DNA of 64,000 bases from Prosthecobacter vanneervenii (GTDB lineage: Bacteria > Verrucomicrobiota > Verrucomicrobiia > Verrucomicrobiales > Verrucomicrobiaceae), in NCBI RefSeq assembly GCF_014203095.1, contig NZ_JACHIG010000001.1, positions 1,302,001-1,366,000 on the forward strand. The letters run 5' to 3'. The stretch's first letter is position 1; every line of letters begins with the position of its first letter. The position numbers and the translations under genes are program-made. This document shows, in pieces, positions 1 to 64,000 of the stretch. A model generated the notes under the pieces. The model searched no databases and was not told the DNA's origin. It was given only the letters and a program-made list of their open reading frames with translations.

Positions 1-59
1 GTGGCTCCCTGCTGGCCGGCAGCCGCTCTGGATGCCGGGCTCTTTGCTGCACCGCGCGC

Positions 60-1595
60 CTACTGCGGGTACGCGGCGTCTGCGGCGGTGGTCGGCTTGG
101 CCGGGGCTGGGGAGGGCTGCACGGCCGGGGGCGCGGGCTTGGCCACGGTCTTCACCTCCACGTTCATCTGGCTCAGTGTCAGCGGGGCGCCTTCGGGGCG
201 GTTTTCGATGTTCTGCTTCGGATCATACAGGTCCAGGCCCACGCTCTGCAGCATCTGGCGGGCTGCTGCGGGCTGGTAGTTTTTAGCACCGGCGATTTTC
301 AGCGTCTTGATGCTTCCGTCAGGCTGCGGCACATGCAGCGTGGGCTGATACAGCACGCCGGCGGGCTGGCCCTCCTCCGGGTGCGACTCCAGATTGGCAC
401 GCTTGAAGACCGAGAAGTCCACGTGCGACCCATACGGGACATGCCGTGCCTGCTCGTGCGACCCGATGCTGCTGAACGCATTCTTTTCCGGATGGTGTAA
501 AATACCATGCGCGTCACGGTAGTAGCTGTGGGTGCGCTTGATCAGCCGCTCGTTTTTCATCACCTCGTCCATCCACGCCAGGGTGGTGCCCGCCATGTCG
601 TTGGAGTCTTCATACCCGCCGCCGATGTCTGAATGCGCGCCGGGGAACCACACCTCATACACCTTGCAGGAGGGATCGATGGGCGGGCCCACGATCAGCG
701 GGTGGAACTGGCTGCGCTTCTCATCCAGGCTCAGCGCGTGCACGGTCAGCTTGATGTTCGGGTAGGGGCGCACCTTGTAGCGCTGCGGCCTGCCGGGGAT
801 GACTTCGCCGTCGTTGCGCAGCTTGGTGAAAGGCAGCCCGGGCACCGTGTCCCAGATGCCCAGCAGCTCGATCTCCGGTGCATGAAACACCCAGCCCTGG
901 CAGAAGCGCTGCCGCTGCAGCTCAGCCTGATTGGCCTTGAGGGTGTCCTTCCACACCTTCAGCGGGATGCTGCTGCCGGCCTTGGGCTCGGGGTCGGTCA
1001 GGTGCAGCTCGCAGTAGTCGTACACGGCGGTGGCCAGTGCCTTGAGCTGCTTTTCGCGCAGCTTGTTCTGCACCACGTCCTGGGTGAAGGCGTGCGTGGC
1101 ATCCGGCAGCCCGCAGTGCGCCATCATGCCTGAGAGCATGCGCGCCTCGAAGGCCCCGCGGCTGAAGCCAAAGATGTGGATCCTGTCCTTGGCGCCCGCA
1201 TTCCAGTACCGGGCCAGGAAGGCATACGCATCGATCACGCGGTCTTTGATGCCCCAGCCAAAGGCCTTGCCCGTGAGCGTGCGCACGCCCACGCCCTCCA
1301 CGTAGATGCAGGGGGCGTGCGGGTCCTCCGCCAGCGCCTGCTGCTCAAAGCTGCGCCTGACATTCGTGCGCGCTTTCCAGTTGTTGGACGTGCCGTCAAA
1401 GAAGACATTGATCTGCTTGGGCTCGTTTTCCTCTTCCGGCGCGAAGCGGCGCGGCGTGGCCGGATTGGGCGCATACTGCACATTGAAGCGGTAGAGGCTG
1501 CAGCCCGTGAGAGACACCGCCCCCAGCACTGCCGCCGCCATGCCCGACATCATTCGCGCACGAGAGGCCCCGGTAGAAAGATTTTTGAAAATCAT
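60..1595 (-). CDS. DUF2235-family lipoprotein, predicted alpha/beta hydrolase (phospholipase-like)
   Basis: The 511-residue product starts with a lipoprotein signal whose lipobox LTGC places the acylated cysteine at residue 32, so it should be membrane-anchored outside the cytoplasm. Residues about 60-380 look like DUF2235, the domain of type VI lipase effectors (Tle1) and related hydrolases: a VFFDGTSNN segment (about 64-72), the nucleophile elbow GFSRG (143-147, Ser145), then WDTVPG and GAHSDIGGGY, which supply the usual Asp and His. The C-terminal 50 residues are rich in Pro and Ala. No type VI secretion genes are nearby and the lipobox argues against an injected effector. Substrate is unknown. 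Family assignment is confident; lipase activity is inferred. Confidence 0.85.
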   Translation of the reverse strand: MIFKNLSTGASRARMMSGMAAAVLGAVSLTGCSLYRFNVQYAPNPATPRRFAPEEENEPKQINVFFDGTSNNWKARTNVRRSFEQQALAEDPHAPCIYVEGVGVRTLTGKAFGWGIKDRVIDAYAFLARYWNAGAKDRIHIFGFSRGAFEARMLSGMMAHCGLPDATHAFTQDVVQNKLREKQLKALATAVYDYCELHLTDPEPKAGSSIPLKVWKDTLKANQAELQRQRFCQGWVFHAPEIELLGIWDTVPGLPFTKLRNDGEVIPGRPQRYKVRPYPNIKLTVHALSLDEKRSQFHPLIVGPPIDPSCKVYEVWFPGAHSDIGGGYEDSNDMAGTTLAWMDEVMKNERLIKRTHSYYRDAHGILHHPEKNAFSSIGSHEQARHVPYGSHVDFSVFKRANLESHPEEGQPAGVLYQPTLHVPQPDGSIKTLKIAGAKNYQPAAARQMLQSVGLDLYDPKQNIENRPEGAPLTLSQMNVEVKTVAKPAPPAVQPSPAPAKPTTAADAAYPQ

Positions 1596-1734
1596 GCGCC
1601 GTTTTTCCCGGGGAATGCCGGGAGTGTCAACTCATTAATGCGGCATGCCCATAAGAATAAAACCAAAAACCTGTGGGCAGGCCCCTGATTTTTCCTGCTT
1701 GGGGGCGTCAGCCAGCATCCCATGCGTCCAGCCC

Positions 1735-1782
1735 GCGCTCCGGCGGAAAGGGATCGTCACAGTCCCTCACGCTCACGCATGG
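1735..1782. repeat. Degenerate copy of dispersed palindrome P2
   Basis: The stretch GGGATCGTCACAGTCCCTCA with the flanks CGGCGGAA and CGCTCACGC matches, with changes in one arm, the palindromic element found at 3.5, 14.7, 23.4, 34.9, 35.1, 35.3 and 56.8 kb. It lies between the divergent-looking ends of two minus-strand genes. Confidence 0.55.
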
Positions 1783-1860
1783 CGCTGCACCACCGCACAT
1801 GCGCAAAGACGCCTCACATGGAGGCATCCAGATGAGCCCCGTCCGCCGCCGCGCCTGGTG

Positions 1861-2541
1861 CTAATCCTTCTTCTGCTGCGCCAGCACCTCCAGTGCCTCC
1901 TCCTTCGACTTCACGTGCAGCTTCTGGTAGATCTTCTTCATGTGCACCCGCACGGTCTCGTGGCTCAGTCCCAGGGCGGCGCCCACCTCTTTGGCGTTGC
2001 CGTGCCTGGCCATGGAGCTCAGCACCTCGCGCTCACGCGTGGTCAGGCTGCGCAGGGAACTCCTCCTGTCGGCGGCGGAAATCGCAGAGGTGCGGAATTC
2101 ATTCATCAGCATCTGCGCGATCACCGGGCTCAGGCTCACGCCATCCTGGATGATCTGCCGCAGCCGCTCCGCAAAAATCTCCGGGTCCGCCGTCTTCACC
2201 AGATAGCCTGAGGCGCCGCTGCGCATGGCCGCAAAGACGTCTTCAGGCTCGCTGGAGGAGGTCAGCATCACACACAGCGGTGGGGTGGGCAGCTTTTGCA
2301 GATTCGCGATCAGTTCCACCCCGCTGAGCCCCGGCAGCTCCAGATCGATGAAGAGCAGGTCCACCTCCAGAAAGCGCCTGTCTGCCACCAGCGCCTCGGC
2401 GCTCTCCCAGGCATGCACCAGCTCCACCTCGGGTGTGTTCTTCAGCAGCCCTGAGAGGTAGGCGCGGTAAACGGGGTCGTCCTCCACCAGTGCGATCCGC
2501 GTAGGACTGCCTTTGGCTCGACGTGGGGCTTTATTTCTCAT
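1861..2541 (-). CDS. NarL/LuxR-family response regulator
   Basis: This 226-residue protein has a receiver domain (about 15-132) and a LuxR-type HTH (about 164-222). Receiver landmarks are intact: acidic pair Asp21-Asp22, phosphoacceptor Asp66 in FIDLELPG, Thr/Ser at 94-95 and Lys116 in YLVKT. The HTH has the typical LTTREREVL start and LSHETVRVHMKKIYQKL recognition region. It starts 15 bp after the stop of the upstream zinc-motif protein (2557-3240), so the two are probably co-transcribed. It should be a phosphorylation-controlled transcription factor. No kinase is adjacent; the HPt of the 16.4-21.3 kb hybrid kinase is one possible donor, by inference only. Confidence 0.9.
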   Translation of the reverse strand: MRNKAPRRAKGSPTRIALVEDDPVYRAYLSGLLKNTPEVELVHAWESAEALVADRRFLEVDLLFIDLELPGLSGVELIANLQKLPTPPLCVMLTSSSEPEDVFAAMRSGASGYLVKTADPEIFAERLRQIIQDGVSLSPVIAQMLMNEFRTSAISAADRRSSLRSLTTREREVLSSMARHGNAKEVGAALGLSHETVRVHMKKIYQKLHVKSKEEALEVLAQQKKD

Positions 2542-2556
2542 TGATTTTTAAAAATA

Positions 2557-3240
2557 CTACAATCCATTCTGCAGCACATCAGAATACAGCTCGTCAGCGC
2601 ATTTCTCACACACGGTATGGGAGCTGCCGCGCCCGGTGGTCATCAGCCGCAGGTCGTCCCAGTGCATCCACCCATGCTGTGGCGTATGCACTTTGCGGCA
2701 GCAGCAGCACGTCACGGGCTGGCTGCCTGGAGCTGCGGTGGCCAATGTTTCTGGGTCGGCAGGCTGTGGAGCAGCTGGCCTCAGCCGGCCGAGGTAGGTC
2801 TGCAGGCTGCAGCGCAGGCCATCCAGCACACCGGCGCGCCGTTCGGTCATCTCAATGACATTCTCAAACTGCATGCCCAGCACATACTTGCGGCCATCCG
2901 CAGCCAGACCAAAGGAGAGCCCCGCAAAGAGCAGCATGCCACCGGCCCACGGCACCGTCTGCACACTGTCGGGGGCGGCGGTCTCCGCCTGTCGGAGGAT
3001 CAATTCCTCCAGCCCGGCACCGATCTCCATCGTCTGCTCCCTGCGCAGCACGATGTGGCACGCATCCGCCGCGTGGCTCGTCACCCAGGCATGCCTGCAG
3101 CCCAGCAGCGAGCACGCGGTGTCCAGGGCGTAGAGCGCCGCCCATGAGAAGGTGTTTTGATGCGGGCCTGCCTCGGCATAATAAGGCGCAGGAGCCTGAA
3201 AATGGGAGTTGGGGGCGAGTGGAATAATCATAACAGCCAT
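2557..3240 (-). CDS. Unrecognised protein with C-terminal CCxxC...CxxC module, signalling-associated
   Basis: The protein has about 227 residues from the ATG at 3240; the longer frame to 3303 begins with TTG and would cover a GGGTTAACC site. The N-terminal 130 residues could be a small sensory fold (GAF-like), but I see no diagnostic motif. Near the C-terminus a cysteine cluster CCCCRK is followed about 30 residues later by CEKC, with an aromatic HGWMHW between. This layout resembles the short cysteine motif (CxxCKxIR...W...CPxC) at the C-terminus of many PAS/GAF and response-regulator proteins, where metal binding is suspected. It precedes and probably shares an operon with the response regulator at 1861-2541. 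Function is unassigned. Confidence 0.65.
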   Translation of the reverse strand: MAVMIIPLAPNSHFQAPAPYYAEAGPHQNTFSWAALYALDTACSLLGCRHAWVTSHAADACHIVLRREQTMEIGAGLEELILRQAETAAPDSVQTVPWAGGMLLFAGLSFGLAADGRKYVLGMQFENVIEMTERRAGVLDGLRCSLQTYLGRLRPAAPQPADPETLATAAPGSQPVTCCCCRKVHTPQHGWMHWDDLRLMTTGRGSSHTVCEKCADELYSDVLQNGL

Positions 3241-3280
3241 TATATTACGGGAAGAAATCCCGGCAGTGCTTGTGCCGCCT

Positions 3281-3319
3281 TGGGTTAACCTCATTTTCTC
3301 CAAGGTGAGTTACCCCAAG
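3281..3319. promoter_or_regulatory. TGGGTTAACC operator candidate (plus inverted partner)
   Basis: TGGGTTAACC lies at 3281-3290, about 41 bp upstream of the ATG at 3240. A second, imperfect copy in inverse orientation (GAGTTACCCCAAG, 3307-3319) follows 16 bp further upstream. The same core occurs upstream of the genes starting at 4430, 5050 and 21855, all signalling-related. Confidence 0.5.
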
Positions 3320-3509
3320 CGATGGCTGGCATGCCTGCGATGCATGCGCCAACTTCTAACATCTCCGCACAGGCTGTGTAACCCGTGTGTGAGGCTGTTG
3401 GGCTGGCGGTGGTTAGCGATTGCCGCCGCCAGCTGAAAGCCTCTGCAAAAGCCTCCCTTTTGCTCGTGTGCTGCATGACCACGAGAGTCCCAGTCCGCCA
3501 GAGTAACCG

Positions 3510-3592
3510 AATGGCGGAGAGGGGGCGTCCCGATCCCTCACGCGCTCGCAAGGCCCAGCGCGCCCGCGCTGCCAACAAGCTTTGTTTTTACC
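3510..3592. repeat. Dispersed palindrome P2 copy
   Basis: The core GGGGCGTCCCGATCCCTCA plus the flank reading CGCGCTCGCAAGGCCCAGCGCGCCCGCGC and then GCCAACAAGC is shared, in inverse orientation, with 14.64-14.73 kb. It sits in the 428-bp gap 3304-3731, where I find no convincing gene. Confidence 0.6.
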
Positions 3593-3731
3593 GCACCGCC
3601 CAGCGTATGCGCAGCATGAGTGCCACGCCACAAGACATGCCGCGTGCTCCATGTTTATTCATACCACAGAGTATTAGAAAATAGCCGCCCCTCCATTCTG
3701 GCCGGCAGGCGCAGGCAGCGCGGCTGCGAGC

Positions 3732-4430
3732 CTACGCGGCTGCGGCCTCGGGCTCTGCCGTGGGGCTCCTGAGCAGAGTCTGCTCAGGCTTCAGCCCCAG
3801 CATGCCATGCTCCAGGCAGTAGCGTGCAATGTTCGCGCTGGTGATGATGCCTGTCTTGCGGGCGATGTTGTGCTTGTGCACCGCGACAGTGCAGGGCGAA
3901 AGGCCCAGCTCCTTGGCGATCGACTTCAGGCGCCGCCCATGGCCAATCTGCACAAAAATCTCCAGCTCCCGGGGGCTGAGCAGGTTCATGGGATTGCCTA
4001 TCTGCGAGTAGCTGATGTGCTGCATGAACTTCTGCGCAATCTCCGGCGAGAGATGCTTCCCCCCCTCCACGACTGAATGGATGGCGCAGACCAGCTCGCT
4101 CACAGGGCAGGTCTTGGTGACGATGCCCAGCACGCCCTCCCGGATGGCGCGGTGCACCCAGAAAGAGCTCATCTCAGACGTCAGGATGATGGCCTTGGTG
4201 CCGGGGGATTGATCCCGTGCCTGGAGGATCATCGAAAGCCACGGGCTCTCCAGACCGGAGATGTCGGTGATCAAAAGATCAAAGGCATGGTGCTCGAGCA
4301 GCGGCGTGGCTTCTTTGATGCTGGAGGCCGTGATGAAGGTGTAACCTGGAAACTCCCGCTCCAGCAATGGGATCATAATTTCCCGGAACATGATATGGGA
4401 ATCCACGAACAGAACGCTTTTGGGAGTCAT
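3732..4430 (-). CDS. NarL/LuxR-family response regulator
   Basis: This 232-residue protein has a receiver domain (about 3-122) and a LuxR-type HTH (about 148-205). The phosphoacceptor is Asp56 in LLITDISG, with Thr/Ser at 84-85 and Lys106 in IVTKT. The acidic pocket is reduced: only Asp10 is present where two acids are usual (FVDSH). The HTH contains LSPRELEIF and LGLSPCTVAVHKHNIARK. The C-terminal tail is Ala/Glu-rich. It is transcribed alone, with a TGGGTTAAC motif at 4526-4534, about 96 bp upstream of the ATG. Family is certain; partner kinase and targets are not known. Confidence 0.88.
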   Translation of the reverse strand: MTPKSVLFVDSHIMFREIMIPLLEREFPGYTFITASSIKEATPLLEHHAFDLLITDISGLESPWLSMILQARDQSPGTKAIILTSEMSSFWVHRAIREGVLGIVTKTCPVSELVCAIHSVVEGGKHLSPEIAQKFMQHISYSQIGNPMNLLSPRELEIFVQIGHGRRLKSIAKELGLSPCTVAVHKHNIARKTGIITSANIARYCLEHGMLGLKPEQTLLRSPTAEPEAAAA

Positions 4431-4525
4431 CGCTATCGTATTGATTAATTGCCTTCTCTAGACGGGGGCGCGCCCGTCACCGCTGCTTCCTTGCCCGAAT
4501 CCAGTGCCTGAATAAAGTGGACTGA

Positions 4526-4537
4526 TGGGTTAACACA
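4526..4537. promoter_or_regulatory. TGGGTTAAC operator candidate
   Basis: TGGGTTAACACA is 96-107 bp upstream of the response regulator starting at 4430, and between it and the end of the HAD gene. One half-site matches the other GGGTTAACCC sites exactly; the other half is diverged. Confidence 0.4.
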
Positions 4538-4573
4538 ACGAAGGCACGTGGTGGCGCCCGTGCAGCGCAGCGC

Positions 4574-5050
4574 CTAGCCCTGCTCCAGGCTTTGCCGGCA
4601 GCACTCATGCTGCACCAGCGCGCTGCCTCCCAGCATCTGGGAGAGGCGCAGCCGCACGATCTGCCATAAGCCCATCGGCAGCGGCACCACCGGCACGCCT
4701 GCATTGCGCAGCACGCCCACGGCGCGGTCATCCCACAGCGCGATCATTTGATGGTCCTTGCGGTTGGTGATCTCCAGCCTGGGCAGGCCATGACGCTCGC
4801 ACCACTGGTGGATCATTCTTTCGCTGCCAGGATCTCCGGCGCGGGCGGTGAAGATTTTCACCGTGCGCCCGGTCTTGACCCAGTAGCGCACGCGCTTGAG
4901 CATCGGCAGCACCGCAGGCCCGATCTGCAGCGGGTGCAGGGTGGTGTCCGTGCGTGCCAGCGTGCCGTCCAAGTCCACGCCGATCCAGCCCTTGCGCGGG
5001 TACTTCGGGATTTTAATCGTCTCTTTGTCAATTTCTTGCTGTTCCAGCAT
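4574..5050 (-). CDS. HAD-fold phosphatase-like protein
   Basis: I chose the ATG at 5050 (158 residues) because the longer reading to 5143 would cover the TGGGTTAACTCA site at 5106. The HAD signature motif I is VDLDGTLA, with nucleophile and acid/base aspartates at residues 26 and 28; motif II is IFTARAG; a lysine and an aspartate follow in NRKDH and WDDRAV. The layout resembles small stand-alone HAD hydrolases acting on phosphorylated metabolites or nucleic-acid ends. The last 20 residues contain Cys and Gln. It is monocistronic, between a response regulator and a repeat region. The fold is confident; the substrate is unknown. Confidence 0.75.
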   Translation of the reverse strand: MLEQQEIDKETIKIPKYPRKGWIGVDLDGTLARTDTTLHPLQIGPAVLPMLKRVRYWVKTGRTVKIFTARAGDPGSERMIHQWCERHGLPRLEITNRKDHQMIALWDDRAVGVLRNAGVPVVPLPMGLWQIVRLRLSQMLGGSALVQHECCRQSLEQG

Positions 5051-5105
5051 TGGCGCATCATAAGCTGCATGCGCGGGTGCTTTGAACCGCGAATGAAGTT
5101 CATTT

Positions 5106-5119
5106 TGGGTTAACTCACG
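5106..5119. promoter_or_regulatory. TGGGTTAACTCACG operator candidate
   Basis: The TGGGTTAAC core lies 56-69 bp upstream of the preferred HAD start at 5050. It is one of at least five such sites in the window. Confidence 0.45.
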
Positions 5120-5179
5120 CCTGCTGAAATGGCGTGGGATCACTCAGGGTGAATCATGAGTGCAGGCGCAGGGAAGCCC

Positions 5180-5510
5180 CGCCGTGGAGTGCGCGCCGCG
5201 TTCGCAGAAAGCCCTCTTCGCGGATGCAAGCCATGTGGCCGCACGCCCAGAGCCGATGAGGACATCGGCGCTCCCAGCAAAGAGCTCCGCCACGGAGTGC
5301 GCGCCGTGTTTGAAGAAAGCCCTCTTCGCGGATGCGAGCCATGTGGCCGCACACCCGGAGCCGATGAGGACATCGGCGCTCCCAGCAAAGAGCTCCGCAG
5401 GAGAGTGCGCGCCGTGTTTGAAGAAAGCTCTCTTCGCGCATGCGAGCCCCATGGCCGCGCAGCTCCTGCGCCACGTCGTTCATCGGTGCGCTGCTGCAGC
5501 CTGATGCTGG
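5180..5510. repeat. 108-bp tandem repeat, three units
   Basis: The phrase GAGTGCGCGCCG recurs at 5187, 5295 and 5403, an exact 108-bp period. Units contain GGAGCCGATGAGGACATCGG followed by CGCTCCCAGCA, also found at 22.11-22.14 kb. Because 108 is a multiple of 3, several frames stay open and spell 36-residue peptide repeats; I see no evidence that they are translated. The array fills the gap between the HAD gene and the acyltransferase stop. Confidence 0.85.
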
Positions 5511-6644
5511 TCAGCCGACGCGCCTTGCCTTGCTGAGCCTGCGGCCCAGGGCCATGCAGGGCTCCTCCACCCAGCGCAGCAGCAGCCAGCCGCCCAGAAC
5601 GCTGGCAGCCAGCACCACCAGGGGCCTCCACCCGGGCGGCAGGTGGGACTCCAACAGCAGGATCAGCGGTGTGTGCAGCAGATACAGCCCGTAGGAGACA
5701 TGACCCAGGAACAGCAGCGGCCTGCAGTGCAGCAGCCTCCCCACGCGCCCCGAGTACAGGCAGAAGACAAACAGCACGCCATATCCCACCCAGCCCACGT
5801 AGTTGACATACGGAATGCCCACAAGCAGCGGATGAAACTTGCAGCCGATCATGGCCACCGCCGCAGCCAGCGCCGCGGCCCTGGCACTGAATGGTAGCTT
5901 GTGGTAGAGCTGCTCCACCGCATTTTGCGGACGCGCCAGCACGGCACCGGCCATAAACAGCACCACATAGCGGGACGCCTCCGCCAGAGACAGCAGAAAG
6001 CCCGGCAGCGGCACATGCACCAGCCGTGTGGCCGCCACGGAGAAGACGGTGCCCGCCACCAGAGACCCCATCAACCCCAGCCGCCGCGTGCCCAGCAGCA
6101 GCAGCGGAAAGACCACCGACAGCCGCATCTCCACATACAGCGACCACGCCGGGGAATTGATCGCGTCGGGATCTCCCAGAAAGAGACCATTTTCCACCAG
6201 ATCCTGCCAGCCCGGCACCCGGGCCACGGCACCCGGCATGCCGCCTTTCACGGGTGTCTGGGTCCAGTACAGTCCCGCAAAGGTCAGCACCAGCACCACG
6301 GCATACGCCGGCCAGATGCGGAAGACGCGCCGTGTCAAAAAGCCCGCATAGCCCGGCGGCTGCCTGCCCTCCAGCTGCAGCGCCAGCACATGGCCGCTAA
6401 GCAGGAAAAAGATCAGCACCGCCCCGTAGCCATCCCGCAGCGGCTGCAGCCACCAGACATTCTCCATGAAACCGGGCGGACAGTGCGCCAGAAAAACCAT
6501 CAGCGCCGCCGCACCACGCAGGGCATCCAGCTTGCCGATTCGGTTGGAGGAAATGTCAGAAGGCACAAAGAGGGAGGCGAAAAAATCGAGAAAATCATAA
6601 ATCGAAAAAAGCCGCAACCAAATCTTGTCAGCCAAGCCCAGCAT
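5511..6644 (-). CDS. Acyltransferase-3 family integral membrane protein
   Basis: The product has about 377 residues from the ATG at 6644 (a GTG at 6677 would add 11). It is highly hydrophobic with about ten predicted membrane segments. The family hallmark is seen at the N-terminus: LDALRGAAALMVFLAH, where Arg43 and His54 are the conserved active-site pair of the OafA/YrhL family. Such enzymes O-acylate cell-envelope sugars such as lipopolysaccharide, exopolysaccharide or peptidoglycan. No SGNH domain is fused and no polysaccharide genes are adjacent, so the acceptor cannot be named. It is monocistronic, with repeats downstream. Confidence 0.88.
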   Translation of the reverse strand: MLGLADKIWLRLFSIYDFLDFFASLFVPSDISSNRIGKLDALRGAAALMVFLAHCPPGFMENVWWLQPLRDGYGAVLIFFLLSGHVLALQLEGRQPPGYAGFLTRRVFRIWPAYAVVLVLTFAGLYWTQTPVKGGMPGAVARVPGWQDLVENGLFLGDPDAINSPAWSLYVEMRLSVVFPLLLLGTRRLGLMGSLVAGTVFSVAATRLVHVPLPGFLLSLAEASRYVVLFMAGAVLARPQNAVEQLYHKLPFSARAAALAAAVAMIGCKFHPLLVGIPYVNYVGWVGYGVLFVFCLYSGRVGRLLHCRPLLFLGHVSYGLYLLHTPLILLLESHLPPGWRPLVVLAASVLGGWLLLRWVEEPCMALGRRLSKARRVG

Positions 6645-6901
6645 CACTGCCCGCACCGGAAACAACCACTGCAACACCGCAGCCAGCGGCGGCGTGTGGC
6701 TACATGGATGTGCCGCATTGAGAATAAGACCGCTTCGTTAAAAGTGCAGTAAAAGTGACACCGAACAGAGGCATGCTTTATCCCCTCTGTCTTTGTTTTG
6801 ATTGTTTTAGGTAAAAAGTTAAATTGGCAATTGTTCTGAGGGCGTTTCTTGCATCATTTATCCAGTGCTGCTCTTCCCCCGAGTGGTGCTTCTGACAGAC
6901 T

Positions 6902-7708
6902 ATGTTTACTGCCGCGCTCGATTCACTGACTGCAGCCCACAAAACGGCTGTGGAGACGCAGCTGTCCGCCTGGGATACCGGCCCCTGTCCCAAATGGCGC
7001 CGCGTGGCTGCAAACATCCGGGCAGAGGTGGCGCTCCAGCTTGCTGATTTCACCGCCCTGCTCACGGATTTCGCCACGGAGCTGGCTGGTGTCACCGTCT
7101 CTCCCGAGTCTGGCTGGGTCAATGCATGCCGTAGAAACCAGTTCAGAGGCGCAGCCATGCCGCCACCGCTTCCTACGCACCTGGGCAGGGCGGTTCCCAT
7201 CGGCGGTTATGCCAAGATCATCAGCGAATCTCCTTCGATCACTCTGACGCCAGACATGTGCGAACAGATGTTGCGGGATATCCACCTGGCCTCTGGAATG
7301 CCAACACCACGTGAGACCCGAATCCTGCAGCAAGCACGCCTGGGCCGGTATGTCATGTGGGCAGCCTTTGACGCCACACACACCACGCAAAGCCCGTTTG
7401 ATCACATTCCCAAAACGACTGACGCCGTCCGCACGGCCTTGGGCTTGGGAGAGTGCCCCGAAACAGAGACTCTCATCCTCATCACCTACCAGTCTGTCGG
7501 CACCGGAGCGCCCAATCCTCTGCACCGACCTACCATTGGCGAAGCTGGAAGCTACTGCTGGTTCCGCCCCAATCCTGATGCTGCCGCACACCACGGCCTC
7601 ACCGAGCCCCTTCCCCCCAATCCTCTTGGGCTCGCCCCCGTGCCGGAGATGGTTCATCGTGAAATCAATGGCGACACCCTGACATTTCCGCTTTATTTGG
7701 CTGTATAA
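6902..7708 (+). CDS. Unrecognised first gene of KGGVGR-ATPase cassette
   Basis: This 268-residue soluble protein matches no family I recognise. It has a helical N-terminal half (about 1-80) and a mixed C-terminal half with a HRPTIGEAGSYCWF segment and a conserved-looking tail that ends in TFPLYLAV. It has no signal peptide or membrane helix. Its stop is 3 bp before the next ATG, and the second and third genes follow with a 2-bp gap, so the three are almost certainly one transcript. The 180 bp upstream is visibly more AT-rich than the neighbourhood, consistent with acquisition by transfer. The tight coupling suggests it acts with the ATPase, as sensor, effector or adaptor. Confidence 0.7.
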   Translation: MFTAALDSLTAAHKTAVETQLSAWDTGPCPKWRRVAANIRAEVALQLADFTALLTDFATELAGVTVSPESGWVNACRRNQFRGAAMPPPLPTHLGRAVPIGGYAKIISESPSITLTPDMCEQMLRDIHLASGMPTPRETRILQQARLGRYVMWAAFDATHTTQSPFDHIPKTTDAVRTALGLGECPETETLILITYQSVGTGAPNPLHRPTIGEAGSYCWFRPNPDAAAHHGLTEPLPPNPLGLAPVPEMVHREINGDTLTFPLYLAV

Positions 7709-7711
7709 CCC

Positions 7712-8587
7712 ATGAGCGCGTCCGTACCAGAACTGGCCAATCTCGGTCTCAAGCACCTCGAAGGCAAATCCTTCGAGGCTGTGCTTGAATGGATGGCGCG
7801 CGCCCTGCATGCTCAGGAGCCGTTGCCCATGATCGTGCCAGGGGAGTCTCCCGAAGACCCCATTCTGCGCCTGGAGCGGAGCCTCACGGAGATTACGAGG
7901 CGGGACTTGTGCGAGGCCTGCCGCGTGCTGGTGCGGCGCTATGTCAGGCAGCCGCAGGATGAAGCCGACGACGCCTACGTTGCCGCTCTCCTGCGTCTGG
8001 CCAAAGGGCTGAATCTCACCGATCTCGTCACAGATCTCTACACGCTGGCAGCCAACCATGCTGTCCTGTCAGCTCTGCCGCAGAGCCAGGTCAAGTCCAT
8101 CCTCTTCACCCTGCTGGATCTTCGGGCAGCGCTTCCGCTGGAGTTCTGGAAATCCCTGGCAGCTAGGCTGCCCGGCGCAATGAGCCTCATTGCCGTCTCT
8201 GGTCTGCTGGGGCATGGGTATAAGCCTGCCATGTGCGTACTACCGTCCCTGCCAGACCAGCAATCCGTCGCCGACTCCCTCTACATTATTCTCAAGCAGC
8301 ATGCCAAGCTGCTTAACCCGAACGAGGTGTCCAAGATGGTGGAAACTGCCAGACAATTCCTGTCTTCCTGTCAGCCGCAGATCCAGCTAGCCCTCCAGGA
8401 TTGGGTGGATGAAAATCCTGCCGTCGTGGAGAGCAGGCCTGCGGCCACGACTTCCTTTTCCAGGCCGTTGCTCGATACTGCTTTGGCTTCATTCTTCGCT
8501 CAGAGAGGTGGGCCGATCTATGCCCCCCGTCCTGCCTCTGCGCGTCTCTTGCAGCAAACGCCACAAACTTTGCTCAGTGCAGCCTGA
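7712..8587 (+). CDS. Unrecognised helical protein, second gene of KGGVGR-ATPase cassette
   Basis: The 291-residue product appears almost entirely alpha-helical, with Leu/Ala-rich amphipathic stretches across residues 1-240 and a Ser/Pro-rich tail. No catalytic motif, signal peptide or membrane helix is seen. The helical pattern could be a degenerate TPR or other solenoid scaffold, which would suit a partner of the TPR-bearing ATPase that follows. It begins 3 bp after gene one and ends 2 bp before gene three, so translation is probably coupled. I do not assign a function. Confidence 0.7.
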   Translation: MSASVPELANLGLKHLEGKSFEAVLEWMARALHAQEPLPMIVPGESPEDPILRLERSLTEITRRDLCEACRVLVRRYVRQPQDEADDAYVAALLRLAKGLNLTDLVTDLYTLAANHAVLSALPQSQVKSILFTLLDLRAALPLEFWKSLAARLPGAMSLIAVSGLLGHGYKPAMCVLPSLPDQQSVADSLYIILKQHAKLLNPNEVSKMVETARQFLSSCQPQIQLALQDWVDENPAVVESRPAATTSFSRPLLDTALASFFAQRGGPIYAPRPASARLLQQTPQTLLSAA

Positions 8588-8589
8588 CC

Positions 8590-10266
8590 ATGCCTGACCC
8601 CACCCAGCCAAGCAGCGCGGCCTTCATCACCTTTTACTCTTTCAAAGGTGGCGTGGGGCGCAGCATGTCTCTCATCAATGTGGCAGGCATCATGGCTGGG
8701 CGTGGCTTTCGTGTCCTCGCGCTGGACATGGACCTCGAAGCCCCCGGCATCTCCTACCTCATGCGCCATGAAGCCAAGCTCATGGAGCAGACTCTCCCCG
8801 GCTTTGTAGACCTCCTCAGCGATGCCTGTACCCGTGGCATGGAGGCAGACCTGTTTGCCCTGTCACCTCAGGCTGTCGTCGAAAAGTATTCGTATCCTTA
8901 CACCATTCCCGACGGCATCCGCGTGAGCGAGGACGGGCTGCTCAGGATCATGCCCGCAGGCAGTTTTGATGGCCACTATCAGGAGCGTCTCGATGCCCTG
9001 GCGCTGGGGCAGCTCTACCGCGAAGGGCGCGGCCAGCCCCTCATCGCCGCGTTCAAGCACGTCATCGCATCCTCGGGAATGTTTGACTTTGTCTTCATCG
9101 ACAGCCGCACCGGCTTTTCAGACGAGTCCGGCATTTGTACACGCGATCTCGGAGACCACCTCGTGGTCGTCATGGGCTTCAACCGGCAGAATCAGGAAGG
9201 CACCGAGGAGTTTCTGCGCTCCCTGCGCATGGCCGGCGGCAAGCCTAAAAGCCTGCAGGTCATCCTCAGCCCCGTACCCAATGGCGAAGATGAACTGGTG
9301 GAAAAGCGGGAGGGTGAAATCGCGGCAGCTCTGTCCGAGGCGTGGGAAGAACCCTTGAAGCCTTTCCTGCAGATCCCCTACCATCCGCGTCTCGCCCTCA
9401 CCGAAGAGCCCCACATCTTCCGCCGCAGCCGTGGTTATTTGTACGAGGCCTACGTAGCCATTGAGCTCGCCGTCAGCGGCATGCTCGGCCTGACTGCCGC
9501 ATCGTTGCGAAAAGAGATCATTAAAGTAGCGGATGAGAAACGGCTCGATCTGGTGATCCTTCTGTTGAAGAAGCTGCAAAAGCTGGACGACGGAGAGACG
9601 GCTGTGGAAGGCTTGGTCACCAACAAATTGATGAATCTCTGCCTGAGCCCCGAGGCAGGTGAACTCCGCCAATATCTAGCGGCGACGCTACCTGCTGATT
9701 CTTGGGCTGTCGGCATTTTGGCATATCGTCTTCATAAAAAGAACATGGACGATGCAGGTTTATTTTATGAACGTGCATTGGAAGCAGACCCAAAAGATGC
9801 CAACAACTTGGGCAACTATGCGAGCTTACTGACCGATGTGCGCAAAGATCACGACACAGCGGAGGTCTTTTACAAGCGCGCTCTGGAGGCTAACTCAACG
9901 GATGCCGACACTTTGGGCAACTATGCGAAGCTGCTATTCATCCAAAAACGCCTTGAAGATGGGGCGATAATGCTAGCCAAAGCCTGGGAGCAAAATCCCC
10001 CAAAACTAAATCTCCAATCTGAGCTGCTTTTCTATGCCTGCGCTCACTTGTGGGAAAGACATCCTGATGCCCTTGGAAAGTTGAAAACCCTCCTGGAGGC
10101 AGGCGGTAACTCCGAAGGCTGGCACTTGGAAGAAAATGTGCGAGTGGCTCGCGAGTCCGGGCATCCGCATCCTGATTTCATTGCTGCGCTGGCAGAGGTG
10201 GTTTCGGCTAAGGCCACAGTGGACACACTGGCAGACTTTGAGGTCTGGAAAAACGGACACTTCTGA
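8590..10266 (+). CDS. KGGVGR-type MinD/ParA-like ATPase with C-terminal TPRs
   Basis: This 558-residue protein opens with a deviant Walker A motif, FKGGVGRSMS (Lys19, Gly20-Gly21, Arg24), followed by VLALDMDLEAPG, where Asp46 and Asp48 form the A' motif of SIMIBI ATPases. A Walker-B-like segment is FVFIDSRTGFSD (about residues 168-179). After about residue 380 there are two or more TPR-like units, including FYERALEADPKDANNLGNYA and a second near-copy 35 residues later. KGGVGR ATPases with solenoid tails are typical of predicted bacterial conflict and signalling systems rather than chromosome partitioning. It is the last gene of a three-gene operon, and a GC hairpin follows at 10359. Confidence 0.85.
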   Translation: MPDPTQPSSAAFITFYSFKGGVGRSMSLINVAGIMAGRGFRVLALDMDLEAPGISYLMRHEAKLMEQTLPGFVDLLSDACTRGMEADLFALSPQAVVEKYSYPYTIPDGIRVSEDGLLRIMPAGSFDGHYQERLDALALGQLYREGRGQPLIAAFKHVIASSGMFDFVFIDSRTGFSDESGICTRDLGDHLVVVMGFNRQNQEGTEEFLRSLRMAGGKPKSLQVILSPVPNGEDELVEKREGEIAAALSEAWEEPLKPFLQIPYHPRLALTEEPHIFRRSRGYLYEAYVAIELAVSGMLGLTAASLRKEIIKVADEKRLDLVILLLKKLQKLDDGETAVEGLVTNKLMNLCLSPEAGELRQYLAATLPADSWAVGILAYRLHKKNMDDAGLFYERALEADPKDANNLGNYASLLTDVRKDHDTAEVFYKRALEANSTDADTLGNYAKLLFIQKRLEDGAIMLAKAWEQNPPKLNLQSELLFYACAHLWERHPDALGKLKTLLEAGGNSEGWHLEENVRVARESGHPHPDFIAALAEVVSAKATVDTLADFEVWKNGHF

Positions 10267-10358
10267 GTCGCAGACGGTGAGGTATCTGCTCCAAGATGGA
10301 GAAGACAACAAGGCTGCACTCTGCGCAGCGTCTGCCCGCATTCGCCCCCCATCCGCAC

Positions 10359-10374
10359 GGGGTCGGGAGACCCC
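10359..10374. terminator. GC hairpin between convergent genes
   Basis: GGGGTC-GGGA-GACCCC forms a perfect 6-bp stem. It lies between the convergent ends of the ATPase operon and the alpha/beta hydrolase. There is no T-run, so terminator function is only suggested by position. Confidence 0.45.
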
Positions 10375-10407
10375 GATGCCTTGGGGTAGCCTTGGCAGCC
10401 CCCCCGC

Positions 10408-11277
10408 CTATTCCTTCTGCAGCGCGGCCAGGATGATCTTCTCGGCGTGCGTGATGGGCAGGGAGTAGTGGCCGTCGATCTCGGTCCAGCGGGTCTCGGC
10501 CTGGGGGATCAGCTCGGAGATCTGCTTCGTATACGTCCAGGCGATGTTGCGGTCCTCTTTCCCATGCCAGAAGCGGATGGGGAAATTGATCTGGCTGACC
10601 TCAAAGCCCCATTCGGTGAGGTAAATGTCGGCATCCGCGATGACATGGCGCGGGCCGCGGTCCAGCGCGCCCAGGGTGGCGGCGCGCACCACGTCAAAGA
10701 TGCCCGGCTGCAGCAGCACGCGGCGGTCCTCCGGGCCCAGCAGGCGCATGAGCCAGCAGAGCGGAGCCTTCTCCGGGCTGCCCTTGGCGGCCACGCCACC
10801 CAGGCGCAGCACCAGCCCCAGCAGCGTGGGGAAAAAGCGCCGCAGCTGGATCATGAAACGGTAGAGCCAGAACATCTGGCGGTCGCCGAGAAACTTCAGC
10901 GGCGGCGCACCGCAGATGATCGTGGCGGAGAGCAGCCTCTTCGGCAGCTTCAGCGCCGTCAGCAGCACATAGGGCCCGCCGCCGGACCAGCCGATCACGT
11001 GGTAGTTGTCCGCGCCCACATGCGCGGCCAGCTCCTGCAGCGTGGTGCTCCAGTCGGCGAGCTTGCGCTTGGGCTGAAAATCCGAGAGGCCGATGCCCGG
11101 CCTGTCCGGGCAGATGAGGCGCATGCCGTGCTTTTTGGCGGGCTCGTCAAAGAGGCTGCCCTGCACGTGGGAGGACGGCCACCCATGAAAGTAAAACGCC
11201 ACCTCTCCACGTGGATCCCCGTACTCGCTGTAGCCCAGCTTGAGGCCGTTGGAGAGTGTGAAGACGTGTTCTGACAT
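10408..11277 (-). CDS. Alpha/beta hydrolase fold protein
   Basis: The protein has 289 residues from the ATG at 11277; an open extension to 11373 would run into the next gene and lacks family homology. It has the canonical layout: oxyanion segment FYFHGWPSS (about 27-35), the PDRPGIGLSD loop, nucleophile elbow GWSGGG (about 90-100), a late aspartate near KEDRNIAW, and the catalytic His in EIDGHYSL. This matches broad-specificity hydrolases such as esterases, epoxide hydrolases and C-C hydrolases. There is no signal peptide, so it is probably cytoplasmic. It lies 22 bp downstream of the LOG-family gene on the same strand and may share its transcript. Substrate is unknown. Confidence 0.85.
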   Translation of the reverse strand: MSEHVFTLSNGLKLGYSEYGDPRGEVAFYFHGWPSSHVQGSLFDEPAKKHGMRLICPDRPGIGLSDFQPKRKLADWSTTLQELAAHVGADNYHVIGWSGGGPYVLLTALKLPKRLLSATIICGAPPLKFLGDRQMFWLYRFMIQLRRFFPTLLGLVLRLGGVAAKGSPEKAPLCWLMRLLGPEDRRVLLQPGIFDVVRAATLGALDRGPRHVIADADIYLTEWGFEVSQINFPIRFWHGKEDRNIAWTYTKQISELIPQAETRWTEIDGHYSLPITHAEKIILAALQKE

Positions 11278-11299
11278 GCGCGCTTGGGTGTTAGTTGTA

Positions 11300-12148
11300 T
11301 CAGCACACACCTTCAAGCGCCTTTTCACCCAGCAGCGGATTGCACTCAGGCACGCGGTCGCGGCGCAGGCCAAACTGCGTCACCGCCTTTTCCTGCAGAT
11401 GCGCCACCGCCTCGTCCACACTGTCGGTCCATTTGATGAGGTCCATGTCCTCCGGGCTGATGGTGGCGCCGCGCAGCATGTGCTCCATGAACTGCCGCAT
11501 CTCCGGCCAGAAATCGGTGCCCATGATCACGATGGGGAAGTTCTTGATCTTGCGCGTCTGGATCAGCGTCAGCGCCTCAAACATCTCATCCATCGTGCCA
11601 AAGCCGCCGGGCATGATGATGAAGCCGTAGCTGTATTTGATGAGCAGGGTCTTGCGCACAAAGAAGTGATCCATCGTCACCCACCGGTCCAGGTAGGGAT
11701 TGTGGCTCTGCTCAAAGGGAAGGCGGATGTTGCAGCCCACGCTGCGCCCACCAGCATCTTTCGCGCCACGATTCGCCGCTTCCATGATGCCGGGGCCGCC
11801 GCCGGTCATCACGGTGAAGCCCATGCGCGCCAGCGCCGCGCCCATGTCCCGCGCCAGCTTGTAGTAGGGGTGGTCTTCCGCAAAGCGCGCCGAGCCAAAG
11901 ACGGTGATGCACGGGCCCACAAAGTGCAGCGCGCGAAAGCCCTGCATGAAATCCTTTGCCACGCTGAAGAGCAGCTGCAGGTCCTTCAGGCGGCGGTTCG
12001 GCCCGCTGAGCAGGGCGCGGTCCACCAGCGTGCTGCAAAACTGCTCGTCTGCATGGATGGCGGCCACAGTGGTTTTGGGAGTGGCAGGAGCGCCTGAGAG
12101 CGAGGTGCCAGGTTCAGGCTCCCGGTCGAGAAGGGTTGGAGCAGGCAT
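11300..12148 (-). CDS. LOG-family protein (TIGR00730-like, putative nucleotide phosphoribohydrolase)
   Basis: The protein has 282 residues from the ATG at 12148 (a GTG at 12232 would add 28 low-complexity residues). The diagnostic Rossmann-fold motifs are present: GSARF, GGGPGIMEAANRGA, and PGGFGTMDEMFE, the PGGxGTxxE signature of the lysine-decarboxylase-like/LOG family. Bacterial members hydrolyse nucleoside 5'-monophosphates such as AMP or cytokinin ribotides, or modulate purine metabolism. The family's older name, lysine decarboxylase, is not supported biochemically. It heads a short minus-strand unit with the alpha/beta hydrolase and is divergent from the polyamine-binding protein gene. 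Confidence 0.88.
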   Translation of the reverse strand: MPAPTLLDREPEPGTSLSGAPATPKTTVAAIHADEQFCSTLVDRALLSGPNRRLKDLQLLFSVAKDFMQGFRALHFVGPCITVFGSARFAEDHPYYKLARDMGAALARMGFTVMTGGGPGIMEAANRGAKDAGGRSVGCNIRLPFEQSHNPYLDRWVTMDHFFVRKTLLIKYSYGFIIMPGGFGTMDEMFEALTLIQTRKIKNFPIVIMGTDFWPEMRQFMEHMLRGATISPEDMDLIKWTDSVDEAVAHLQEKAVTQFGLRRDRVPECNPLLGEKALEGVC

Positions 12149-12321
12149 AACGGGTTGGTTGGGTTGAGAGGTTTCGGGAATAGGATCGGTCAGTGGTTGG
12201 TTGATCGACTTGGTTATGATGATTGGAAGCACATCGCGCCTCTTTTGTTCACACGCATTTGTGGTTTTTTATTACGATTTATTGAAACCGGATGACGCTG
12301 TGAAGAGTAACGCACGTGCCT

Positions 12322-12362
12322 GAGGGATTGGGAAGATCCCAGCCCGCCCGAGGGTGGGCTGC
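12322..12362. repeat. Degenerate P2-like palindrome plus hairpin
   Basis: GAGGGATTGGGAAGATCCCAGCC resembles the inverse orientation of repeat P2. It is followed at once by a stem CAGCCCGCCC...GGGTGGGCTG. Both lie in the divergent promoter gap 12149-12486. Confidence 0.5.
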
Positions 12363-12486
12363 GGCGGGGCAGCGTGGGTCGCGTGCGCATTGAGCCGCGC
12401 CGATTTTGAAAAAGTTTCCCCTTGGGCGGGGGCGTGATGCGCGGCAGGGTACGGGGCTCTCTCCGCTCCCCTGCCCTGCACCTGTC

Positions 12487-13563
12487 ATGAACTGGAAACA
12501 CCGAACCCTGCTGCCGCTGCTGCGCCGCGCCGTGCTCGTGCTGCTGGGGCTGGCGGGGCTCGGCCTGCATGGGCATGCGGAGACGCCGGTGCTGCACCTT
12601 TACAACTGGGCGGACTACATCAGCCCGGAGGTGCTGCGGCAGTTTGAGCAGCAGCACCACTGCCGCGTGGTGGTGGACACCTTTGAGTCGAATGAGAGCA
12701 TGTACGCCAAGTTCAAGGCCGGAGCCACGGGATATGACCTCGTCATCCCCACGGCGTACATGATCCAGATCATGCACGCGCAGGGCATGCTCTCCGCGCT
12801 GGACCACCGGCTCATCCCCAATCTGCCCCACATTGACCCCGCCGTGCTGGCCAAGGTGCCAGATCCTGCCATGCACCACAGCGTGCCGTACACGTTTGCG
12901 TTTGCCACCATCGCAGTGCGTGCGGACAAGCTGGAGGCTCGCCGCCTGCCGCCTGCGGAGGCCACGTGGGCCATGTTTGACCGCAGCGCCCTGGCCGGAC
13001 GCATGACGCTGCTGGACGACATGCGCGAGAGCATCGGCGCCGCGCTCAAATCCCTCGGCTACAGCCTCAACACACGCGATGACGCACAACTAAACGCCGC
13101 TCGGGATGTGCTCATCCGCTGGAAGAAGAACCTGGCGCTGTTTGACAACGAGGGGTACAAATCCGGGATCGACTCCGCGGAGTTTCTGCTGGTGCATGGC
13201 TACAGCGGGGATCTGTTTCAGGTGCAGATGGAAAACCCTGCGGTGCAGATCCTGATCCCGCGCGAGGGCGTGACGATCGGGTGCGATGCGCTCGTGATTC
13301 CAAAGACCGCACGCCATCGCGAGCTCGCGCATGCGTTTATCAATTTCGTGCTCGATCCCGCCACCGCCGCGCAAAACATGGAGTGGATGGGCTACTACTG
13401 CCCCAACAAACCGGCGCTGGAAAAGGTGAGCCCCGCCTTCCTGCAAAACCCGGCCATCACCATCGCGCCGGAGGTCCGCGACCGCTGCGAGGTCATCCAG
13501 GATCTCGGTGCCGACCTGGCCAAGTACACGCGTGTGTGGGACCAGGTGAAGGCGGCGCGATGA
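12487..13563 (+). CDS. Polyamine ABC transporter substrate-binding protein (PotD/PotF-like)
   Basis: The product has 358 residues from the ATG at 12487, beginning with a Sec signal peptide (basic MNWKHR, hydrophobic 15-30, cleavage probably after HAE). The mature start VLHLYNWADYISPEVLRQFE is the classic spermidine/putrescine-binding signature, followed by TFESNESMYAKF and YDLVIPTAYMI. Length and order match periplasmic PotD/PotF. No PotA, PotB or PotC genes lie nearby, so this is an orphan binding protein that would need a permease encoded elsewhere or may act as a sensor. Family assignment is strong; the exact polyamine is not known. Confidence 0.9.
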   Translation: MNWKHRTLLPLLRRAVLVLLGLAGLGLHGHAETPVLHLYNWADYISPEVLRQFEQQHHCRVVVDTFESNESMYAKFKAGATGYDLVIPTAYMIQIMHAQGMLSALDHRLIPNLPHIDPAVLAKVPDPAMHHSVPYTFAFATIAVRADKLEARRLPPAEATWAMFDRSALAGRMTLLDDMRESIGAALKSLGYSLNTRDDAQLNAARDVLIRWKKNLALFDNEGYKSGIDSAEFLLVHGYSGDLFQVQMENPAVQILIPREGVTIGCDALVIPKTARHRELAHAFINFVLDPATAAQNMEWMGYYCPNKPALEKVSPAFLQNPAITIAPEVRDRCEVIQDLGADLAKYTRVWDQVKAAR

Positions 13564-14034
13564 GTCTGCGTGGCGGCCAGAAAGTGAGGTGTGGCAGCGC
13601 CGCAAAAAGCGGCTTGGCTTGAGGGGCGTTTTGCGGGCGCTTGAGACTTTCCTTCATCGCGCATGCTTCACTCTCTCGAAGGCCTGCGTCATGCCGGGCG
13701 GTGAGGGCGGAGTCGTCGCGGAATGACACGTGGAGTCGTGCCGACCCTCTCTGACACCGCAGCGCCTGCATGACTGGGCCCGGCAGCGGGCTTAGTGTGT
13801 GGCTGAGCCCGGGCGCGGCGATGGGGCGGCTTGTGCGTTCAGGTTCAAGATTTTCGATGAAATGGAGATCATCGGACATGGCCCGATGGCTTATGCGCTG
13901 TCTCGGCGGCTGAAATCATCGGCATAGAACCTATCGAACGCTGATTTGTGCGGCCTGCAAGGCTGCCTGCCGTGGAAAAGCTAGACATCCAAGGCGGTGA
14001 TTTAGAAAATACGCACGCGACTTTTCCAACCCGC
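13564..14034. other. Gene-free stretch of 471 bp
   Basis: Several frames are partly open in this GC-rich stretch, but none has family resemblance, plausible codon use or a start with context. I see no repeat of the recognised families here. Confidence 0.5.
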
Positions 14035-14544
14035 ATGTCGCTTTTCAACCACCCAACCATGACCACCGCCACCGCACCTGCGGCAGCTCCAGAGACAGCC
14101 CGCCGCACGCGCTCACGCCTGCAGCTGCGCGGTCTGCTGTGGCGCAGAGTGGCCGGGTGGTGGCCGCTGATCCTGCTGGTGCTGGCGGTGTGCCTGAACC
14201 CCACGCCGCTGGGAGTGGGCGTGTGGAGCACAAGCGACGAGGGGCGAACGGTGACGGTGACGTACGGCTACCGGGGCGATGATTTAATTTATGTCGTAGC
14301 CGAGTCGGAGCCCGGCACGCCGCACACCGCCGTGCATGGCAGCGGCAGCAGCCGCCGTCTGGCGCTGTACCCCGGCGGGCCTGAAAACTGCCTGTCCAAG
14401 ACCGGCGGGCTGTACCTCCGCCAGGACAGCGAGCGATTTGAGCTGCTGCCGCTGCAGCTCTCTCTGAACACGCTGCTGGAAAAGCTGAATTCACACAGCC
14501 GGGGGAAAGACATCCTGGAGTTTCTGCGGCGGAGCGCACCGTGA
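14035..14544 (+). CDS. Single-pass membrane protein of unknown function
   Basis: The product has 169 residues from the ATG at 14035 (a second ATG at 14059 is equally plausible). An Ala/Arg-rich cytoplasmic start leads to one membrane helix around WWPLILLVLAVCLN (about residues 42-56). The remaining 110 residues would be extracytoplasmic, with a beta-rich composition (VTVTYGYRGDDLIYVV) and one CLSKTGGLYLR segment. No family is recognised. It stands alone, with a palindromic repeat immediately downstream. Confidence 0.55.
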   Translation: MSLFNHPTMTTATAPAAAPETARRTRSRLQLRGLLWRRVAGWWPLILLVLAVCLNPTPLGVGVWSTSDEGRTVTVTYGYRGDDLIYVVAESEPGTPHTAVHGSGSSRRLALYPGGPENCLSKTGGLYLRQDSERFELLPLQLSLNTLLEKLNSHSRGKDILEFLRRSAP

Positions 14545-14569
14545 GGGCGAAGGCCCGAGCCGCCGGAGG

Positions 14570-14726
14570 GCGAGCATCTTGATCCCCACACAGGGCGTGT
14601 GTTCGCGGATTGGTGGGGTGATGACGCGAGTGCGCTGGGCGATGCGGTAAACAAGGTTTGTTGGCAGCGCAGGAGCGCTGGGCGTTGCGTGCGCGTGAGG
14701 GATCGGAACGATCCCTCTCAGCCGGT
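14570..14726. repeat. P1 and P2 dispersed palindromes, inverse orientation
   Basis: GATCTTGATCCCC-type sequence with the flank ACACAGGGCGTGTGTTCGCGG (about 14574-14609) is the reverse complement of P1. GAGGGATCGGAACGATCCCTC at about 14697-14718 is P2, with the flank AACAAGGTTTGTTGGCAGCGC upstream. The pair fills the gap between two convergent genes. Confidence 0.7.
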
Positions 14727-14771
14727 GCGCAGGCGTCTAAAGATCAGACACGTTTTCGGCTGTGTGTGGCA

Positions 14772-16163
14772 TCACTCCTCATCGAGCGTCGCCAAGGCTG
14801 CGAGCTGTTGCGGCTGGCTGCCCATCTTGACACGAGTGCCGTTGGTGCATTTGCCGATGATCACCGAGGCCATGCCACGCACGGCCTTTTTCAGGCGCTC
14901 ATCGGCAGGGCGTTGACTAGCCAGCGCCTGCAGCTCCGGAAGTGCCTCAACGGTGAAGCCCAGGGTGTCGAATTCATCCAGCAGGGCACGTATGGCAGGC
15001 TGGGCCACGGCATCGACTTCCTCGGAGGGGCCGAGGTCTGCCAGGGCTCGCAGGATGATGAGATGATAGACCGTGCGTGCGTTGTGGGAATCGATCCACC
15101 GGCCGTTGGCTGCCTGACCCGGCGCCACGCCGATGCGGAATTTTTTCAAGGCCTCCTCCTTCATGCCTGCGCATGCCAGCAGGGAGACGGAAAAGGCGTT
15201 GTAGTTAAAATTGGGGCAGCACTTTTGAGCGGCAGCCCACTGCGCGGCGCGCTGGCCGGCGGCCAGGCAGGCCTCATCTGCCAGCAGCCTGCCCGCACGC
15301 AGCAGCGCCACACCGCAGACCCCCGTGTCAAACTGGGATCCACCATCGGGATCTGGCGTCAAGATCCAGCCGTCTTTGATCTCGATCGCATTCTTTTGCA
15401 GCTGCTTTTCCGTCATGTCCCCAAAGCGGATGTTGATGCCGCGCAAGTCTGGAAAGGGAAAGTGCCCCTGCGGCTGCTGCAGCTTGAGCAGCACGCTGGC
15501 AGTACCACGCAGCAGCTTTTCGAGCTCCGGCAGTTTCTCAGGGGCGCAGGTGGCCACATGCGGATGCATCGTCACGCAGGCTTCCAGCACGCTGGCATAG
15601 ATCCGGAGCATCTGGTGCGGCAGCATCTCACCCGCCATGAGTGCGCGCACGGTGCGGCCTTGGGTCTGCAGGGCGCTGAGAAAGAGCTGCACCGCCTCGG
15701 CGCGGGAGAGGCTGCGCCCGGTGGGCTTGTACCCCATGCGGCGCCCGTCTGGCAGCCCAGCCTGATCTCCGAGGATGGCCGCCATCTCCGCAGTCACACG
15801 GCGCACCGCCTGCGCGTCCTCCGCAGCCATGGCGGTGGTGAGCCGGGGCGCGGTGGCTTTCAGAGCTGCCTCCATCTCCGGAGTGGGATGGTAGAGCGGC
15901 TGCCCAGCCATGGACCAGCCACCGGGGTCCAGTCCGGTGGCCGTCTCCGCCTTGCGGAGCTGCTCCTCCGCATCAGCCGGGAGCCCGGCCTTGAAATCAC
16001 GCGCCAGTTTCTCCACAGACTCCACCAGCCGGGCGTCATTGCGCTCCCGCGCCAGCTGCCGGGCCATGCGCAGCCGTGCCTCCGCCTCCTGCGGTGTGAG
16101 GGCTGCCGCTGCGGCAGCCATGCAGAAGATCGAGAGAGGGAGGAGCAGGAGGCGTATCACCAT
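14772..16163 (-). CDS. Secreted protein, possible alpha/alpha-toroid fold
   Basis: The 463-residue product starts with a Sec signal (MVIRLLLLPLSIFCMAAAAA), so it is probably periplasmic or exported. The mature part is helical throughout. The segment from about 240 to 400 contains regularly spaced helices with FDTGVCGVALLRAGRLL, KCCPNFNYNAF and a GRWIDSHNARTVYHLIILRAL motif, the kind of pattern seen in prenyltransferase/squalene-cyclase-like alpha-alpha toroids. I do not see a DXDD or other catalytic signature, so the fold is a suggestion only. It is monocistronic and convergent with the preceding membrane protein gene. Confidence 0.6.
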   Translation of the reverse strand: MVIRLLLLPLSIFCMAAAAAALTPQEAEARLRMARQLARERNDARLVESVEKLARDFKAGLPADAEEQLRKAETATGLDPGGWSMAGQPLYHPTPEMEAALKATAPRLTTAMAAEDAQAVRRVTAEMAAILGDQAGLPDGRRMGYKPTGRSLSRAEAVQLFLSALQTQGRTVRALMAGEMLPHQMLRIYASVLEACVTMHPHVATCAPEKLPELEKLLRGTASVLLKLQQPQGHFPFPDLRGINIRFGDMTEKQLQKNAIEIKDGWILTPDPDGGSQFDTGVCGVALLRAGRLLADEACLAAGQRAAQWAAAQKCCPNFNYNAFSVSLLACAGMKEEALKKFRIGVAPGQAANGRWIDSHNARTVYHLIILRALADLGPSEEVDAVAQPAIRALLDEFDTLGFTVEALPELQALASQRPADERLKKAVRGMASVIIGKCTNGTRVKMGSQPQQLAALATLDEE

Positions 16164-16366
16164 ATGGCTCTGTGCCTCCGCAGGTGGAGTTGTATGACCT
16201 CACGGTCATCAAAAAAATCACGCCTCAGCGGCGCGCGCGTATTCCTGTCATGCGCAAAAGTGCCGGCCCTGCTGCCTAGGCAGGATCCGACGGTGGGGTG
16301 GTGAAATGGGGCGCTGGGCGGTGCGAGACACAAAGCCTGTTGGCAGCGCGGAGGCGGGGCGTGGTT

Positions 16367-21294
<4,928 letters not shown>

Positions 21295-21298
<4 letters not shown>

Positions 21299-21855
21299 GC
21301 GGTTTCCGTTTCTTTCCAGGTGATGAGGAAGACATCGTGGTCCGCGCCGGCATCCAGGCTCTGCTCCTGGGAGATCTCCGCCGTGACGGCAAACATCTCC
21401 GCCAGGCCGTGCAGCAGGCCGATGACAAAGGCGGAAAGCCCCCTGCGGTGGCTGCGGTAGTGCAGCCGCACCTGGCCGGGCGCGGCGTCTGTGCACTGAA
21501 ACTCCGGAGGCTGCAGCGCGGGAAAGATCATCATGATGCGGGTGTGGAAATTGGGCAGGTTTTGGAGAAACTCGCCCAGATTTCGTCCGCCTGCCTTGAG
21601 AAGATGGCCGTAGCCATGCCGGGCCGTCTCCAGCACCCACCAGCGGCCAAACTCGTGCAGGATCTGCGCGGCAGGCAGCGCCAGCACCTCAGAGGCAGCG
21701 CCCACCAGCCGGTACGTGACGTCGTCCGGGTAGGCCTGATTGGAAATGAAGATCTCGTCCTCCACGCCCGCTTTGGCCTTGATGCGCAGCCAGACCTCCA
21801 TGCCGTGCTTTGAGATGAGCAGATCCTGAACCGCTTTGTTGACCATGCCGTACAT
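21295..21855 (-). CDS. H-NOX (HNOB) heme nitric-oxide sensor protein
   Basis: This 186-residue protein has the full-length family size. It begins MYGMVNKAVQDLL, the typical H-NOX start. The proximal heme ligand is His104 (NLPNFHTR), Pro117 corresponds to the conserved heme-distorting proline, and YRSHR at 133-137 is the invariant YxSxR propionate-binding motif. Bacterial stand-alone H-NOX proteins bind NO through ferrous heme and control a partner kinase or cyclase. Here the partner is encoded in the next gene, which begins within the H-NOX stop codon and carries HNOBA. Two perfect GGGTTAACCC palindromes lie upstream. Confidence 0.95.
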
Positions 21856-21919
21856 GCGCTGAGTAAAGAAGAAATGGGGGGGTGGGGGCCAGGGATGAGC
21901 CTGTGAAAAAGAAAGGGAA

Positions 21920-21980
21920 GGGTTAACCCAAGGATAGAGTGCCGCCCCGGAGTGGAGAAACGGTATGTTGGGTTAACCCA
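21920..21980. promoter_or_regulatory. Paired GGGTTAACCC operators upstream of the H-NOX operon
   Basis: Two perfect palindromes, GGGTTAACCC at 21920-21929 and TGGGTTAACCCA at 21969-21980, have centres exactly 50 bp apart. The nearer lies 65 bp before the H-NOX ATG. Spacing close to five helical turns suggests cooperative binding of one dimeric regulator. Confidence 0.65.
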
Positions 21981-22005
21981 GAATTTTCGGGGAGCGAATT
22001 CTTTA

Positions 22006-22142
22006 CTGGGAGCGCCGGTTTTTAACAGGCTCTGGTTAGCTCCGCAGCCACAGCAAGCACCGCGTTCACAGCAAGCCATCTTGACGAATGAAAGCCGCAG
22101 AGACACCCCGCCCGGAGCCGATATGGACATCGGCGCTCCCAG
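22006..22142. repeat. Q element: 137-bp unit bounded by 12-bp perfect inverted repeats
   Basis: CTGGGAGCGCCG (22006-22017) and its exact reverse complement CGGCGCTCCCAG (22131-22142) bound a 113-bp interior. The right end matches the 108-bp tandem units at 5.2-5.4 kb over about 30 bp. It could be a small non-autonomous mobile element; no target duplication was established. Confidence 0.55.
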
Positions 22143-22224
22143 CATAAAGCGCTGCCACGAATGCGCCATCACATCCCCCTGCATCTGTGGGGGTTTTCGG
22201 AGGTCCAAAGCAGGCGATCATCCT

Positions 22225-23367
22225 ATGTCTATGAAAACAACAATCCTATCTGTCATTCTTTTCACCACAACTTTGCCAGCCTTTGCGGAGGACGGCACTT
22301 CATCCAAAACCGCCGCTGCGGCAAGCGCTGCACTGGCAAAGGAATCTGAGGACTCGAAGGAGTCTGAGGAGTCCAAGAAGGAGGACTCAAAGGAGTCGGA
22401 AGACTCCAAGAAAGAGGACTCCCAAAAAGCCGAAGACGCCAAGAGCGTGGCCATGAAGGCGGAGCAAAACGCCCAAAAGGCGGAGGAAGCCAGGATCGCG
22501 GCCACGAAAGCGGCAGAAGCTGCCAAAGCCGCGGCCCTCAAGGCGGAGGATGATGTGAGGACGACAGCGGCTAAAGAAGTGGAGGATGCCAAAAAGGCCG
22601 ACGAAGCCAGGAGCACGGCGTCCAAGGCGGCGGAGGACTCCAAGAAAGCGGAGGACTCCAGGACCACCGCCACCAAGACAGCGGAGGCTGCCAAAGAAGC
22701 GGCCAGCAAAGCGGCTGAGGACTACAAGAAGGCGACCGAAACAGCCGCGGCTGACGCCAAAAAAGCCGCAGAGGCAAAGGCCGAAGCTGATAAGGATCCG
22801 AAAAATACCGGCAAGGCCGATGCCGCAAAGCTGGCTGCCATCAGGGCTGCGGATGACACAAAGCTGGTCGATGCCACCAAGACTGCCGCCGCCAGAGCTG
22901 CAGAGGAGGCCCAGAAGGCCGAGGAGGCCAGGAGCGCTGCCGCGAAAGCAGCCGATGCCGCCAAGGCCACAGCCACAAAGGCGGCGTCTGACGCCCAGAT
23001 AGCCGAGGCGAACCGGATCGCCTCCGTCAAGGCGGCGGAAGCCGCGAAGCTGGCGGTCACCAGGGCGGCCGATGCGGCCCAGAAAGCCTACGACGCCATG
23101 ATGGCTGCCATGAAGGAAGCCTATGACGCCAAGCTGACCGCCGAGTCTTCGCTGGCGGCCTACATGGAGGTCACGGGCACCACGGCCACTCCGAGCTGGA
23201 GCACGGGCGCGCCCACAGACTCGGGCACCGCAACGAGTGCGATCTCTGCCGTGAGCGCCGCCCCCGGTGCACCGGCCCCTCCAGTGACGCTGCTGGCCGC
23301 CTTTGCCGGAGTGCTGGCGCTGCGCCAGGCCCGTGGCAAGCGCCGCAACAAGGCCCAGGAGGCGTAA
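22225..23367 (+). CDS. Secreted Ala/Lys/Glu-rich helical protein with C-terminal hydrophobic anchor
   Basis: The product has 380 residues from the ATG at 22225 (a second ATG lies two codons later). A Sec signal ends near PAFAEDG. Residues about 30-310 consist almost wholly of Ala, Lys, Glu, Asp, Ser and Thr in repeated phrases such as AAEAAKAAALKAED, suggesting one long helix or coiled coil like TolA or LEA proteins. The C-terminus has a Pro-rich spacer (PGAPAPP), a hydrophobic run VTLLAAFAGVLAL and a basic tail RQARGKRRNK, the tripartite layout of PEP-CTERM-like sorting signals, though no PEP motif is present. It is monocistronic. Function is unknown; an envelope or stalk structural role is a guess. 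Confidence 0.75.
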   Translation: MSMKTTILSVILFTTTLPAFAEDGTSSKTAAAASAALAKESEDSKESEESKKEDSKESEDSKKEDSQKAEDAKSVAMKAEQNAQKAEEARIAATKAAEAAKAAALKAEDDVRTTAAKEVEDAKKADEARSTASKAAEDSKKAEDSRTTATKTAEAAKEAASKAAEDYKKATETAAADAKKAAEAKAEADKDPKNTGKADAAKLAAIRAADDTKLVDATKTAAARAAEEAQKAEEARSAAAKAADAAKATATKAASDAQIAEANRIASVKAAEAAKLAVTRAADAAQKAYDAMMAAMKEAYDAKLTAESSLAAYMEVTGTTATPSWSTGAPTDSGTATSAISAVSAAPGAPAPPVTLLAAFAGVLALRQARGKRRNKAQEA

Positions 23368-23440
23368 TGCCGCGCGCCGCTGGAAACGGGTCTCCAGGTT
23401 GAAAGCCAGCCCTTCCATGCGGCCCGCCCGCACTCTGGCG

Positions 23441-23587
23441 TGAGGAATCGTCCCGGTCCCTCACGCGCACTCAAAGACCAGCGTTTTCACGTCTCCACAA
23501 AGCCGGGCCAACGCATCATCCAGCGACCTCGCACCACCACGAAGCCGCTGCAAGGAGGGGGGATCAAGAGGATCCCCCCTTCGTCGG
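23441..23587. repeat. P2 and P1 dispersed palindromes, diverged copies
   Basis: GAGGAATCGTCCCGGTCCCTCACGCGC (from 23442) is P2 with two changes and the usual AAAGACCAGCG flank. GGGGGGATCAAGAGGATCCCCCC (from 23557) is P1. They occupy the 355-bp gap 23368-23722. Confidence 0.65.
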
Positions 23588-23722
23588 CTCGGGCCTTCAC
23601 CTTCAGACCCATTTTCAGCCCCTCAGGGTCTGGCTCATCACACGCGGCGGGCCTGACAGGTGCGCCTCTCATGCCCCCACCCGCGCATTGTCATTTGCAG
23701 AGGCTGCGTCACACTCTGCGCC

Positions 23723-24097
23723 ATGCCACAGCCACATGATCCGCATGCCTTTGCCCAGGAATGGATAGACGCCTGGAATGCGCACGACCTGCCGCGCATC
23801 CTCTCGCACTACGCGGAGGGCGTGGAATTTGAGTCGCCCTTCATCTCCCGTGTGCTGGGAGAGGGCGCCACGCCGGTGCCAAACCGGCTGGTGGGAAAGA
23901 CCGACGTGGCCGCCTACTGGAGCCAGGCACTGACCCGCTACCCGGACCTGCGCTTCGAGCTGCGACAGGTGCTGGCAGGCGCGCACTCGCTGTGCCTGCT
24001 CTACCAGTCCGTGATGAACCTCACAGCGGCGGAGTTTTTCTGGTTTGATGAGCACGGCCTGGTCTGCCGCGCCGCAGCGCATTACGCACCGGGCTGA
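23723..24097 (+). CDS. SnoaL/NTF2-like small protein
   Basis: The protein has 124 residues from the ATG at 23723. The opening EWIDAWNAHDLPRILSHYAEG is the characteristic NTF2-like alpha+beta barrel start, followed by VEFESPF, a GKTDVAAYWSQAL helix, a PDLRFEL strand and a FFWFDEHGLVCRAAAHYAPG C-terminus. The family includes polyketide cyclases, ketosteroid isomerases and many hypothetical enzymes or ligand binders. No pathway context is visible. The last ten codons recur in a fragment at 27.3 kb. Confidence 0.8.
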   Translation: MPQPHDPHAFAQEWIDAWNAHDLPRILSHYAEGVEFESPFISRVLGEGATPVPNRLVGKTDVAAYWSQALTRYPDLRFELRQVLAGAHSLCLLYQSVMNLTAAEFFWFDEHGLVCRAAAHYAPG

Positions 24098-24210
24098 GGG
24101 GCGGGCGTGTTTCATGGCGATGCCCTGGCCATGAAGCTGAATTTGATTGCGCAGGGCGGTGATTTTTGGCGGAATGCACACGTGAATGTGAATGCAATCC
24201 TCTTCATGCC

Positions 24211-25161
24211 ATGAGCTGGTATGCGCGTGCGCGGCTCTGGCTTTGCAGCGGCCCGGCGCTCCGGAGGGCTGCACTGACTCTGGGCGGGATGGCGCTGGCT
24301 CTGGGCCTGGGCTGGACCATGGCGGGAATGCAGACGGCGCGCATGCCTGCGCCTGCCAGTGCGCAGTCTCCCCTGCCCCATGCGCGAGTGCAGGAAGCGC
24401 ACGCCCAGGGCGATGACAGCAGCGGCGGCGCGCGCACGACCGCCGCCTCGCCCCCCTCGGTGCTGGAGCAGAAAAACGACTGCCTGCGCAGGCTCATAGC
24501 GCTGCACCTGGAGCGCCGCCGGATGATGGAGCAGCTGGAGGCGGAGCACCCCGCGCTGCGGGAGATCCCGCCGCTGCTGAACTGGCTGGACGAGATGCCG
24601 GTGAAGCAGCACCCCGCAGGGGCCAGCCAGTGGCAGGCGCTGCTGAAGAATGATCCGGTGATGAACCAGCGCTTCTTTGAGCTGATGGTGCTGAAGAATG
24701 CCCGAGTCTGGGTAAAAGTTCTGGACGATCCCAAGACCAGCGCGTGGTATGCCGAGGTGTTTGAGACAGCGCACCTTTCCGCGAGTGCGGCGCACGATAT
24801 GGCAGTGCTTGATGCCACAACGAATTTTAATGATGAGGCGACGGCTAGGCCCACAACACCTGCCGAGGTGGTCAGCGCCTATGCGCTGCGGGCATCGGCG
24901 TATGAGGCGACCCTGCAGTCCAATGCCGAGGCGTGGGGCCTGCAGATCACGCCCGAGATGGACGACTACCTGGAGGCCATGGCGCAGCAGCGTGTGATGC
25001 GCGCTTTTCTACGGCAGTACCAGGAAAGCCTGACGCCCGATGCACTGGAGCAGGTGCAGTCCGGCATCGGCGCGCTGCAGGCGCAGTTTATGGACCTCCC
25101 CGCCACGGTGAAGGCAGATGCGGAGCTGGTGGCCCGGCTGCGGCAGGCGGCGGGGGAGTAG
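24211..25161 (+). CDS. Membrane-anchored or secreted hypothetical protein
   Basis: The product has 316 residues from the ATG at 24211. An Arg-containing N-terminus and hydrophobic stretch LGGMALALGLGWTMAGM (about 26-42) form a signal anchor or signal peptide. The rest is helical: a charged region LIALHLERRRMMEQLEAEH and a C-terminal helical bundle with VMRAFLRQYQESLTPDALEQV. The composition would fit a periplasmic helical protein. No family is recognised. It is followed on the same strand by the PA14-like membrane protein gene, about 100 bp downstream. Confidence 0.6.
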   Translation: MSWYARARLWLCSGPALRRAALTLGGMALALGLGWTMAGMQTARMPAPASAQSPLPHARVQEAHAQGDDSSGGARTTAASPPSVLEQKNDCLRRLIALHLERRRMMEQLEAEHPALREIPPLLNWLDEMPVKQHPAGASQWQALLKNDPVMNQRFFELMVLKNARVWVKVLDDPKTSAWYAEVFETAHLSASAAHDMAVLDATTNFNDEATARPTTPAEVVSAYALRASAYEATLQSNAEAWGLQITPEMDDYLEAMAQQRVMRAFLRQYQESLTPDALEQVQSGIGALQAQFMDLPATVKADAELVARLRQAAGE

Positions 25162-25259
25162 CGGATGGTTTTGGTACGAAGGGCGGACAGGAGTGGGCAA
25201 AAAGCATTCAGGAAAGGAACCGAGCGCAACTGCGCCCCAAGAAATGACGGCGCTGGCAA

Positions 25260-27104
25260 ATGATGCGCGGCGCCATGAGCGATCTGCCCTCTGATTTCCC
25301 CCGTCCTGAACCCCGGCCGCGTGCTGCGTGCTGGTCTGCCGCCTCTGCGGAGGCGGAGCTTTTGTCCTCGGCCCCGACCGCGCCACTGCCCCCGCGAGAG
25401 GCGGCACCGGCTGCCGGGGGCCTGCCTGCCATGCCGGGCGCTCCTATGATGATGCCGCCGCCGCAGGGGTATGTGAACCATCTGGGATATCCAGTCATGC
25501 CGCCCATGCCGCCGCCGGGCCATGCCTACCCTGCGGGGTATGCCGCCGCGCCGGGGCCGTGGATGGGCTACCAGATGCCACCAGGCTATGCCATGCCGCC
25601 CGCCGCCTGGCCGATGCCGCCGCTGCATCCGCCGCTGGTGCCGGGCACCACGGCAGCACCGGTGCCTGTGGCCGTGGTGATGGCCGAGGAGCTGCCAGTG
25701 GCGCAGGTGGCGGGCGGGGCGGCCGCGCATGCTGCGCGCGCCACGCCGAGGCCAGCCCCTGCGCCCGTGCCTGCTCCGAGGTCCGAGCCTGCGGTGAAAG
25801 GAGTGGATGCACCAGCATGTGGCATGTCAGAGCATGAGTCCCCTGCCCTGGAGGCGCTGCGGCGGACGGCGCTGGAGGGTGACACGGCGCGCGGGCCGGG
25901 GCGGCTGGTGCGGCTGTGGCGCAGCGCGGGGGGCGGGTCGCTGGCGTTTTCCCTGCTGGTGCACGGGCTCATCCTGCTGGCGGCGAGTCTGGTGGTGGTG
26001 ACGACCCACGCACTGTCTGACAAGGCGGTGGACTTTCTGCCAGGTGGCGGTGCGCCTGCCAGCACGGCGCTGAGCCACCAGGTGCAGCAAAAGCGGCGGC
26101 AGCGCCTGCAGAAGAGCATGCCCCACCAGAGGCTGGTATCTGCCAGCACCACGGCGGCGCTGAGCCTGCCGGAGCTGCCGCTGGGCACGCTGGACCTGCC
26201 GGATGCAGACGCGCTGCCGGGCGGCAGCCTGAAGCTGGGCTCCGCAGGCCTGGGCACGGGCGGGCTGGGCACGGGCTTTGGCAGCGGTCTGGGAGCCGGT
26301 GCGGTGAAGGGCTTTGCGGGGATGACGCTCTTTGGCAGGCTGGGCGCCGATGGCATGCCGGGTGTGTTTTACGACATGAAGCAGTCCCCCGCACGCGTGC
26401 CCACGGCGCTGGCAGACCTGGCGAGCGAGGCGGATTTTGCCAGAGTGATCAACACGGCGGCGGGCAAAAAATTCAGCGGCAAGGGACTGGACCAGTTCTT
26501 CCACTCCACCCAGAAGATGAGCTTCACCTACCTGCTGATCCCCTACATGGCGGCCACGGAGGGGCCGAAGGCTTTCAAGGTGGACAAGGAGGTGCAGCCG
26601 CGCGCGTGGATGGTGCACTACGCGGCGGATGTGCGCCCGCCCGCGCCAGGGGAGTACCGTTTTGTGGGCCTCTTTGACGACGCGCTGATCGTGTATGTGA
26701 ACGGGAAGCCGGTGCTGGACGGCTCGTGGTACTCCATCGTGGATCACGGTGGGAAATCCAGGACGGAAGGCATCCGCGAGGACTTTGGCGGGCCAGCGGT
26801 GCCGGGCACGGGGAACCGGCGCTGCTACGCGGGCCGCTGGGTGCGCATGGACGGGCTGACCCACATCGACATCGTGGTGGGCGAGCGCCCCGGCGGCCGC
26901 GTGGGCGGGCTGCTGCTGGTGCAGCAAAAGAAGGGCCGCTATGAGGAGCGCGCCGACGGCACGCCGATCCTGCCGGTGTTTGCCACGACAAAACCCGATC
27001 TGCAGGACGAGGCGCGCCTGCGTGAGTACACGGCCTCGGGCTTTGCGGTGGCCGCGCAACCGGCTGTTTTCACGCTGACAAAGGACGTCTTCAGCACGCG
27101 ATGA
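25260..27104 (+). CDS. Proline-rich single-pass membrane protein with PA14-like C-terminal domain
   Basis: The product has 614 residues, with an alternative ATG at 25275. Residues 1-190 are a low-complexity cytoplasmic segment of Pro, Ala, Met and Tyr (MPPPQGYVNH, PPGYAMPPAAWP). One membrane helix follows (SLAFSLLVHGLILLAASLVVV, about 227-247). A Gly-rich linker leads to an extracytoplasmic domain whose YRFVGLFDDALIVYVNGKPV and GRYEERADG segments match the beta-sandwich pattern of PA14-like carbohydrate-binding modules. Such topology suggests a cell-surface or periplasmic sensor or adhesin linked to a cytoplasmic disordered tail. The name is descriptive; no experimental counterpart is known to me. 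Confidence 0.65.
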   Translation: MMRGAMSDLPSDFPRPEPRPRAACWSAASAEAELLSSAPTAPLPPREAAPAAGGLPAMPGAPMMMPPPQGYVNHLGYPVMPPMPPPGHAYPAGYAAAPGPWMGYQMPPGYAMPPAAWPMPPLHPPLVPGTTAAPVPVAVVMAEELPVAQVAGGAAAHAARATPRPAPAPVPAPRSEPAVKGVDAPACGMSEHESPALEALRRTALEGDTARGPGRLVRLWRSAGGGSLAFSLLVHGLILLAASLVVVTTHALSDKAVDFLPGGGAPASTALSHQVQQKRRQRLQKSMPHQRLVSASTTAALSLPELPLGTLDLPDADALPGGSLKLGSAGLGTGGLGTGFGSGLGAGAVKGFAGMTLFGRLGADGMPGVFYDMKQSPARVPTALADLASEADFARVINTAAGKKFSGKGLDQFFHSTQKMSFTYLLIPYMAATEGPKAFKVDKEVQPRAWMVHYAADVRPPAPGEYRFVGLFDDALIVYVNGKPVLDGSWYSIVDHGGKSRTEGIREDFGGPAVPGTGNRRCYAGRWVRMDGLTHIDIVVGERPGGRVGGLLLVQQKKGRYEERADGTPILPVFATTKPDLQDEARLREYTASGFAVAAQPAVFTLTKDVFSTR

Positions 27105-27416
27105 TCCGGCAGGGTCGGGTGATGCGCGTGAGGATCAAGATGCTCCCCCCCTCAGCCGATGGCGCGCATGACGCACACACACTCACGGCACCACGGGCTG
27201 GGCGTCGGCGAGGTTGAGATTGAACTGGATGATGGCGGGCGGACGGCTGACGATGTCGCAGCGGGTGATGGTGCCGGTCAGGGTGGCGATGCCACCAAAG
27301 TGCGCCGCGCCGCAGCGCATTACGCGCAGGGCTGACGAATCAGCCCGAGAATGGAAGAGGGCCGGGACGCCGCATCGTGGCGCAATCAAGCCAGGGTGCG
27401 GGAGCGCCGGGCCTCT
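27105..27416. other. Intergenic stretch with diverged P1 and a possible gene remnant
   Basis: GAGGATCAAGATGCTCCCCCC near 27131 resembles P1. At 27215-27336 on the plus strand an open frame ends RRAAAHYAQG-stop, nearly the last codons of the SnoaL-like gene at 24.07 kb. On the minus strand the same DNA reads a plausible short peptide ending NLADAQPVVP. Either could be a broken gene. Confidence 0.35.
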
Positions 27417-28145
27417 TCATGGTTGTGCCAATCCCCTGGGTGTGGTTGGGGAAGCATGGTCTCTTTCGCCTTCAAGAGGCAGCCAGTCGGGGGCGCCTTC
27501 CACTCTGCCTTTCTGTGCATCGAGGGCGACACGCGCACGGCCGCGAAAGCCTGACCACGTTTCCGGATCGCCATCGCCTTCACGCGGAATCAGATTGCCG
27601 CTGAACTCGATCTCCAGATGGTCCTCATCGATCCAGCGCACGGGTGTGATGTAGTAGAAGCGGCCGCTCCGGTACTCCTTGGAGTAGCGCTCGGTCTGCC
27701 AGTGCTCGAGCAGCTGCAGATCGAGCTCGATCTCAGCAGCGGGCTGCGTGGTGGGGGTGAAGACCTGGATGCCGGACCCGCGCTTGTACTCGGTGAGGAT
27801 GCAGACGCGCGTACCTTTGGGTGACCAGAGTGCGCCCCACGCGGTCTCATCCGGGATCAGGGAAACAAGCTCTTCCTCCGCTCCTCGCAGCACTCGCTGC
27901 AGCTTCACGGCCGTTTCGGTGATGAGCACGCGTGCGCTGCCATCGGGTGCGGGGACCATGGGCGGTGGCTTGACGCCCAGCCTGGGCACCGGAGCCGCTG
28001 TGGTGGTGTCCCCCGCCGCCTGAGCTGGAGCTGCCCTGGCAGTGCGGCCAGCCCTGCTGCTGCAGGCCGGCAGCGCCCAACCGAGGCTGATGACAAGGAC
28101 GAGCACCGAAAGACGGCGCATGCAGGCTGCGAGGCTGGTTTTCAT
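27417..28145 (-). CDS. Lipoprotein of unknown function
   Basis: The 242-residue product has a lipoprotein signal (hydrophobic LSVLVLVISLGWA, lipobox LPAC, Cys28). After a Thr/Ala/Pro-rich linker, residues about 70-220 are beta-rich with WGALWSPKGTRVCILTEY, a phrase typical of one blade of a WD40/TolB-like propeller. A single blade cannot close a propeller, so this is resemblance rather than assignment. The 337-bp gap upstream separates it from the divergent 1013-residue secreted protein gene. Confidence 0.6.
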   Translation of the reverse strand: MKTSLAACMRRLSVLVLVISLGWALPACSSRAGRTARAAPAQAAGDTTTAAPVPRLGVKPPPMVPAPDGSARVLITETAVKLQRVLRGAEEELVSLIPDETAWGALWSPKGTRVCILTEYKRGSGIQVFTPTTQPAAEIELDLQLLEHWQTERYSKEYRSGRFYYITPVRWIDEDHLEIEFSGNLIPREGDGDPETWSGFRGRARVALDAQKGRVEGAPDWLPLEGERDHASPTTPRGLAQP

Positions 28146-28368
28146 GATGGGTCTGCGGATGACGCTGGATGGTATTTAATGCCAGAGTGTGCTGCCACCT
28201 CATCTGACCTCAACCCCAAACATGCGGGCGATGCCGGGAGACTGCTCCGGAAAGCGGGTGAAGATGGCGGGGTCGTGGCTGGGGAGGAGGACGATGGCGG
28301 AGACAGGAAGGCTGGCCCGTGTCGCAAAGGGTGTTGAATGTGTTTTTCGAAACGGTCCAGATTTCGCA

Positions 28369-28388
28369 AGGTTAACTCTAAATATAAT
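28369..28388 (+). promoter_or_regulatory. Candidate promoter with GGTTAAC motif, upstream of the 28483 gene
   Basis: A consensus TATAAT -10 lies at 28383-28388, about 95 bp before the ATG, in a locally AT-rich patch. AGGTTAACTC (about 28368-28377) sits in the spacer just upstream and resembles the GGGTTAAC sites. No clear -35 was found. Confidence 0.4.
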
Positions 28389-28482
28389 AAATATCTATCC
28401 TACAAACCAGTCTCTTTCCTTATTGACGCCACTCTCATAATCCTATTAAAGCAGGCCCGGACTCAGAATTACTCATTCGCTT

Positions 28483-31400
28483 ATGATGCGCTCTGCACTT
28501 GTTCTACTGTCGTGTGCCTTGGTCTTTTCCGGAGAAACCATCTGCCTGGGGGAATCCCCGCCCGCAGCGGCGCAGGCGCAGCCGCCCAAGCAGAGCTTCT
28601 GGAAGCGCCTCTTTCAGCGCAGCGGGGGCAAGGAGGAGGCGGTGGAGGAAGAGGCCGGCATGGGAGAGGGAGACATGGTGGCGCCACACTTTTACCAGCA
28701 TGCCAGGAACACCGCCCATCCGGAAAGCAGGCCCTCCGACCAGCCCAGAGTGGACGTGACCTCCGGCTTTAACCAGAAACCCGACAACCTGAACGGAAAG
28801 CTCTTTTCGAGAATCAACCTGAACCCCAAGAACTGGCTCAGCGGGCTCGGCACTTTATTCACCTTCAGAGAGCCAAAAAACCAGGACGATGTGGCGTCGG
28901 TACACTTGGCTTTTTTGGGCATCCGCCCGTGGGGAGAGATAAAATCGGAACTGGAAACAAAATTCACCCTGGATGGGGCCACGGCGCTGACAAAGGTGTT
29001 GCCCGTCGTGGGGGCGGCCTCCTCCAGCCTGCTGGACGTGGACAATGCCGCCGTGCGTCTCTCCGGGCCAGCAGCCCCCAATGCGCCTTCTCTGAACAAC
29101 GCGCCCGCCACGCCCACCTCCCTGATCCCCGCAGACCCCAGCGCAGCGCTGGCCACAGGCATCAGCGGTGTGACACCGCGCAGCGCCACCCTGGGACAGG
29201 AGACCATCATGCAATACCGGGCGGCGCAGGCCCTGATGCAGAATGTGGCGCTGCTGAACAACACCATCAAAAACGCGCCGCTGAACAAAAAGTACGAGCC
29301 CTACGTGGTGAGCCTGCAGGTGACGCTGATGCCCTACAGCCGTGACCAGCCGTATGATGTGTACACGGACATCACCTTTCTGGATGCGCTCTCAGACGGC
29401 CACACCCACAGCGGGAATGAAAAAAAGCTGGTGCCGCGAGTGGTCCCGCTGCTGGTCACGGACGACCTGGAGTCGGTGTCCAGCAGCCGTGCCAGCCGCA
29501 AGATCATGCAGCTGAATGCGGCCCTGGCGGCAGCGGTGCCGCAGATCTCCGGCAGCGGCAGCTACCAGAAGTACAAGGACGCGATGGAAAAATTTATGGG
29601 AGAGGAGACCAATGCGCTGGTGACGGTGGCGCGCATGCAGGACAACATCTTCCGCGTGCGCTTTGGCGCGAGCGTGCAGGCCACCAAAAAGAAGTACGCC
29701 GTCATCCCGCAGGCACACACGATCCACCTGCTGCTGCTCTACCCCAAGACGGCAGGAAAGGACACAGAGGAGCAGTTCTACACCTGCAATGCAGTGGCCA
29801 TCACGGAGCTGCGGGAGGCGAGCACCGGCAACCTCCTGCGCAAGCCCCGGCTGGGTGAAATCCAGACCGCGTTTTCAGATGCAGTGAAGCCGCTGGTGGA
29901 CGCCCAGATTTTCAAGCCCGAACTCTACCGGGCGGACAACCTGCTGGAGCTGACCAACTATGTGCGCCTGAATGATTACGTGAGCTTTCAAAACCTGGCG
30001 GTGGACCTGCTGACCCGCAACATGAACTGGCTGATGTCCACGGACTTGTCCAATCAGGCGCTGAGCTACCCCGTGGCGCCCACCCCGGCCTATCCAGCCG
30101 GGTATTCCATCCTGCTGAGCAAAGAGCGCGACTACGAAAAGAAGAGCCGGGATCTGGTGATGATGCTGTGGTCCTCCCTCTCCCAGATCTTTGGCCGCAG
30201 CTTTTACTCCACTGACACTGTGGACCTCCCGGTGGCCAAGCACCCCAAGCTGGCTCAACATCCTGGCAGCGTGCTGGCCACGGACGACGGCACCAAGCTG
30301 ACCCTGCGCTACACAGGCCTGAAAAACCTGGACGCAACCACCCTGCCCGAGGTGAAGGTGCAGCTGAATGTGAGCCCGACTGAATGGAGGCCCTACAGCG
30401 GCGTCATGTTGCCTCCAGCCTCCCCGAAGCCTGGCGCTGGGGCGGATGAACAGGCCAAAAGGGACGCCATCACCCAAGCAGACGAGGCCACCAATGCCGC
30501 CATCCAGAAGGCTGCTATGGCCAAAGCTGAAGCCGATGCCAAGGCCCTGCTTCACAAGGCTGCGGAGGACACACACCAGCAAGCCCGCAAGGCAGCCGAA
30601 ACCGCTCAAAAAACAGCGGCGGAAAAGACAAAGCACTCCAAAAAAGTGGCCGCTGACCCCAAGGCCACCCCCGCAGCCAAAGAGGCCGCCGCCAGAGAAG
30701 AAACCGACGCCCTGGCTGCCGCCACTGCCGCCAAAAAAGCCGAAGCCGACTTAAAAGCGGCCGCAGAAAAGGCAGCTGCCGACGCCGTGGCTGCCGCGCA
30801 AGCTGCGGCCAATGCTGTCCAAGAACTCTTTGCCAAAGAGGATGCCGACTCCAAGGCGCATGACAGCCTGCCTCTTTTGCACGAGCCCGTGACCCTCCTG
30901 CCCACCAAGGCTCTTTCCCTGGACGCCACCTCGGCCCTGCTGGTGGAGTTTGAAAGCCTTAAAAAGTATAACAAGGACCCGGAAAAAGCCAGCTATGTGA
31001 TGCAAGTGGAAGTTCCCGAGACCAAGCCCGCACTGGTCAATCTGCAGAGAACCACGCCCACTGCAGACAAGCCCACTCCGGCCAAGTCCGGCGCCTCGCT
31101 GAAGGCCAGCACGATGACGATCACCAAGAAGGCCGATGGCACAGGCACCTATTCCTTCAGCCTGGTGATCAAGAGCGCCGGCTACAAAAACTACACGCTG
31201 AGCCTGAACGGCGCCGGTCTGGCCACACAGACGCTCAGCCCCGTGCAGCTGGCCACCGGCCCCAACGCCGCCACCCCGGTGGTGCAGCAGACGGGAGACG
31301 GGGAGTACAGCATCACCTCCAACAATCCCGCCCCGGCAGAGACGACCCCGCTGGCCCTGCAATGCCAGATCCCCCTCTCCCTGCAAAACTTTGACGCCAG

Positions 31401-31524
31401 CAACAAGCTCTTCATCACCGTGAGCGCAGGAGAAAAGATCAATCCCAAGGACAACTCCGTCCCGCCCGAAGATCCCGCGAAGCTGGAGGTGAACGTGGTG
31501 GAGGCTCCTGCGTCAGGAAAGTAG
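28483..31524 (+). CDS. Large secreted protein with TolA-like helical segment
   Basis: The 1013-residue product has a Sec signal (SALVLLSCALVFSGETICLG). Residues about 90-600 are a mixed alpha/beta region without a family I recognise, containing KNWLSGLGTLFTF and repeated references to beta strands (YEPYVVSLQVTLMPYS). Residues about 645-790 are Ala/Lys/Glu-rich (QKAAMAKAEADAKALLHKAA) and should form a long helix. The C-terminal 200 residues look like one or two beta-sandwich domains (YSFSLVIKSAGYKNYTLSLN). It is 146 bp upstream of the barrel-bearing gene at 31671 on the same strand, and both are exported, so they may be one envelope system. Confidence 0.65.
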   Translation: MMRSALVLLSCALVFSGETICLGESPPAAAQAQPPKQSFWKRLFQRSGGKEEAVEEEAGMGEGDMVAPHFYQHARNTAHPESRPSDQPRVDVTSGFNQKPDNLNGKLFSRINLNPKNWLSGLGTLFTFREPKNQDDVASVHLAFLGIRPWGEIKSELETKFTLDGATALTKVLPVVGAASSSLLDVDNAAVRLSGPAAPNAPSLNNAPATPTSLIPADPSAALATGISGVTPRSATLGQETIMQYRAAQALMQNVALLNNTIKNAPLNKKYEPYVVSLQVTLMPYSRDQPYDVYTDITFLDALSDGHTHSGNEKKLVPRVVPLLVTDDLESVSSSRASRKIMQLNAALAAAVPQISGSGSYQKYKDAMEKFMGEETNALVTVARMQDNIFRVRFGASVQATKKKYAVIPQAHTIHLLLLYPKTAGKDTEEQFYTCNAVAITELREASTGNLLRKPRLGEIQTAFSDAVKPLVDAQIFKPELYRADNLLELTNYVRLNDYVSFQNLAVDLLTRNMNWLMSTDLSNQALSYPVAPTPAYPAGYSILLSKERDYEKKSRDLVMMLWSSLSQIFGRSFYSTDTVDLPVAKHPKLAQHPGSVLATDDGTKLTLRYTGLKNLDATTLPEVKVQLNVSPTEWRPYSGVMLPPASPKPGAGADEQAKRDAITQADEATNAAIQKAAMAKAEADAKALLHKAAEDTHQQARKAAETAQKTAAEKTKHSKKVAADPKATPAAKEAAAREETDALAAATAAKKAEADLKAAAEKAAADAVAAAQAAANAVQELFAKEDADSKAHDSLPLLHEPVTLLPTKALSLDATSALLVEFESLKKYNKDPEKASYVMQVEVPETKPALVNLQRTTPTADKPTPAKSGASLKASTMTITKKADGTGTYSFSLVIKSAGYKNYTLSLNGAGLATQTLSPVQLATGPNAATPVVQQTGDGEYSITSNNPAPAETTPLALQCQIPLSLQNFDASNKLFITVSAGEKINPKDNSVPPEDPAKLEVNVVEAPASGK

Positions 31525-31670
31525 GCCGCAACTCGTCTGAGGGAAAGCACGAACCACCGACAAGAAGCCCTGCCTGCAGCCAGACGCGTGCCGTCCCCTG
31601 GCAGCACCTGGGGCCGCCGCACCCACATAGTAACCGCCTGCCACAGCAAACCCATATCCTCAATCGTCTC

Positions 31671-33353
31671 ATGAATGCCCAGCACCTGCGCCGCCGGCCT
31701 CTGCCGCTTTGTTTGCACCTCATCTTCAGCGTCTGCCTCACGATGGGGACGGGCCTGCTATTCCACCCCTCCCCATGCCCAGCCTTTGAAGGAGATGAGC
31801 ACAAGGATCTGGGAAACATCTCCATCGCCGCGAATCTGGAGGCGCTGAAAGCCGCAGGCGGCGGCGGCAGGACAGCCGAGGCAAAGAGAGTGCTGGAGCT
31901 GTTCATGCAAGGCGTGCAGGAGCTGCCGGATCTCCCTCCTGTGACCTACGGAGACATCGTGCTGCTGGTGGACTACATGAAGGACAACTACCGCCTGCTG
32001 CACCGGCGCAGCGCCAGCGAGCAGTGGCCTGCGAATGCTGCGGAGACAGACATAGCCTACTTGCAAAAACTCACCAGCGACTGGCTGAGCAATCTGGGCG
32101 CTGCGCACGACAACCAGGACCACTTCCAAGGCCGTGTGCTCTACGCCTTCTGGTTCTGGCACAAGCAGGCGGTGGAGACGGCTGCAGAGGGCAACCTATG
32201 GGCGGCGCTGCTGATGAATGCGTATGCAGACCACTTTCTGCAGGACTCCTTTGCCCCGGGGCACATCATCTCACCACGCGATGAAAACTCCCAGGATGTC
32301 TATGCGACCATGATCCATGACGAAGGAAACCGCCACGCCATGCTCTGCCACCTGCAGAAGCTCTCCGAATGCCATCAGGCCCTGAGCAAGGTGCTGCGCC
32401 TGAGCGAAAAGCTCCACGCTGGCACCGTGCCAGAACTGGCGCAGAAGCTCAAGCGTGTGAAACTCCTGCCAGAAGTGGGACGGCAGCTCCTGCAGCACCA
32501 TGAATGGGAAAAGAGATTCTATGGCGACGACCAGCTCAACCGCGAACCCAGCCAGCCTGTGGTGATGGCCGCATACTGCACCCAGAGCGTGGGGGATGTG
32601 GTGGAATCCTATCTTTCCAATTCAAAAAAGAACTCCTTCACCAGATACAAATTCGAGCTGCGTTTTGCGGTTGCTGGCGGTCAGGCGGAGCTGATCGATG
32701 TCTGGCAGGACTACGGAGACATGACATGGAAGGCCCCCGCTAAACGTGACTTCTACGTCGGTCTGCCAGACAAGGAGGCCAGATATGGCATCAAGAAGGT
32801 TGCGGCTTCTGAAATCCCGGAGCGCATCATCGCCCCGCTGCCAAATTATGCCGCATTCAATCCAGCCTTTGCACTAAACATCGGCTATCAGGGATGGGCC
32901 ACCGGCTACGCCTCCGAGGTCCGGGCTTTGACCGAAGCCGAGATGATGGTATTGGGTGGGCGGTGGGACTATCTCAGGGACGACTTTTCCAAGGCCTACC
33001 TGCCGCGAAAGATAGACATGTTTGCCGTGACAGTGGGATACAGCGGCCTCTTTGACTCCGACACATCGGCCAACGGGATAGCGGCCCGGCTCATTCTCCC
33101 GATCAATCAGCTCAATCTTCAGCTCAGCCTGTACGGTGGCAGCCGTTATTACAGCGGCAACAGCTACGGCGGATGGCGGGACTATGAGGGTATCCGCCTG
33201 GACTGGGGAATGCAGATGGGCAATCTTTTTCTGGGGATCGGCCGCGACTTCTACCCCACCACGGGCGGCATCAAAGATGGCGTGAGCATTCAGGCAGGTC
33301 TGAGCCTGGCATTCCCGACATCACGCATCCCAGGTGTTTATAAAAGCTACTAG
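31671..33353 (+). CDS. Secreted zinc phospholipase C/nuclease-like domain fused to predicted outer-membrane beta-barrel
   Basis: The 560-residue product has a signal peptide ending near CPAFEGDEH. The N-terminal domain is helical and carries a histidine-rich metal-site pattern like zinc-dependent phospholipase C and S1-type enzymes: HKDLGN (His44), an NQDHFQGR segment, and AYADHFLQDSFAPGHI (His188, Asp192, His198). After about residue 370, alternating strands such as LNLQLSLYGGSRYYSGN and a terminal aromatic-rich strand suggest a small barrel or beta-repeat anchored in the outer membrane. The enzymatic class is inferred from motif spacing. It follows the 1013-residue secreted protein and may be delivered or displayed with it. 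Confidence 0.65.
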   Translation: MNAQHLRRRPLPLCLHLIFSVCLTMGTGLLFHPSPCPAFEGDEHKDLGNISIAANLEALKAAGGGGRTAEAKRVLELFMQGVQELPDLPPVTYGDIVLLVDYMKDNYRLLHRRSASEQWPANAAETDIAYLQKLTSDWLSNLGAAHDNQDHFQGRVLYAFWFWHKQAVETAAEGNLWAALLMNAYADHFLQDSFAPGHIISPRDENSQDVYATMIHDEGNRHAMLCHLQKLSECHQALSKVLRLSEKLHAGTVPELAQKLKRVKLLPEVGRQLLQHHEWEKRFYGDDQLNREPSQPVVMAAYCTQSVGDVVESYLSNSKKNSFTRYKFELRFAVAGGQAELIDVWQDYGDMTWKAPAKRDFYVGLPDKEARYGIKKVAASEIPERIIAPLPNYAAFNPAFALNIGYQGWATGYASEVRALTEAEMMVLGGRWDYLRDDFSKAYLPRKIDMFAVTVGYSGLFDSDTSANGIAARLILPINQLNLQLSLYGGSRYYSGNSYGGWRDYEGIRLDWGMQMGNLFLGIGRDFYPTTGGIKDGVSIQAGLSLAFPTSRIPGVYKSY

Positions 33354-33423
33354 CCCCCCTCAGCTCCCCGCCACCCCGCCACGGCATGCGGCTACGTTTT
33401 TTATTAAAACATCATCCCCGGTG

Positions 33424-34140
33424 CTACTCCACCACGGTGACGAGCGGGAGGGCCTGGCGGACTTTCTGGAGGTCGCCGCCGGTGATGCCGGTGCCGCCGA
33501 GGTCGAGCACCTTCAAATTTGGCCACGTGGTGAAGACCGGCAGGCTGCGCAGGGTGATGCCGGGCGCGCCGCGCAGGTGGATCTGCCGCAGGCGGTGCAG
33601 GCCTTTGAGCGAGGCGAGATGCGCATCCGTAAGGCTGCGGCTGCCGCTGAGATCGAGCGTGCGCAGACGCTGCACCTGCCCGAGATGCTGCATGAGCGCG
33701 GGATCAATGCTGCCGGTGCTGCGCAGCACGAGCACGCGCGGGCTGATGATGCGGATGGCGCGCCCGAGCTCGGCCTGGGAGGCCACGCCGGGGTCATCGG
33801 CCGCGGCGGTGAGGACGGTGGGGTAATTGAAAAAACGCAGCGCCAGCTGCGAGTCGCTCTCCTTGGGCGGAGTCAACGGGGCGGCGGTGTCGATGCTGCC
33901 GTCGTCCTCGATCTCGCTCTCTGTGGCGTCGTCGGCTTCTTCCTCCGCCTCGGTGTCAGCGGCGGCGGTGCCGGGCGGCGCGGGCTGCACCTCGGTCGTC
34001 CACGCATCAAAGCTGGCATGCGCGCTGGCCAGCGTGTGCAGCGCCCACATTCGCTGCCGCTCCTGCACCCACGCAGCCAGGCCGGCGGCGAAGATGACGA
34101 AGATCATGACTGCGGAGATGCCGATCCGTTTGGTGCTCAT
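33424..34140 (-). CDS. Membrane-anchored leucine-rich-repeat protein
   Basis: The product has 238 residues from the ATG at 34140. An N-terminal anchor (ISAVMIFVIFAAGLAAWV) is followed by an acidic linker and, from about residue 130, leucine-rich repeats: LRTLDLSGSRSLTD, LHRLRQIHLRGAPG, LKVLDLGGTGITG. Length per repeat is about 24 residues, as in bacterial LRRs, which form a curved binding surface in the periplasm. Partners are unknown. A second LRR protein lies at 57.4 kb. Downstream of its start lies the large repeat array. Confidence 0.75.
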   Translation of the reverse strand: MSTKRIGISAVMIFVIFAAGLAAWVQERQRMWALHTLASAHASFDAWTTEVQPAPPGTAAADTEAEEEADDATESEIEDDGSIDTAAPLTPPKESDSQLALRFFNYPTVLTAAADDPGVASQAELGRAIRIISPRVLVLRSTGSIDPALMQHLGQVQRLRTLDLSGSRSLTDAHLASLKGLHRLRQIHLRGAPGITLRSLPVFTTWPNLKVLDLGGTGITGGDLQKVRQALPLVTVVE

Positions 34141-34719
34141 GAGGTGCGGTGGGTGGAGGGTGAAAGGCGTGCTGCGGTGCGCGGGCGCACGCGGCGGGGA
34201 CGGTGTATGAACGGCTGGGGTGCGGGGGATGTTAGAGGAAGGGGGCGGGGCGTGGGGGGCAGCGGGATCGTTTTTGGGCTCGTTTGCCTGCTCTGACTCG
34301 TGCTGGATCCCATCGCGGGCGCGGGGCCGGGCGGCTGTGGGCATGTGCGGGGCTAGGTCGCGGGAGGTGGAGCAGTGTCGGCGGCGGCGGGGTGAAGGGA
34401 GGCGGCGGGGTGTAGAGAGACGGCGGGGTGCGGGGCGATGCGGTGCTGGCGTGTGGCGCGGGGCCTGGGGGCGGATCTTCGTTTCAAGCGCGGCCGGCAG
34501 GTGCGGGCGGGGGCTGCGGGGTCGCACTCCCCTGCCCCGGTGGGCTGAGGGAATCGAGAGCGGGCATGCGGGCGTCCGGGTCCTTTTTCATGGGCGGGTG
34601 CGGTCTGGCAGGTGATAAAAAGCACTTCACGGGCCGGGGCTTTCAAGATTCCTGCATTTTGCCCCGCCCACCGCCACCGCCGCTAGGGCTGGGACAGGTG
34701 GGGTGTATGCAGTGCAGGC

Positions 34720-35400
34720 CCCAGCGCTCTCTCACAGCCACGCACCTTTCTGCCCCGCAATGCCCAGCGCTCTCGCTCCATCCGCGAACACGCCGCAGGT
34801 GTGGGGATCAAGATGATCCCCCTCCGTCGCTGCGGCAAAGCCTCCGGCGGAGTGGGATCGTCCCGATCCCTCAACGCTCACGCAAAGACCAGCGCTCACG
34901 CGTCTGCACAAAGGGCCGGGGTCGCATAGACCAGCGCTCACGCACAGCCGCTCACCTTTCCGCCCCGCAATGCCCAGCGCGGCCGCTCCATCCGCAAACA
35001 CGCGCCTTGTGTGGGGATCAAGATGATCCCCCTCCGTCGCTGGGACGAAGCTGCCGTGTGCGAAGCCTCTGGCGGAGAGGGATCGTCCCGATCCCACACG
35101 TGCTCGCAAAGACCAGCGCTCACGCGTAGCCGCCCACCTTTCTGCCCGCAATGCTCAGCGCTCTCGCTTCATTCCGCAAACACACGCCCTGTGTGGGGAT
35201 CAAGATGATCCCCCTCCGTCGCTGGGGCGAAGCTGCCGTGGACGAAGCCTCCGGCGGAGAGGGATCGTCCCGATCCCTCAACGCTCCGCGATCACCCAGT
35301 ATTCCGCGTCTGCCAAAGGGCCGGGGGGTGCGCAAAGACCAGCTCTCAAGCGCAGCCGCGCACCTTTCTGCCCCGCAAAGCCCAGCCGCCCTGGTGTCAG
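34720..35400. repeat. Array of composite P1-P2 palindromic repeats
   Basis: Three composite units contain P1 (GGGGATCAAGATGATCCCC at 34803, 35013 and 35195) followed 40-60 bp later by P2 (GGGATCGTCCCGATCCC at about 34854, 35080 and 35261). Each is flanked by GACCAGCGCTCACGC-like and TTTCTGCCCCGCAATGCCCAGCG-like sequences. The 1.27-kb gap 34141-35414 holds this array and no convincing gene. Confidence 0.9.
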
Positions 35401-35414
35401 CCCTATCCCGGCAA

Positions 35415-35609
35415 CTACGCCGCCGCCGGCCGCACCACAAAGGCCTCCTCCACCTGCCAGCTGCGCGGCCCGGCATAGACCACCTTGCCCTCGATGTCCG
35501 CACTGTCGATGATCCGCACCTCCACGGCTTTGTACAACGGCGAAAGCGGATGCAGATCGCCCACATCGGGGTGGGATGGCAAAACAAGTGGCTCAAAGGA
35601 GGGCTTCAT
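35415..35609 (-). CDS. Small hypothetical protein
   Basis: The product has 64 residues from the ATG at 35609 (the open frame extends to 35660). The sequence MKPSFEPLVLPSHPDVGDLH and the strand-rich AVEVRIIDSADIEGKVVYA look like a compact beta domain. It begins after a repeat array and has no recognised family. Its protein-like composition contrasts with the arginine-rich spurious frames around it, which is my reason to include it. Confidence 0.5.
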   Translation of the reverse strand: MKPSFEPLVLPSHPDVGDLHPLSPLYKAVEVRIIDSADIEGKVVYAGPRSWQVEEAFVVRPAAA

Positions 35610-35873
35610 GGGGGGAGGAGCGAGGGGGTTAATTTTGGGAGTGGAATGACCTGGCAACACCCAAACTCTAGCCCTCCACCTCAGAAGATAACACTAAGGG
35701 TTCGCTTAATTTCCCTAGACTGATTCATGACCCCTCATCGCTAAAGATTCGGCGAATGCCGCCACACCGATGCAGCGCAGCAGGAGCATGTCATAGATGC
35801 GCCCTAGCCACAGCGAACCGCCGCAGTGCAGCAGCATAAGAGCAGCAGCACCACCAGTGAACCGCCGACCGCC

Positions 35874-36812
35874 TCACCCCTCCTCAAAGTAGTCCGAGTC
35901 CACCCGCTTGATGGCGATGGTCCGCACCGTGGACACACCCACCCCATGCTCAATCATGAGCTGGGCGAGGCGCGGGCCGTCGATGAGGATGATCTTGTGC
36001 GTGACGCCGCGCGCGTACTCGATGGCGTTTTTGTGGAAGTCGCTCGTGGTGATGAAGACGCCCTTGCTGGCGTGTTTTCCCGCCAGCGCCCCCACAAAGC
36101 TCTGGATCGGCTCCCGCCCCACAGTGCTCTGCCAGCGCTTGGCCTGCACGTAGATGACGTCCAGCCCCAGGCGGTCCTGGCTGATGATGCCGTCGATGCC
36201 GTGGTCGTTCGACTTCTGAGTGACCTGCGCCGCCTCCGCCCGAGAGCCGCCGTAGCCCATGGCAAAAAGGAGATCGACGACGAGCTGCTCAAACTTGTAG
36301 GGATCCATCCGCCCCATGATGTCCAGCAGCTCAGAAGCCAGCTGCGCATTGAGCTTCAGCTCCGCCTGCTCGATCTGGTCGGTGGGGGTTTGCTCGTTTG
36401 TGATGATGGCGGTATTTGCGGTCTACACGGGTGGTTCACCTTCCCCGTTTTCATGGTTCGGCAGCTGCGAGATTTTCTTCTGGAAGCTGGGATAGCGGGC
36501 GGCAAGCAGCTTGTTGTCGATGAGGGCAGGTTTTGTCTCCAGCAGTTTCTTGCCCTCATCAGTGATGAGGAGGCCGCCTCGCCGCGGCTTTTCCAGCAGC
36601 CCAGCCTGCTGCAGGCTCCACGCGGCCCAGCCTATGCGGTTAAAAAGATGGGTCTGCGTACCCGATGGCATGCGCGACGCGCGCTCCTCCGGTGTGATCC
36701 CCATGGCATCCGCGACGCGCTCCGTGGCCTCCTTGCGCCGCAGCTCAGCGTTTGCCTCCGCGAGAATGCGGAGCAGCGGCAACATCATTTCCTGGTAGGT
36801 GGGGATGGGCAT
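35874..36812 (-). pseudogene. mrr: Mrr-type restriction endonuclease interrupted by one in-frame TAG
   Basis: The segment from 36812 encodes the winged-helix Mrr N-terminal domain (PIPTYQEMMLPLLRIL), ending at a TAG at 36423-36425. Reading on in the same frame without any shift gives a linker (DQIEQAELKLNAQLASELL) and then the catalytic domain from about 36317: MDPYKFEQLVVDLL, GYGG, DHGIDGIIS with the nuclease Asp, and YVQAKRW, the QxK variant of the Mrr active site. The combined length of 312 codons matches E. coli Mrr (304). Mrr cleaves modified DNA. The single nonsense codon suggests a recently inactivated gene, an assembly or base-call error, or stop readthrough. The two parts may also be made separately. 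Confidence 0.85.
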
Positions 36813-37100
36813 GGCTACTGATGGAGGAGGTCAGAGCGATCGCCAAGATCTAACATTTTTTTCAAAGGCCATTTACGTCTAGTGCGAAACAGGCAGAATT
36901 ATTCATGCCGCTTCTTTTTTATGAAAAACGCCAGCTATTTATACTGATTTGTAGGTTCTGCACCTCTAGGTCGAACAATTCGCCTCGATGCCAACCACAG
37001 CTGTGTGTCGAAGCAGCACCCCGGCATATCCCATAGAATGATTCAAAACCCACTCTCCACGACGACCGGATTTTATTTCCAGCCTTAAACAACGTATTTC

Positions 37101-37697
37101 ATGGCTTTTCTCAATAAGACATTCCGTCCTCACCCATTCCGCAACAAAAAGTCACATTTCGATCCGTACGTAAAGGTGCGTGAAAGGATTTTTGCCGAAG
37201 TAAAGTTTCGCAGAGAACGACAATGGGACACGCTAAAATGGACGTGCCTGACCCAGGGAGCACTGCTCACAGCAGTCCTGACTTTCAAAACCAAATCCAC
37301 CGCACTAGAGACAATGCCCAAATGGGCTTTAGCCTGTGTCTCAATATTGATTGCAGCGACTTCCCTGTATAGAATCATTCACGATTCGATGGCAGGTGGC
37401 TTTTACAACAACATCTGCGCCGAAATGGACAAGACTTTTGATGTGCACTTTGATGACACAACAGCGAAGCCAATCTATAAAATTGAGCTGTTCGTCCGCT
37501 CCTGCTGGATTCACTTTTACCCCTGGTTCATTTACGTTCTCCGCATCCTGTATCGCGGAGAATGTTGGGCAAAAAAGCAGCCCGTGTTCATTTCTAAGCT
37601 GCATTTAAAACCTCGCATCAGAAACACGTTTTTGTACGCTCAGCTGCTGTTTATTCTGGCAACCACGATTGCACCTATCGCAATGTTGTATGCATAA
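37101..37697 (+). CDS. Small multi-pass membrane protein next to Mrr-type nucleases
   Basis: The 198-residue product has about three to four membrane segments: WALACVSILIAATSLYRII (about 75-93), a region around IHFYPWFIYVLRIL (about 137-150), and a final LLFILATTIAPIAMLYA. The N-terminus is basic. The gene and the 288 bp before it are more AT-rich than the surroundings, a sign of transfer. No family is recognised; the topology could be compared with SLATT-type pore effectors, without motif evidence. It lies between the broken mrr and the intact nuclease gene, which starts about 40 bp downstream. Confidence 0.55.
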   Translation: MAFLNKTFRPHPFRNKKSHFDPYVKVRERIFAEVKFRRERQWDTLKWTCLTQGALLTAVLTFKTKSTALETMPKWALACVSILIAATSLYRIIHDSMAGGFYNNICAEMDKTFDVHFDDTTAKPIYKIELFVRSCWIHFYPWFIYVLRILYRGECWAKKQPVFISKLHLKPRIRNTFLYAQLLFILATTIAPIAMLYA

Positions 37698-37738
37698 GAT
37701 GACTGACATCATTGCATTGAATTTCATACTATTCATCC

Positions 37739-38797
37739 ATGTCCCTCTGGCTCATCCGCGCAGGCCGTCACGGCGAATTTGAATCCAAATTTTTTGAGGA
37801 GGGTCGTGTCTACGTGACGTGGGGCGATCTACAGCTCAACCTCTCCAAACTGGAGGGACGCGAGGAGCTGCTGAAGGCGCTGGCGGAAGTCTACAAGGAC
37901 GCCAAACTCAACAAGCTGCGCAACTGGGCGGGGCAGCTCTGGCCCTTTGCGCACGCCATGCAAAAGGGCGACCTCGTGGTGCTGCCGAGCAAGACGCAGC
38001 AGAGCATCTACGTGGGGGAGATCACCGGAGACTACCACTACGAGCCCAAGGGGCCCAATCCCTTTTACCACTACCGCACCGTGAAGTGGATCGGCGAGGC
38101 GATCCCCCGCCAGCGCTTTGGCCAGGATCTGCTGCATTCCCTGGGCGCCTTCCTCACCATCTGCCGCATCCAGCGCAACAACGCTGAGGCACGCCTGAAA
38201 GCCATGAAGACCAGCGGCTGGGGCGAAGATCCCGGCAAGAAAGGGATCAAAGTGAAAACGAAAACCACCGCAGCGGCAGCCGAGGTGGAGGAGGAGCTGG
38301 ACACCGAAGACATCGATCTGGAGCAGGAAGGGCTGGACCGCATCGCCATGCTCATCGAGTCCAAGTTTGCCGGGCACCATCTCACGCGGCTGGTGGAAGG
38401 TCTGCTGCAGGCGCAGGGCTACACCACCTACCGCAGCCCGGAGGGCGCAGATGGCGGCGCAGACATTCTGGCTGGCATGGGCGCGCTGGGCTTTGGCTCT
38501 CCGCAGCTTTGCGTGGAGGTGAAATCTGAGTCCTCCCCGATCGACCGGCCCACCGTGGACAAGCTGCTGGGGGCGATGAGCAAATTCAGCGCGCCGCAGG
38601 GGCTCTTTGTCTCCTGGGGCGGCTTCAGACAAAACGTGCAGAAGGAGCTGGCCCAGAGCTTTTTCAAAGTGCGCCTCTGGACGCGCAAGGAGCTGCTGGA
38701 CGCGCTCTTTGCCCACTACGACAAGCTGGATGCCGACTTGAAAGCCGAGTTGCCTCTGAAGCGCATCTGGACCGTGGCCGCACAGGAGGAGGAATGA
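37739..38797 (+). CDS. Restriction endonuclease: EVE/PUA-like N-terminus plus Mrr-type nuclease domain
   Basis: This 352-residue protein begins SLWLIRAGRHGEFE and continues through VYVTWGDLQLNL and MQKGDLVVLPS, the pattern of EVE/PUA-like modified-base readers (about 1-125). An acidic, Lys-rich linker leads to a nuclease domain (about 215-330) with HHLTRLVEGLLQAQGYTTY, a GADGGADILA motif with the catalytic Asp, and LCVEVKSES, the ExK active-site strand, then a QxK-less tail. Combined domains suggest cleavage of DNA with modified bases (type IV-like). A strong SD (GGAGGAGGAAT) near its end leads into the next gene. Confidence 0.82.
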   Translation: MSLWLIRAGRHGEFESKFFEEGRVYVTWGDLQLNLSKLEGREELLKALAEVYKDAKLNKLRNWAGQLWPFAHAMQKGDLVVLPSKTQQSIYVGEITGDYHYEPKGPNPFYHYRTVKWIGEAIPRQRFGQDLLHSLGAFLTICRIQRNNAEARLKAMKTSGWGEDPGKKGIKVKTKTTAAAAEVEEELDTEDIDLEQEGLDRIAMLIESKFAGHHLTRLVEGLLQAQGYTTYRSPEGADGGADILAGMGALGFGSPQLCVEVKSESSPIDRPTVDKLLGAMSKFSAPQGLFVSWGGFRQNVQKELAQSFFKVRLWTRKELLDALFAHYDKLDADLKAELPLKRIWTVAAQEEE

Positions 38798-38801
38798 TAC
38801 G

Positions 38802-39161
38802 ATGAATGCTGACAACGATACCGCGCTCGTCTCCGCCTATAGAAAATCCAAGGCCACTGTGGTCACGCAGAAGGGATTCGGCTTGAAGCTTGGCAGCCCT
38901 TTGCGGGACCGCTGGGTAACTCCGGGTGTGCAGCATGTGCGGCTGGAACTCGAAGGCATTTCAAGACCGCTCGAAGTAAGCTTGCTCAAAGGTTTCTGGA
39001 ATGAGTGCGCCGAGTTCATGCACGAGGACATTTATGAGTGGATAGCGAGCCAAGGTCTGGCGATTCCATGGCCGTCGGGCAAACCGCACCACTTTGAGAT
39101 GGCAAGGATCAGCGGCACTGAGTTTCGCGTACGGCGGCTACGGAGCCCCGCTGGAGGGTAG
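38802..39161 (+). CDS. Small hypothetical protein translationally linked to nuclease gene
   Basis: This 119-residue protein starts 4 bp after the nuclease stop, with an SD (GGAGGAGG) inside the nuclease gene, so the pair is an operon. The sequence has a basic N-terminus (SAYRKSKATVVTQKGFGL), a VRLELEGISRPLEVSL strand pair and a helix FWNECAEFMHEDIYEWI. It is not a recognised family. Its size and position would suit an accessory or antitoxin-like partner of the nuclease, but this is inference. Confidence 0.6.
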   Translation: MNADNDTALVSAYRKSKATVVTQKGFGLKLGSPLRDRWVTPGVQHVRLELEGISRPLEVSLLKGFWNECAEFMHEDIYEWIASQGLAIPWPSGKPHHFEMARISGTEFRVRRLRSPAGG

Positions 39162-39197
39162 ATATGATGGCTCCCACCTTTACTCCGAGCCGCCCCC

Positions 39198-40100
39198 TCA
39201 CAAATCCTTATCCCGCTCCCCTTCCCCGAAGCTGGCAGACTTGTACTTGCCAGTCATGCGGAAGTCGCGGGCCTGATGGATGGCGGTGGTGAGCTGGGGC
39301 ATGGCCTTGAGGGTGGCGGGTGGTACGGAGCCGATGAGGGCATCGATCACGACAGGAACTCCTTGGGAGTTGATACGGATGTTTCCCGGATGCAGATCTC
39401 CGACGAGCCAGGCCTCTTCATCGCCCCAGAAGAGATAGACAGGCATGCCCAGCGGGCAGGTGGGGCGCACGGCCTTCATCATGCTGACGGCGGTGAGGCT
39501 GTCTGAAGTAAAGTCCTTGTACATCTGACAGAAGGGCTGCTTGGCGATGAGAAAGTCGCCGGTGTCGCTGAGGCCCACGATCTCGGTGGGGCAGGCACCG
39601 GCTTCGTGCAGGAGGCGGAGCTTTTGCACGGTATCGAGCAGCGTGGCATCCACCTGCTCCAGCCTGAAATGGAAGTCGTCATCACGGCAAAACTCGAGCT
39701 TCTGCCCGAGGGCGCCGTTGGCACGAAGATCGAAGAGCTTGTACACGCAGCGGGTGTCGGCATCGAGCCAGGCACTGGCTTCCTTGCCTTCATTCAGACG
39801 CTGCAACTGCCGGGAGGCGAGTGCGCTGAGCTCGTCGAAGTAAAACCCGAGACGGTCGAGCGAGACTAGCGGGACGTCCCAGAGCTTTGACTCTGCGGCA
39901 ACAGTGGCCTGCCAAACATCAGGCGAAAGCGATTGCCGGGATGGAGTTGTTCGATGAGTTTCCTGGATTCCACGCGCTCGTTGACGATTGATTCGTGTGC
40001 AAATGCGCCACTGCTCCACAGAGAGGGTGTCTCCGGTGATGGCTGTGGGACAGCCTGTGCGGAAGTCGAATTCGTATTGGTCGGGCGGCTGGTCATTCAA
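39198..40100 (-). CDS. Kinase-fold protein of unknown substrate
   Basis: The 300-residue product begins with a TTG at 40100; no in-frame ATG precedes it, and an upstream ATG at 40131 in another frame ends after 12 codons (MVKPDPVATALE) across the start, which could mean coupling or a frameshift. The C-terminal part has protein/aminoglycoside-kinase-like motifs: LVGDLHPGNIRIN (catalytic D-x-H-x-x-N) and VVIDALIG (metal-binding Asp), with a preceding FLIAKQPFCQMY and YKLFDLRANG that may hold the ATP-binding lysine. This resembles bacterial atypical kinases seen beside restriction and toxin genes. Targets are unknown; convergent with the nuclease operon. Confidence 0.65.
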   Translation of the reverse strand: MNDQPPDQYEFDFRTGCPTAITGDTLSVEQWRICTRINRQRARGIQETHRTTPSRQSLSPDVWQATVAAESKLWDVPLVSLDRLGFYFDELSALASRQLQRLNEGKEASAWLDADTRCVYKLFDLRANGALGQKLEFCRDDDFHFRLEQVDATLLDTVQKLRLLHEAGACPTEIVGLSDTGDFLIAKQPFCQMYKDFTSDSLTAVSMMKAVRPTCPLGMPVYLFWGDEEAWLVGDLHPGNIRINSQGVPVVIDALIGSVPPATLKAMPQLTTAIHQARDFRMTGKYKSASFGEGERDKDL

Positions 40101-40337
40101 GGGCGGTGGCGACGGGATCTGGTTTTACCATCTACGGCTGGCGGCTGTCAATCATGCTAACGCTTTTTCGGGAAGCACGGGATGTGCCAGTGACAAAGAG
40201 TCACACTCCAGTGAAGGCCGGAAGCCTTTGACCAGCCAGGCTCAACCCCGCCTCCACTGTGCTCTTCCAAGGTTCGAGTTCTTGCCAGGTAATGAGGATG
40301 CCAGATTCAACCCACATTCTCAGCGCTGAAATTCTTT

Positions 40338-40790
40338 TCACACCAACCGCGGATCAAAGCTGAACGGCACCGGCTTCCCGATGGCGATCTTCCTGAAATC
40401 CGGGTGAGTGGGATTGAGGAGGTAGTTGGGCTCGGCGGGGATGATGACGCTGGGGAGTTGCAGGATGGCGGAGCGGGACTCGCGGGCCCAGTGGTCGCCT
40501 AGGGCCTGGGTGGAGGGCGGGGCGGGCTGCTCGGCCCAGTCGGGCGGGAGTACGGGGGGCGTCTCCACCAGCGTGGAGTCAAACTCCACCGGGATGACCA
40601 CATACTTGAAGAGCACCGGCGGATTCAGATGCACCAGCGACTCCAGCACCGCCAGCGCCTGCGTGCTGCTGGTGTACACGAGGCTCACGCCGGGGGAGTT
40701 CCACCGCCCGCCAAAAAGCCGCGCCCCCTCGCCACTGAAGGCGGTGGCCGCGTGCTTTTCCTTCACGATGCGCCAGGCCTTCAGCTTCAT
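40338..40790 (-). CDS. RES-domain toxin
   Basis: The protein has 150 residues from the ATG at 40790. It opens AWRIVKEKHAATAFSGEGA and has GGRWNSPG, the Arg-Gly-Ser-rich RES signature (RES is named for Arg, Glu and Ser). Tyr/Ser and Glu follow in VYTSSTQALAVLESL. RES toxins such as MbcT and ParT degrade NAD or ADP-ribosylate metabolic enzymes. The gene overlaps the upstream antitoxin by ATGA, the usual toxin-second order of RES/Xre modules. The C-terminus HPDFRKIAIGKPVPFSFDPRL is typical. Family and module are confident; the substrate is not determined. Confidence 0.92.
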   Translation of the reverse strand: MKLKAWRIVKEKHAATAFSGEGARLFGGRWNSPGVSLVYTSSTQALAVLESLVHLNPPVLFKYVVIPVEFDSTLVETPPVLPPDWAEQPAPPSTQALGDHWARESRSAILQLPSVIIPAEPNYLLNPTHPDFRKIAIGKPVPFSFDPRLV

Positions 40791-41428
40791 GCGTAGACTC
40801 CGTATTCGATGCGGCCGAGGAGATTTTCCACCTCCCGCGCACCGACTTCTGTCTCGGCATATTCCAGAGGCACCGCACCGCCCAGCCCCACCTGCGGCGA
40901 GGTGAGCCACCGCCGCGCATTCTCCAGAGACTCCATGACGCTGACCGCCCGGCCCACGAGCCGGGCAAAGCGCACGACGCGGTCTGACTCCGGCAGATCC
41001 AGCCTGCCAGTGGCCATCCTGCGGTGCAGCGTGGCCTTGGAGATGCCGAGCATGGGCACCAGCCTTTCCATGGAGACATCCAGGCTGCTGCGCAGGTCAT
41101 CGAGCTCCTGCACCGGCAGCCCGAGCTTGAGCGAGCGAATGAGCTGGGCCGGGGTGTGCTCCACCACCGCCTTTTCAGGCGCGGCATGCACCAGGCAATG
41201 GACGATGTTGCCAGCTTCTTTTGTCGAAACGACACGCGCTGGCGCCGCGGTGGAATACGGCCGCTGGGTTTCACTGACCACTGCCGGGCCATGCTGCGGC
41301 GCCTCACTGACGGCGTAGCGGCCGGCGTTTTTCCTCAAACCGCGCTCGCCTTGGTCGTCACGCGTCTGGCGGATCGACCTGCCTGAGGCGGCGGCTTTGC
41401 CTTGGGAGTGTATCGGTTGTTTTTTCAT
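40787..41428 (-). CDS. Xre/MbcA/ParS-like antitoxin (DUF2384)
   Basis: This 213-residue protein has an N-terminal extension of about 85 residues of mixed charge, then a core with HTH (about 120-150: LVPMLGISKATLHRRMATG) and the DUF2384 C-terminal domain (FARLVGRAVSVMESLENARRWL, GLGGAVPLEYAETEVGAREV), which binds the RES toxin. MbcA/ParS antitoxins are usually 110-150 residues, so the extension is odd and an internal start is possible. A palindrome TGATAC-N8-GTATCA begins 2 bp upstream of the ATG, the expected autoregulatory operator. Confidence 0.9.
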   Translation of the reverse strand: MKKQPIHSQGKAAASGRSIRQTRDDQGERGLRKNAGRYAVSEAPQHGPAVVSETQRPYSTAAPARVVSTKEAGNIVHCLVHAAPEKAVVEHTPAQLIRSLKLGLPVQELDDLRSSLDVSMERLVPMLGISKATLHRRMATGRLDLPESDRVVRFARLVGRAVSVMESLENARRWLTSPQVGLGGAVPLEYAETEVGAREVENLLGRIEYGVYA

Positions 41429-41429
41429 T

Positions 41430-41449
41430 TGATACTATTTCTTGTATCA
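41430..41449. promoter_or_regulatory. Palindromic operator of the RES/Xre operon
   Basis: TGATAC (41430-41435) and GTATCA (41444-41449) are perfect inverted repeats 8 bp apart, directly before the antitoxin ATG at 41428. Such palindromes typically bind the Xre antitoxin for autorepression. Its closeness to the start codon implies a very short leader or an internal true start. Confidence 0.6.
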
Positions 41450-41642
41450 TTTGCGTCATTCGTCAAGCCCGAGCTTTGCTTTGCATCATTCCTCATCGCG
41501 TCTTTTCACCTGCCATGGTGCGGGCATGAGAAAGCCGGAGCACCTAGGCAAAGGCGTAGCACAGCGAGATCGCACTCGAAGTCTGCCCTGCATCGAATGC
41601 GCGAGTGGCAGCGCCACGGCGTGGAGCGGTGGATTCCCCCCC

Positions 41643-41924
41643 TCACAGCGTCTTCCAGTCCACCGTGGCGGCTTGCTTGGCGGTCATACCTTGCTTCTTG
41701 AGTACGCGGGCCAGCAGGCGGTCGTCGAGGTCGTCCTGCTCCACGGGACTGAGCTCGGCCCATTGCTTGGTGACGCCGTGGCCGGAGCGGCAGAGGCAGT
41801 CGTAGCGGGCCAGGGCCTCCACCAAGGCGGTGGCGCTTTTATAGCCTAGTTCTTTGGCCCTGAGCTCCAAAGCGTCGGCAAGGGAATGACTGAGGCGGAA
41901 GGTTTTGGTTCGTGAGGCGGACAT
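41643..41924 (-). CDS. Small DNA-binding-like protein (ribbon-helix-helix type)
   Basis: The 93-residue product starts TKTFRLSHSLADALELRAKELGYKSATALVEALARY. A short strand followed by two helices is the ribbon-helix-helix layout. The C-terminal half is charged and helical (VEQDDLDDRLLARVLKKQGM). It could be a regulator or antitoxin; no toxin is paired. A palindrome TTACAA-ACG-TTGTAA lies 10 bp upstream of its start. It begins the island-like segment. Confidence 0.6.
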   Translation of the reverse strand: MSASRTKTFRLSHSLADALELRAKELGYKSATALVEALARYDCLCRSGHGVTKQWAELSPVEQDDLDDRLLARVLKKQGMTAKQAATVDWKTL

Positions 41925-41933
41925 AGGGTTTAT

Positions 41934-41948
41934 TTACAAACGTTGTAA
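41934..41948. promoter_or_regulatory. TTACAA-ACG-TTGTAA operator candidate
   Basis: Perfect 6-bp inverted repeats with a 3-bp spacer lie 10-24 bp upstream of the ATG at 41924, suited to autoregulation by the encoded small DNA-binding protein. Confidence 0.45.
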
Positions 41949-42246
41949 TACAGGCACATGATTGCGTCATCAGGTTTCAGATAGTATTTTGTTCACATGA
42001 ACATCAAAATCATGCCCCCCATGGCAGGACCTTGCACGCACGCCCTCGGCGCCTCCAGGCAGGCTCCGGTGGGCATGCCAGGCGGGTGGGGCGGCAGCCT
42101 GACAAGGCGTGGCTTTGCCCCTGTGAATGAAGCCGCGGCCACGGCATCATCTGCCGGTGTGGCGATGGGGGCTGAGCCAGCACGCGGCCCCGTGCATGGG
42201 TGCGGCCACCTGCAGGTGCGTGCGGCGTCTCTGGCGCTGCGCGGGG

Positions 42247-42447
42247 CTACTTCCTGGGCTTTGCCGCCTTGCGGGCCTTCGTGGGGCTTTGCGTAGCCTC
42301 GGCCAGGGCGGCTTCAAACAGGGCGCGGATGTATTCGGCCTTGTTGGGGTAGCCTTTCTGCGCGGCGAGCCGCGCGAGCGCCTCGTCCTTTTCGGCGCTG
42401 ATGTAGGCTCCGGCCAGCTTGGTTCCGCTTTGGCGTTGGTTGGGCAT
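42247..42447 (-). CDS. Ribbon-helix-helix regulator, divergent member
   Basis: This 66-residue protein reads SGTKLAGAYISAEKDEALARLA, then PNKAEYIRALFEAALAEATQ: a strand then two helices, a CopG/Arc-like ribbon-helix-helix. The Lys/Arg-rich tail (TKARKAAKPRK) may aid DNA binding. The first segment TKLAGAYIS closely matches KLAGAYINDATYERL of the divergent gene at 42592, so the two are paralogues facing one another across three palindromes. Confidence 0.7.
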   Translation of the reverse strand: MPNQRQSGTKLAGAYISAEKDEALARLAAQKGYPNKAEYIRALFEAALAEATQSPTKARKAAKPRK

Positions 42448-42480
42448 GAGAATGTGAAAAGGGGGAAGGTCTGAGTCTCA

Positions 42481-42575
42481 GGTGATTAACACCAAGGATC
42501 ACCCACCGGAAGATTTATTCAACAGTTTTTATTTGACGGGTGATTACCACCCGGCCACAATGGTGATTATCACCC
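42481..42575. promoter_or_regulatory. Three GGTGATNATCACC operators in the divergent promoter region
   Basis: Palindromes GGTGATTAACACC (42481-42493), GGGTGATTACCACCC (42538-42552) and GGTGATTATCACC (42562-42574) lie between the genes starting at 42447 and 42592. A plus-strand promoter can be drawn: TTGACG (42533-42538), 17-bp spacer, CACAAT (42556-42561), so the second palindrome fills the spacer and the third covers the start region. This looks like autorepression. Confidence 0.65.
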
Positions 42576-42591
42576 GCAGCAAGGATCAGCA

Positions 42592-43107
42592 ATGAAATTA
42601 GCAGGAGCCTACATCAATGATGCAACGTATGAGCGGCTGGCGGCGCTGGCGGCTGCCAACAACCGCACGCTGGCCGGGCAGTGCCGCCACCTCTTTGACC
42701 GCGCGCTGCGCGGGCAGCTGGAGGTGCCGCCGTGCGCGGCTCTCGCCGTCCCCGCTCAGGGGAAACCACAGCCGCAGGCACGTCGCGCACGCAGTGCGGG
42801 CTCGTGCACCGCAGAGGCTGCTGCGGCTTCCGCCACCGTGCAGGCTGCGGGCAGCCGCAGGCCGTCTGGCGCGCAGGGCAGCACCACGCCTTCTCCCACC
42901 GCAGGATCTGTCAGCGGGCTGCTTGGCGGCGACTCTGTGTCAGCGGCTCCGCCGCCCGGTGGTTCGAGGCTGAATGACGGCGCCGCACTCGCTGCAGGCG
43001 GCCTGCCATCCTGCATCGGCCCATGCCCCGGGCGCTGCGCGCAGGGCGTGGCTGGCGACGGCGCGGCCCACGCTGGCGTGGTGGCTGTCGAAATCGGGAA
43101 GTCGTAG
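42592..43107 (+). CDS. Ribbon-helix-helix regulator with long low-complexity tail
   Basis: The product has 171 residues. Residues 1-45 (KLAGAYINDATYERLAALAA, NRTLAGQCRHLFDRAL) match the ribbon-helix-helix fold and the divergent protein at 42247. The remaining 120 residues are Ala/Gly/Ser/Pro/Arg-rich without obvious domain, possibly a disordered tail or a read-on of a shorter ancestral gene. The first 45 codons are the only part I trust. It has its own palindrome-bearing promoter. Confidence 0.5.
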   Translation: MKLAGAYINDATYERLAALAAANNRTLAGQCRHLFDRALRGQLEVPPCAALAVPAQGKPQPQARRARSAGSCTAEAAAASATVQAAGSRRPSGAQGSTTPSPTAGSVSGLLGGDSVSAAPPPGGSRLNDGAALAAGGLPSCIGPCPGRCAQGVAGDGAAHAGVVAVEIGKS

Positions 43108-43184
43108 GCTTCTACATACCACGTTATCGCACTAAATAGCATTTTGTGCCTCATCTTCAACCACCTAACCCTCATCTGCCGACC

Positions 43185-43424
43185 ATGAAACAGACGCTGC
43201 TGGAGCTCATGCAAAAATCCTCCGGGGCGCTGCCGCCGCAGCACCCGCGCCGCTCGGCCTTCCGCCCGCTGCTGCCGCTCTTTATGGCGATGGCGGAGAA
43301 AGGCCACACCGCCGGGAGCATGGCGGACTTTCTGGTGCAGCAGCAGGAGATCGCGCCCGAGCGGCGCAGGGCCGCCAGCCGCAGCATCCGCAATCTCCTG
43401 GCCCGCCACAGCCCGGTGCTGTGA
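43185..43424 (+). CDS. Small hypothetical protein of the island
   Basis: The protein has 79 residues from the ATG at 43185. It reads KQTLLELMQKSSGALPPQHP and LLPLFMAMAEKGHTAGSMADFL, a short helical protein with a basic C-terminus (RRRAASRSIRNLLARHS). No family is recognised. A CATACCACGTTATCGC motif lies 45-70 bp upstream. The gene order resembles small early genes of phages or plasmids. Confidence 0.5.
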   Translation: MKQTLLELMQKSSGALPPQHPRRSAFRPLLPLFMAMAEKGHTAGSMADFLVQQQEIAPERRRAASRSIRNLLARHSPVL

Positions 43425-43563
43425 GCCCGCAGGAAGACCTGAAATCGAGCACAATCCTACCGCCCTCATCCGCAGCACAGCCCCCAAACCACTCACGGCC
43501 AACCACTGCAAACCATCGCAAACAACTGCCAACCACCGCAAACTCCCCCTCCCCTTCCCCATC

Positions 43564-43821
43564 ATGACCACATCCACACTTCTCTTTATCTCCGCTGCCG
43601 TGCTGTTGGGCGTGGCGCTGGTGGTGCTGGGCTGGCGCGCCTGGATGCGCCATCAGGACATCGAGCGCCTGCGCCGCAATGGCTGGCGGCGGATCGCCAT
43701 GCGCCAGGCACGGCGCGGCTGGGTAGACCCCGACTTTGTGCGCAGCCTCTCGGAGCTGACGCTGCTGGTGCTCATGCTGGTGTCCGTGCTGGGCTGGCTG
43801 GGCGCGGGCCCGCCGCACTGA
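43564..43821 (+). CDS. Small two-helix membrane protein of the island
   Basis: This 85-residue protein has two hydrophobic segments (LLFISAAVLLGVALVVLGW, about 6-24, and LTLLVLMLVSVLGWLGAG) separated by a highly basic loop (RLRRNGWRRIAMRQARRG). A small membrane protein with a positively charged loop could be a holin-like or accessory membrane factor; no family is recognised. It lies in the same direction as the other island genes. Confidence 0.5.
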   Translation: MTTSTLLFISAAVLLGVALVVLGWRAWMRHQDIERLRRNGWRRIAMRQARRGWVDPDFVRSLSELTLLVLMLVSVLGWLGAGPPH

Positions 43822-44063
43822 CGCGCGCTCTGGTGTGCTGCGTCATACCACATTGTGCTATTCCATGCTGATACGTGAACGTGTTTTCAAGATCGATGCC
43901 GCAGATGCCTCCGCAGGCTGTGCCACGCCGGACGCTGCGCTGACGGCCCCTGTTTCCGCCCCTTTTCCGCTGTTTGTCTCCTTTGCCCCCGGGCCTGCCC
44001 GCCGTGCCTCCGGCAGGCGCTCCGCCCCCTTTTTTCCCGACACCCGAACCACACTGAACACCC

Positions 44064-44471
44064 ATGAAGACATACGACATCGACAAACTGATGCACGCCC
44101 TGAAGCCGGACGGCCATGGCAGCCACCCGCTGGCCACGGAGCTGCACCGCCTGGCCTGCGCGCTGCAGGAGCAGACGGACAAGGTGCACGCCGCGCTGGA
44201 CACGGTGCGGAATCCCCAGTTTAAGGGCGATGTGGCCGGCGATCTGGCCCCGTGGCCGGACCACTTCCCCCTGGAGCTGGACCACAGCGAGGACAGCCTG
44301 AACGACATCTTTGTACGCGGCCAGTCGGTGAGCGAGCACCTGGCCCCGGGCCTGTGGGAGGAGGCGGAGGCGTATGTGCGCGAGCGCTTTTCCGCAGACA
44401 TGCCGGAGAGCCGCCGCCGCGTGGTGGCACGCATGGACGCCACGGACCTGCGCACGGCGCGCGCGGCCTGA
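44064..44471 (+). CDS. Hypothetical island protein
   Basis: The 135-residue soluble product, MKTYDIDKLMHALKPDGHGS onward, is helical with a C-terminal segment RVVARMDATDLRTARAA. No motif or family is recognised. Strong acidic/basic alternation and the position between small island genes argue for a real gene. A CATACCACATTGTGCTA element lies about 200 bp upstream. Confidence 0.5.
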   Translation: MKTYDIDKLMHALKPDGHGSHPLATELHRLACALQEQTDKVHAALDTVRNPQFKGDVAGDLAPWPDHFPLELDHSEDSLNDIFVRGQSVSEHLAPGLWEEAEAYVRERFSADMPESRRRVVARMDATDLRTARAA

Positions 44472-44878
44472 TGTTTCACCATTGTTTTATGTATTTTCAG
44501 TCTGTTACCATGTTGTGCTGCTTTGTGGTAGAGCAGTGGTCCTCGGTGCCCGGCGGTTCGTTTTCTGCCGCCGGGTGCCCTGGATCTGCCGCCGCCACAC
44601 GCACACACCCCGATGCGCCACGCACGGGGCAGGCACGGGCAGACGCGTTTTTTTGGGAAAGGAGAGGAAGAAAGGCAGGGGTGGTCCAGCTGCGCCGCAA
44701 CCAAGAGGGCTCGGCGGCAAGGGATGCGTGGTTCCGTGGGGGAGCATGCGCATCCGGGTTGCGGCGCAGCTGGGCCACTCCTGCAGACTCCTCCATCTCC
44801 CGCATCCCGGCCACCTGAGACACTGACGACTGAAGCCTGACCCATTTCCCCCCTGCCACACCCATACCACATCCTGCC
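44472..44878. other. Non-coding 407-bp stretch with two strong inverted repeats
   Basis: A stem CCCGGCGG (44549-44556) pairs with CCGCCGGG (44568-44575). A longer one, GTGGTCCAGCTGCGCCGCAACC (44681-44702), pairs with its near-perfect reverse complement at 44757-44779, with a further GGATGCG/CGCATCC pair inside. TGTTACCATGTTGTGCTG at 44503 resembles the other ATACCA motifs. Open frames here reflect the repeat. Confidence 0.65.
44681..44779. repeat. 22-bp inverted repeat, about 100-nt structured element
   Basis: Arms GTGGTCCAGCTGCGCCGCAACC and GGGTTGCGGCGCAGCTGGGCCAC pair over 21 of 22 positions around a 54-bp interior that itself contains GGATGCG...CGCATCC. As RNA it would fold into a long hairpin. 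It lies between two small island genes. Confidence 0.75.
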
Positions 44879-45073
44879 ATGAACATCGCCCAACTTATCG
44901 ACGAACTCGCCACGCTGAAATCCCACCTCGGGCCGGAGGCGGAGGTGCGCGCCTGGCACCTGGGCAGCCGCGAGCCGCTGCAGCCGCTGGAGGTGCTGAA
45001 AACCGCCGGCGTGACGGCCGGATGGGACACGCACGCGCAAAAGCCCACCGCTGTGATCAGCCTGAAGCCCTGA
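44879..45073 (+). CDS. Small hypothetical island protein
   Basis: This 64-residue protein, starting MNIAQLIDELATLKSHLG, consists of a short amphipathic helix, a Glu-Val-rich strand (AEVRAWHLG) and a C-terminal strand (PTAVISLKP). It is preceded by ATACCACATCCTGCC, 1 bp before the ATG. It is not recognised. It resembles many short early phage proteins in length. Confidence 0.5.
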   Translation: MNIAQLIDELATLKSHLGPEAEVRAWHLGSREPLQPLEVLKTAGVTAGWDTHAQKPTAVISLKP

Positions 45074-45252
45074 GCCGGGCTGACTACAGCAGCCGCCAGC
45101 GCTGCGGCTCCTGCTGCCACAGCGCCTTCCGCCGGTGCTTTCTGTTTTGAATCACCGGGCCCCCACGATCCCCCCCACCCCTCAACCCCACACCCCACGC
45201 ACCCCACATGACAAAGCCGAGCTGACCCACCTACCACATCCTACCAGCATCC

Positions 45253-45705
45253 ATGCATCCCCGTTTCTCGAATGATCCGCACAGGCCTGCGCCGCACGCG
45301 CCGGGCGCTGATGCCAGGGCCAGCGCTCATTCACAACACCCGCCCGAGGAGGGCGATCCGCCTGCGTGGCGGGGGATCACCTGGCGCGACGTGCCCGGGC
45401 ATGACCACGCCATGCAGAAGCTGAACTTCTCCCTGCTGAAACGCGGCCTGCTGAGCCACCACGAGAGCTGCAAAACGCTGGAAGGCGAGGCCCTGCGGCT
45501 GAAGCTGCACCAGCTGAGCGATCGCAACCGGCGCAACAGCCGCAAACGCCGCCACGCGCTGGAGCAGCCACCGCAGAAGCTGCCGCCAGGATGTGCGCCG
45601 CCGGCATCGCTGCCGCAGCCAGGACTGCCCAGGGCATCGCCCTGGCGGGAGTCGCCCTCGGCCACGACCGGGCCGGATAGGTCAGAGAGATCCGGGCCCT
45701 CCTGA
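45253..45705 (+). CDS. Hypothetical basic island protein
   Basis: This 150-residue product has a Pro/His-rich start, then GITWRDVPGHDHAMQKLNFSLLKRG, then HHESCKTLEGEALRLKLHQL and a very basic segment SDRNRRNSRKRRHALEQ that suggests nucleic-acid contact. The C-terminal 50 residues are Pro-rich and may be non-native. CTACCACATCCTACCAGC lies just upstream of the ATG. It precedes the DUF1376 gene on the same strand. No family is recognised. Confidence 0.5.
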   Translation: MHPRFSNDPHRPAPHAPGADARASAHSQHPPEEGDPPAWRGITWRDVPGHDHAMQKLNFSLLKRGLLSHHESCKTLEGEALRLKLHQLSDRNRRNSRKRRHALEQPPQKLPPGCAPPASLPQPGLPRASPWRESPSATTGPDRSERSGPS

Positions 45706-45788
45706 GAAGGCGGACCCCGGGCTGGGATGGCGGCAGCGCTTTGAGCCGAGAACGAGCCACCAGTTTCTACCCTGAGATACCAGTTTCC

Positions 45789-46847
45789 ATGAGCACCCCC
45801 ACACCGATGAAGAATCCACCCTCCCTGCCCCAGCCGCCGGTGCGCGATGCGCCTGCGTTTGATTTCTACCCCGAGCGCTGGCTGGTGGGCGTGGCGGGCA
45901 TGAGCGATGCCGAGCAGCTCTCCTACCTGCGCCTGCTGTGCCACCAGTGGCTGCTGCAGGGCCTGCCTGCGGATGTGCCCGCGCTGAAGCGCCTGGGCGG
46001 CAAGGGCGTGACGCCCGCCGTGCTGGCCAAGCTGCCGCTGCAGCCCGATGGCCGCCGCCGCAATGCCCGGCTGGAGATCATCCGCGAGGAGCAGCGGGAG
46101 AGGATCGCCAAAAAGAGCGCACAACGCCGTGCTGCCGCCCACAAGCGCTGGCACGGCAGCGCCACCGCGCCGCACACGGCTGGCAGTGCCGGTGCTGAGC
46201 CTGACGCATGGCCTGAGCATAACCCGACCGAGACCGATGCGGCAGGGATGCGGTCGCAATGCGGAGGCAGGTGCGGAGAGGCTGCGGCAGACATGCCCAC
46301 CACTCACCGCCCACCACCCACCTCAGTACCAGAAGACGCAAACAACGCAGGCGCAGCTGCGCATGAGTCCGCCATCGCTGGCTCGATGCTCAGCGGCAGC
46401 GCCGTGCACGCGTCCCCTGCTGCCGCAGCGTGCGCGCAGGCCGTGGCTGGCAGCGGTTTCCACACCGTTAGTGATGCCCCGACTGCAAGCCGTGGCCATG
46501 CCGCCGGCTCTGCACCGGATGAGGACGAGGCGGTGCGCCACACGCCCGACCTGCCCACGGTGCTGGCCTGGGCCGGGATGATCGGCTGCCCGCCGGACAA
46601 GGCGGAGATCTGGTGGCACGAGCACGAGGCGCGGCCTCTCAGCCGCTTCGGACGCTGGACGGACCGCGATGGCAACGCGGTGCAGCGCCCGCAGAACGCG
46701 CTCTCCGCCTGGTGGCAGAAATGGCAGGCGAATGACCAGCAGCGCGCCACGCGCCTGCATGCCCAGCCTTCCACCGGATACCACGCCACAGCACGTTCTA
46801 CCACCCAGCGCAGCGACACCGCGAACCGGCCCGGGAGGTATGCGTGA
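45789..46847 (+). CDS. DUF1376-type phage replication protein
   Basis: The product has 352 residues from the ATG at 45789. Residues about 25-110 contain FDFYPERWLVGVAGMSDAEQ, LRLLCHQWLLQG and NARLEIIREEQRERIAKKSA, followed by HKRWHG: the N-terminal signature of DUF1376, common in phage and prophage replication modules directly upstream of a DnaC-like loader. The middle is low complexity, and the C-terminus has a WWQKWQ segment. It fits replication-origin recognition. The downstream gene, 84 bp on, is the expected loader. Confidence 0.8.
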   Translation: MSTPTPMKNPPSLPQPPVRDAPAFDFYPERWLVGVAGMSDAEQLSYLRLLCHQWLLQGLPADVPALKRLGGKGVTPAVLAKLPLQPDGRRRNARLEIIREEQRERIAKKSAQRRAAAHKRWHGSATAPHTAGSAGAEPDAWPEHNPTETDAAGMRSQCGGRCGEAAADMPTTHRPPPTSVPEDANNAGAAAHESAIAGSMLSGSAVHASPAAAACAQAVAGSGFHTVSDAPTASRGHAAGSAPDEDEAVRHTPDLPTVLAWAGMIGCPPDKAEIWWHEHEARPLSRFGRWTDRDGNAVQRPQNALSAWWQKWQANDQQRATRLHAQPSTGYHATARSTTQRSDTANRPGRYA

Positions 46848-46931
46848 GGCGCGCAACCAACTGAAATCTAAAATCTAAAATCTGAAGTCTGAGCACTTCG
46901 CCCACTTTAAACCTGAAACTCCCCCGCCCCC

Positions 46932-47564
46932 ATGCAATCCACCGCCCAACTCCTGCGCACAGATCGCGCGCTGACTGCCTCCCCCGATGAAGCCGAGATG
47001 CACCCGCATGTGGCGGAGTGGCCGTGGCGGTTTGAGGTTTACCACCCCGGGCTGCGCGAGGTGCTGCCGGCGGTGCAGGCCTGGTGCAGCGCGGTGATCC
47101 GCCGCGAGCCGCCGCGCCGATGGCTGAGCCTGCTGGGCCCCTCCGGTGTGGGCAAGACGCACATCCTCAAGCAGGCCCTTTCCTGCCTGCGCAGCGCCAC
47201 CGCACGCGGCCTGTGGAAGATCCCCACCGCAACGGGTCAGCGCAGCCCGGAGATGGCCCACCTCATCCCCGCCGTGGACCTGACCGACTTCCGCGCCCCG
47301 CACGACTACGCCCGCTATGATCTCATTTACATCGAAGACATCGGCTCCGGCGCCACCCTGGACAAAGGCGCGGGTGCCGTGACAAGAAGCCGCGTGGCCG
47401 AGCTCCTCCAGCTCCGCAGCAACAAGTGGACCCTCATGGACGCCAACCTCTACCGCCGCGAGATCGAACACCAGCTCGACGGCCGCATCGCCTCCCGCCT
47501 CAAACGCGACGGCAGCTGGATGGTCGAGGTGCCGCCAGAGGTGGGGGATTATTGGGATCGGTGA
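46932..47564 (+). CDS. DnaC/IstB-like helicase-loader ATPase
   Basis: The 210-residue product has Walker A GPSGVGKTH (residues 69-77) and a Walker-B-like DLIYIEDIG (about 129-137), and a sensor region with RSRVAELLQLRSNKW. These are features of AAA+ DnaC/IstB ATPases that load the replicative helicase. The N-terminus HPHVAEWPWRFEVYHPGLREVL replaces the classic helicase-binding domain. Paired with DUF1376, it marks a phage-like replication module; no transposase accompanies it, which disfavours an IS21 origin. Confidence 0.85.
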   Translation: MQSTAQLLRTDRALTASPDEAEMHPHVAEWPWRFEVYHPGLREVLPAVQAWCSAVIRREPPRRWLSLLGPSGVGKTHILKQALSCLRSATARGLWKIPTATGQRSPEMAHLIPAVDLTDFRAPHDYARYDLIYIEDIGSGATLDKGAGAVTRSRVAELLQLRSNKWTLMDANLYRREIEHQLDGRIASRLKRDGSWMVEVPPEVGDYWDR

Positions 47565-47582
47565 GGGAGGGCGCTATGCGGA

Positions 47583-48470
47583 CTACTTCGAGATGAAGTC
47601 GACTGTATTGAGATCAACGCTGACCCTGATGGTATTGTTGATCTGTGCGATCACGCTGCGAAGAGCCTGCTTGATCTTTCCACCATCAGTGGTGTAGACG
47701 AGCATGAGGTCGTTTTCATCTCCCTTTTCCGCGAGCCAGTCATCCAGATCCTGCCCGGACTGGAAGAGACCGCCGAAAGATTTGAGGGCATCGACACAGC
47801 GCCGGAAGAGCTTGGGATAGATCAGTGCGCCGCTTTCGCTGATGTCTTCCAGGGTCTCGACTTTGAAGCGGGAGGTGCTGTCGAATTTCCAGATGCCTTT
47901 CTTGGCTTCGCGGGCCTCTTTCATCGCTCCTATGAGGAGGCTGCGGGTGGTCCAGGAGACCCCTTTGTCATAGAAGCCGAGGTAGGCATTTCCGGTGGCG
48001 GCGGCGTGGTAGTTGTAGGTCAGCTTGAGCACGTCATCCACCTTGGTGTCTGCACCGTCCTGGAGTTTGCTCGCGCCCTCTTCATTGAGCACAAAGGAGA
48101 TGGGGCGGCCATGGGCCTCAAAGCCTGAGCAGACGATGCCACCGGGTTTCGTCCACTCAAACGCAGCAGGGGCGACCTCCCAGTCCCAGTCCTTGGGATC
48201 TTCGCCGAGCCACGTGAGCAGGCCGTTGCGGCTCTCGATTCCGTGTGGCTGCTTGGCACCGCCATAATGCAGCTCCGGAGTGTCGATGGCTTCAAAACGA
48301 AGCTGGAGATTCCATGGATCCTGGTTTTTCAGGTCGGGCTCCTGGTAGCCATGCAGGGTCTGAAAGAGGGTGGGATCGTCTGGAATGAAGCGCATGGAGT
48401 CTCCATCTGGCGATGTTTTTTCCCTTACATAGAACTGACCTTTGATGAAACGACCGTATCCGAGTGACAT
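47583..48470 (-). CDS. SNase-like (thermonuclease-fold) protein
   Basis: The 295-residue protein has REKTSPDGDSMRFIPDD (DGD at 22-24) and LQLRFEAIDTPELH, which match the strand and calcium-binding motif of staphylococcal-nuclease-like domains (DGDSxRF and the RxxxIDTPE signature). After about residue 80 the sequence continues with KVDDVLKLTYNYHAAATGNAYLGFYDKG, still reminiscent of the second half of SNase, then a helical C-terminus with QSGQDLDDWLAEKGDEND. A nuclease or a catalytically inactive binding version is possible. It is divergent from the TIR-NLR gene and may be functionally linked. Confidence 0.65.
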   Translation of the reverse strand: MSLGYGRFIKGQFYVREKTSPDGDSMRFIPDDPTLFQTLHGYQEPDLKNQDPWNLQLRFEAIDTPELHYGGAKQPHGIESRNGLLTWLGEDPKDWDWEVAPAAFEWTKPGGIVCSGFEAHGRPISFVLNEEGASKLQDGADTKVDDVLKLTYNYHAAATGNAYLGFYDKGVSWTTRSLLIGAMKEAREAKKGIWKFDSTSRFKVETLEDISESGALIYPKLFRRCVDALKSFGGLFQSGQDLDDWLAEKGDENDLMLVYTTDGGKIKQALRSVIAQINNTIRVSVDLNTVDFISK

Positions 48471-48608
48471 GATGTTATTTAAGGTGGATTGTTTCTATAA
48501 ACCGCGTTCTTAATATGAAGACCGGCACACTTTGACAAGTGACAAATGTTTGACTTCTTTCTGACTAGAACCCGTTCTGAAAACGCTTTTATGCGCCAGG
48601 CCGCGCAG

Positions 48609-48650
48609 AGCCGCACTCGGAGAGTACGGACGCCGCGCTGGGTGCGTGGG
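48609..48650. repeat. R-family palindrome copy
   Basis: GCCGCACTCGGAGAGTACGGACGCCGCGCTGGGTG closely matches the elements at 55673 and 55834. GCACTC-GGA-GAGTGC is a hairpin. It lies in the 307-bp divergent gap. Confidence 0.6.
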
Positions 48651-48777
48651 GTGACTTGAGGGGATGTGTGGCTGGCCTGTCGGGGCAGGACTGCCCCGGT
48701 TGCCGGCATGGGCCAGTCGATTATTTCCTCGCCAAAGCGCAGGGTTTTGCTTGGGTAGGCTGGGTGGCATCTCTCTT

Positions 48778-51282
48778 ATGGCAAAATCTCCGGCTCCGTC
48801 TTCCAAGCGTCTTGTGCGCTACTTTGTTTCCTACACGCGCACGGATGGCGATCTGCCTGAAAAGCTGCTCAAGGAGCTGGACAAGCTCTTTGGCGCCTGC
48901 GCGGAGTTTGAGTTTAAGCGCTGGCAGGACACGCACATCCTCCCGGGCGAGAAGTGGCATGCGGAGATCCAGGGCGCGATCGAAGAATGTGATTTTGGCC
49001 TGCTGCTGGTGAGTCCGGCGTTTCTCGGGAATGCCTACATCAGCGAGCATGAGCTGCCGCATTTTGTGAACGGAAAGAAGCTCTGCCTGCCGGTGGGCCT
49101 GTGCCGCATCAGCCTGGAAAACCATGATCTGAAGGGGCTGCAGGAAACTCAAATCTACCTGCACGTGCCTGCACGCGGCAAGCATGGGAAGGCCTTTGAT
49201 CAGTTTGGCAGCGCGAAGACGCAGGCGGAGTTTGCCTACACGCTGCATGAGAGGATCATCGCACGCCTGAAGAAGAGCCTCGGCGAAAAGACGCCTGCGC
49301 CTGCCCTGGCGCAGCCTGCCACCAAGCCTGCGGAAAGCACGCGCGACAACCTGCCGCGGCTCATGCATTTCTATGGGCGGCAGAAGGAGCTGGAGGTCAT
49401 CGCCAAGGCTTTGCTGCCACAGACGCGGACCTGGGGCGTGCTGATTGACGGGCCGGGGGGCATGGGCAAGACCTCGCTGGCAGTGCGTGCGGCGGAGCTG
49501 GCGCGGCCGCAGTTTGACCGGGTGCTGTTTGTCTCGACGAAAACTCAGAAGCTCACGCCGCAGGGAGCGGTGGCGCTGAGCCAGTCCATCGTGCCCGCGT
49601 ATCCAGAGCTGCTGAGCGAGACCGCGCGGCTGCTGGGGCTGGCGCATGCCAAGGAACTGCCTGAGGCGGAGCGCGCCGCTGTCATCAAGGCGGCGCTGGA
49701 AAAGGAAAAAGTGCTGCTCCTTTTTGACAACCTGGAGAACCTGGACAAGGCGCAGATGAACCTGCTCTATGAGTTCGTGGCGGACCTGCCGCCCAGCTGC
49801 AAGGCCATCGTGACGAGCCGCCGCCGCACGGATGTGGAGGCACGCCTCATCCGGCTGGAGAAGCTGGAGCAGGACGCAGCGCTGGAACTGCTGGAGGAGC
49901 TGGCCGCAGACCGCGAGCTGCTGCGCAAGGCCAGCACAGAGCAGCGGGTGGGCCTGTATGTGGAGACGGGGGGCAATCCCCTGCTGATGCGCTGGGTGGT
50001 GGGGCAGCTCGGGCGCGGGAGCTGCCGCAGCATCGCCGCAGCGCTGGAGCTGTGCCGCAAGGCGGGCGACAGCAATGACCCGCTGGAGTTCATCTTTGGC
50101 GATCTGCTGGAGACCTTTTCGCCGGCGGAGACGCAGGTGCTCGTGGCGCTGAGCTACTTCACGCAAAAGATCGAGGTGAAGCACATCGCCGAGGTGGCCA
50201 AGCTTTCGCAAACGGCGGCGCAGACGGCGCTGGGAGATCTGGCCAACCGGGCGCTGGTGATGCCGGATGAGAGGGAGGAGACCTTTGCGCTGGTGCCCAT
50301 GGTAGCGGATTTTCTGCGGGCCAGACGCCCCAAAGTCGTGGCAGAGACCGGCAGCCGCCTGGAGAAGCGCGCCCTGGCGCTGATCCTGGAAAACGGCTAC
50401 AGTAACCACGACTGCTTCCCCAAGCTGGACGCCGCCTGGCCCGTCGTGGCCCCGGCGCTGCGGCTCTTTCTGGCCGGGGACAATAAGCGGCTGCAGGAGG
50501 TGTGTGGTGCGCTTGCCAGCTTCCTCGACTTCACCGGCCGCTGGGATGAATGGCTGGCTCTCAGCCAGCAGGCGGAGGGCTGGGCGGTGGCGGCGGGAGA
50601 TCACCGCCATGCCGGATGGCGCGCCTATCAGGCAGGCTGGGTGCACTACCTGCGCTGGCAGGCAGAGGCCGTGCTGGCCAGTGCCGGGCGCGCGGCGCAG
50701 CACTGGCAGCGGGCCTTTCCCGCCGGTGGCACCGCGCAGGCAGGCCTACGGGAGCGAACGATGGCCCTGCGCCTGCGTGGCATTGGTCACCAATTGCAAA
50801 AGGACTACCCAGCAGCCACTGCCGCCTTTCGTGAAGTGGTGTATCTGCGCCGCCAACTGGGCGCCGAGAGCACCGATCTGGCGATGGCTCTGAATTCTCT
50901 CGCCTTTGCCGAGCGCTTATCGGGCGACCACGCCGCCGCCGAGCGAGACTACCATGAGGCCCTGCGCGTGGCCCAGGCGGTGAGCGACGACGAAGGCATC
51001 GCTATCTTCACGGGTAATCTGGCAGTGCTGGCCCTGGACCGCGAGGACTGGCCGCAGGCCGAGGCGCTGGCCCTCGAGGCACTGGCCTTGGCCGAGAAGT
51101 TGGGGCGGCAGGAATTGATCGCGGCAGACTGCCACCGCCTCGCCCTAGCCCTGGCCCGACAGGGGCACGGCGCTGAGGGGCTGCCCCATGCCCGCCGTGC
51201 GGTGGAGATCTACACCCGCCTCGGCTCGCCCAACCTTGCCGATGCGAAGAAGACGCTGGCGGAGTGTGAGGGAGAAGGATGA
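48778..51282 (+). CDS. TIR-NB-ARC-TPR protein (bacterial NLR-like, predicted antiphage STAND)
   Basis: The product has 834 residues from the ATG at 48778. TIR domain about 10-165: RYFVSYTRTDGD, a LLLVSPAFLGN segment and NAYISEHEL with candidate catalytic glutamates 90 and 92. STAND/NB-ARC ATPase follows: Walker A GPGGMGKTS (225-233), Walker B VLLLFDNLENL (about 312-322) and IVTSRRRTD sensor. From about 560 on there are TPR-like helices, e.g. ATAAFREVVYLRRQLG and GDHAAAERDYHEALRVA. In known systems the TPR region senses a phage protein, oligomerises the ATPase and activates TIR NADase. It is the likely core of the 47.6-52.7 kb module. Confidence 0.92.
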   Translation: MAKSPAPSSKRLVRYFVSYTRTDGDLPEKLLKELDKLFGACAEFEFKRWQDTHILPGEKWHAEIQGAIEECDFGLLLVSPAFLGNAYISEHELPHFVNGKKLCLPVGLCRISLENHDLKGLQETQIYLHVPARGKHGKAFDQFGSAKTQAEFAYTLHERIIARLKKSLGEKTPAPALAQPATKPAESTRDNLPRLMHFYGRQKELEVIAKALLPQTRTWGVLIDGPGGMGKTSLAVRAAELARPQFDRVLFVSTKTQKLTPQGAVALSQSIVPAYPELLSETARLLGLAHAKELPEAERAAVIKAALEKEKVLLLFDNLENLDKAQMNLLYEFVADLPPSCKAIVTSRRRTDVEARLIRLEKLEQDAALELLEELAADRELLRKASTEQRVGLYVETGGNPLLMRWVVGQLGRGSCRSIAAALELCRKAGDSNDPLEFIFGDLLETFSPAETQVLVALSYFTQKIEVKHIAEVAKLSQTAAQTALGDLANRALVMPDEREETFALVPMVADFLRARRPKVVAETGSRLEKRALALILENGYSNHDCFPKLDAAWPVVAPALRLFLAGDNKRLQEVCGALASFLDFTGRWDEWLALSQQAEGWAVAAGDHRHAGWRAYQAGWVHYLRWQAEAVLASAGRAAQHWQRAFPAGGTAQAGLRERTMALRLRGIGHQLQKDYPAATAAFREVVYLRRQLGAESTDLAMALNSLAFAERLSGDHAAAERDYHEALRVAQAVSDDEGIAIFTGNLAVLALDREDWPQAEALALEALALAEKLGRQELIAADCHRLALALARQGHGAEGLPHARRAVEIYTRLGSPNLADAKKTLAECEGEG

Positions 51283-51354
51283 AGCCGGAGAGGAGGCCCC
51301 TTGGGCGCTGCTGTGTTTTCTGCACGAGCACTCAGGGCACGCGGAGCCGGGGCA

Positions 51355-52698
51355 TCACGCCCGGGGCGGTGGGAGGGCGGGGGCTTCAATGGCTTCGTCT
51401 TCGAGGGGGATTTTGTCGAAGACTTCGAGGTTGAGGAAGATGAGGGCGAGGAGGTCGGCACCGAAGGCCATGATGCGCTCCACGCCATCGCGGGTGAAGA
51501 TCTCGCGCTGCGACTGGTTGAGGCTGTCCACGGTGAGGAAGCCGTAGATGTTCTGTTTGTCGGCCGGGGTGGCCCGGTGCATGATGGGGACGACGAGGGT
51601 GGCATTATACCACTCCTTCCAGCGGGGATTGTTGTTGGTGTAGTGGCCTTCTTTTTCCAGCTTCCTGAGGTCGTTGCAGAGGAACTCGGAGGCCCCGGTG
51701 AGGATGTGGCTGAAGTCGGTGTTGTCTTTAAGGGGGTAGGCTTCCTTGCGGACTTCGCGCTCGGTGAAGAGGGTGGCGGTCTCGTGGTCGCGCGCGAGGG
51801 TGATGATGTAGTGGTCCCTGGGGTCGATGAGGGCGGCGGCCTTGTCCTCCATGTCGCAGAGGGTTTTCACCATTTTGCCGGTGACCTGCACTTTGACGGA
51901 GAGAGAGATTTTTTCGTCGATCTTGAGCATCTGAAAATGATTGGTGATCATTTTCATGAGGATGGCGACGACCTTCTCCACGGAGCGCTCCATGATGCCG
52001 CGCAGCTTTTTGTTTCGGTAGCTGAAGCGGTAGGGGTAGATGCCGCTGCCAAACTGCGTGTAGATGGTCTGGCGGGTGTCACGCATGACCTCGTAGTAAA
52101 AGCCGGACTGCTCGGAGATGAGGCGCTTGAGGAGGTCGTCGTAGTCCTTGTGGTTCTTTTTCTGGGTGGCGTAGTCGGCCAGGACCTGGCGGTAGCGCAG
52201 AAAGAAGAAGAGGGTGAGGATGATGAGGACGGAGAAGATGAGAAAGTTGTTCAGCACGAAGGACCACGCGGGCATGCTGGCGACGAGCATCTCCGCCAGG
52301 GTGATGGCGGCGCTGAGGCAGGCAAAGATGACGGCGAGACGAGTGAAGATGCGCTCCGGCTGGGGGCTGAGCTCAAAGCGGTGCTTGTCGTCATCTGAGA
52401 CGGCTGTGTGCGTGGAGCTGGCGCCAGCGGCGGTGGCCTCTGCCGTGGTGAGCGCGGACTTTTCGTTTTTGAGGCTGAAGATGTTGTAAAAGAGGGCGGC
52501 GATGCCGAGGCCGATCTCCAGGATGAAGACTTTGAAGAGCTGGCTGCGCTCCTCCGGGGTGGGGGTGCTGGTGATGAAGACGCTGTGAATGGTGGCGGCC
52601 ACCAGGACGATGTAGAGGAGCACAAACACCCAGAAGAGGATCCACCGCATGCGGATGTGAGCCAGCAGTGTCTGATCGAGGGAGGGGGGAGGCGACAT
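51355..52698 (-). CDS. Four-helix membrane protein with GAF-like cytoplasmic domain
   Basis: The product has 447 residues from the ATG at 52698; an upstream extension to 52902 starts with low-quality sequence. Four membrane helices are visible: WILFWVFVLLYIVLVAATIH, VFILEIGLGIAALFYNIF, LAVIFACLSAAITLAEML and a final FLIFSVLIILTLFFFLRY. The C-terminal 240 residues are a soluble domain with KEWYNATLVVPIMHR and NIYGFLTVDSLNQSQRE, typical GAF beta-strand segments. It is convergent with the TIR-NLR gene. A membrane sensor or effector function is possible; no catalytic motif is present. Confidence 0.7.
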   Translation of the reverse strand: MSPPPSLDQTLLAHIRMRWILFWVFVLLYIVLVAATIHSVFITSTPTPEERSQLFKVFILEIGLGIAALFYNIFSLKNEKSALTTAEATAAGASSTHTAVSDDDKHRFELSPQPERIFTRLAVIFACLSAAITLAEMLVASMPAWSFVLNNFLIFSVLIILTLFFFLRYRQVLADYATQKKNHKDYDDLLKRLISEQSGFYYEVMRDTRQTIYTQFGSGIYPYRFSYRNKKLRGIMERSVEKVVAILMKMITNHFQMLKIDEKISLSVKVQVTGKMVKTLCDMEDKAAALIDPRDHYIITLARDHETATLFTEREVRKEAYPLKDNTDFSHILTGASEFLCNDLRKLEKEGHYTNNNPRWKEWYNATLVVPIMHRATPADKQNIYGFLTVDSLNQSQREIFTRDGVERIMAFGADLLALIFLNLEVFDKIPLEDEAIEAPALPPPRA

Positions 52699-53009
52699 GG
52701 CAGAATGCAGGCAATTGCTGAAAGTAAAAACCTTAGCGGTATTGAGCATTAACCCCTGATGTTCTTTACGCTTGCGCTGAAACAGTGACAATGTCGTAAC
52801 AGGTACGCTCACGGTGGGAGGCGCGTTATGGCCACGTGGGAGTGTGCTGGGAAGGATGATCCAGCTTCGCTCCTGCCCTTGATTCACTGCGCGCGCGCGC
52901 AAGAGCGTCCAGGCTTTTTCATTACATCAGCGGAGAGGGGAAACGACTGCTGGTCGTGCGATTGGATGAGACTGGGGGGTGACGCATGGCCATCCAATGC
53001 GCCAGCTTT
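52699..53009. other. Gene-free 311-bp stretch
   Basis: Intergenic; no convincing gene, recognised repeat family or terminator was found. It holds the promoters of the minus-strand membrane-protein gene and the end of the next gene. Confidence 0.45.
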
Positions 53010-53774
53010 TTACCGGGCCCCTTGCATGCCTGGCAGCTCATCAATGTGCAGCTTTTGCAGGATGAGCGCGGTCACGCGGTCGCTGAACTTGCCATTCCCT
53101 CTATCGGCGGCCTGCTCCAGCACCAGCTTGGTCTCAGGTAAAACATCAAAAATGCAGAAGACATGGTCCTCTGCAGGTTTACGCGGGCCAAAGGCGGCCT
53201 CCGCCTTGTCCATGGCGGCTGCCAGAGCTTCGACAGCCTGTGGAGAGCCCTTGGCCAGGGCCTGCTGGACGATCCCTTCGAGCAGCGCGGTGAGGGCTTT
53301 GGCCACGTCTTCACGGTAGGGCCCGCTTCTGGGCTGCTGCGTGCTGCCTAATGACTGGAATGCGGATGCAGGCAGGCTGAGCCCGATGCGCGGCTTGCCT
53401 CTGAAATGCTCCGTGGTGATGTATTTGCGAAGGTGATCCCACGCCTGCGCTTTCACCTCATCTTGCATGGTGAACCTGAAAAGACGTGCCACGCAGAGGT
53501 CGAGCTCGCCGACAAACTGCCAGTTAATCTTGGTCAGCAGCCCAACAAGCTTGGTGTGAGTGCCGTCTGCATAGATCAGCCACTTCGTATTGAACTCGAC
53601 CGGGGCGTGCCCGGTGATGTTCAGCGTCCGCAGCGAATTGGCCTGGGTTTTCCAAAAGTCGATCAGATCGCCGAAAATGGTGCGGGTCTGGATATAATCC
53701 CCTGTGACATTCAGACGCTTTTGCAGCTCTTTGAGAAGAGCCTCGCTTTCGTATGAGTGTAGGACCTCTGGCAT
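53010..53774 (-). CDS. Unrecognised soluble protein with palindromic operator upstream
   Basis: The product has 254 residues from the ATG at 53774; the alternative TTG at 53822 would start inside the palindrome TTGCCAA-GT-TTGGCAA, so I prefer 53774. The protein is mainly helical, with a mixed segment FVGELDLCVARLFRFTMQDE and a C-terminal DRVTALILQKLHIDEL. It shows no membrane helix, signal peptide or catalytic motif. It lies on the same strand as the membrane-protein gene but more than 300 bp away. I cannot name a family. Confidence 0.6.
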   Translation of the reverse strand: MPEVLHSYESEALLKELQKRLNVTGDYIQTRTIFGDLIDFWKTQANSLRTLNITGHAPVEFNTKWLIYADGTHTKLVGLLTKINWQFVGELDLCVARLFRFTMQDEVKAQAWDHLRKYITTEHFRGKPRIGLSLPASAFQSLGSTQQPRSGPYREDVAKALTALLEGIVQQALAKGSPQAVEALAAAMDKAEAAFGPRKPAEDHVFCIFDVLPETKLVLEQAADRGNGKFSDRVTALILQKLHIDELPGMQGAR

Positions 53775-53806
53775 ATTGTCAAAAACGTGACGGAAACCCC
53801 GGAACT

Positions 53807-53822
53807 TTGCCAAGTTTGGCAA
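53807..53822. promoter_or_regulatory. TTGCCAA-GT-TTGGCAA operator candidate
   Basis: A perfect 7-bp inverted repeat with a 2-bp spacer, 33-48 bp upstream of the ATG at 53774. Palindrome type suits a dimeric repressor. No other copy was seen in the window. Confidence 0.5.
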
Positions 53823-54152
53823 TTCCCCATACTGTTCTTATCCCCGGAATTGGCGTTATTGCAAACAAACTTTAGGCTTATGCCCTTGGGCGCATCACTG
53901 AGAATGGCAGCAGCCGATCAAGTGAATGAAGCGTGCCAGCCAGCCAATATCCCGGAAAGACCTGGAAGGAGAAAAGAGAGCTGCGGGAGGTGGCAATAGG
54001 TTTGTTGGAGCCACAGCCGGGCTGCCCTGAATATCCTGCAGTTTTAGGGCTCATGCTGCATGCGGCTTCCAACGCAAAGGCCAGAGCACTGAGGCTACAG
54101 CAAAGACTCGTCCAAGCCAGGAAAAAGAAACCTCAAAACAACTCCTCTTGTC
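53823..54152. other. Intergenic 330 bp without a supported gene
   Basis: Short frames are open on both strands but lack family resemblance and start context. Nothing further was identified between the operator at 53807 and the gene at 54153. Confidence 0.4.
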
Positions 54153-54569
54153 ATGAAAAATCTGATTCTAACATGCTTTGTCAGTTTGTATGCCAGCCTT
54201 GCCGCTGTGCCCCAGGCAGCCGGTCAGGAGCGGGGACATCTGGCCGCCAGCGCACAGTCTGGCCATGCCAAGGCTGCAGCGCCCGCCTTTGTCCGGGTGC
54301 AGCTCGTGGGAGATAATGCCCGCGCACCGCAACGAGCCACAGCAACCCAAAAACCCATGAGCGTGGGTGCCATCTGGATCGCCGCATTGATCATGGTGAT
54401 CTATGTCTCCGTACCAGCGGGAATCGTGCTGCTGCTGCTGCCACGCAACCGCAGCACCGCTGACGACGAGCCGAAGAGCATGCCCCCGCGCAAGAAGATG
54501 AAGAAGCCTGGCGATCGCGGCGACCACCCCTTGCATGCGTGGCTGTGGCCGCAACCTCGCCATGCCTGA
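54153..54569 (+). CDS. Small membrane protein with signal peptide and Pro/Lys-rich tail
   Basis: The 138-residue product starts MKNLILTCFVSLYASLAAVPQAAG, a Sec signal. A short extracytoplasmic segment precedes a membrane helix (IWIAALIMVIYVSVPAGIVLLLL, about 73-95) and a cytoplasmic tail rich in Lys and Pro (PPRKKMKKPGDRG). It appears as a type-I membrane protein. Family is not recognised. It is transcribed toward a later secreted protein gene, with no close neighbour. Confidence 0.55.
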   Translation: MKNLILTCFVSLYASLAAVPQAAGQERGHLAASAQSGHAKAAAPAFVRVQLVGDNARAPQRATATQKPMSVGAIWIAALIMVIYVSVPAGIVLLLLPRNRSTADDEPKSMPPRKKMKKPGDRGDHPLHAWLWPQPRHA

Positions 54570-54920
54570 CCCGATGCGTCAAGGAGGCCAGATGAAACAA
54601 AGGTATCGCTACCCATCCAGCCAGCCGCATCTGCCGTTTCTTGGGCCTCGTTTTTCTCAAGATCATCATTCTCTGCCTCTCCCACATGGGCCTCCATCTG
54701 CTCCGATCTTCGATTGCTGGCAGTGGATTCGAAGATGATTCGTGCATTTGGGGCTGACTGATTTCCGACGGTTTGATTTTGGCGCATAGGATCGGTGTCA
54801 GCGACGCGTCGAGCATGTTTTTTAGGCGGTTTTTGCTGGCGGTTTGCGGGAGTTGGCTTTGGGTGTGGGGGCTGGCTTTTTTGAGACCGGCTTTTTTTGA
54901 ATCCAACCTGCTTTTCTGCC
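54570..54920. other. Intergenic 351 bp
   Basis: An antisense frame with an acidic peptide is open here but overlaps the preceding gene and is not supported. T-rich short runs (GGCTTTTTTGAG, CTTTTTTTGAATCC) lie before the next ATG. No known repeat family. Confidence 0.4.
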
Positions 54921-55571
54921 ATGAAGAAGATTTTTGTTTCGGCTGTGATGGTGTGCTTGTTTGTGTTATGGGCTGGTATGGCGCGCGGGGAGGATGCGCG
55001 GAAGGGGAAGGCGGCTGTGGCGGGGGCGAAGGCGCCTGCGGTGGCTGCTGTGCCGGGGTTTCCGGGGGAGGAGGAGTTTACGGCGCTGCGCATGGCCTTC
55101 GCTGCACAGCCGGGCTACAGCCCTTTCTGGAAGATGGATGAGGAACGCGATGCGGTGATGAAGGCGGCACGCGCGAAGGACTATAAGATGGCGGTGGAGC
55201 TGGCGAAGGCCTGGCTGGTGAAGGTGCCGGTGGATGCGGAGATGCATTACCTGCGCGGGCATTTCCTGAAGAAGACGGGCGATGTGGCGGGCAGCATGTA
55301 CCACTTTCACTGCTTCTACGGCCTGATGCGGTCGATCACGGCCAAGGGGGATGGCAAAACGGCGGAGTCGGCGTGGAAGGTGATCTCTGTGGCGGAGGAG
55401 TATGCGCTGCTGAATGAGCTGGATGCACAGGTGCTGGAGCAGTCGCTGGAGGGCGCGTGTGACAGGCTGCTGGCGAAGATGCCGGATGGGTCGGAGCGGG
55501 AGTTTTATTTTGATGTGTCGATCTCTCTGGCGGCGACGGCGAATGCGCTGGGCACGGGGAAGAAGGAGTGA
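54921..55571 (+). CDS. Secreted protein resembling DUF4919
   Basis: The product has 216 residues from the ATG at 54921. A signal peptide (KKIFVSAVMVCLFVLWAGMARG) leads to an Ala-rich linker and then a helical domain with FTALRMAFAAQPGYSPFWK, a tandem-helix MAVELAKAWLVKVPVDAEMHYLRG and FYFDVSISL at the end. The pattern is that of DUF4919, an uncharacterised periplasmic or secreted domain with TPR-like helices. No partner genes are obvious. Function is unknown. Confidence 0.65.
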   Translation: MKKIFVSAVMVCLFVLWAGMARGEDARKGKAAVAGAKAPAVAAVPGFPGEEEFTALRMAFAAQPGYSPFWKMDEERDAVMKAARAKDYKMAVELAKAWLVKVPVDAEMHYLRGHFLKKTGDVAGSMYHFHCFYGLMRSITAKGDGKTAESAWKVISVAEEYALLNELDAQVLEQSLEGACDRLLAKMPDGSEREFYFDVSISLAATANALGTGKKE

Positions 55572-55629
55572 GGCGGGTGGGCGGGATTCTGAAAACTGAA
55601 AACTGAAAGCTGAAAGCTGGAAATTAAAT

Positions 55630-55960
55630 CGAGGTGGCGCGTGCGGTGTGGGTGGAGATGGGGGCGCTGGATGCCGCACTCGGAGAGTGCGAACCACGCC
55701 GCGCTGGGTGGGACGGGTGTGCTGGAGGAAAACTGCGAGAGCATGGGGACGCTCGGCGGAGGCTGGGGGACCAGCCTCCCTACCCCGGCGCTGGGTGGCG
55801 CGGGCGGTGTGCGTGGAGATGGGGGCGCTGGATGCCGCACTCGGAGAGTGCGGACCACGCCGCGCTGGGTGGTTGCGGGTGCGCTGGAGGAAAACTGCGA
55901 GAGCATGGGGACGCCCGGCGGAGGCTGGGGGACCAGCCTCCCTACCCCGGTGCTGGGTGG
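55630..55960. repeat. 161-bp tandem duplication containing R-family palindromes
   Basis: GTGGAGATGGGGGCGCTGGATGCCGCACTC recurs at 55652 and 55813, exactly 161 bp apart. Each unit carries GCACTC-GGA-GAGTGC. A partial third unit follows at 55955. Nearby CTGAAAACTGAAAACTGAAAGCTGAAAGC (55590) is a heptamer run. Confidence 0.85.
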
Positions 55961-56008
55961 CGCGGGGGAGGATTGCGCGGGGGTGTGCGGGGTGGTAGGG
56001 TGGGTGCT

Positions 56009-56653
56009 ATGAGGAGTTTCCTGGGCCTTGGGCTGATGCTGGCGGCGGTGCTGTGTGGTGGCACGGCGGGGCTGGCTGACGTGCCTGCCAGACTAACGAA
56101 GTATGAGATCGCATTTGGCCCGTGGAGGCCGGTGATGGTGAATGCGGTGACGCAGGAGGGACGCGCGAGCTTTGAGGGGCAGCGGTCGGAGGTGAAAGTG
56201 AGGATGCTGACGGACACGCAGGTGGTCGTGTACCCCTTTGTATGCTGGCGTGAGCCACATTCTGGTATTTTGTGCTTTGGGATGGAGTCGCGCTTTTATG
56301 TGTGCCTGGCGGACCGGGTGCTGGGGCTGCCGGGGGAGATGTGGGAGGGGGCGGCCTGCATCGAGGTTTTCCAGAGGAAGACCGCACTGGAGGATGTGGT
56401 GAAGACCCGGGACCAGCTGCAGGAGATGGAGGTGTTCGCGGCCTCTTCGTTCCTGGACTACAAGGAGTGTCTGGATCTGAGGACGGCGGTGGGGGCGAAA
56501 TTTGTCCACCCCACGAATTCGAGCGAGATGATGAAGGTGAAGATCGATGACGTGACGCTGATGGGGGAGAGGATGACGCTGCATTTGACCAACGCTGTGG
56601 GGGACAAGGCGCAGGCGGTTTTTTCGGCGCGCACGCTGGAGGTGGTGCGGTGA
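56009..56653 (+). CDS. Secreted hypothetical protein
   Basis: The product has 214 residues from the ATG at 56009; frames extending upstream cross the 161-bp duplication and are not coding. A signal peptide (RSFLGLGLMLAAVLCGGTAGLAD) is followed by a beta-rich domain with VVVYPFVCWREP, LCFGMESRFYVCLAD, a helix FLDYKECLDLRTAVGAKF and VKIDDVTLMGERMTLHLTN. Four cysteines may form disulfides. No family is recognised. It precedes an array of repeats. Confidence 0.6.
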   Translation: MRSFLGLGLMLAAVLCGGTAGLADVPARLTKYEIAFGPWRPVMVNAVTQEGRASFEGQRSEVKVRMLTDTQVVVYPFVCWREPHSGILCFGMESRFYVCLADRVLGLPGEMWEGAACIEVFQRKTALEDVVKTRDQLQEMEVFAASSFLDYKECLDLRTAVGAKFVHPTNSSEMMKVKIDDVTLMGERMTLHLTNAVGDKAQAVFSARTLEVVR

Positions 56654-56712
56654 GGGTGGCTGGATGCTGGATGCTTGATGCTGGATGCTGGTATGTGCAG
56701 GTGGCGGGGGCG

Positions 56713-56825
56713 GTGTGTGAGGGATCATCTTGATCCGACCCACATGGCGTGTGTTTGCGGAGGCACGGGGGCGCTGGGAGATGGGGGTGCGTGAGGGATC
56801 GGGACGATCCCTCTCCGCCGGAGTG
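56713..56825. repeat. P1/P2 palindromes, inverse orientation
   Basis: GGGATCATCTTGATCC near 56721 is inverse P1 with the GGCGTGTGTTTGCGG flank. GAGGGATCGGGACGATCCCTCTCCGCCGG near 56793 is inverse P2. The region 56654-57374 has no convincing gene. Confidence 0.75.
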
Positions 56826-56919
56826 CGCGCTGGCCGCATGGGATGCTGGCTTTCTCACTCGTGAGCGCCGTTTGCGGCTGTGCGTGGGATGAGATGTGAG
56901 CCCATCTGGGAGCTCACGC

Positions 56920-57310
56920 AGACGACGAGACGCTCGAAGGCGGTGGCTGCGATGCAGGCTTGCGCCTCGCATCTGCGCAACCGCATTGATTCGCTGCGCT
57001 CACCCTTCGGGCTCCTTTCAGTCGTCTATCTCCGCTTCGCTTCGGTTCCAAATAGCGCTCGTGCTTTCGCAGGTAAATTTGGAGTGCGGTCGCGGAGTGA
57101 AGTATGAACGCAGCTACCGCTTTTCGTGGGCTGGATTAGAGTGCGAGTGCCTGGGAGTTTTCGAAGGCAGAGGCTCTCGCGGGGCATGGGGCACTCGAAG
57201 GCCGGGGAGCCGACGTACGCCACGAGACGCTCGAAAGCGGTGGCTCCGATGCAGGCTTGCGCCTCGCATCTGCGCAACCGCACTCCAAATCGCGCTCGTG
57301 CTTTCACAGC
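56920..57310. repeat. Direct repeat about 291 bp apart
   Basis: ACGAGACGCTCGAAGGCGGTGGCTGCGATGCAGGCTTGCGCCTCGCATCTGCGCAACCGCA-type sequence occurs at about 56929 and again at about 57222, then CAAATCGCGCTCGTGCTTTC follows both. The pieces between are diverged. It may be a decayed duplication of a mobile or genic segment. Confidence 0.65.
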
Positions 57311-57374
57311 GCCGTTGGGCCGGAGTGCGCGCTGGGTGCGGCGGGCGATGTGTGGACGCTCTCCACGGTGCGGC

Positions 57375-58343
57375 TCAGGGGCCGACGACCATTCCTTTGG
57401 TGATGATGCCCATGGTCGAGAGTAGGGGGGCACCGCGACGGCTGTTGATCTCAGGCGCGGGGGGTGGGCCGTGCTTTTTGCGGATGAAGGCGCGGAGCTT
57501 TTCAAAGTCTTCCATTTTGACGGCGCTGCAGCCTCTGAGGGAGAGGGTGTCGAGGTTGCCAAGCTGGAAGAGGGGGCTGATGTCGTCGAGACTGGTGCAG
57601 TATTCGAGGGTGAGGAATTCGAGCTTGCTGAGGTGTGCGATGCCTTTGAGCGCTTTGGGGCCGCTGAGGCTGCCGCATGCATCGAGATGCAGTCCTTTGA
57701 GCGCGGTGAGCATGTAGAGGAAGTCGGTGTCCTGCAGGGTCTGCAGGCCATGGAGGCTGAGCAGGGTGAGCTTGGTGAGACCGGCGACGGCACTCTGGAC
57801 GTCGGCGGTGAGGAGCCCTGGGCAGCCCGTGAGGGAGAGCGTTCTGAGCGTGGGCGTTTGCGCAACTGTCTTGAGCGCGGCCCCCTGCAGGCTGCCACAG
57901 GCGGTGATGCGGAGACTTTCGAGCTTGGGGAGCCCGGCGAGGGCGGAGAGATCTGGCAGGGAGTCGAGCTGAGAGAGGCTGAGGTCGGTGAGGGATTTGA
58001 GGTCGGTGAGGGCGCTGAGGTCCGTGAGCTGGGTGAAGTCGCTGAGCGTGATCCTTTGCACTTTGAGGACCTGGAGGGCCTCGCGCACGGGGGAGAGATC
58101 CTGCCAGGTGGAGGCCAGGCTGCCCTTCCTGGCACTGGCATGATGGATTGAGTCCTGGTATTCGAAGCCGTTTCTCTTGAGCAGGTCTGCTGTGAGGGAG
58201 GCGGTGAGGCTGCCGGAGGGCTTGGCCTGCAGCACGCGGCTGTGGCCGAGGAGCGGCGCGAGGGCGGCTCCGAGCAGGTGCCGCCGGGTGGCGCGGTACG
58301 GTGGCTGCCTGGGGACTGCGGGGGTGGGGTGCGGGGCGGACAT
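57375..58343 (-). CDS. Secreted leucine-rich-repeat protein
   Basis: The product has 322 residues from the ATG at 58343; frames beyond read through the minisatellite. The N-terminus RATRRHLLGAALAPLL has a twin-arginine-like pair and hydrophobic stretch, perhaps a Tat or Sec signal. From about residue 80 there are regular LRR units with the cysteine-bearing consensus LESLRITACGSLQG, LRTLSLTGCPGLLT, LKGLHLDACGSLSG, LDTLSLRGCSAV. The repeats are 24-27 residues with a Cys-Gly turn, like the RI-type or cysteine-containing LRRs. Partners are not known. A minisatellite lies 130-300 bp upstream. Confidence 0.8.
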   Translation of the reverse strand: MSAPHPTPAVPRQPPYRATRRHLLGAALAPLLGHSRVLQAKPSGSLTASLTADLLKRNGFEYQDSIHHASARKGSLASTWQDLSPVREALQVLKVQRITLSDFTQLTDLSALTDLKSLTDLSLSQLDSLPDLSALAGLPKLESLRITACGSLQGAALKTVAQTPTLRTLSLTGCPGLLTADVQSAVAGLTKLTLLSLHGLQTLQDTDFLYMLTALKGLHLDACGSLSGPKALKGIAHLSKLEFLTLEYCTSLDDISPLFQLGNLDTLSLRGCSAVKMEDFEKLRAFIRKKHGPPPAPEINSRRGAPLLSTMGIITKGMVVGP

Positions 58344-58469
58344 GGCGCTGAGAGTGGAGTGGGCTGCGTGGCTGCGGTTTGTCTTAGGCGGATGCTGCGG
58401 GGTTTGGCAAGGGCTAACCTCAGCCTGCTGAGAAATGTGTGTAATGCGGGGGCTGAGATCGGATGGGGC

Positions 58470-58640
58470 TCGATGCTCGATGCTCGATGCTCGGTGCTCG
58501 ATGCTCGATGCTCGGTGCTCGGTGCTCGGTGCTCGGTGCTCGGTGCTCGGTGCTCGGTGCTCGGTGCTCGGTGCTCGGTGCTCGGTGCGAGGAAGAGGAA
58601 GAGGAAGAGGAAGAGGAAGAGGAAGAGGAAGAGGAAGATG
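58470..58640. repeat. Heptamer minisatellite (GGTGCTC/GATGCTC) joined to GAGGAA repeats
   Basis: About 16 consecutive copies of the heptamers GATGCTC and GGTGCTC end at about 58588 and are followed by about seven copies of the hexamer GAAGAG. It lies upstream of the LRR gene start at 58343. The frames that appear open here are artefacts of low complexity. The gap 58344-58836 has no other gene. Confidence 0.95.
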
Positions 58641-58836
58641 GGGCTGATGCGGGACTCGTGGATGATGGCGGGGCGGAGGGATCGAGGACAACCGAGCGCA
58701 GCGAGATAGACGACCGTAGGGAGCCCGTAGGGTGAACGTATTGAATCAACTTCGAGTTCGAGTAGGAGGACGAGGTCTGGATGCTGTGGGGCGCGCGGGG
58801 GTGTTGGGATGGATGGCGTGACTGGGCGCGGTGCAG

Positions 58837-59034
58837 TCAGCGTTTGCCGAAGAGGCGGTGGTAGAGGACGAGCTGGTAGTAGCCGAGGGGGATGCCGAGG
58901 AGGGCGCTGAGCAGGATGAGGAGCAGAGACGACGCTCCGCCCAGCCCGAGCCAGGGGGCGGCCACGCTGCCGAGCAGCACGCCCTGCGCGGGGCCGCAGA
59001 TGAGGCAGTCGAAGGAAGCGTGGAGAGAGGGCAC
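58837..59034 (-). CDS. Small membrane protein
   Basis: The 65-residue product contains one or two hydrophobic segments (GVLLGSVAAPWLGLGGASSL and LLLILLSALLGIPLGYYQLV) with a short Cys-bearing N-terminus (CLICGPAQG) and a basic end (YHRLFGKR). It lies downstream of the TM protein at 59103 on the same strand. No family is recognised. Probability of being a gene is moderate because the region is repeat-rich. Confidence 0.5.
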   Translation of the reverse strand: MPSLHASFDCLICGPAQGVLLGSVAAPWLGLGGASSLLLILLSALLGIPLGYYQLVLYHRLFGKR

Positions 59035-59102
59035 GGGGAGTGGTGGTGGGCTTACTGCTGGGGTGGGGGGCCTCGGGGGTGCTTTGACCTCATGGTGCTG
59101 GA

Positions 59103-59678
59103 TCAGGTGCGAATGATGAATTCGTAATGGATGCCCCGGAGGGTGTCGATGACATCGAAGACTTGCCTTTCCGGTGTGTCCGGGATGTGGATGTAGTGAG
59201 CTTTGGGTGCGGTTTCGTCGAAGTAGAGGTCTGCCGGGAGGCAGTCTTTGAATATGCTCATGTCTGATATGAAGTAGTCGTAACCGTGGCCGGGCCGCCA
59301 GGTGCGGCCACGGCCGATGAGGGCCTGCACGTGCGGGACGTCCTCGGGGGAGAAGCTGCGGATTTTGACGGTGACGCCGTCGCCATTGAAGTTGATGATC
59401 CTGTGGGCTTCGAAGACACGGTGGAGGGAGGCGGGCCAGCCTTGCCCCACCAGCCAGGCGCGTTCGCTTTTGTCCGAGGTGAGATCGGTGACGCCGATGT
59501 CAATTTTGAAAGTCTGGTAGATGATCAACAACACCAGCAGGCCGAAGCAGAGTAGCGTGCCACACCCGATGAAGAGGGCGCGGCGAAGACAGCCTCTGCG
59601 CCGCTGCGGCGGAGGAGTGGCTGGCTGCGGGGGGACTGGCTGTGTTTCCGGCGCTGAAGGATCGGGTGGCTGTGACAT
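59103..59678 (-). CDS. Single-pass membrane protein with extracytoplasmic domain
   Basis: This 191-residue protein has a Pro-rich cytoplasmic start (PPQPATPPPQRRRGCLRRA), one membrane helix (LFIGCGTLLCFGLLVLLIIY, about 34-53), then a 135-residue extracytoplasmic domain with SERAWLVGQGWPASLHRVFEAH and YDYFISDMSIFKDCLPADLY. No family is known to me. Only 68 bp separates it from the small membrane protein downstream, so they may be co-transcribed. Confidence 0.6.
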   Translation of the reverse strand: MSQPPDPSAPETQPVPPQPATPPPQRRRGCLRRALFIGCGTLLCFGLLVLLIIYQTFKIDIGVTDLTSDKSERAWLVGQGWPASLHRVFEAHRIINFNGDGVTVKIRSFSPEDVPHVQALIGRGRTWRPGHGYDYFISDMSIFKDCLPADLYFDETAPKAHYIHIPDTPERQVFDVIDTLRGIHYEFIIRT

Positions 59679-59813
59679 GGGATGGTGAAGAGTTTAGGGA
59701 AGGCGGGAAGACGTGTCGATGATTTTGCTCTGGCATGCGGCGTAGCATTGACGCATCCCTATGACGGGTGTGTGATTGAGAGGTCGTCGATCCCTTGAGC
59801 CACACACGCTGCC

Positions 59814-60437
59814 ATGCCTGCTGATTTTGGAGTTTTTGCCCCGGTGTTTGCGTCTGCACATGGCTACTTGGCTCTGCTGCACCTGAACTCACCGGACTGT
59901 GCGAATGAGGTGCGCCTGGTGCGTGAGTGTGCGGCGGCGGATGTGGCGGGCGCGGATCTGCTGGGCCTGCTGGGGGAGTTTAACTGGCGGCCGACTCTGG
60001 TGGCTGCGGTGGCGGCGCTGTCTCTGCCGCATGATGCCCGTGTGGTGGGGGAGCTGTGGCGGCAGTTTGATGCGGGGAGCTGGGTCTCGCCGCAGATCGC
60101 GGTGGTGCTTTCAAGGGTGGATCCGGAGTTTCTGGAGGGGGCGCGGCGGCGGCTGGAGTCGGGCTGCCCGCTGGATGCGCGGGAGCTGCTGTCGCTGAGC
60201 ATGGCGGAGAGGCACTCTGCGGCAGGGCCTGAGGGCGGGGCGATGCGCTCGGCAAAGGCGGCGGCGGCTCTGCAGGCGGTGGTCTCCGGCCTGGAGCCTG
60301 TGCCTGAGTGGCTGCCTGCGGTGCTGGCTTCTGCTGAACATCAGGCTCTGGTATCTTCTGATATGGATTCGGGAGGAAATATAGCCCTGCGGTGGCGCCA
60401 GAGACTGGACCTTGTGGAGCAGCTGATGAGGGGCTGA
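59814..60437 (+). CDS. Helical hypothetical protein, HEAT-like
   Basis: This 207-residue soluble product has paired helices with LVAAVAALSLPHDARVVGEL and VVSGLEPVPEWLPAVLASAEHQ. The layout resembles short HEAT/ARM-like solenoids. No catalytic motif, signal or membrane segment is visible. It is divergent from the membrane protein at 59103, with no conserved partner. Function unknown. Confidence 0.55.
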   Translation: MPADFGVFAPVFASAHGYLALLHLNSPDCANEVRLVRECAAADVAGADLLGLLGEFNWRPTLVAAVAALSLPHDARVVGELWRQFDAGSWVSPQIAVVLSRVDPEFLEGARRRLESGCPLDARELLSLSMAERHSAAGPEGGAMRSAKAAAALQAVVSGLEPVPEWLPAVLASAEHQALVSSDMDSGGNIALRWRQRLDLVEQLMRG

Positions 60438-61016
60438 GCCTGGAGGGGGCGGTGATGTGGAGTGGAATTTTTTAATTTTTTTCGTATCCGTTAAGGCCTG
60501 CGCAGCCGAAAGGGGGGCTTTGGAATGAGGGGATGCGACGGGGATGCCAGGCAGGGCTGGGAGGATGGATTCCAGGGACGCGCGCAGCGCATCCCTACCA
60601 GCCGGCATGGGGTGCTGCTGGTGCTTGAGGGGTTTTTGGGTGATGAGTGGGCGCTGGGTGGTGCGGGCCGCACAGGGGACTGTGCGGACCACTCTGGGGC
60701 GCTGCGGCCGGGGGCAGACGGGGCCGTTGAGGAGGGGCAAGACGAAGGATCTTGTGCCGATTGTGTGAGAGGGGCGGTGGCGTGGGGTGTGGCCGGGCTA
60801 CAGGTGGGATAAGGGCGCTGCGTGTGGCGGGGTGCTGCGGACTCGGAGATCCGCGCTCCTGGGTCGCCGGGGCGGGGCAGTGCGATTCTGCTTGATTGTG
60901 GCGTTTTGGGCCCAATGAGGGGGCTGTGGCGGGGTGGAAGGGTGCGGTGTTTTTTCCTGGCGGGTGCCTGGGTGCGGCTTTCTACCAGCTTCGATGTTTT
61001 AATACCATAACAGGCT
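60438..61016. other. Intergenic 579 bp with diverged repeat pieces
   Basis: Fragments such as GCGCTGGGTGGTGCGGGCC and CTGCGGACTCGGAGATCCGCGCT resemble the R-family element. ATACCATAACAGGCTATGA lies right before the ATG at 61017. No supported gene. Confidence 0.5.
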
Positions 61017-61802
61017 ATGATGATGGATGCGGAGTTTTCTGGGAGCGCCGGGATGGCGGGCGGCGGTGCGGCGAGAGTGCGCAGGCGCAGGAAGGAAGCT
61101 GATGGGAGATGGCAGATGGGTGATGGGGGGACGCCGGTGAGCGCGGAGATCGTGGGTGTGGCGGGGCCGGGAGGTTCTGGGGATGCGAGGGCTGCGGGTG
61201 TGGCGAGGGCGCTGAGGGAGGAAGAGGAAGAGCGGGAGAAGGATGCCGTGGCGATGATGGCTGCTGAGGAGGTGGTGGTGGAGCTGCATGTGCGCCAGGG
61301 GAGGTCGCTGGCGGAGGTGGCGCGGGTGCTGGGGGTGGATGCGGCGGGGATGCAGGGGCTGTGGCGCAGGGCGCAGTCGCATCTGGCGGAGCTGGCGCCG
61401 AAGGAGGAGGCGGATTTTACGGCGATGCGGGAGCAGATCTGCGCGGCGCTGTGGGAGACGGTGGCGTGCACGTTTCCGAAGGTGCCTCTGCCTGCGGGCA
61501 AGGAGCAGTCGCTCCGAATGGGGGCGGATGGTCAGCTGGAGCTGCCGCTGCGGTTTTCTCTGCCGCCGGCGCCGGTGCTGGCTGCGGAGCCGCCTTCAGC
61601 GCCGATGCTGACGGTGCGGCTGCGGGCGCTGGATCAGCTGGCAAAGCTGTATGATGTGGGGCTGGCCCGCGGGGCGTCGGGGGCTGAGGCGGAGTCGGAT
61701 GAAAAGCCGTATGCGACGCCGCCGGAGATCGCGGAGGCGGTGCGGCTGCGGCTGCTGGAGATGCATGGTCGCAGGGGGGATGGGACGAGGGTTGGAAGAT
61801 GA
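61017..61802 (+). CDS. HTH-containing protein, possibly terminase-small-subunit-like
   Basis: The 261-residue product is rich in Glu, Arg and Ala; start codons at 61017 and 61020 are both possible. The middle has VVVELHVRQGRSLAEVARVL then GVDAAGMQGLWRRAQ, a helix-turn-helix of sigma-region-4 or terminase-small-subunit type. The C-terminus (TPPEIAEAVRLRLLEMHGRR) is helical. Location near a phage-like ATACCA motif fits a phage-derived gene, but no large subunit is present. It could equally be a cellular regulator. Codon use is typical of the region. Confidence 0.5.
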   Translation: MMMDAEFSGSAGMAGGGAARVRRRRKEADGRWQMGDGGTPVSAEIVGVAGPGGSGDARAAGVARALREEEEEREKDAVAMMAAEEVVVELHVRQGRSLAEVARVLGVDAAGMQGLWRRAQSHLAELAPKEEADFTAMREQICAALWETVACTFPKVPLPAGKEQSLRMGADGQLELPLRFSLPPAPVLAAEPPSAPMLTVRLRALDQLAKLYDVGLARGASGAEAESDEKPYATPPEIAEAVRLRLLEMHGRRGDGTRVGR

Positions 61803-62028
61803 AAGATGAAAGATGAAAATGGTAAACTGGGGCTGAGGGTGGAGGTGGAGTGGCTGGGTGGGGCGAGGGCGCTGGGTGGGGTGGTGTTTGATACCACCAT
61901 GTGCTGTAAACCGGTCTGCAGATGCCCGCAGGCAGCTTCAGGGAGGACTGGGCGTGGCAGAGGATCCCACGGTCTCTCCTGCGCTCTTTCAGAGCGCGAC
62001 CTTGAGGAGCATGCTGCTGGTCCAAATA

Positions 62029-62074
62029 CCCAGGGCTGGCGCCCTGGGCTGACTCCTGCGGGCCTTTGGCCCGC
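62029..62074. repeat. S-family hairpin pair
   Basis: Two perfect stems sit 9 bp apart: CCCAGGGC-TGGC-GCCCTGGG (62029-62048) and GCGGGCC-TTT-GGCCCGC (62058-62074). This looks like a dispersed extragenic palindrome and fills part of the 61803-62178 gap. A run of AAAGATG at 61798 precedes it. Confidence 0.75.
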
Positions 62075-62178
62075 GATGCAGAGCCTTGGCGAGCGGTGCT
62101 TAGCGCATGGACGCAGTCACACTGCAGCTCTGCTTTTGACTCTTCATGATCTTGGCGTGCGGCTATGTGCCTGCGCTG

Positions 62179-63174
62179 CTACTCGGCGGATTGGTAGAGG
62201 CCGCGGGCGTGTTCTTCGAGGAAGGGACGGACGAAGTCGGTCTTGATGGCGAAGGTGAACTGGGAGAGTTCGGGATTGAGGCCGCCCAGGCCAAAGGTCA
62301 GGATGCCGATGATGCGGCCGTCTGTGGTGATGACGGGGCCGCCGCTGTTGCCGTGATTGGAGCGGATGTCGAGCTGGAGGACCTCGTTTTTTTTGAAGAT
62401 GCGATGGGTGGAGCTGATGGCGCCTTTGACATAGGTGGCGCTGGCTTCGGCAAAGATGGGGTAGCCGATCATGATGACTTCTTCGAGCTCGCGGCATTCG
62501 GAGCTGCGGCCGATGGGGAGGATTTCGTGGTCGGTGAATTGGACGCGCAGGAGGGCGACGTCGGGCACCTTTTGGTCGGCAATGAGGGTGGCGGGGTGTA
62601 AGCTGGCGTCTTCTTCGAGCTGGACCTCGATGCTGGTGGCGCCTTCGATGACGTGGTGGTTGGTGAGGATGAGGCCGGGGCCGATGAAGGCGCCGCTGCC
62701 GTGGGCGCTGCCGTCGGGGAGTTTGATGAGGACTTTGACGACGGCTTTTTTCCAGAGGGCGGCTTTGTCTGCGAGGGTGCCGCCGGGGATGTCGGCGGGA
62801 TTGGCGCCGGCGGGGGGCTGGTTTTTAAAGGTGATGTAGCCGCGGAGCTGGGGCGGGAGGATGCTTTTGGCCTGGTCTTCGGGGGGGACGATGGCGAGGG
62901 GGCGGCCGATGATGCCGTGATCCCACCCGAGCTGGAGGAACTGGAGCTGGCTGGCTTTGAGGGTGTCTGCCTGGATGCCGAGGGGGGCGAGGACGGCGCT
63001 GAGGCGGCGGCTGATGGCGTTGTTTTTATAATGAAACTGCCGGTAGGTGGGGGCGGCCTGCCGGGCCATGGTGTGGCCGAGGAGGTACCACTCGCCGTGG
63101 GGATGGGGGACGGGATCGGCTGCGAGCACGGGGTGGGTGAGGGTGAGCAGCAGGGCGAGGAGGAGGTGTTTCAA
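62179..63174 (-). CDS. Secreted trypsin-like serine protease (HtrA/S1C-like)
   Basis: The 331-residue product has a Sec signal (KHLLLALLLTLTHPVLAAD). Residues about 140-315 contain a trypsin fold with the full catalytic triad: His174 in LTNHHVIEG, Asp205 in DVALLRV, Ser277 in GNSGGPVI. No PDZ domain follows. Residues 20-135 are an unidentified N-terminal domain. It therefore resembles DegP/HtrA proteases without PDZ, likely acting in the periplasm or outside. Monocistronic; convergent with the HTH protein gene. Confidence 0.88.
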   Translation of the reverse strand: MKHLLLALLLTLTHPVLAADPVPHPHGEWYLLGHTMARQAAPTYRQFHYKNNAISRRLSAVLAPLGIQADTLKASQLQFLQLGWDHGIIGRPLAIVPPEDQAKSILPPQLRGYITFKNQPPAGANPADIPGGTLADKAALWKKAVVKVLIKLPDGSAHGSGAFIGPGLILTNHHVIEGATSIEVQLEEDASLHPATLIADQKVPDVALLRVQFTDHEILPIGRSSECRELEEVIMIGYPIFAEASATYVKGAISSTHRIFKKNEVLQLDIRSNHGNSGGPVITTDGRIIGILTFGLGGLNPELSQFTFAIKTDFVRPFLEEHARGLYQSAE

Positions 63175-63374
63175 GTTTGAGGTTTGAAGTTTAAAGTTGG
63201 GGGAGCGAGGGGGAGGCGGAGGATTTATGATTTATGATTTGTGATTTATGATTTGGGGGCGGGTGAGGAAGAGGAAGAGTCCGATGCCGCGTGCGTGTGA
63301 TGCGGGGGTGCGGGAGGTGGCGGCGCGGGTGGGTCGAGGACGAGGACGAGGACGAGGAGGAGGAGGAGTGGGGG

Positions 63375-64000
63375 TTACTGTTTGACAGGGGTGAGGGTGA
63401 TGATGATGAGGCGGAGGTGACGGGTGGGGTGGGGGTCGGGGCTGAAGACGTCGTAGAGGACGGTGTAGCCGGGGATGTCGCGCCGGGTGTAGGGGGTGGA
63501 TTTGTCGTTGGCGACGGCGTCTTTGAGGGTGTGGAGGATGGTGGTGGCGGCGATGACGTCTGGGAGGGCGGCGCAGATGTCGGGATGGTAGGTGTCGAGG
63601 ATGTGGCGGAGGGCGGTGTATTCGGCCTGGCTGCTGGGGAGGAGGGGCTGGTCGGGGCCGGTGGATTCGAGGTAGAGGCAGGCCTGGGCGATGAGGGTGT
63701 GGGTGTGGGACTGGTCGTGGAGGGTGAGGAGGGCGGGGGCGGTGTCTGTGCTGGTGTCGGCAAGGGTTTCGGAGCTGGGGGGGGTGCCGGTGGCGGGGGG
63801 CGGGGCGATGATGCGGAGGCGGGAGTCGATGGTGGGGGCCTCGGGGAGGGTGGGGAGGGTGATGCTGTCTGCGAGGTCGGCGGCGCTGGGGCTGGGTACG
63901 GGGAGGCTGGCCTGGTCTGCAAGGATGGCGGCGGAGGTCTTGAGGAGGGGGGCGAGGGTGGCGAGGAGGTTCTGGACGGGGATGGAGGTGTAGGCGCGGG
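63375..64000 (-). CDS. Unrecognised protein, 5' end cut by the window
   Basis: An open frame from the window end runs to a TAA at 63375-63377 (208 residues visible, no start in the window). It reads AYTSIPVQNLLATLAPLLKT, LIAQACLYLESTGPDQPLLP and YTALRHILDTYHPDICAALP, ending YDVFSPDPHPTRHLRLIIIT. The Pro-rich start of the visible part is a spacer. The last 90 residues look like a compact domain of unknown family. Codon use and absence of stops over 600 bp support it as coding. A short AGGACGAGGACG run follows. Confidence 0.6.
   Translation of the reverse strand, partial: RAYTSIPVQNLLATLAPLLKTSAAILADQASLPVPSPSAADLADSITLPTLPEAPTIDSRLRIIAPPPATGTPPSSETLADTSTDTAPALLTLHDQSHTHTLIAQACLYLESTGPDQPLLPSSQAEYTALRHILDTYHPDICAALPDVIAATTILHTLKDAVANDKSTPYTRRDIPGYTVLYDVFSPDPHPTRHLRLIIITLTPVKQ

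Follow-up and report, generated by a model that had tools for sequence, protein, structure and literature searches.

The alternation of two small palindromes, P1 and P2, at 34.7-35.4 kb of a 64-kb stretch of Prosthecobacter vanneervenii DNA (hereafter the window, to whose forward strand all window positions refer) raises the question of which kind of mobile element spread these hairpins and which one carries them now. The composite array (34721-35386, plus strand) reads linker-P1-P2-linker-P1-P2-linker-P1-P2-linker and has no recognised terminal inverted repeat (TIR) on either side, the TIR scores lying below threshold. P1 stands on the minus strand at 34803-34821, with its GGAG foot on that strand, and again at 35013-35031 and 35195-35213. 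P2 stands on the plus strand at 34854-34870 (GGAG foot at 34849-34852), 35079-35095 and 35261-35277. All six hairpins, spread over 34803-35277, are exact matches, and the three alternating copies described in an earlier note on this DNA are thus present. The conserved flanks that it had also mentioned correspond to three 126-nt direct repeats within which the P1/P2 pairs sit, with spacings of 210 and 182, the second repeat being 86% and the third 71% like the first.

Additional copies were recovered at the places previously named in the window, i.e. at 1745, 3516, 12324 (weak), 14565, 23439, 27131 and 56716. The copy at 1745-1844 is a degenerate hairpin pair with no assigned strand and no recognised TIR. 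Motif matches to single hairpins are found at 3516-3537 (P2-type, plus strand), 12324-12345 (the weak one, minus strand) and 27131-27152 (P1-type, minus strand). Two P1-P2 pairs on the minus strand have one TIR end each: that at 14565-14771 comprises hairpins at 14565-14720 and a TIR end at 14744-14771 (26 bits), and that at 56716-56889 comprises hairpins at 56716-56816, including the fourth exact P2 copy of the window (56795-56811), and a weak TIR end at 56862-56889 (16.6 bits). The only complete window copy is a TIR-bounded element at 23368-23630 (plus strand), with P2 (23444) and P1 (23559) inside a hairpin pair that spans 23439-23581. It begins immediately 3' of the stop codon of a gene ending at 23367, and its flanking 3-mers, TAA and TGG, are unmatched. 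No exact inverted repeat of at least 14 nt was found around three window copies, this element included, so the window TIRs are degenerate. With up to three mismatches on both strands, P1 has 10 matches in the window against 0.04 expected and P2 has 18 against 0.28, exact palindromes being counted once per strand and therefore on both strands. Two other genes of the window encode an 872-aa protein with TIR_2, NB-ARC/AAA and TPR domains, possibly a defence or signalling protein (48664-51282, plus strand), and a 352-aa protein with an Mrr-type restriction endonuclease domain (37739-38797, plus strand).

Read on the proper strand, P1 is GGAG-N-GGGATC-ATCTT-GATCCC and P2 is GGAG-N-GGGATC-GTCCC-GATCCC. 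As judged from these sequences, they are two sub-types of a single REP-like hairpin (GGAG-N-GGGATC-loop-GATCCC) with a four-base foot. The earlier note had proposed a genome-wide REP/BIME-like family with two hairpins and had called for a count of its copies. The hairpin occurs 80 times exactly in the genome (control 0) and 194 times with up to two mismatches, compared to 2 matches for the reversed-pattern control, and the family is accordingly abundant rather than restricted to few copies. The arrangement of the copies was established on 124 hairpins hand-picked among the matches listed in two overlapping listings; these form 68 clusters, 31 of which are singles. All 56 neighbours less than 400 nt apart are inverted and none is in tandem: 40 are feet-outward P1-P2 pairs, 15 feet-inward P1-P2 pairs and one a feet-inward P2-P2 pair. 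Start-to-start distances are 72-81 nt (11/40) or 118-123 nt (21/40) in most outward pairs, and 45 nt (7/15) or 60-61 nt (7/15) in the inward ones. One window unit folded as single-stranded DNA gave a z of -2.3, with one of 200 shuffles folding equally well. A short palindrome with many intergenic copies, forming inverted doublets of alternating orientation, is what characterizes REP, REPIN and BIME sequences.

The placement of the copies was examined on 62 distinct clusters, those close to locus ends being left out of the TIR and gene-placement counts as well as of the TIR-end counts in relatives. Genes were predicted with a simple gene finder based on codon usage, for which the window served as training set, and the gene calls are approximate. 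Only one cluster of 62 lies mostly within a predicted gene, compared to 72% of the same loci predicted as coding, which agrees with the extragenic position previously claimed for the family. For 58 clusters a gene was predicted on either side; the two genes are convergent in 34 cases, in tandem in 21 and divergent in 3. An intrinsic terminator was set aside because no T-run follows the stems by eye in the copies inspected. A scan of 34300-35700 against Rfam returned seven sub-threshold matches, none reaching the gathering score.

The mobilisation of the hairpins by a RAYT, raised as a possibility by the earlier note together with a search for such a gene, could be supported in relatives but not in the P. 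vanneervenii genome itself. This genome has 10 Y1_Tnp matches, five of them RAYT-like (L034-L038). By eye, L034, L036 and L038 are adjoined by clear palindromes of their own, those of L034 having a GGAG foot, while a GTAGG-type repeat is present downstream of L037 and a weaker palindrome pair at L035. P1 or P2, with up to four substitutions, was found near none of the 10 Y1_Tnp loci, the sequence inspected reaching about 1.5 kb from them, or less where a contig ends. On contig 14, two hairpin sites enclose a gap that was ruled out as the seat of a RAYT, as a ROK-like open reading frame occupies it by eye, and no RAYT is encoded by the 91 own sequences scanned alongside the loci of relatives.

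A scan of the genome collection for exact hairpins gave at least 108 loci; the best 80 of them are, by title, 79 from Verrucomicrobia or Prosthecobacter and one from Acidobacteria. Three of the 108 loci encode a RAYT: L190 (JAJTDU010000240.1), where it is intact, L163 (JAFLEI010000007.1), where it is frameshifted, and L237. The same genes are found in genomes G045, G042 and G051, and G042 has a second one. In L190 a hairpin overlaps the RAYT stop codon and degenerate hairpins lie upstream, and in L163 hairpins lie all around the gene. The RAYT of these relatives reaches 86.7 bits with the NCBIfam model REP_Tyr_transpos (cut-off 80) and matches Pfam Y1_Tnp. Among the matches listed, those to this RAYT with at least 75% identity are confined to three of 48 same-genus genomes (G042 twice, G045, G051), the next-best match being at 56%, and P. 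vanneervenii has no close homologue, only matches at 40-48% identity. Exact hairpins stand on both sides of both copies in G042 and of that in G051; in G045 the second side was established by reading the sequence. A cognate RAYT, intact or broken, is thus flanked by P1/P2-type hairpins in 3/48 same-genus genomes. Since the exact hairpin itself occurs in 13/48 (and in 0/13 genomes of other genera), ten genomes have the hairpin without that RAYT. RAYT genes are varied in the genus, with up to 26 profile matches per genome, weak ones included, across the 48 genomes, and many have palindromes of their own.

The foot of P1 and P2 is GGAG and not the canonical GT[AG]G. According to the parts of PMC6006769 consulted, GT[AG]G is borne by the REPs of most RAYT subclasses, and two RAYT classes have atypical REP structures without it. 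The main texts of PMC2817692, PMC6006769, PMC3733652 and PMC8266576 do not contain GGAG, and GGAG, RAYT and REP were not found together as whole words in the literature searched, whose scope lay outside subscription journals and supplements. A total of 150 distinct RAYT segments from 169 loci were gathered, of which 87 could be classed by their flanking hairpins (GGAG 35, GTAG 29, GTGG 15, GTGA 3, GTAA 2, GTAC 2, GTTG 1) and 63 have no class. Within the segment by which the Escherichia coli protein contacts the foot, a Tyr is found in 34/35 GGAG RAYTs (the remaining one has Phe) versus 0/44 GTAG or GTGG RAYTs, and an Arg or Thr is found in 35/35 GGAG RAYTs at the place occupied by His in 41/44 of the others. 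These places correspond to E. coli residues 98 and 101 by alignment with 4er8, a numbering that is our own count from W94/Q95. The E. coli RAYT, a GTAG reader, has Phe at 98, which weakens a simple residue code. In a tree built without the foot-contact segment, GGAG requires a single change, and the branch at the root of the GGAG group is weakly supported. The correlation between residues and foot was dropped as independent proof of a code since the GGAG RAYTs differ by that single change; on this tree, the GGAG foot is a clade marker for one side of the RAYT tree in the genus.

Beyond the feet of the hairpins, sequence conservation continues as far as a motif close to TACCACG-N5-YTGAAAACGGGTCT, present in inverted orientation at the two ends. 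This TIR, 28 bp long and lying outside the hairpins, has 48 matches in the own genome with up to three mismatches (reversed control 0). At the loci examined, TIRs bound 27 own elements of 156-471 bp, 15 of which carry P1/P2-type hairpins (156-412 bp, mostly 218-265 bp). A loose search with up to six mismatches at other loci gave chance-like matches and was replaced by a weight matrix with a threshold of 8 bits, the background maximum being 4.9 bits in 181,931 shuffled windows. With this matrix, at least one TIR end was detected in 35/62 own clusters and both ends in 15; three of the 35 are barely above threshold and at odd distances. By our own count, the distance from the hairpin outwards to the TIR end is 47-53 or 65-77 nt for 43/50 ends. 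The remaining 27 clusters, the 34.7-kb array included, have no recognised TIR. At outward feet without TIR, the inner flank is retained at 60% identity or more in 19/48 cases, versus 0.03-0.23% of random window 24-mers, and part of the TIR-less copies therefore look decayed. One 412-bp element contains four hairpins within one TIR pair, so arrays can grow inside an element. The array at 34.7 kb, devoid of recognised TIR, is probably a locally amplified derivative.

The edges of the elements have the appearance of target-site duplications. Identical 3-mers flank 17/27 own elements delimited by the TIR pattern and 18/27 of the slightly different set delimited by the weight matrix, from which one own copy was dropped, compared to 0-1 at other offsets. 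The proportion is 15/25 for the elements of relatives (0-2 at other offsets), and 9/15 (pattern) or 10/15 (weight matrix) for the own elements with hairpins. All identical own edge 3-mers among those listed are TNA. When both sides are TNA (45 elements), the middle base is common in 33, against 0.29 expected per pair (P about 1e-9, treating the elements as independent); the duplication is thus of three bases and not two. Targeting of stop codons was rejected as the source of TNA, as the 7/27 elements that abut a stop exactly are close to the rough estimate for intergenic TNA insertion. These small, putatively non-coding elements satisfy the description of MITEs by their TIRs and their edge duplications, and the combination of 28-bp TIRs with 3-bp TNA duplications points to a MITE-like, DDE-type vehicle. 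Adjacent TIR elements separated by exactly 3 nt are found at L405:1215-1909, L458:461-1021 and L463:617-1231, an arrangement that would result if one element had used the duplicated TNA of its neighbour as insertion site. Another TIR element, 315 bp long, recurs with an almost unchanged interior at three loci (L407:1501-1815, L113:1574-1888 and L404:1209-1523), without P1/P2 and without match to the RAYT flanks examined.

The TIR pattern, with up to two mismatches, was found in 10/48 same-genus genomes (controls 0). In genome G021, a 1,133-bp element (L445:2-1134) is bounded by two of these TIRs (39.6 and 31.2 bits) and contains two frames, one of helix-turn-helix and one of DDE_3 type, the latter scoring 106 bits against an NCBIfam IS630 cut-off of 100. 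An autonomous element with the same TIRs, as expected for a MITE, is thus present in one relative. Its contig begins one base before the element, so that its duplication is unreadable. IS630 elements usually duplicate TA, and the TNA seen here in place of the TA of IS630-derived MITEs is a misfit for that family; the TIR element may work like an IS630 MITE, strict membership not being claimed. A 159-aa open reading frame with an HVH motif, IS200-like by eye, adjoins the IS630-family element (L445:1181-1660, minus strand). In genomes G012, G001 and G021, many TIR matches are located at 100-300 nt from a contig end, which is what assemblies interrupted by a longer, identical multi-copy element would show. 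No IS630-type element was seen among the TIR matches of the own genome, and its two DDE_Tnp_1 genes were ruled out as helpers, their ends being different. The DDE_Tnp_1 genes of L413 and L414 (own contigs 7 and 5) are near-identical, with inverted ends of type AGAGCCTGTTATTAACTTT.

The cargo of the TIR family is not limited to P1 and P2. The other own TIR elements have different interiors, and two of them, in L398 and L392, contain the repeat found beside the own RAYT L037 (82.5% and 81.1% identity over 143 nt). In relatives, on the 78 of 108 collection loci used, hairpin clusters with a TIR end number 1/23, 0/12 and 0/4 in the three genomes with the cognate RAYT (1/39 in all) and 1/18, 0/10, 3/8, 1/4, 0/4 and 0/1 in others. 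Since TIR ends beside hairpins are rare in relatives, carriage of the hairpin pair by the MITE would be mainly a feature of the P. vanneervenii lineage.

The REP/BIME reading holds, and in the own genome a MITE-like vehicle is better supported. The joint explanation that we regard as rather probable is that a RAYT-derived hairpin pair was captured by IS630-like TIR ends, spread by a DDE enzyme as a MITE-like element and then formed local arrays. Inverted P2-linker-P1 pairs with feet outward, of REPIN/BIME type, were probably made and spread via single-stranded DNA by a RAYT, a tyrosine transposase of the HUH/Y1 type, which would have been lost from the lineage of the own genome. A hairpin pair would have come to lie between the TIRs of an IS630-like transposon, and the MITE-like element would have been copied in trans by the DDE transposase, leaving TNA duplications. 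The pairs would then have multiplied locally, giving arrays such as that at 34.7-35.4 kb. We infer, rather than observe, movement itself, as well as the RAYT loss, the direction of capture, the assignment of enzymes to substrates and the local amplification, and the order of events is read from the distribution of the copies. Against the MITE vehicle stand the 27/62 clusters without TIR, the three clusters barely above threshold, the unmatched flanks of the element at 23368, the failure to find a helper among the own TIR matches and DDE_Tnp_1 genes, the TNA duplications in place of the TA usual for IS630 and the rarity of TIR ends beside hairpins in relatives.

A first alternative is a plain REPIN/BIME system, in which a RAYT, whether lost, unassembled or another one of the own genome acting in trans, spread all pairs, the TIR elements being mere insertion targets. 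The REP architecture with its inverted pairs, the cognate RAYT of relatives, the TIR-less clusters and the GGAG-footed palindromes of the own RAYT L034 are all in keeping with it. Nevertheless, the preferred hairpin-to-TIR distances (43/50 ends) fit one capture followed by copying and not many insertions, TNA duplications stand at 10/15 hairpin-bearing elements and the own genome has no close homologue of the cognate RAYT among the matches listed, which makes this explanation unlikely. Conversely, an ordinary MITE whose hairpins were never linked to a RAYT, those beside the RAYTs of relatives being due to chance or convergence, would account for the TIRs, the TNA duplications and the own RAYTs without adjoining P1/P2. 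It appears very improbable given that the exact 22-nt pattern stands beside the RAYT in three relatives, on both sides in two and by sequence reading in the third, and that a TIR end occurs at only 1/39 of the hairpin clusters examined in the cognate-RAYT genomes. Lastly, the hairpins could be non-mobile and maintained by selection as an RNA or DNA signal, be it a bidirectional terminator, a hairpin at the 3' end of mRNAs or a binding site for a protein. The excess of convergent (34/58) over divergent (3/58) neighbourhoods and the single-strand fold (z -2.3) would suit such a signal, but its patchy presence across species (13/48 same-genus genomes), the target duplications, the absence of Rfam families at cut-off in 34300-35700 and of T-runs by eye after the stems in the copies inspected leave it the least credible of the explanations weighed.

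The joint explanation by RAYT origin and DDE-type carriage can be extended more tentatively, at somewhat less than an even chance. The REP pair of a GGAG-reading RAYT would have changed vehicle to a DDE-type MITE (IS630-like, TNA-duplicating) and outlived its RAYT, and the TIR family, which also carries at least one further repeat linked to a RAYT (L398/L392), would be a general REP carrier in the genus. GGAG would then form its own guide class, recognised by a clade of RAYTs in which Tyr and Arg/Thr align with E. coli positions 98 and 101.

The hairpins share with the REPIN/BIME and RAYT (TnpA-REP) systems of Pseudomonas and Escherichia, as presented in the parts of the sources consulted, short intergenic hairpins with a four-base foot, inverted doublets, occasional tandem clusters, the position of the RAYT between copies, here in relatives, and a hairpin at the RAYT stop codon (PMC3116915, PMC2817692, PMC6006769). 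They differ by the foot (GGAG instead of the GT[AG]G of these sources), by the lack of a cognate RAYT found in the own genome and by the many pairs lying within TIR elements that bear target duplications. A second comparison is with IS630-derived MITEs such as Correia and RUP, named in PMC2817692. These are likewise small, non-coding and equipped with TIRs and target duplications, and the TIRs found here also delimit an IS630-family transposase element in a relative. In contrast to the usual TA, the duplication here is TNA (3 bp), and a RAYT-linked hairpin pair forms the interior. REP dimers within longer palindromes are reportedly found in Anabaena variabilis and Halothiobacillus neapolitanus. 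The portion of PMC3733652 consulted describes, for the two bacteria concerned, longer inverted repeats that regularly contain REP dimers; these palindromes were not found without REPs, and that portion mentions neither target duplication nor IS partner. The portions of PMC4596501 and PMC6382973 consulted, which concern other MITEs, contain nothing of the kind. To this precedent the present data add target duplications, an IS partner and, in relatives, a cognate RAYT, and TIR elements without P1/P2 exist here. For studying how the foot is read, the RAYTs of the genus form a natural series (flanking feet GTAG, GTGG, GTGA and GGAG). Overall, the hairpins look like relics of one kind of mobile element now carried by another, which hints at how hairpin repeats can persist once the enzyme responsible for their first spread is gone. 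Carriage by a DDE-type element that leaves target duplications would be a simple and testable answer both to the persistence of REPs without their transposase and to the question of why some REP dimers sit within longer inverted repeats.
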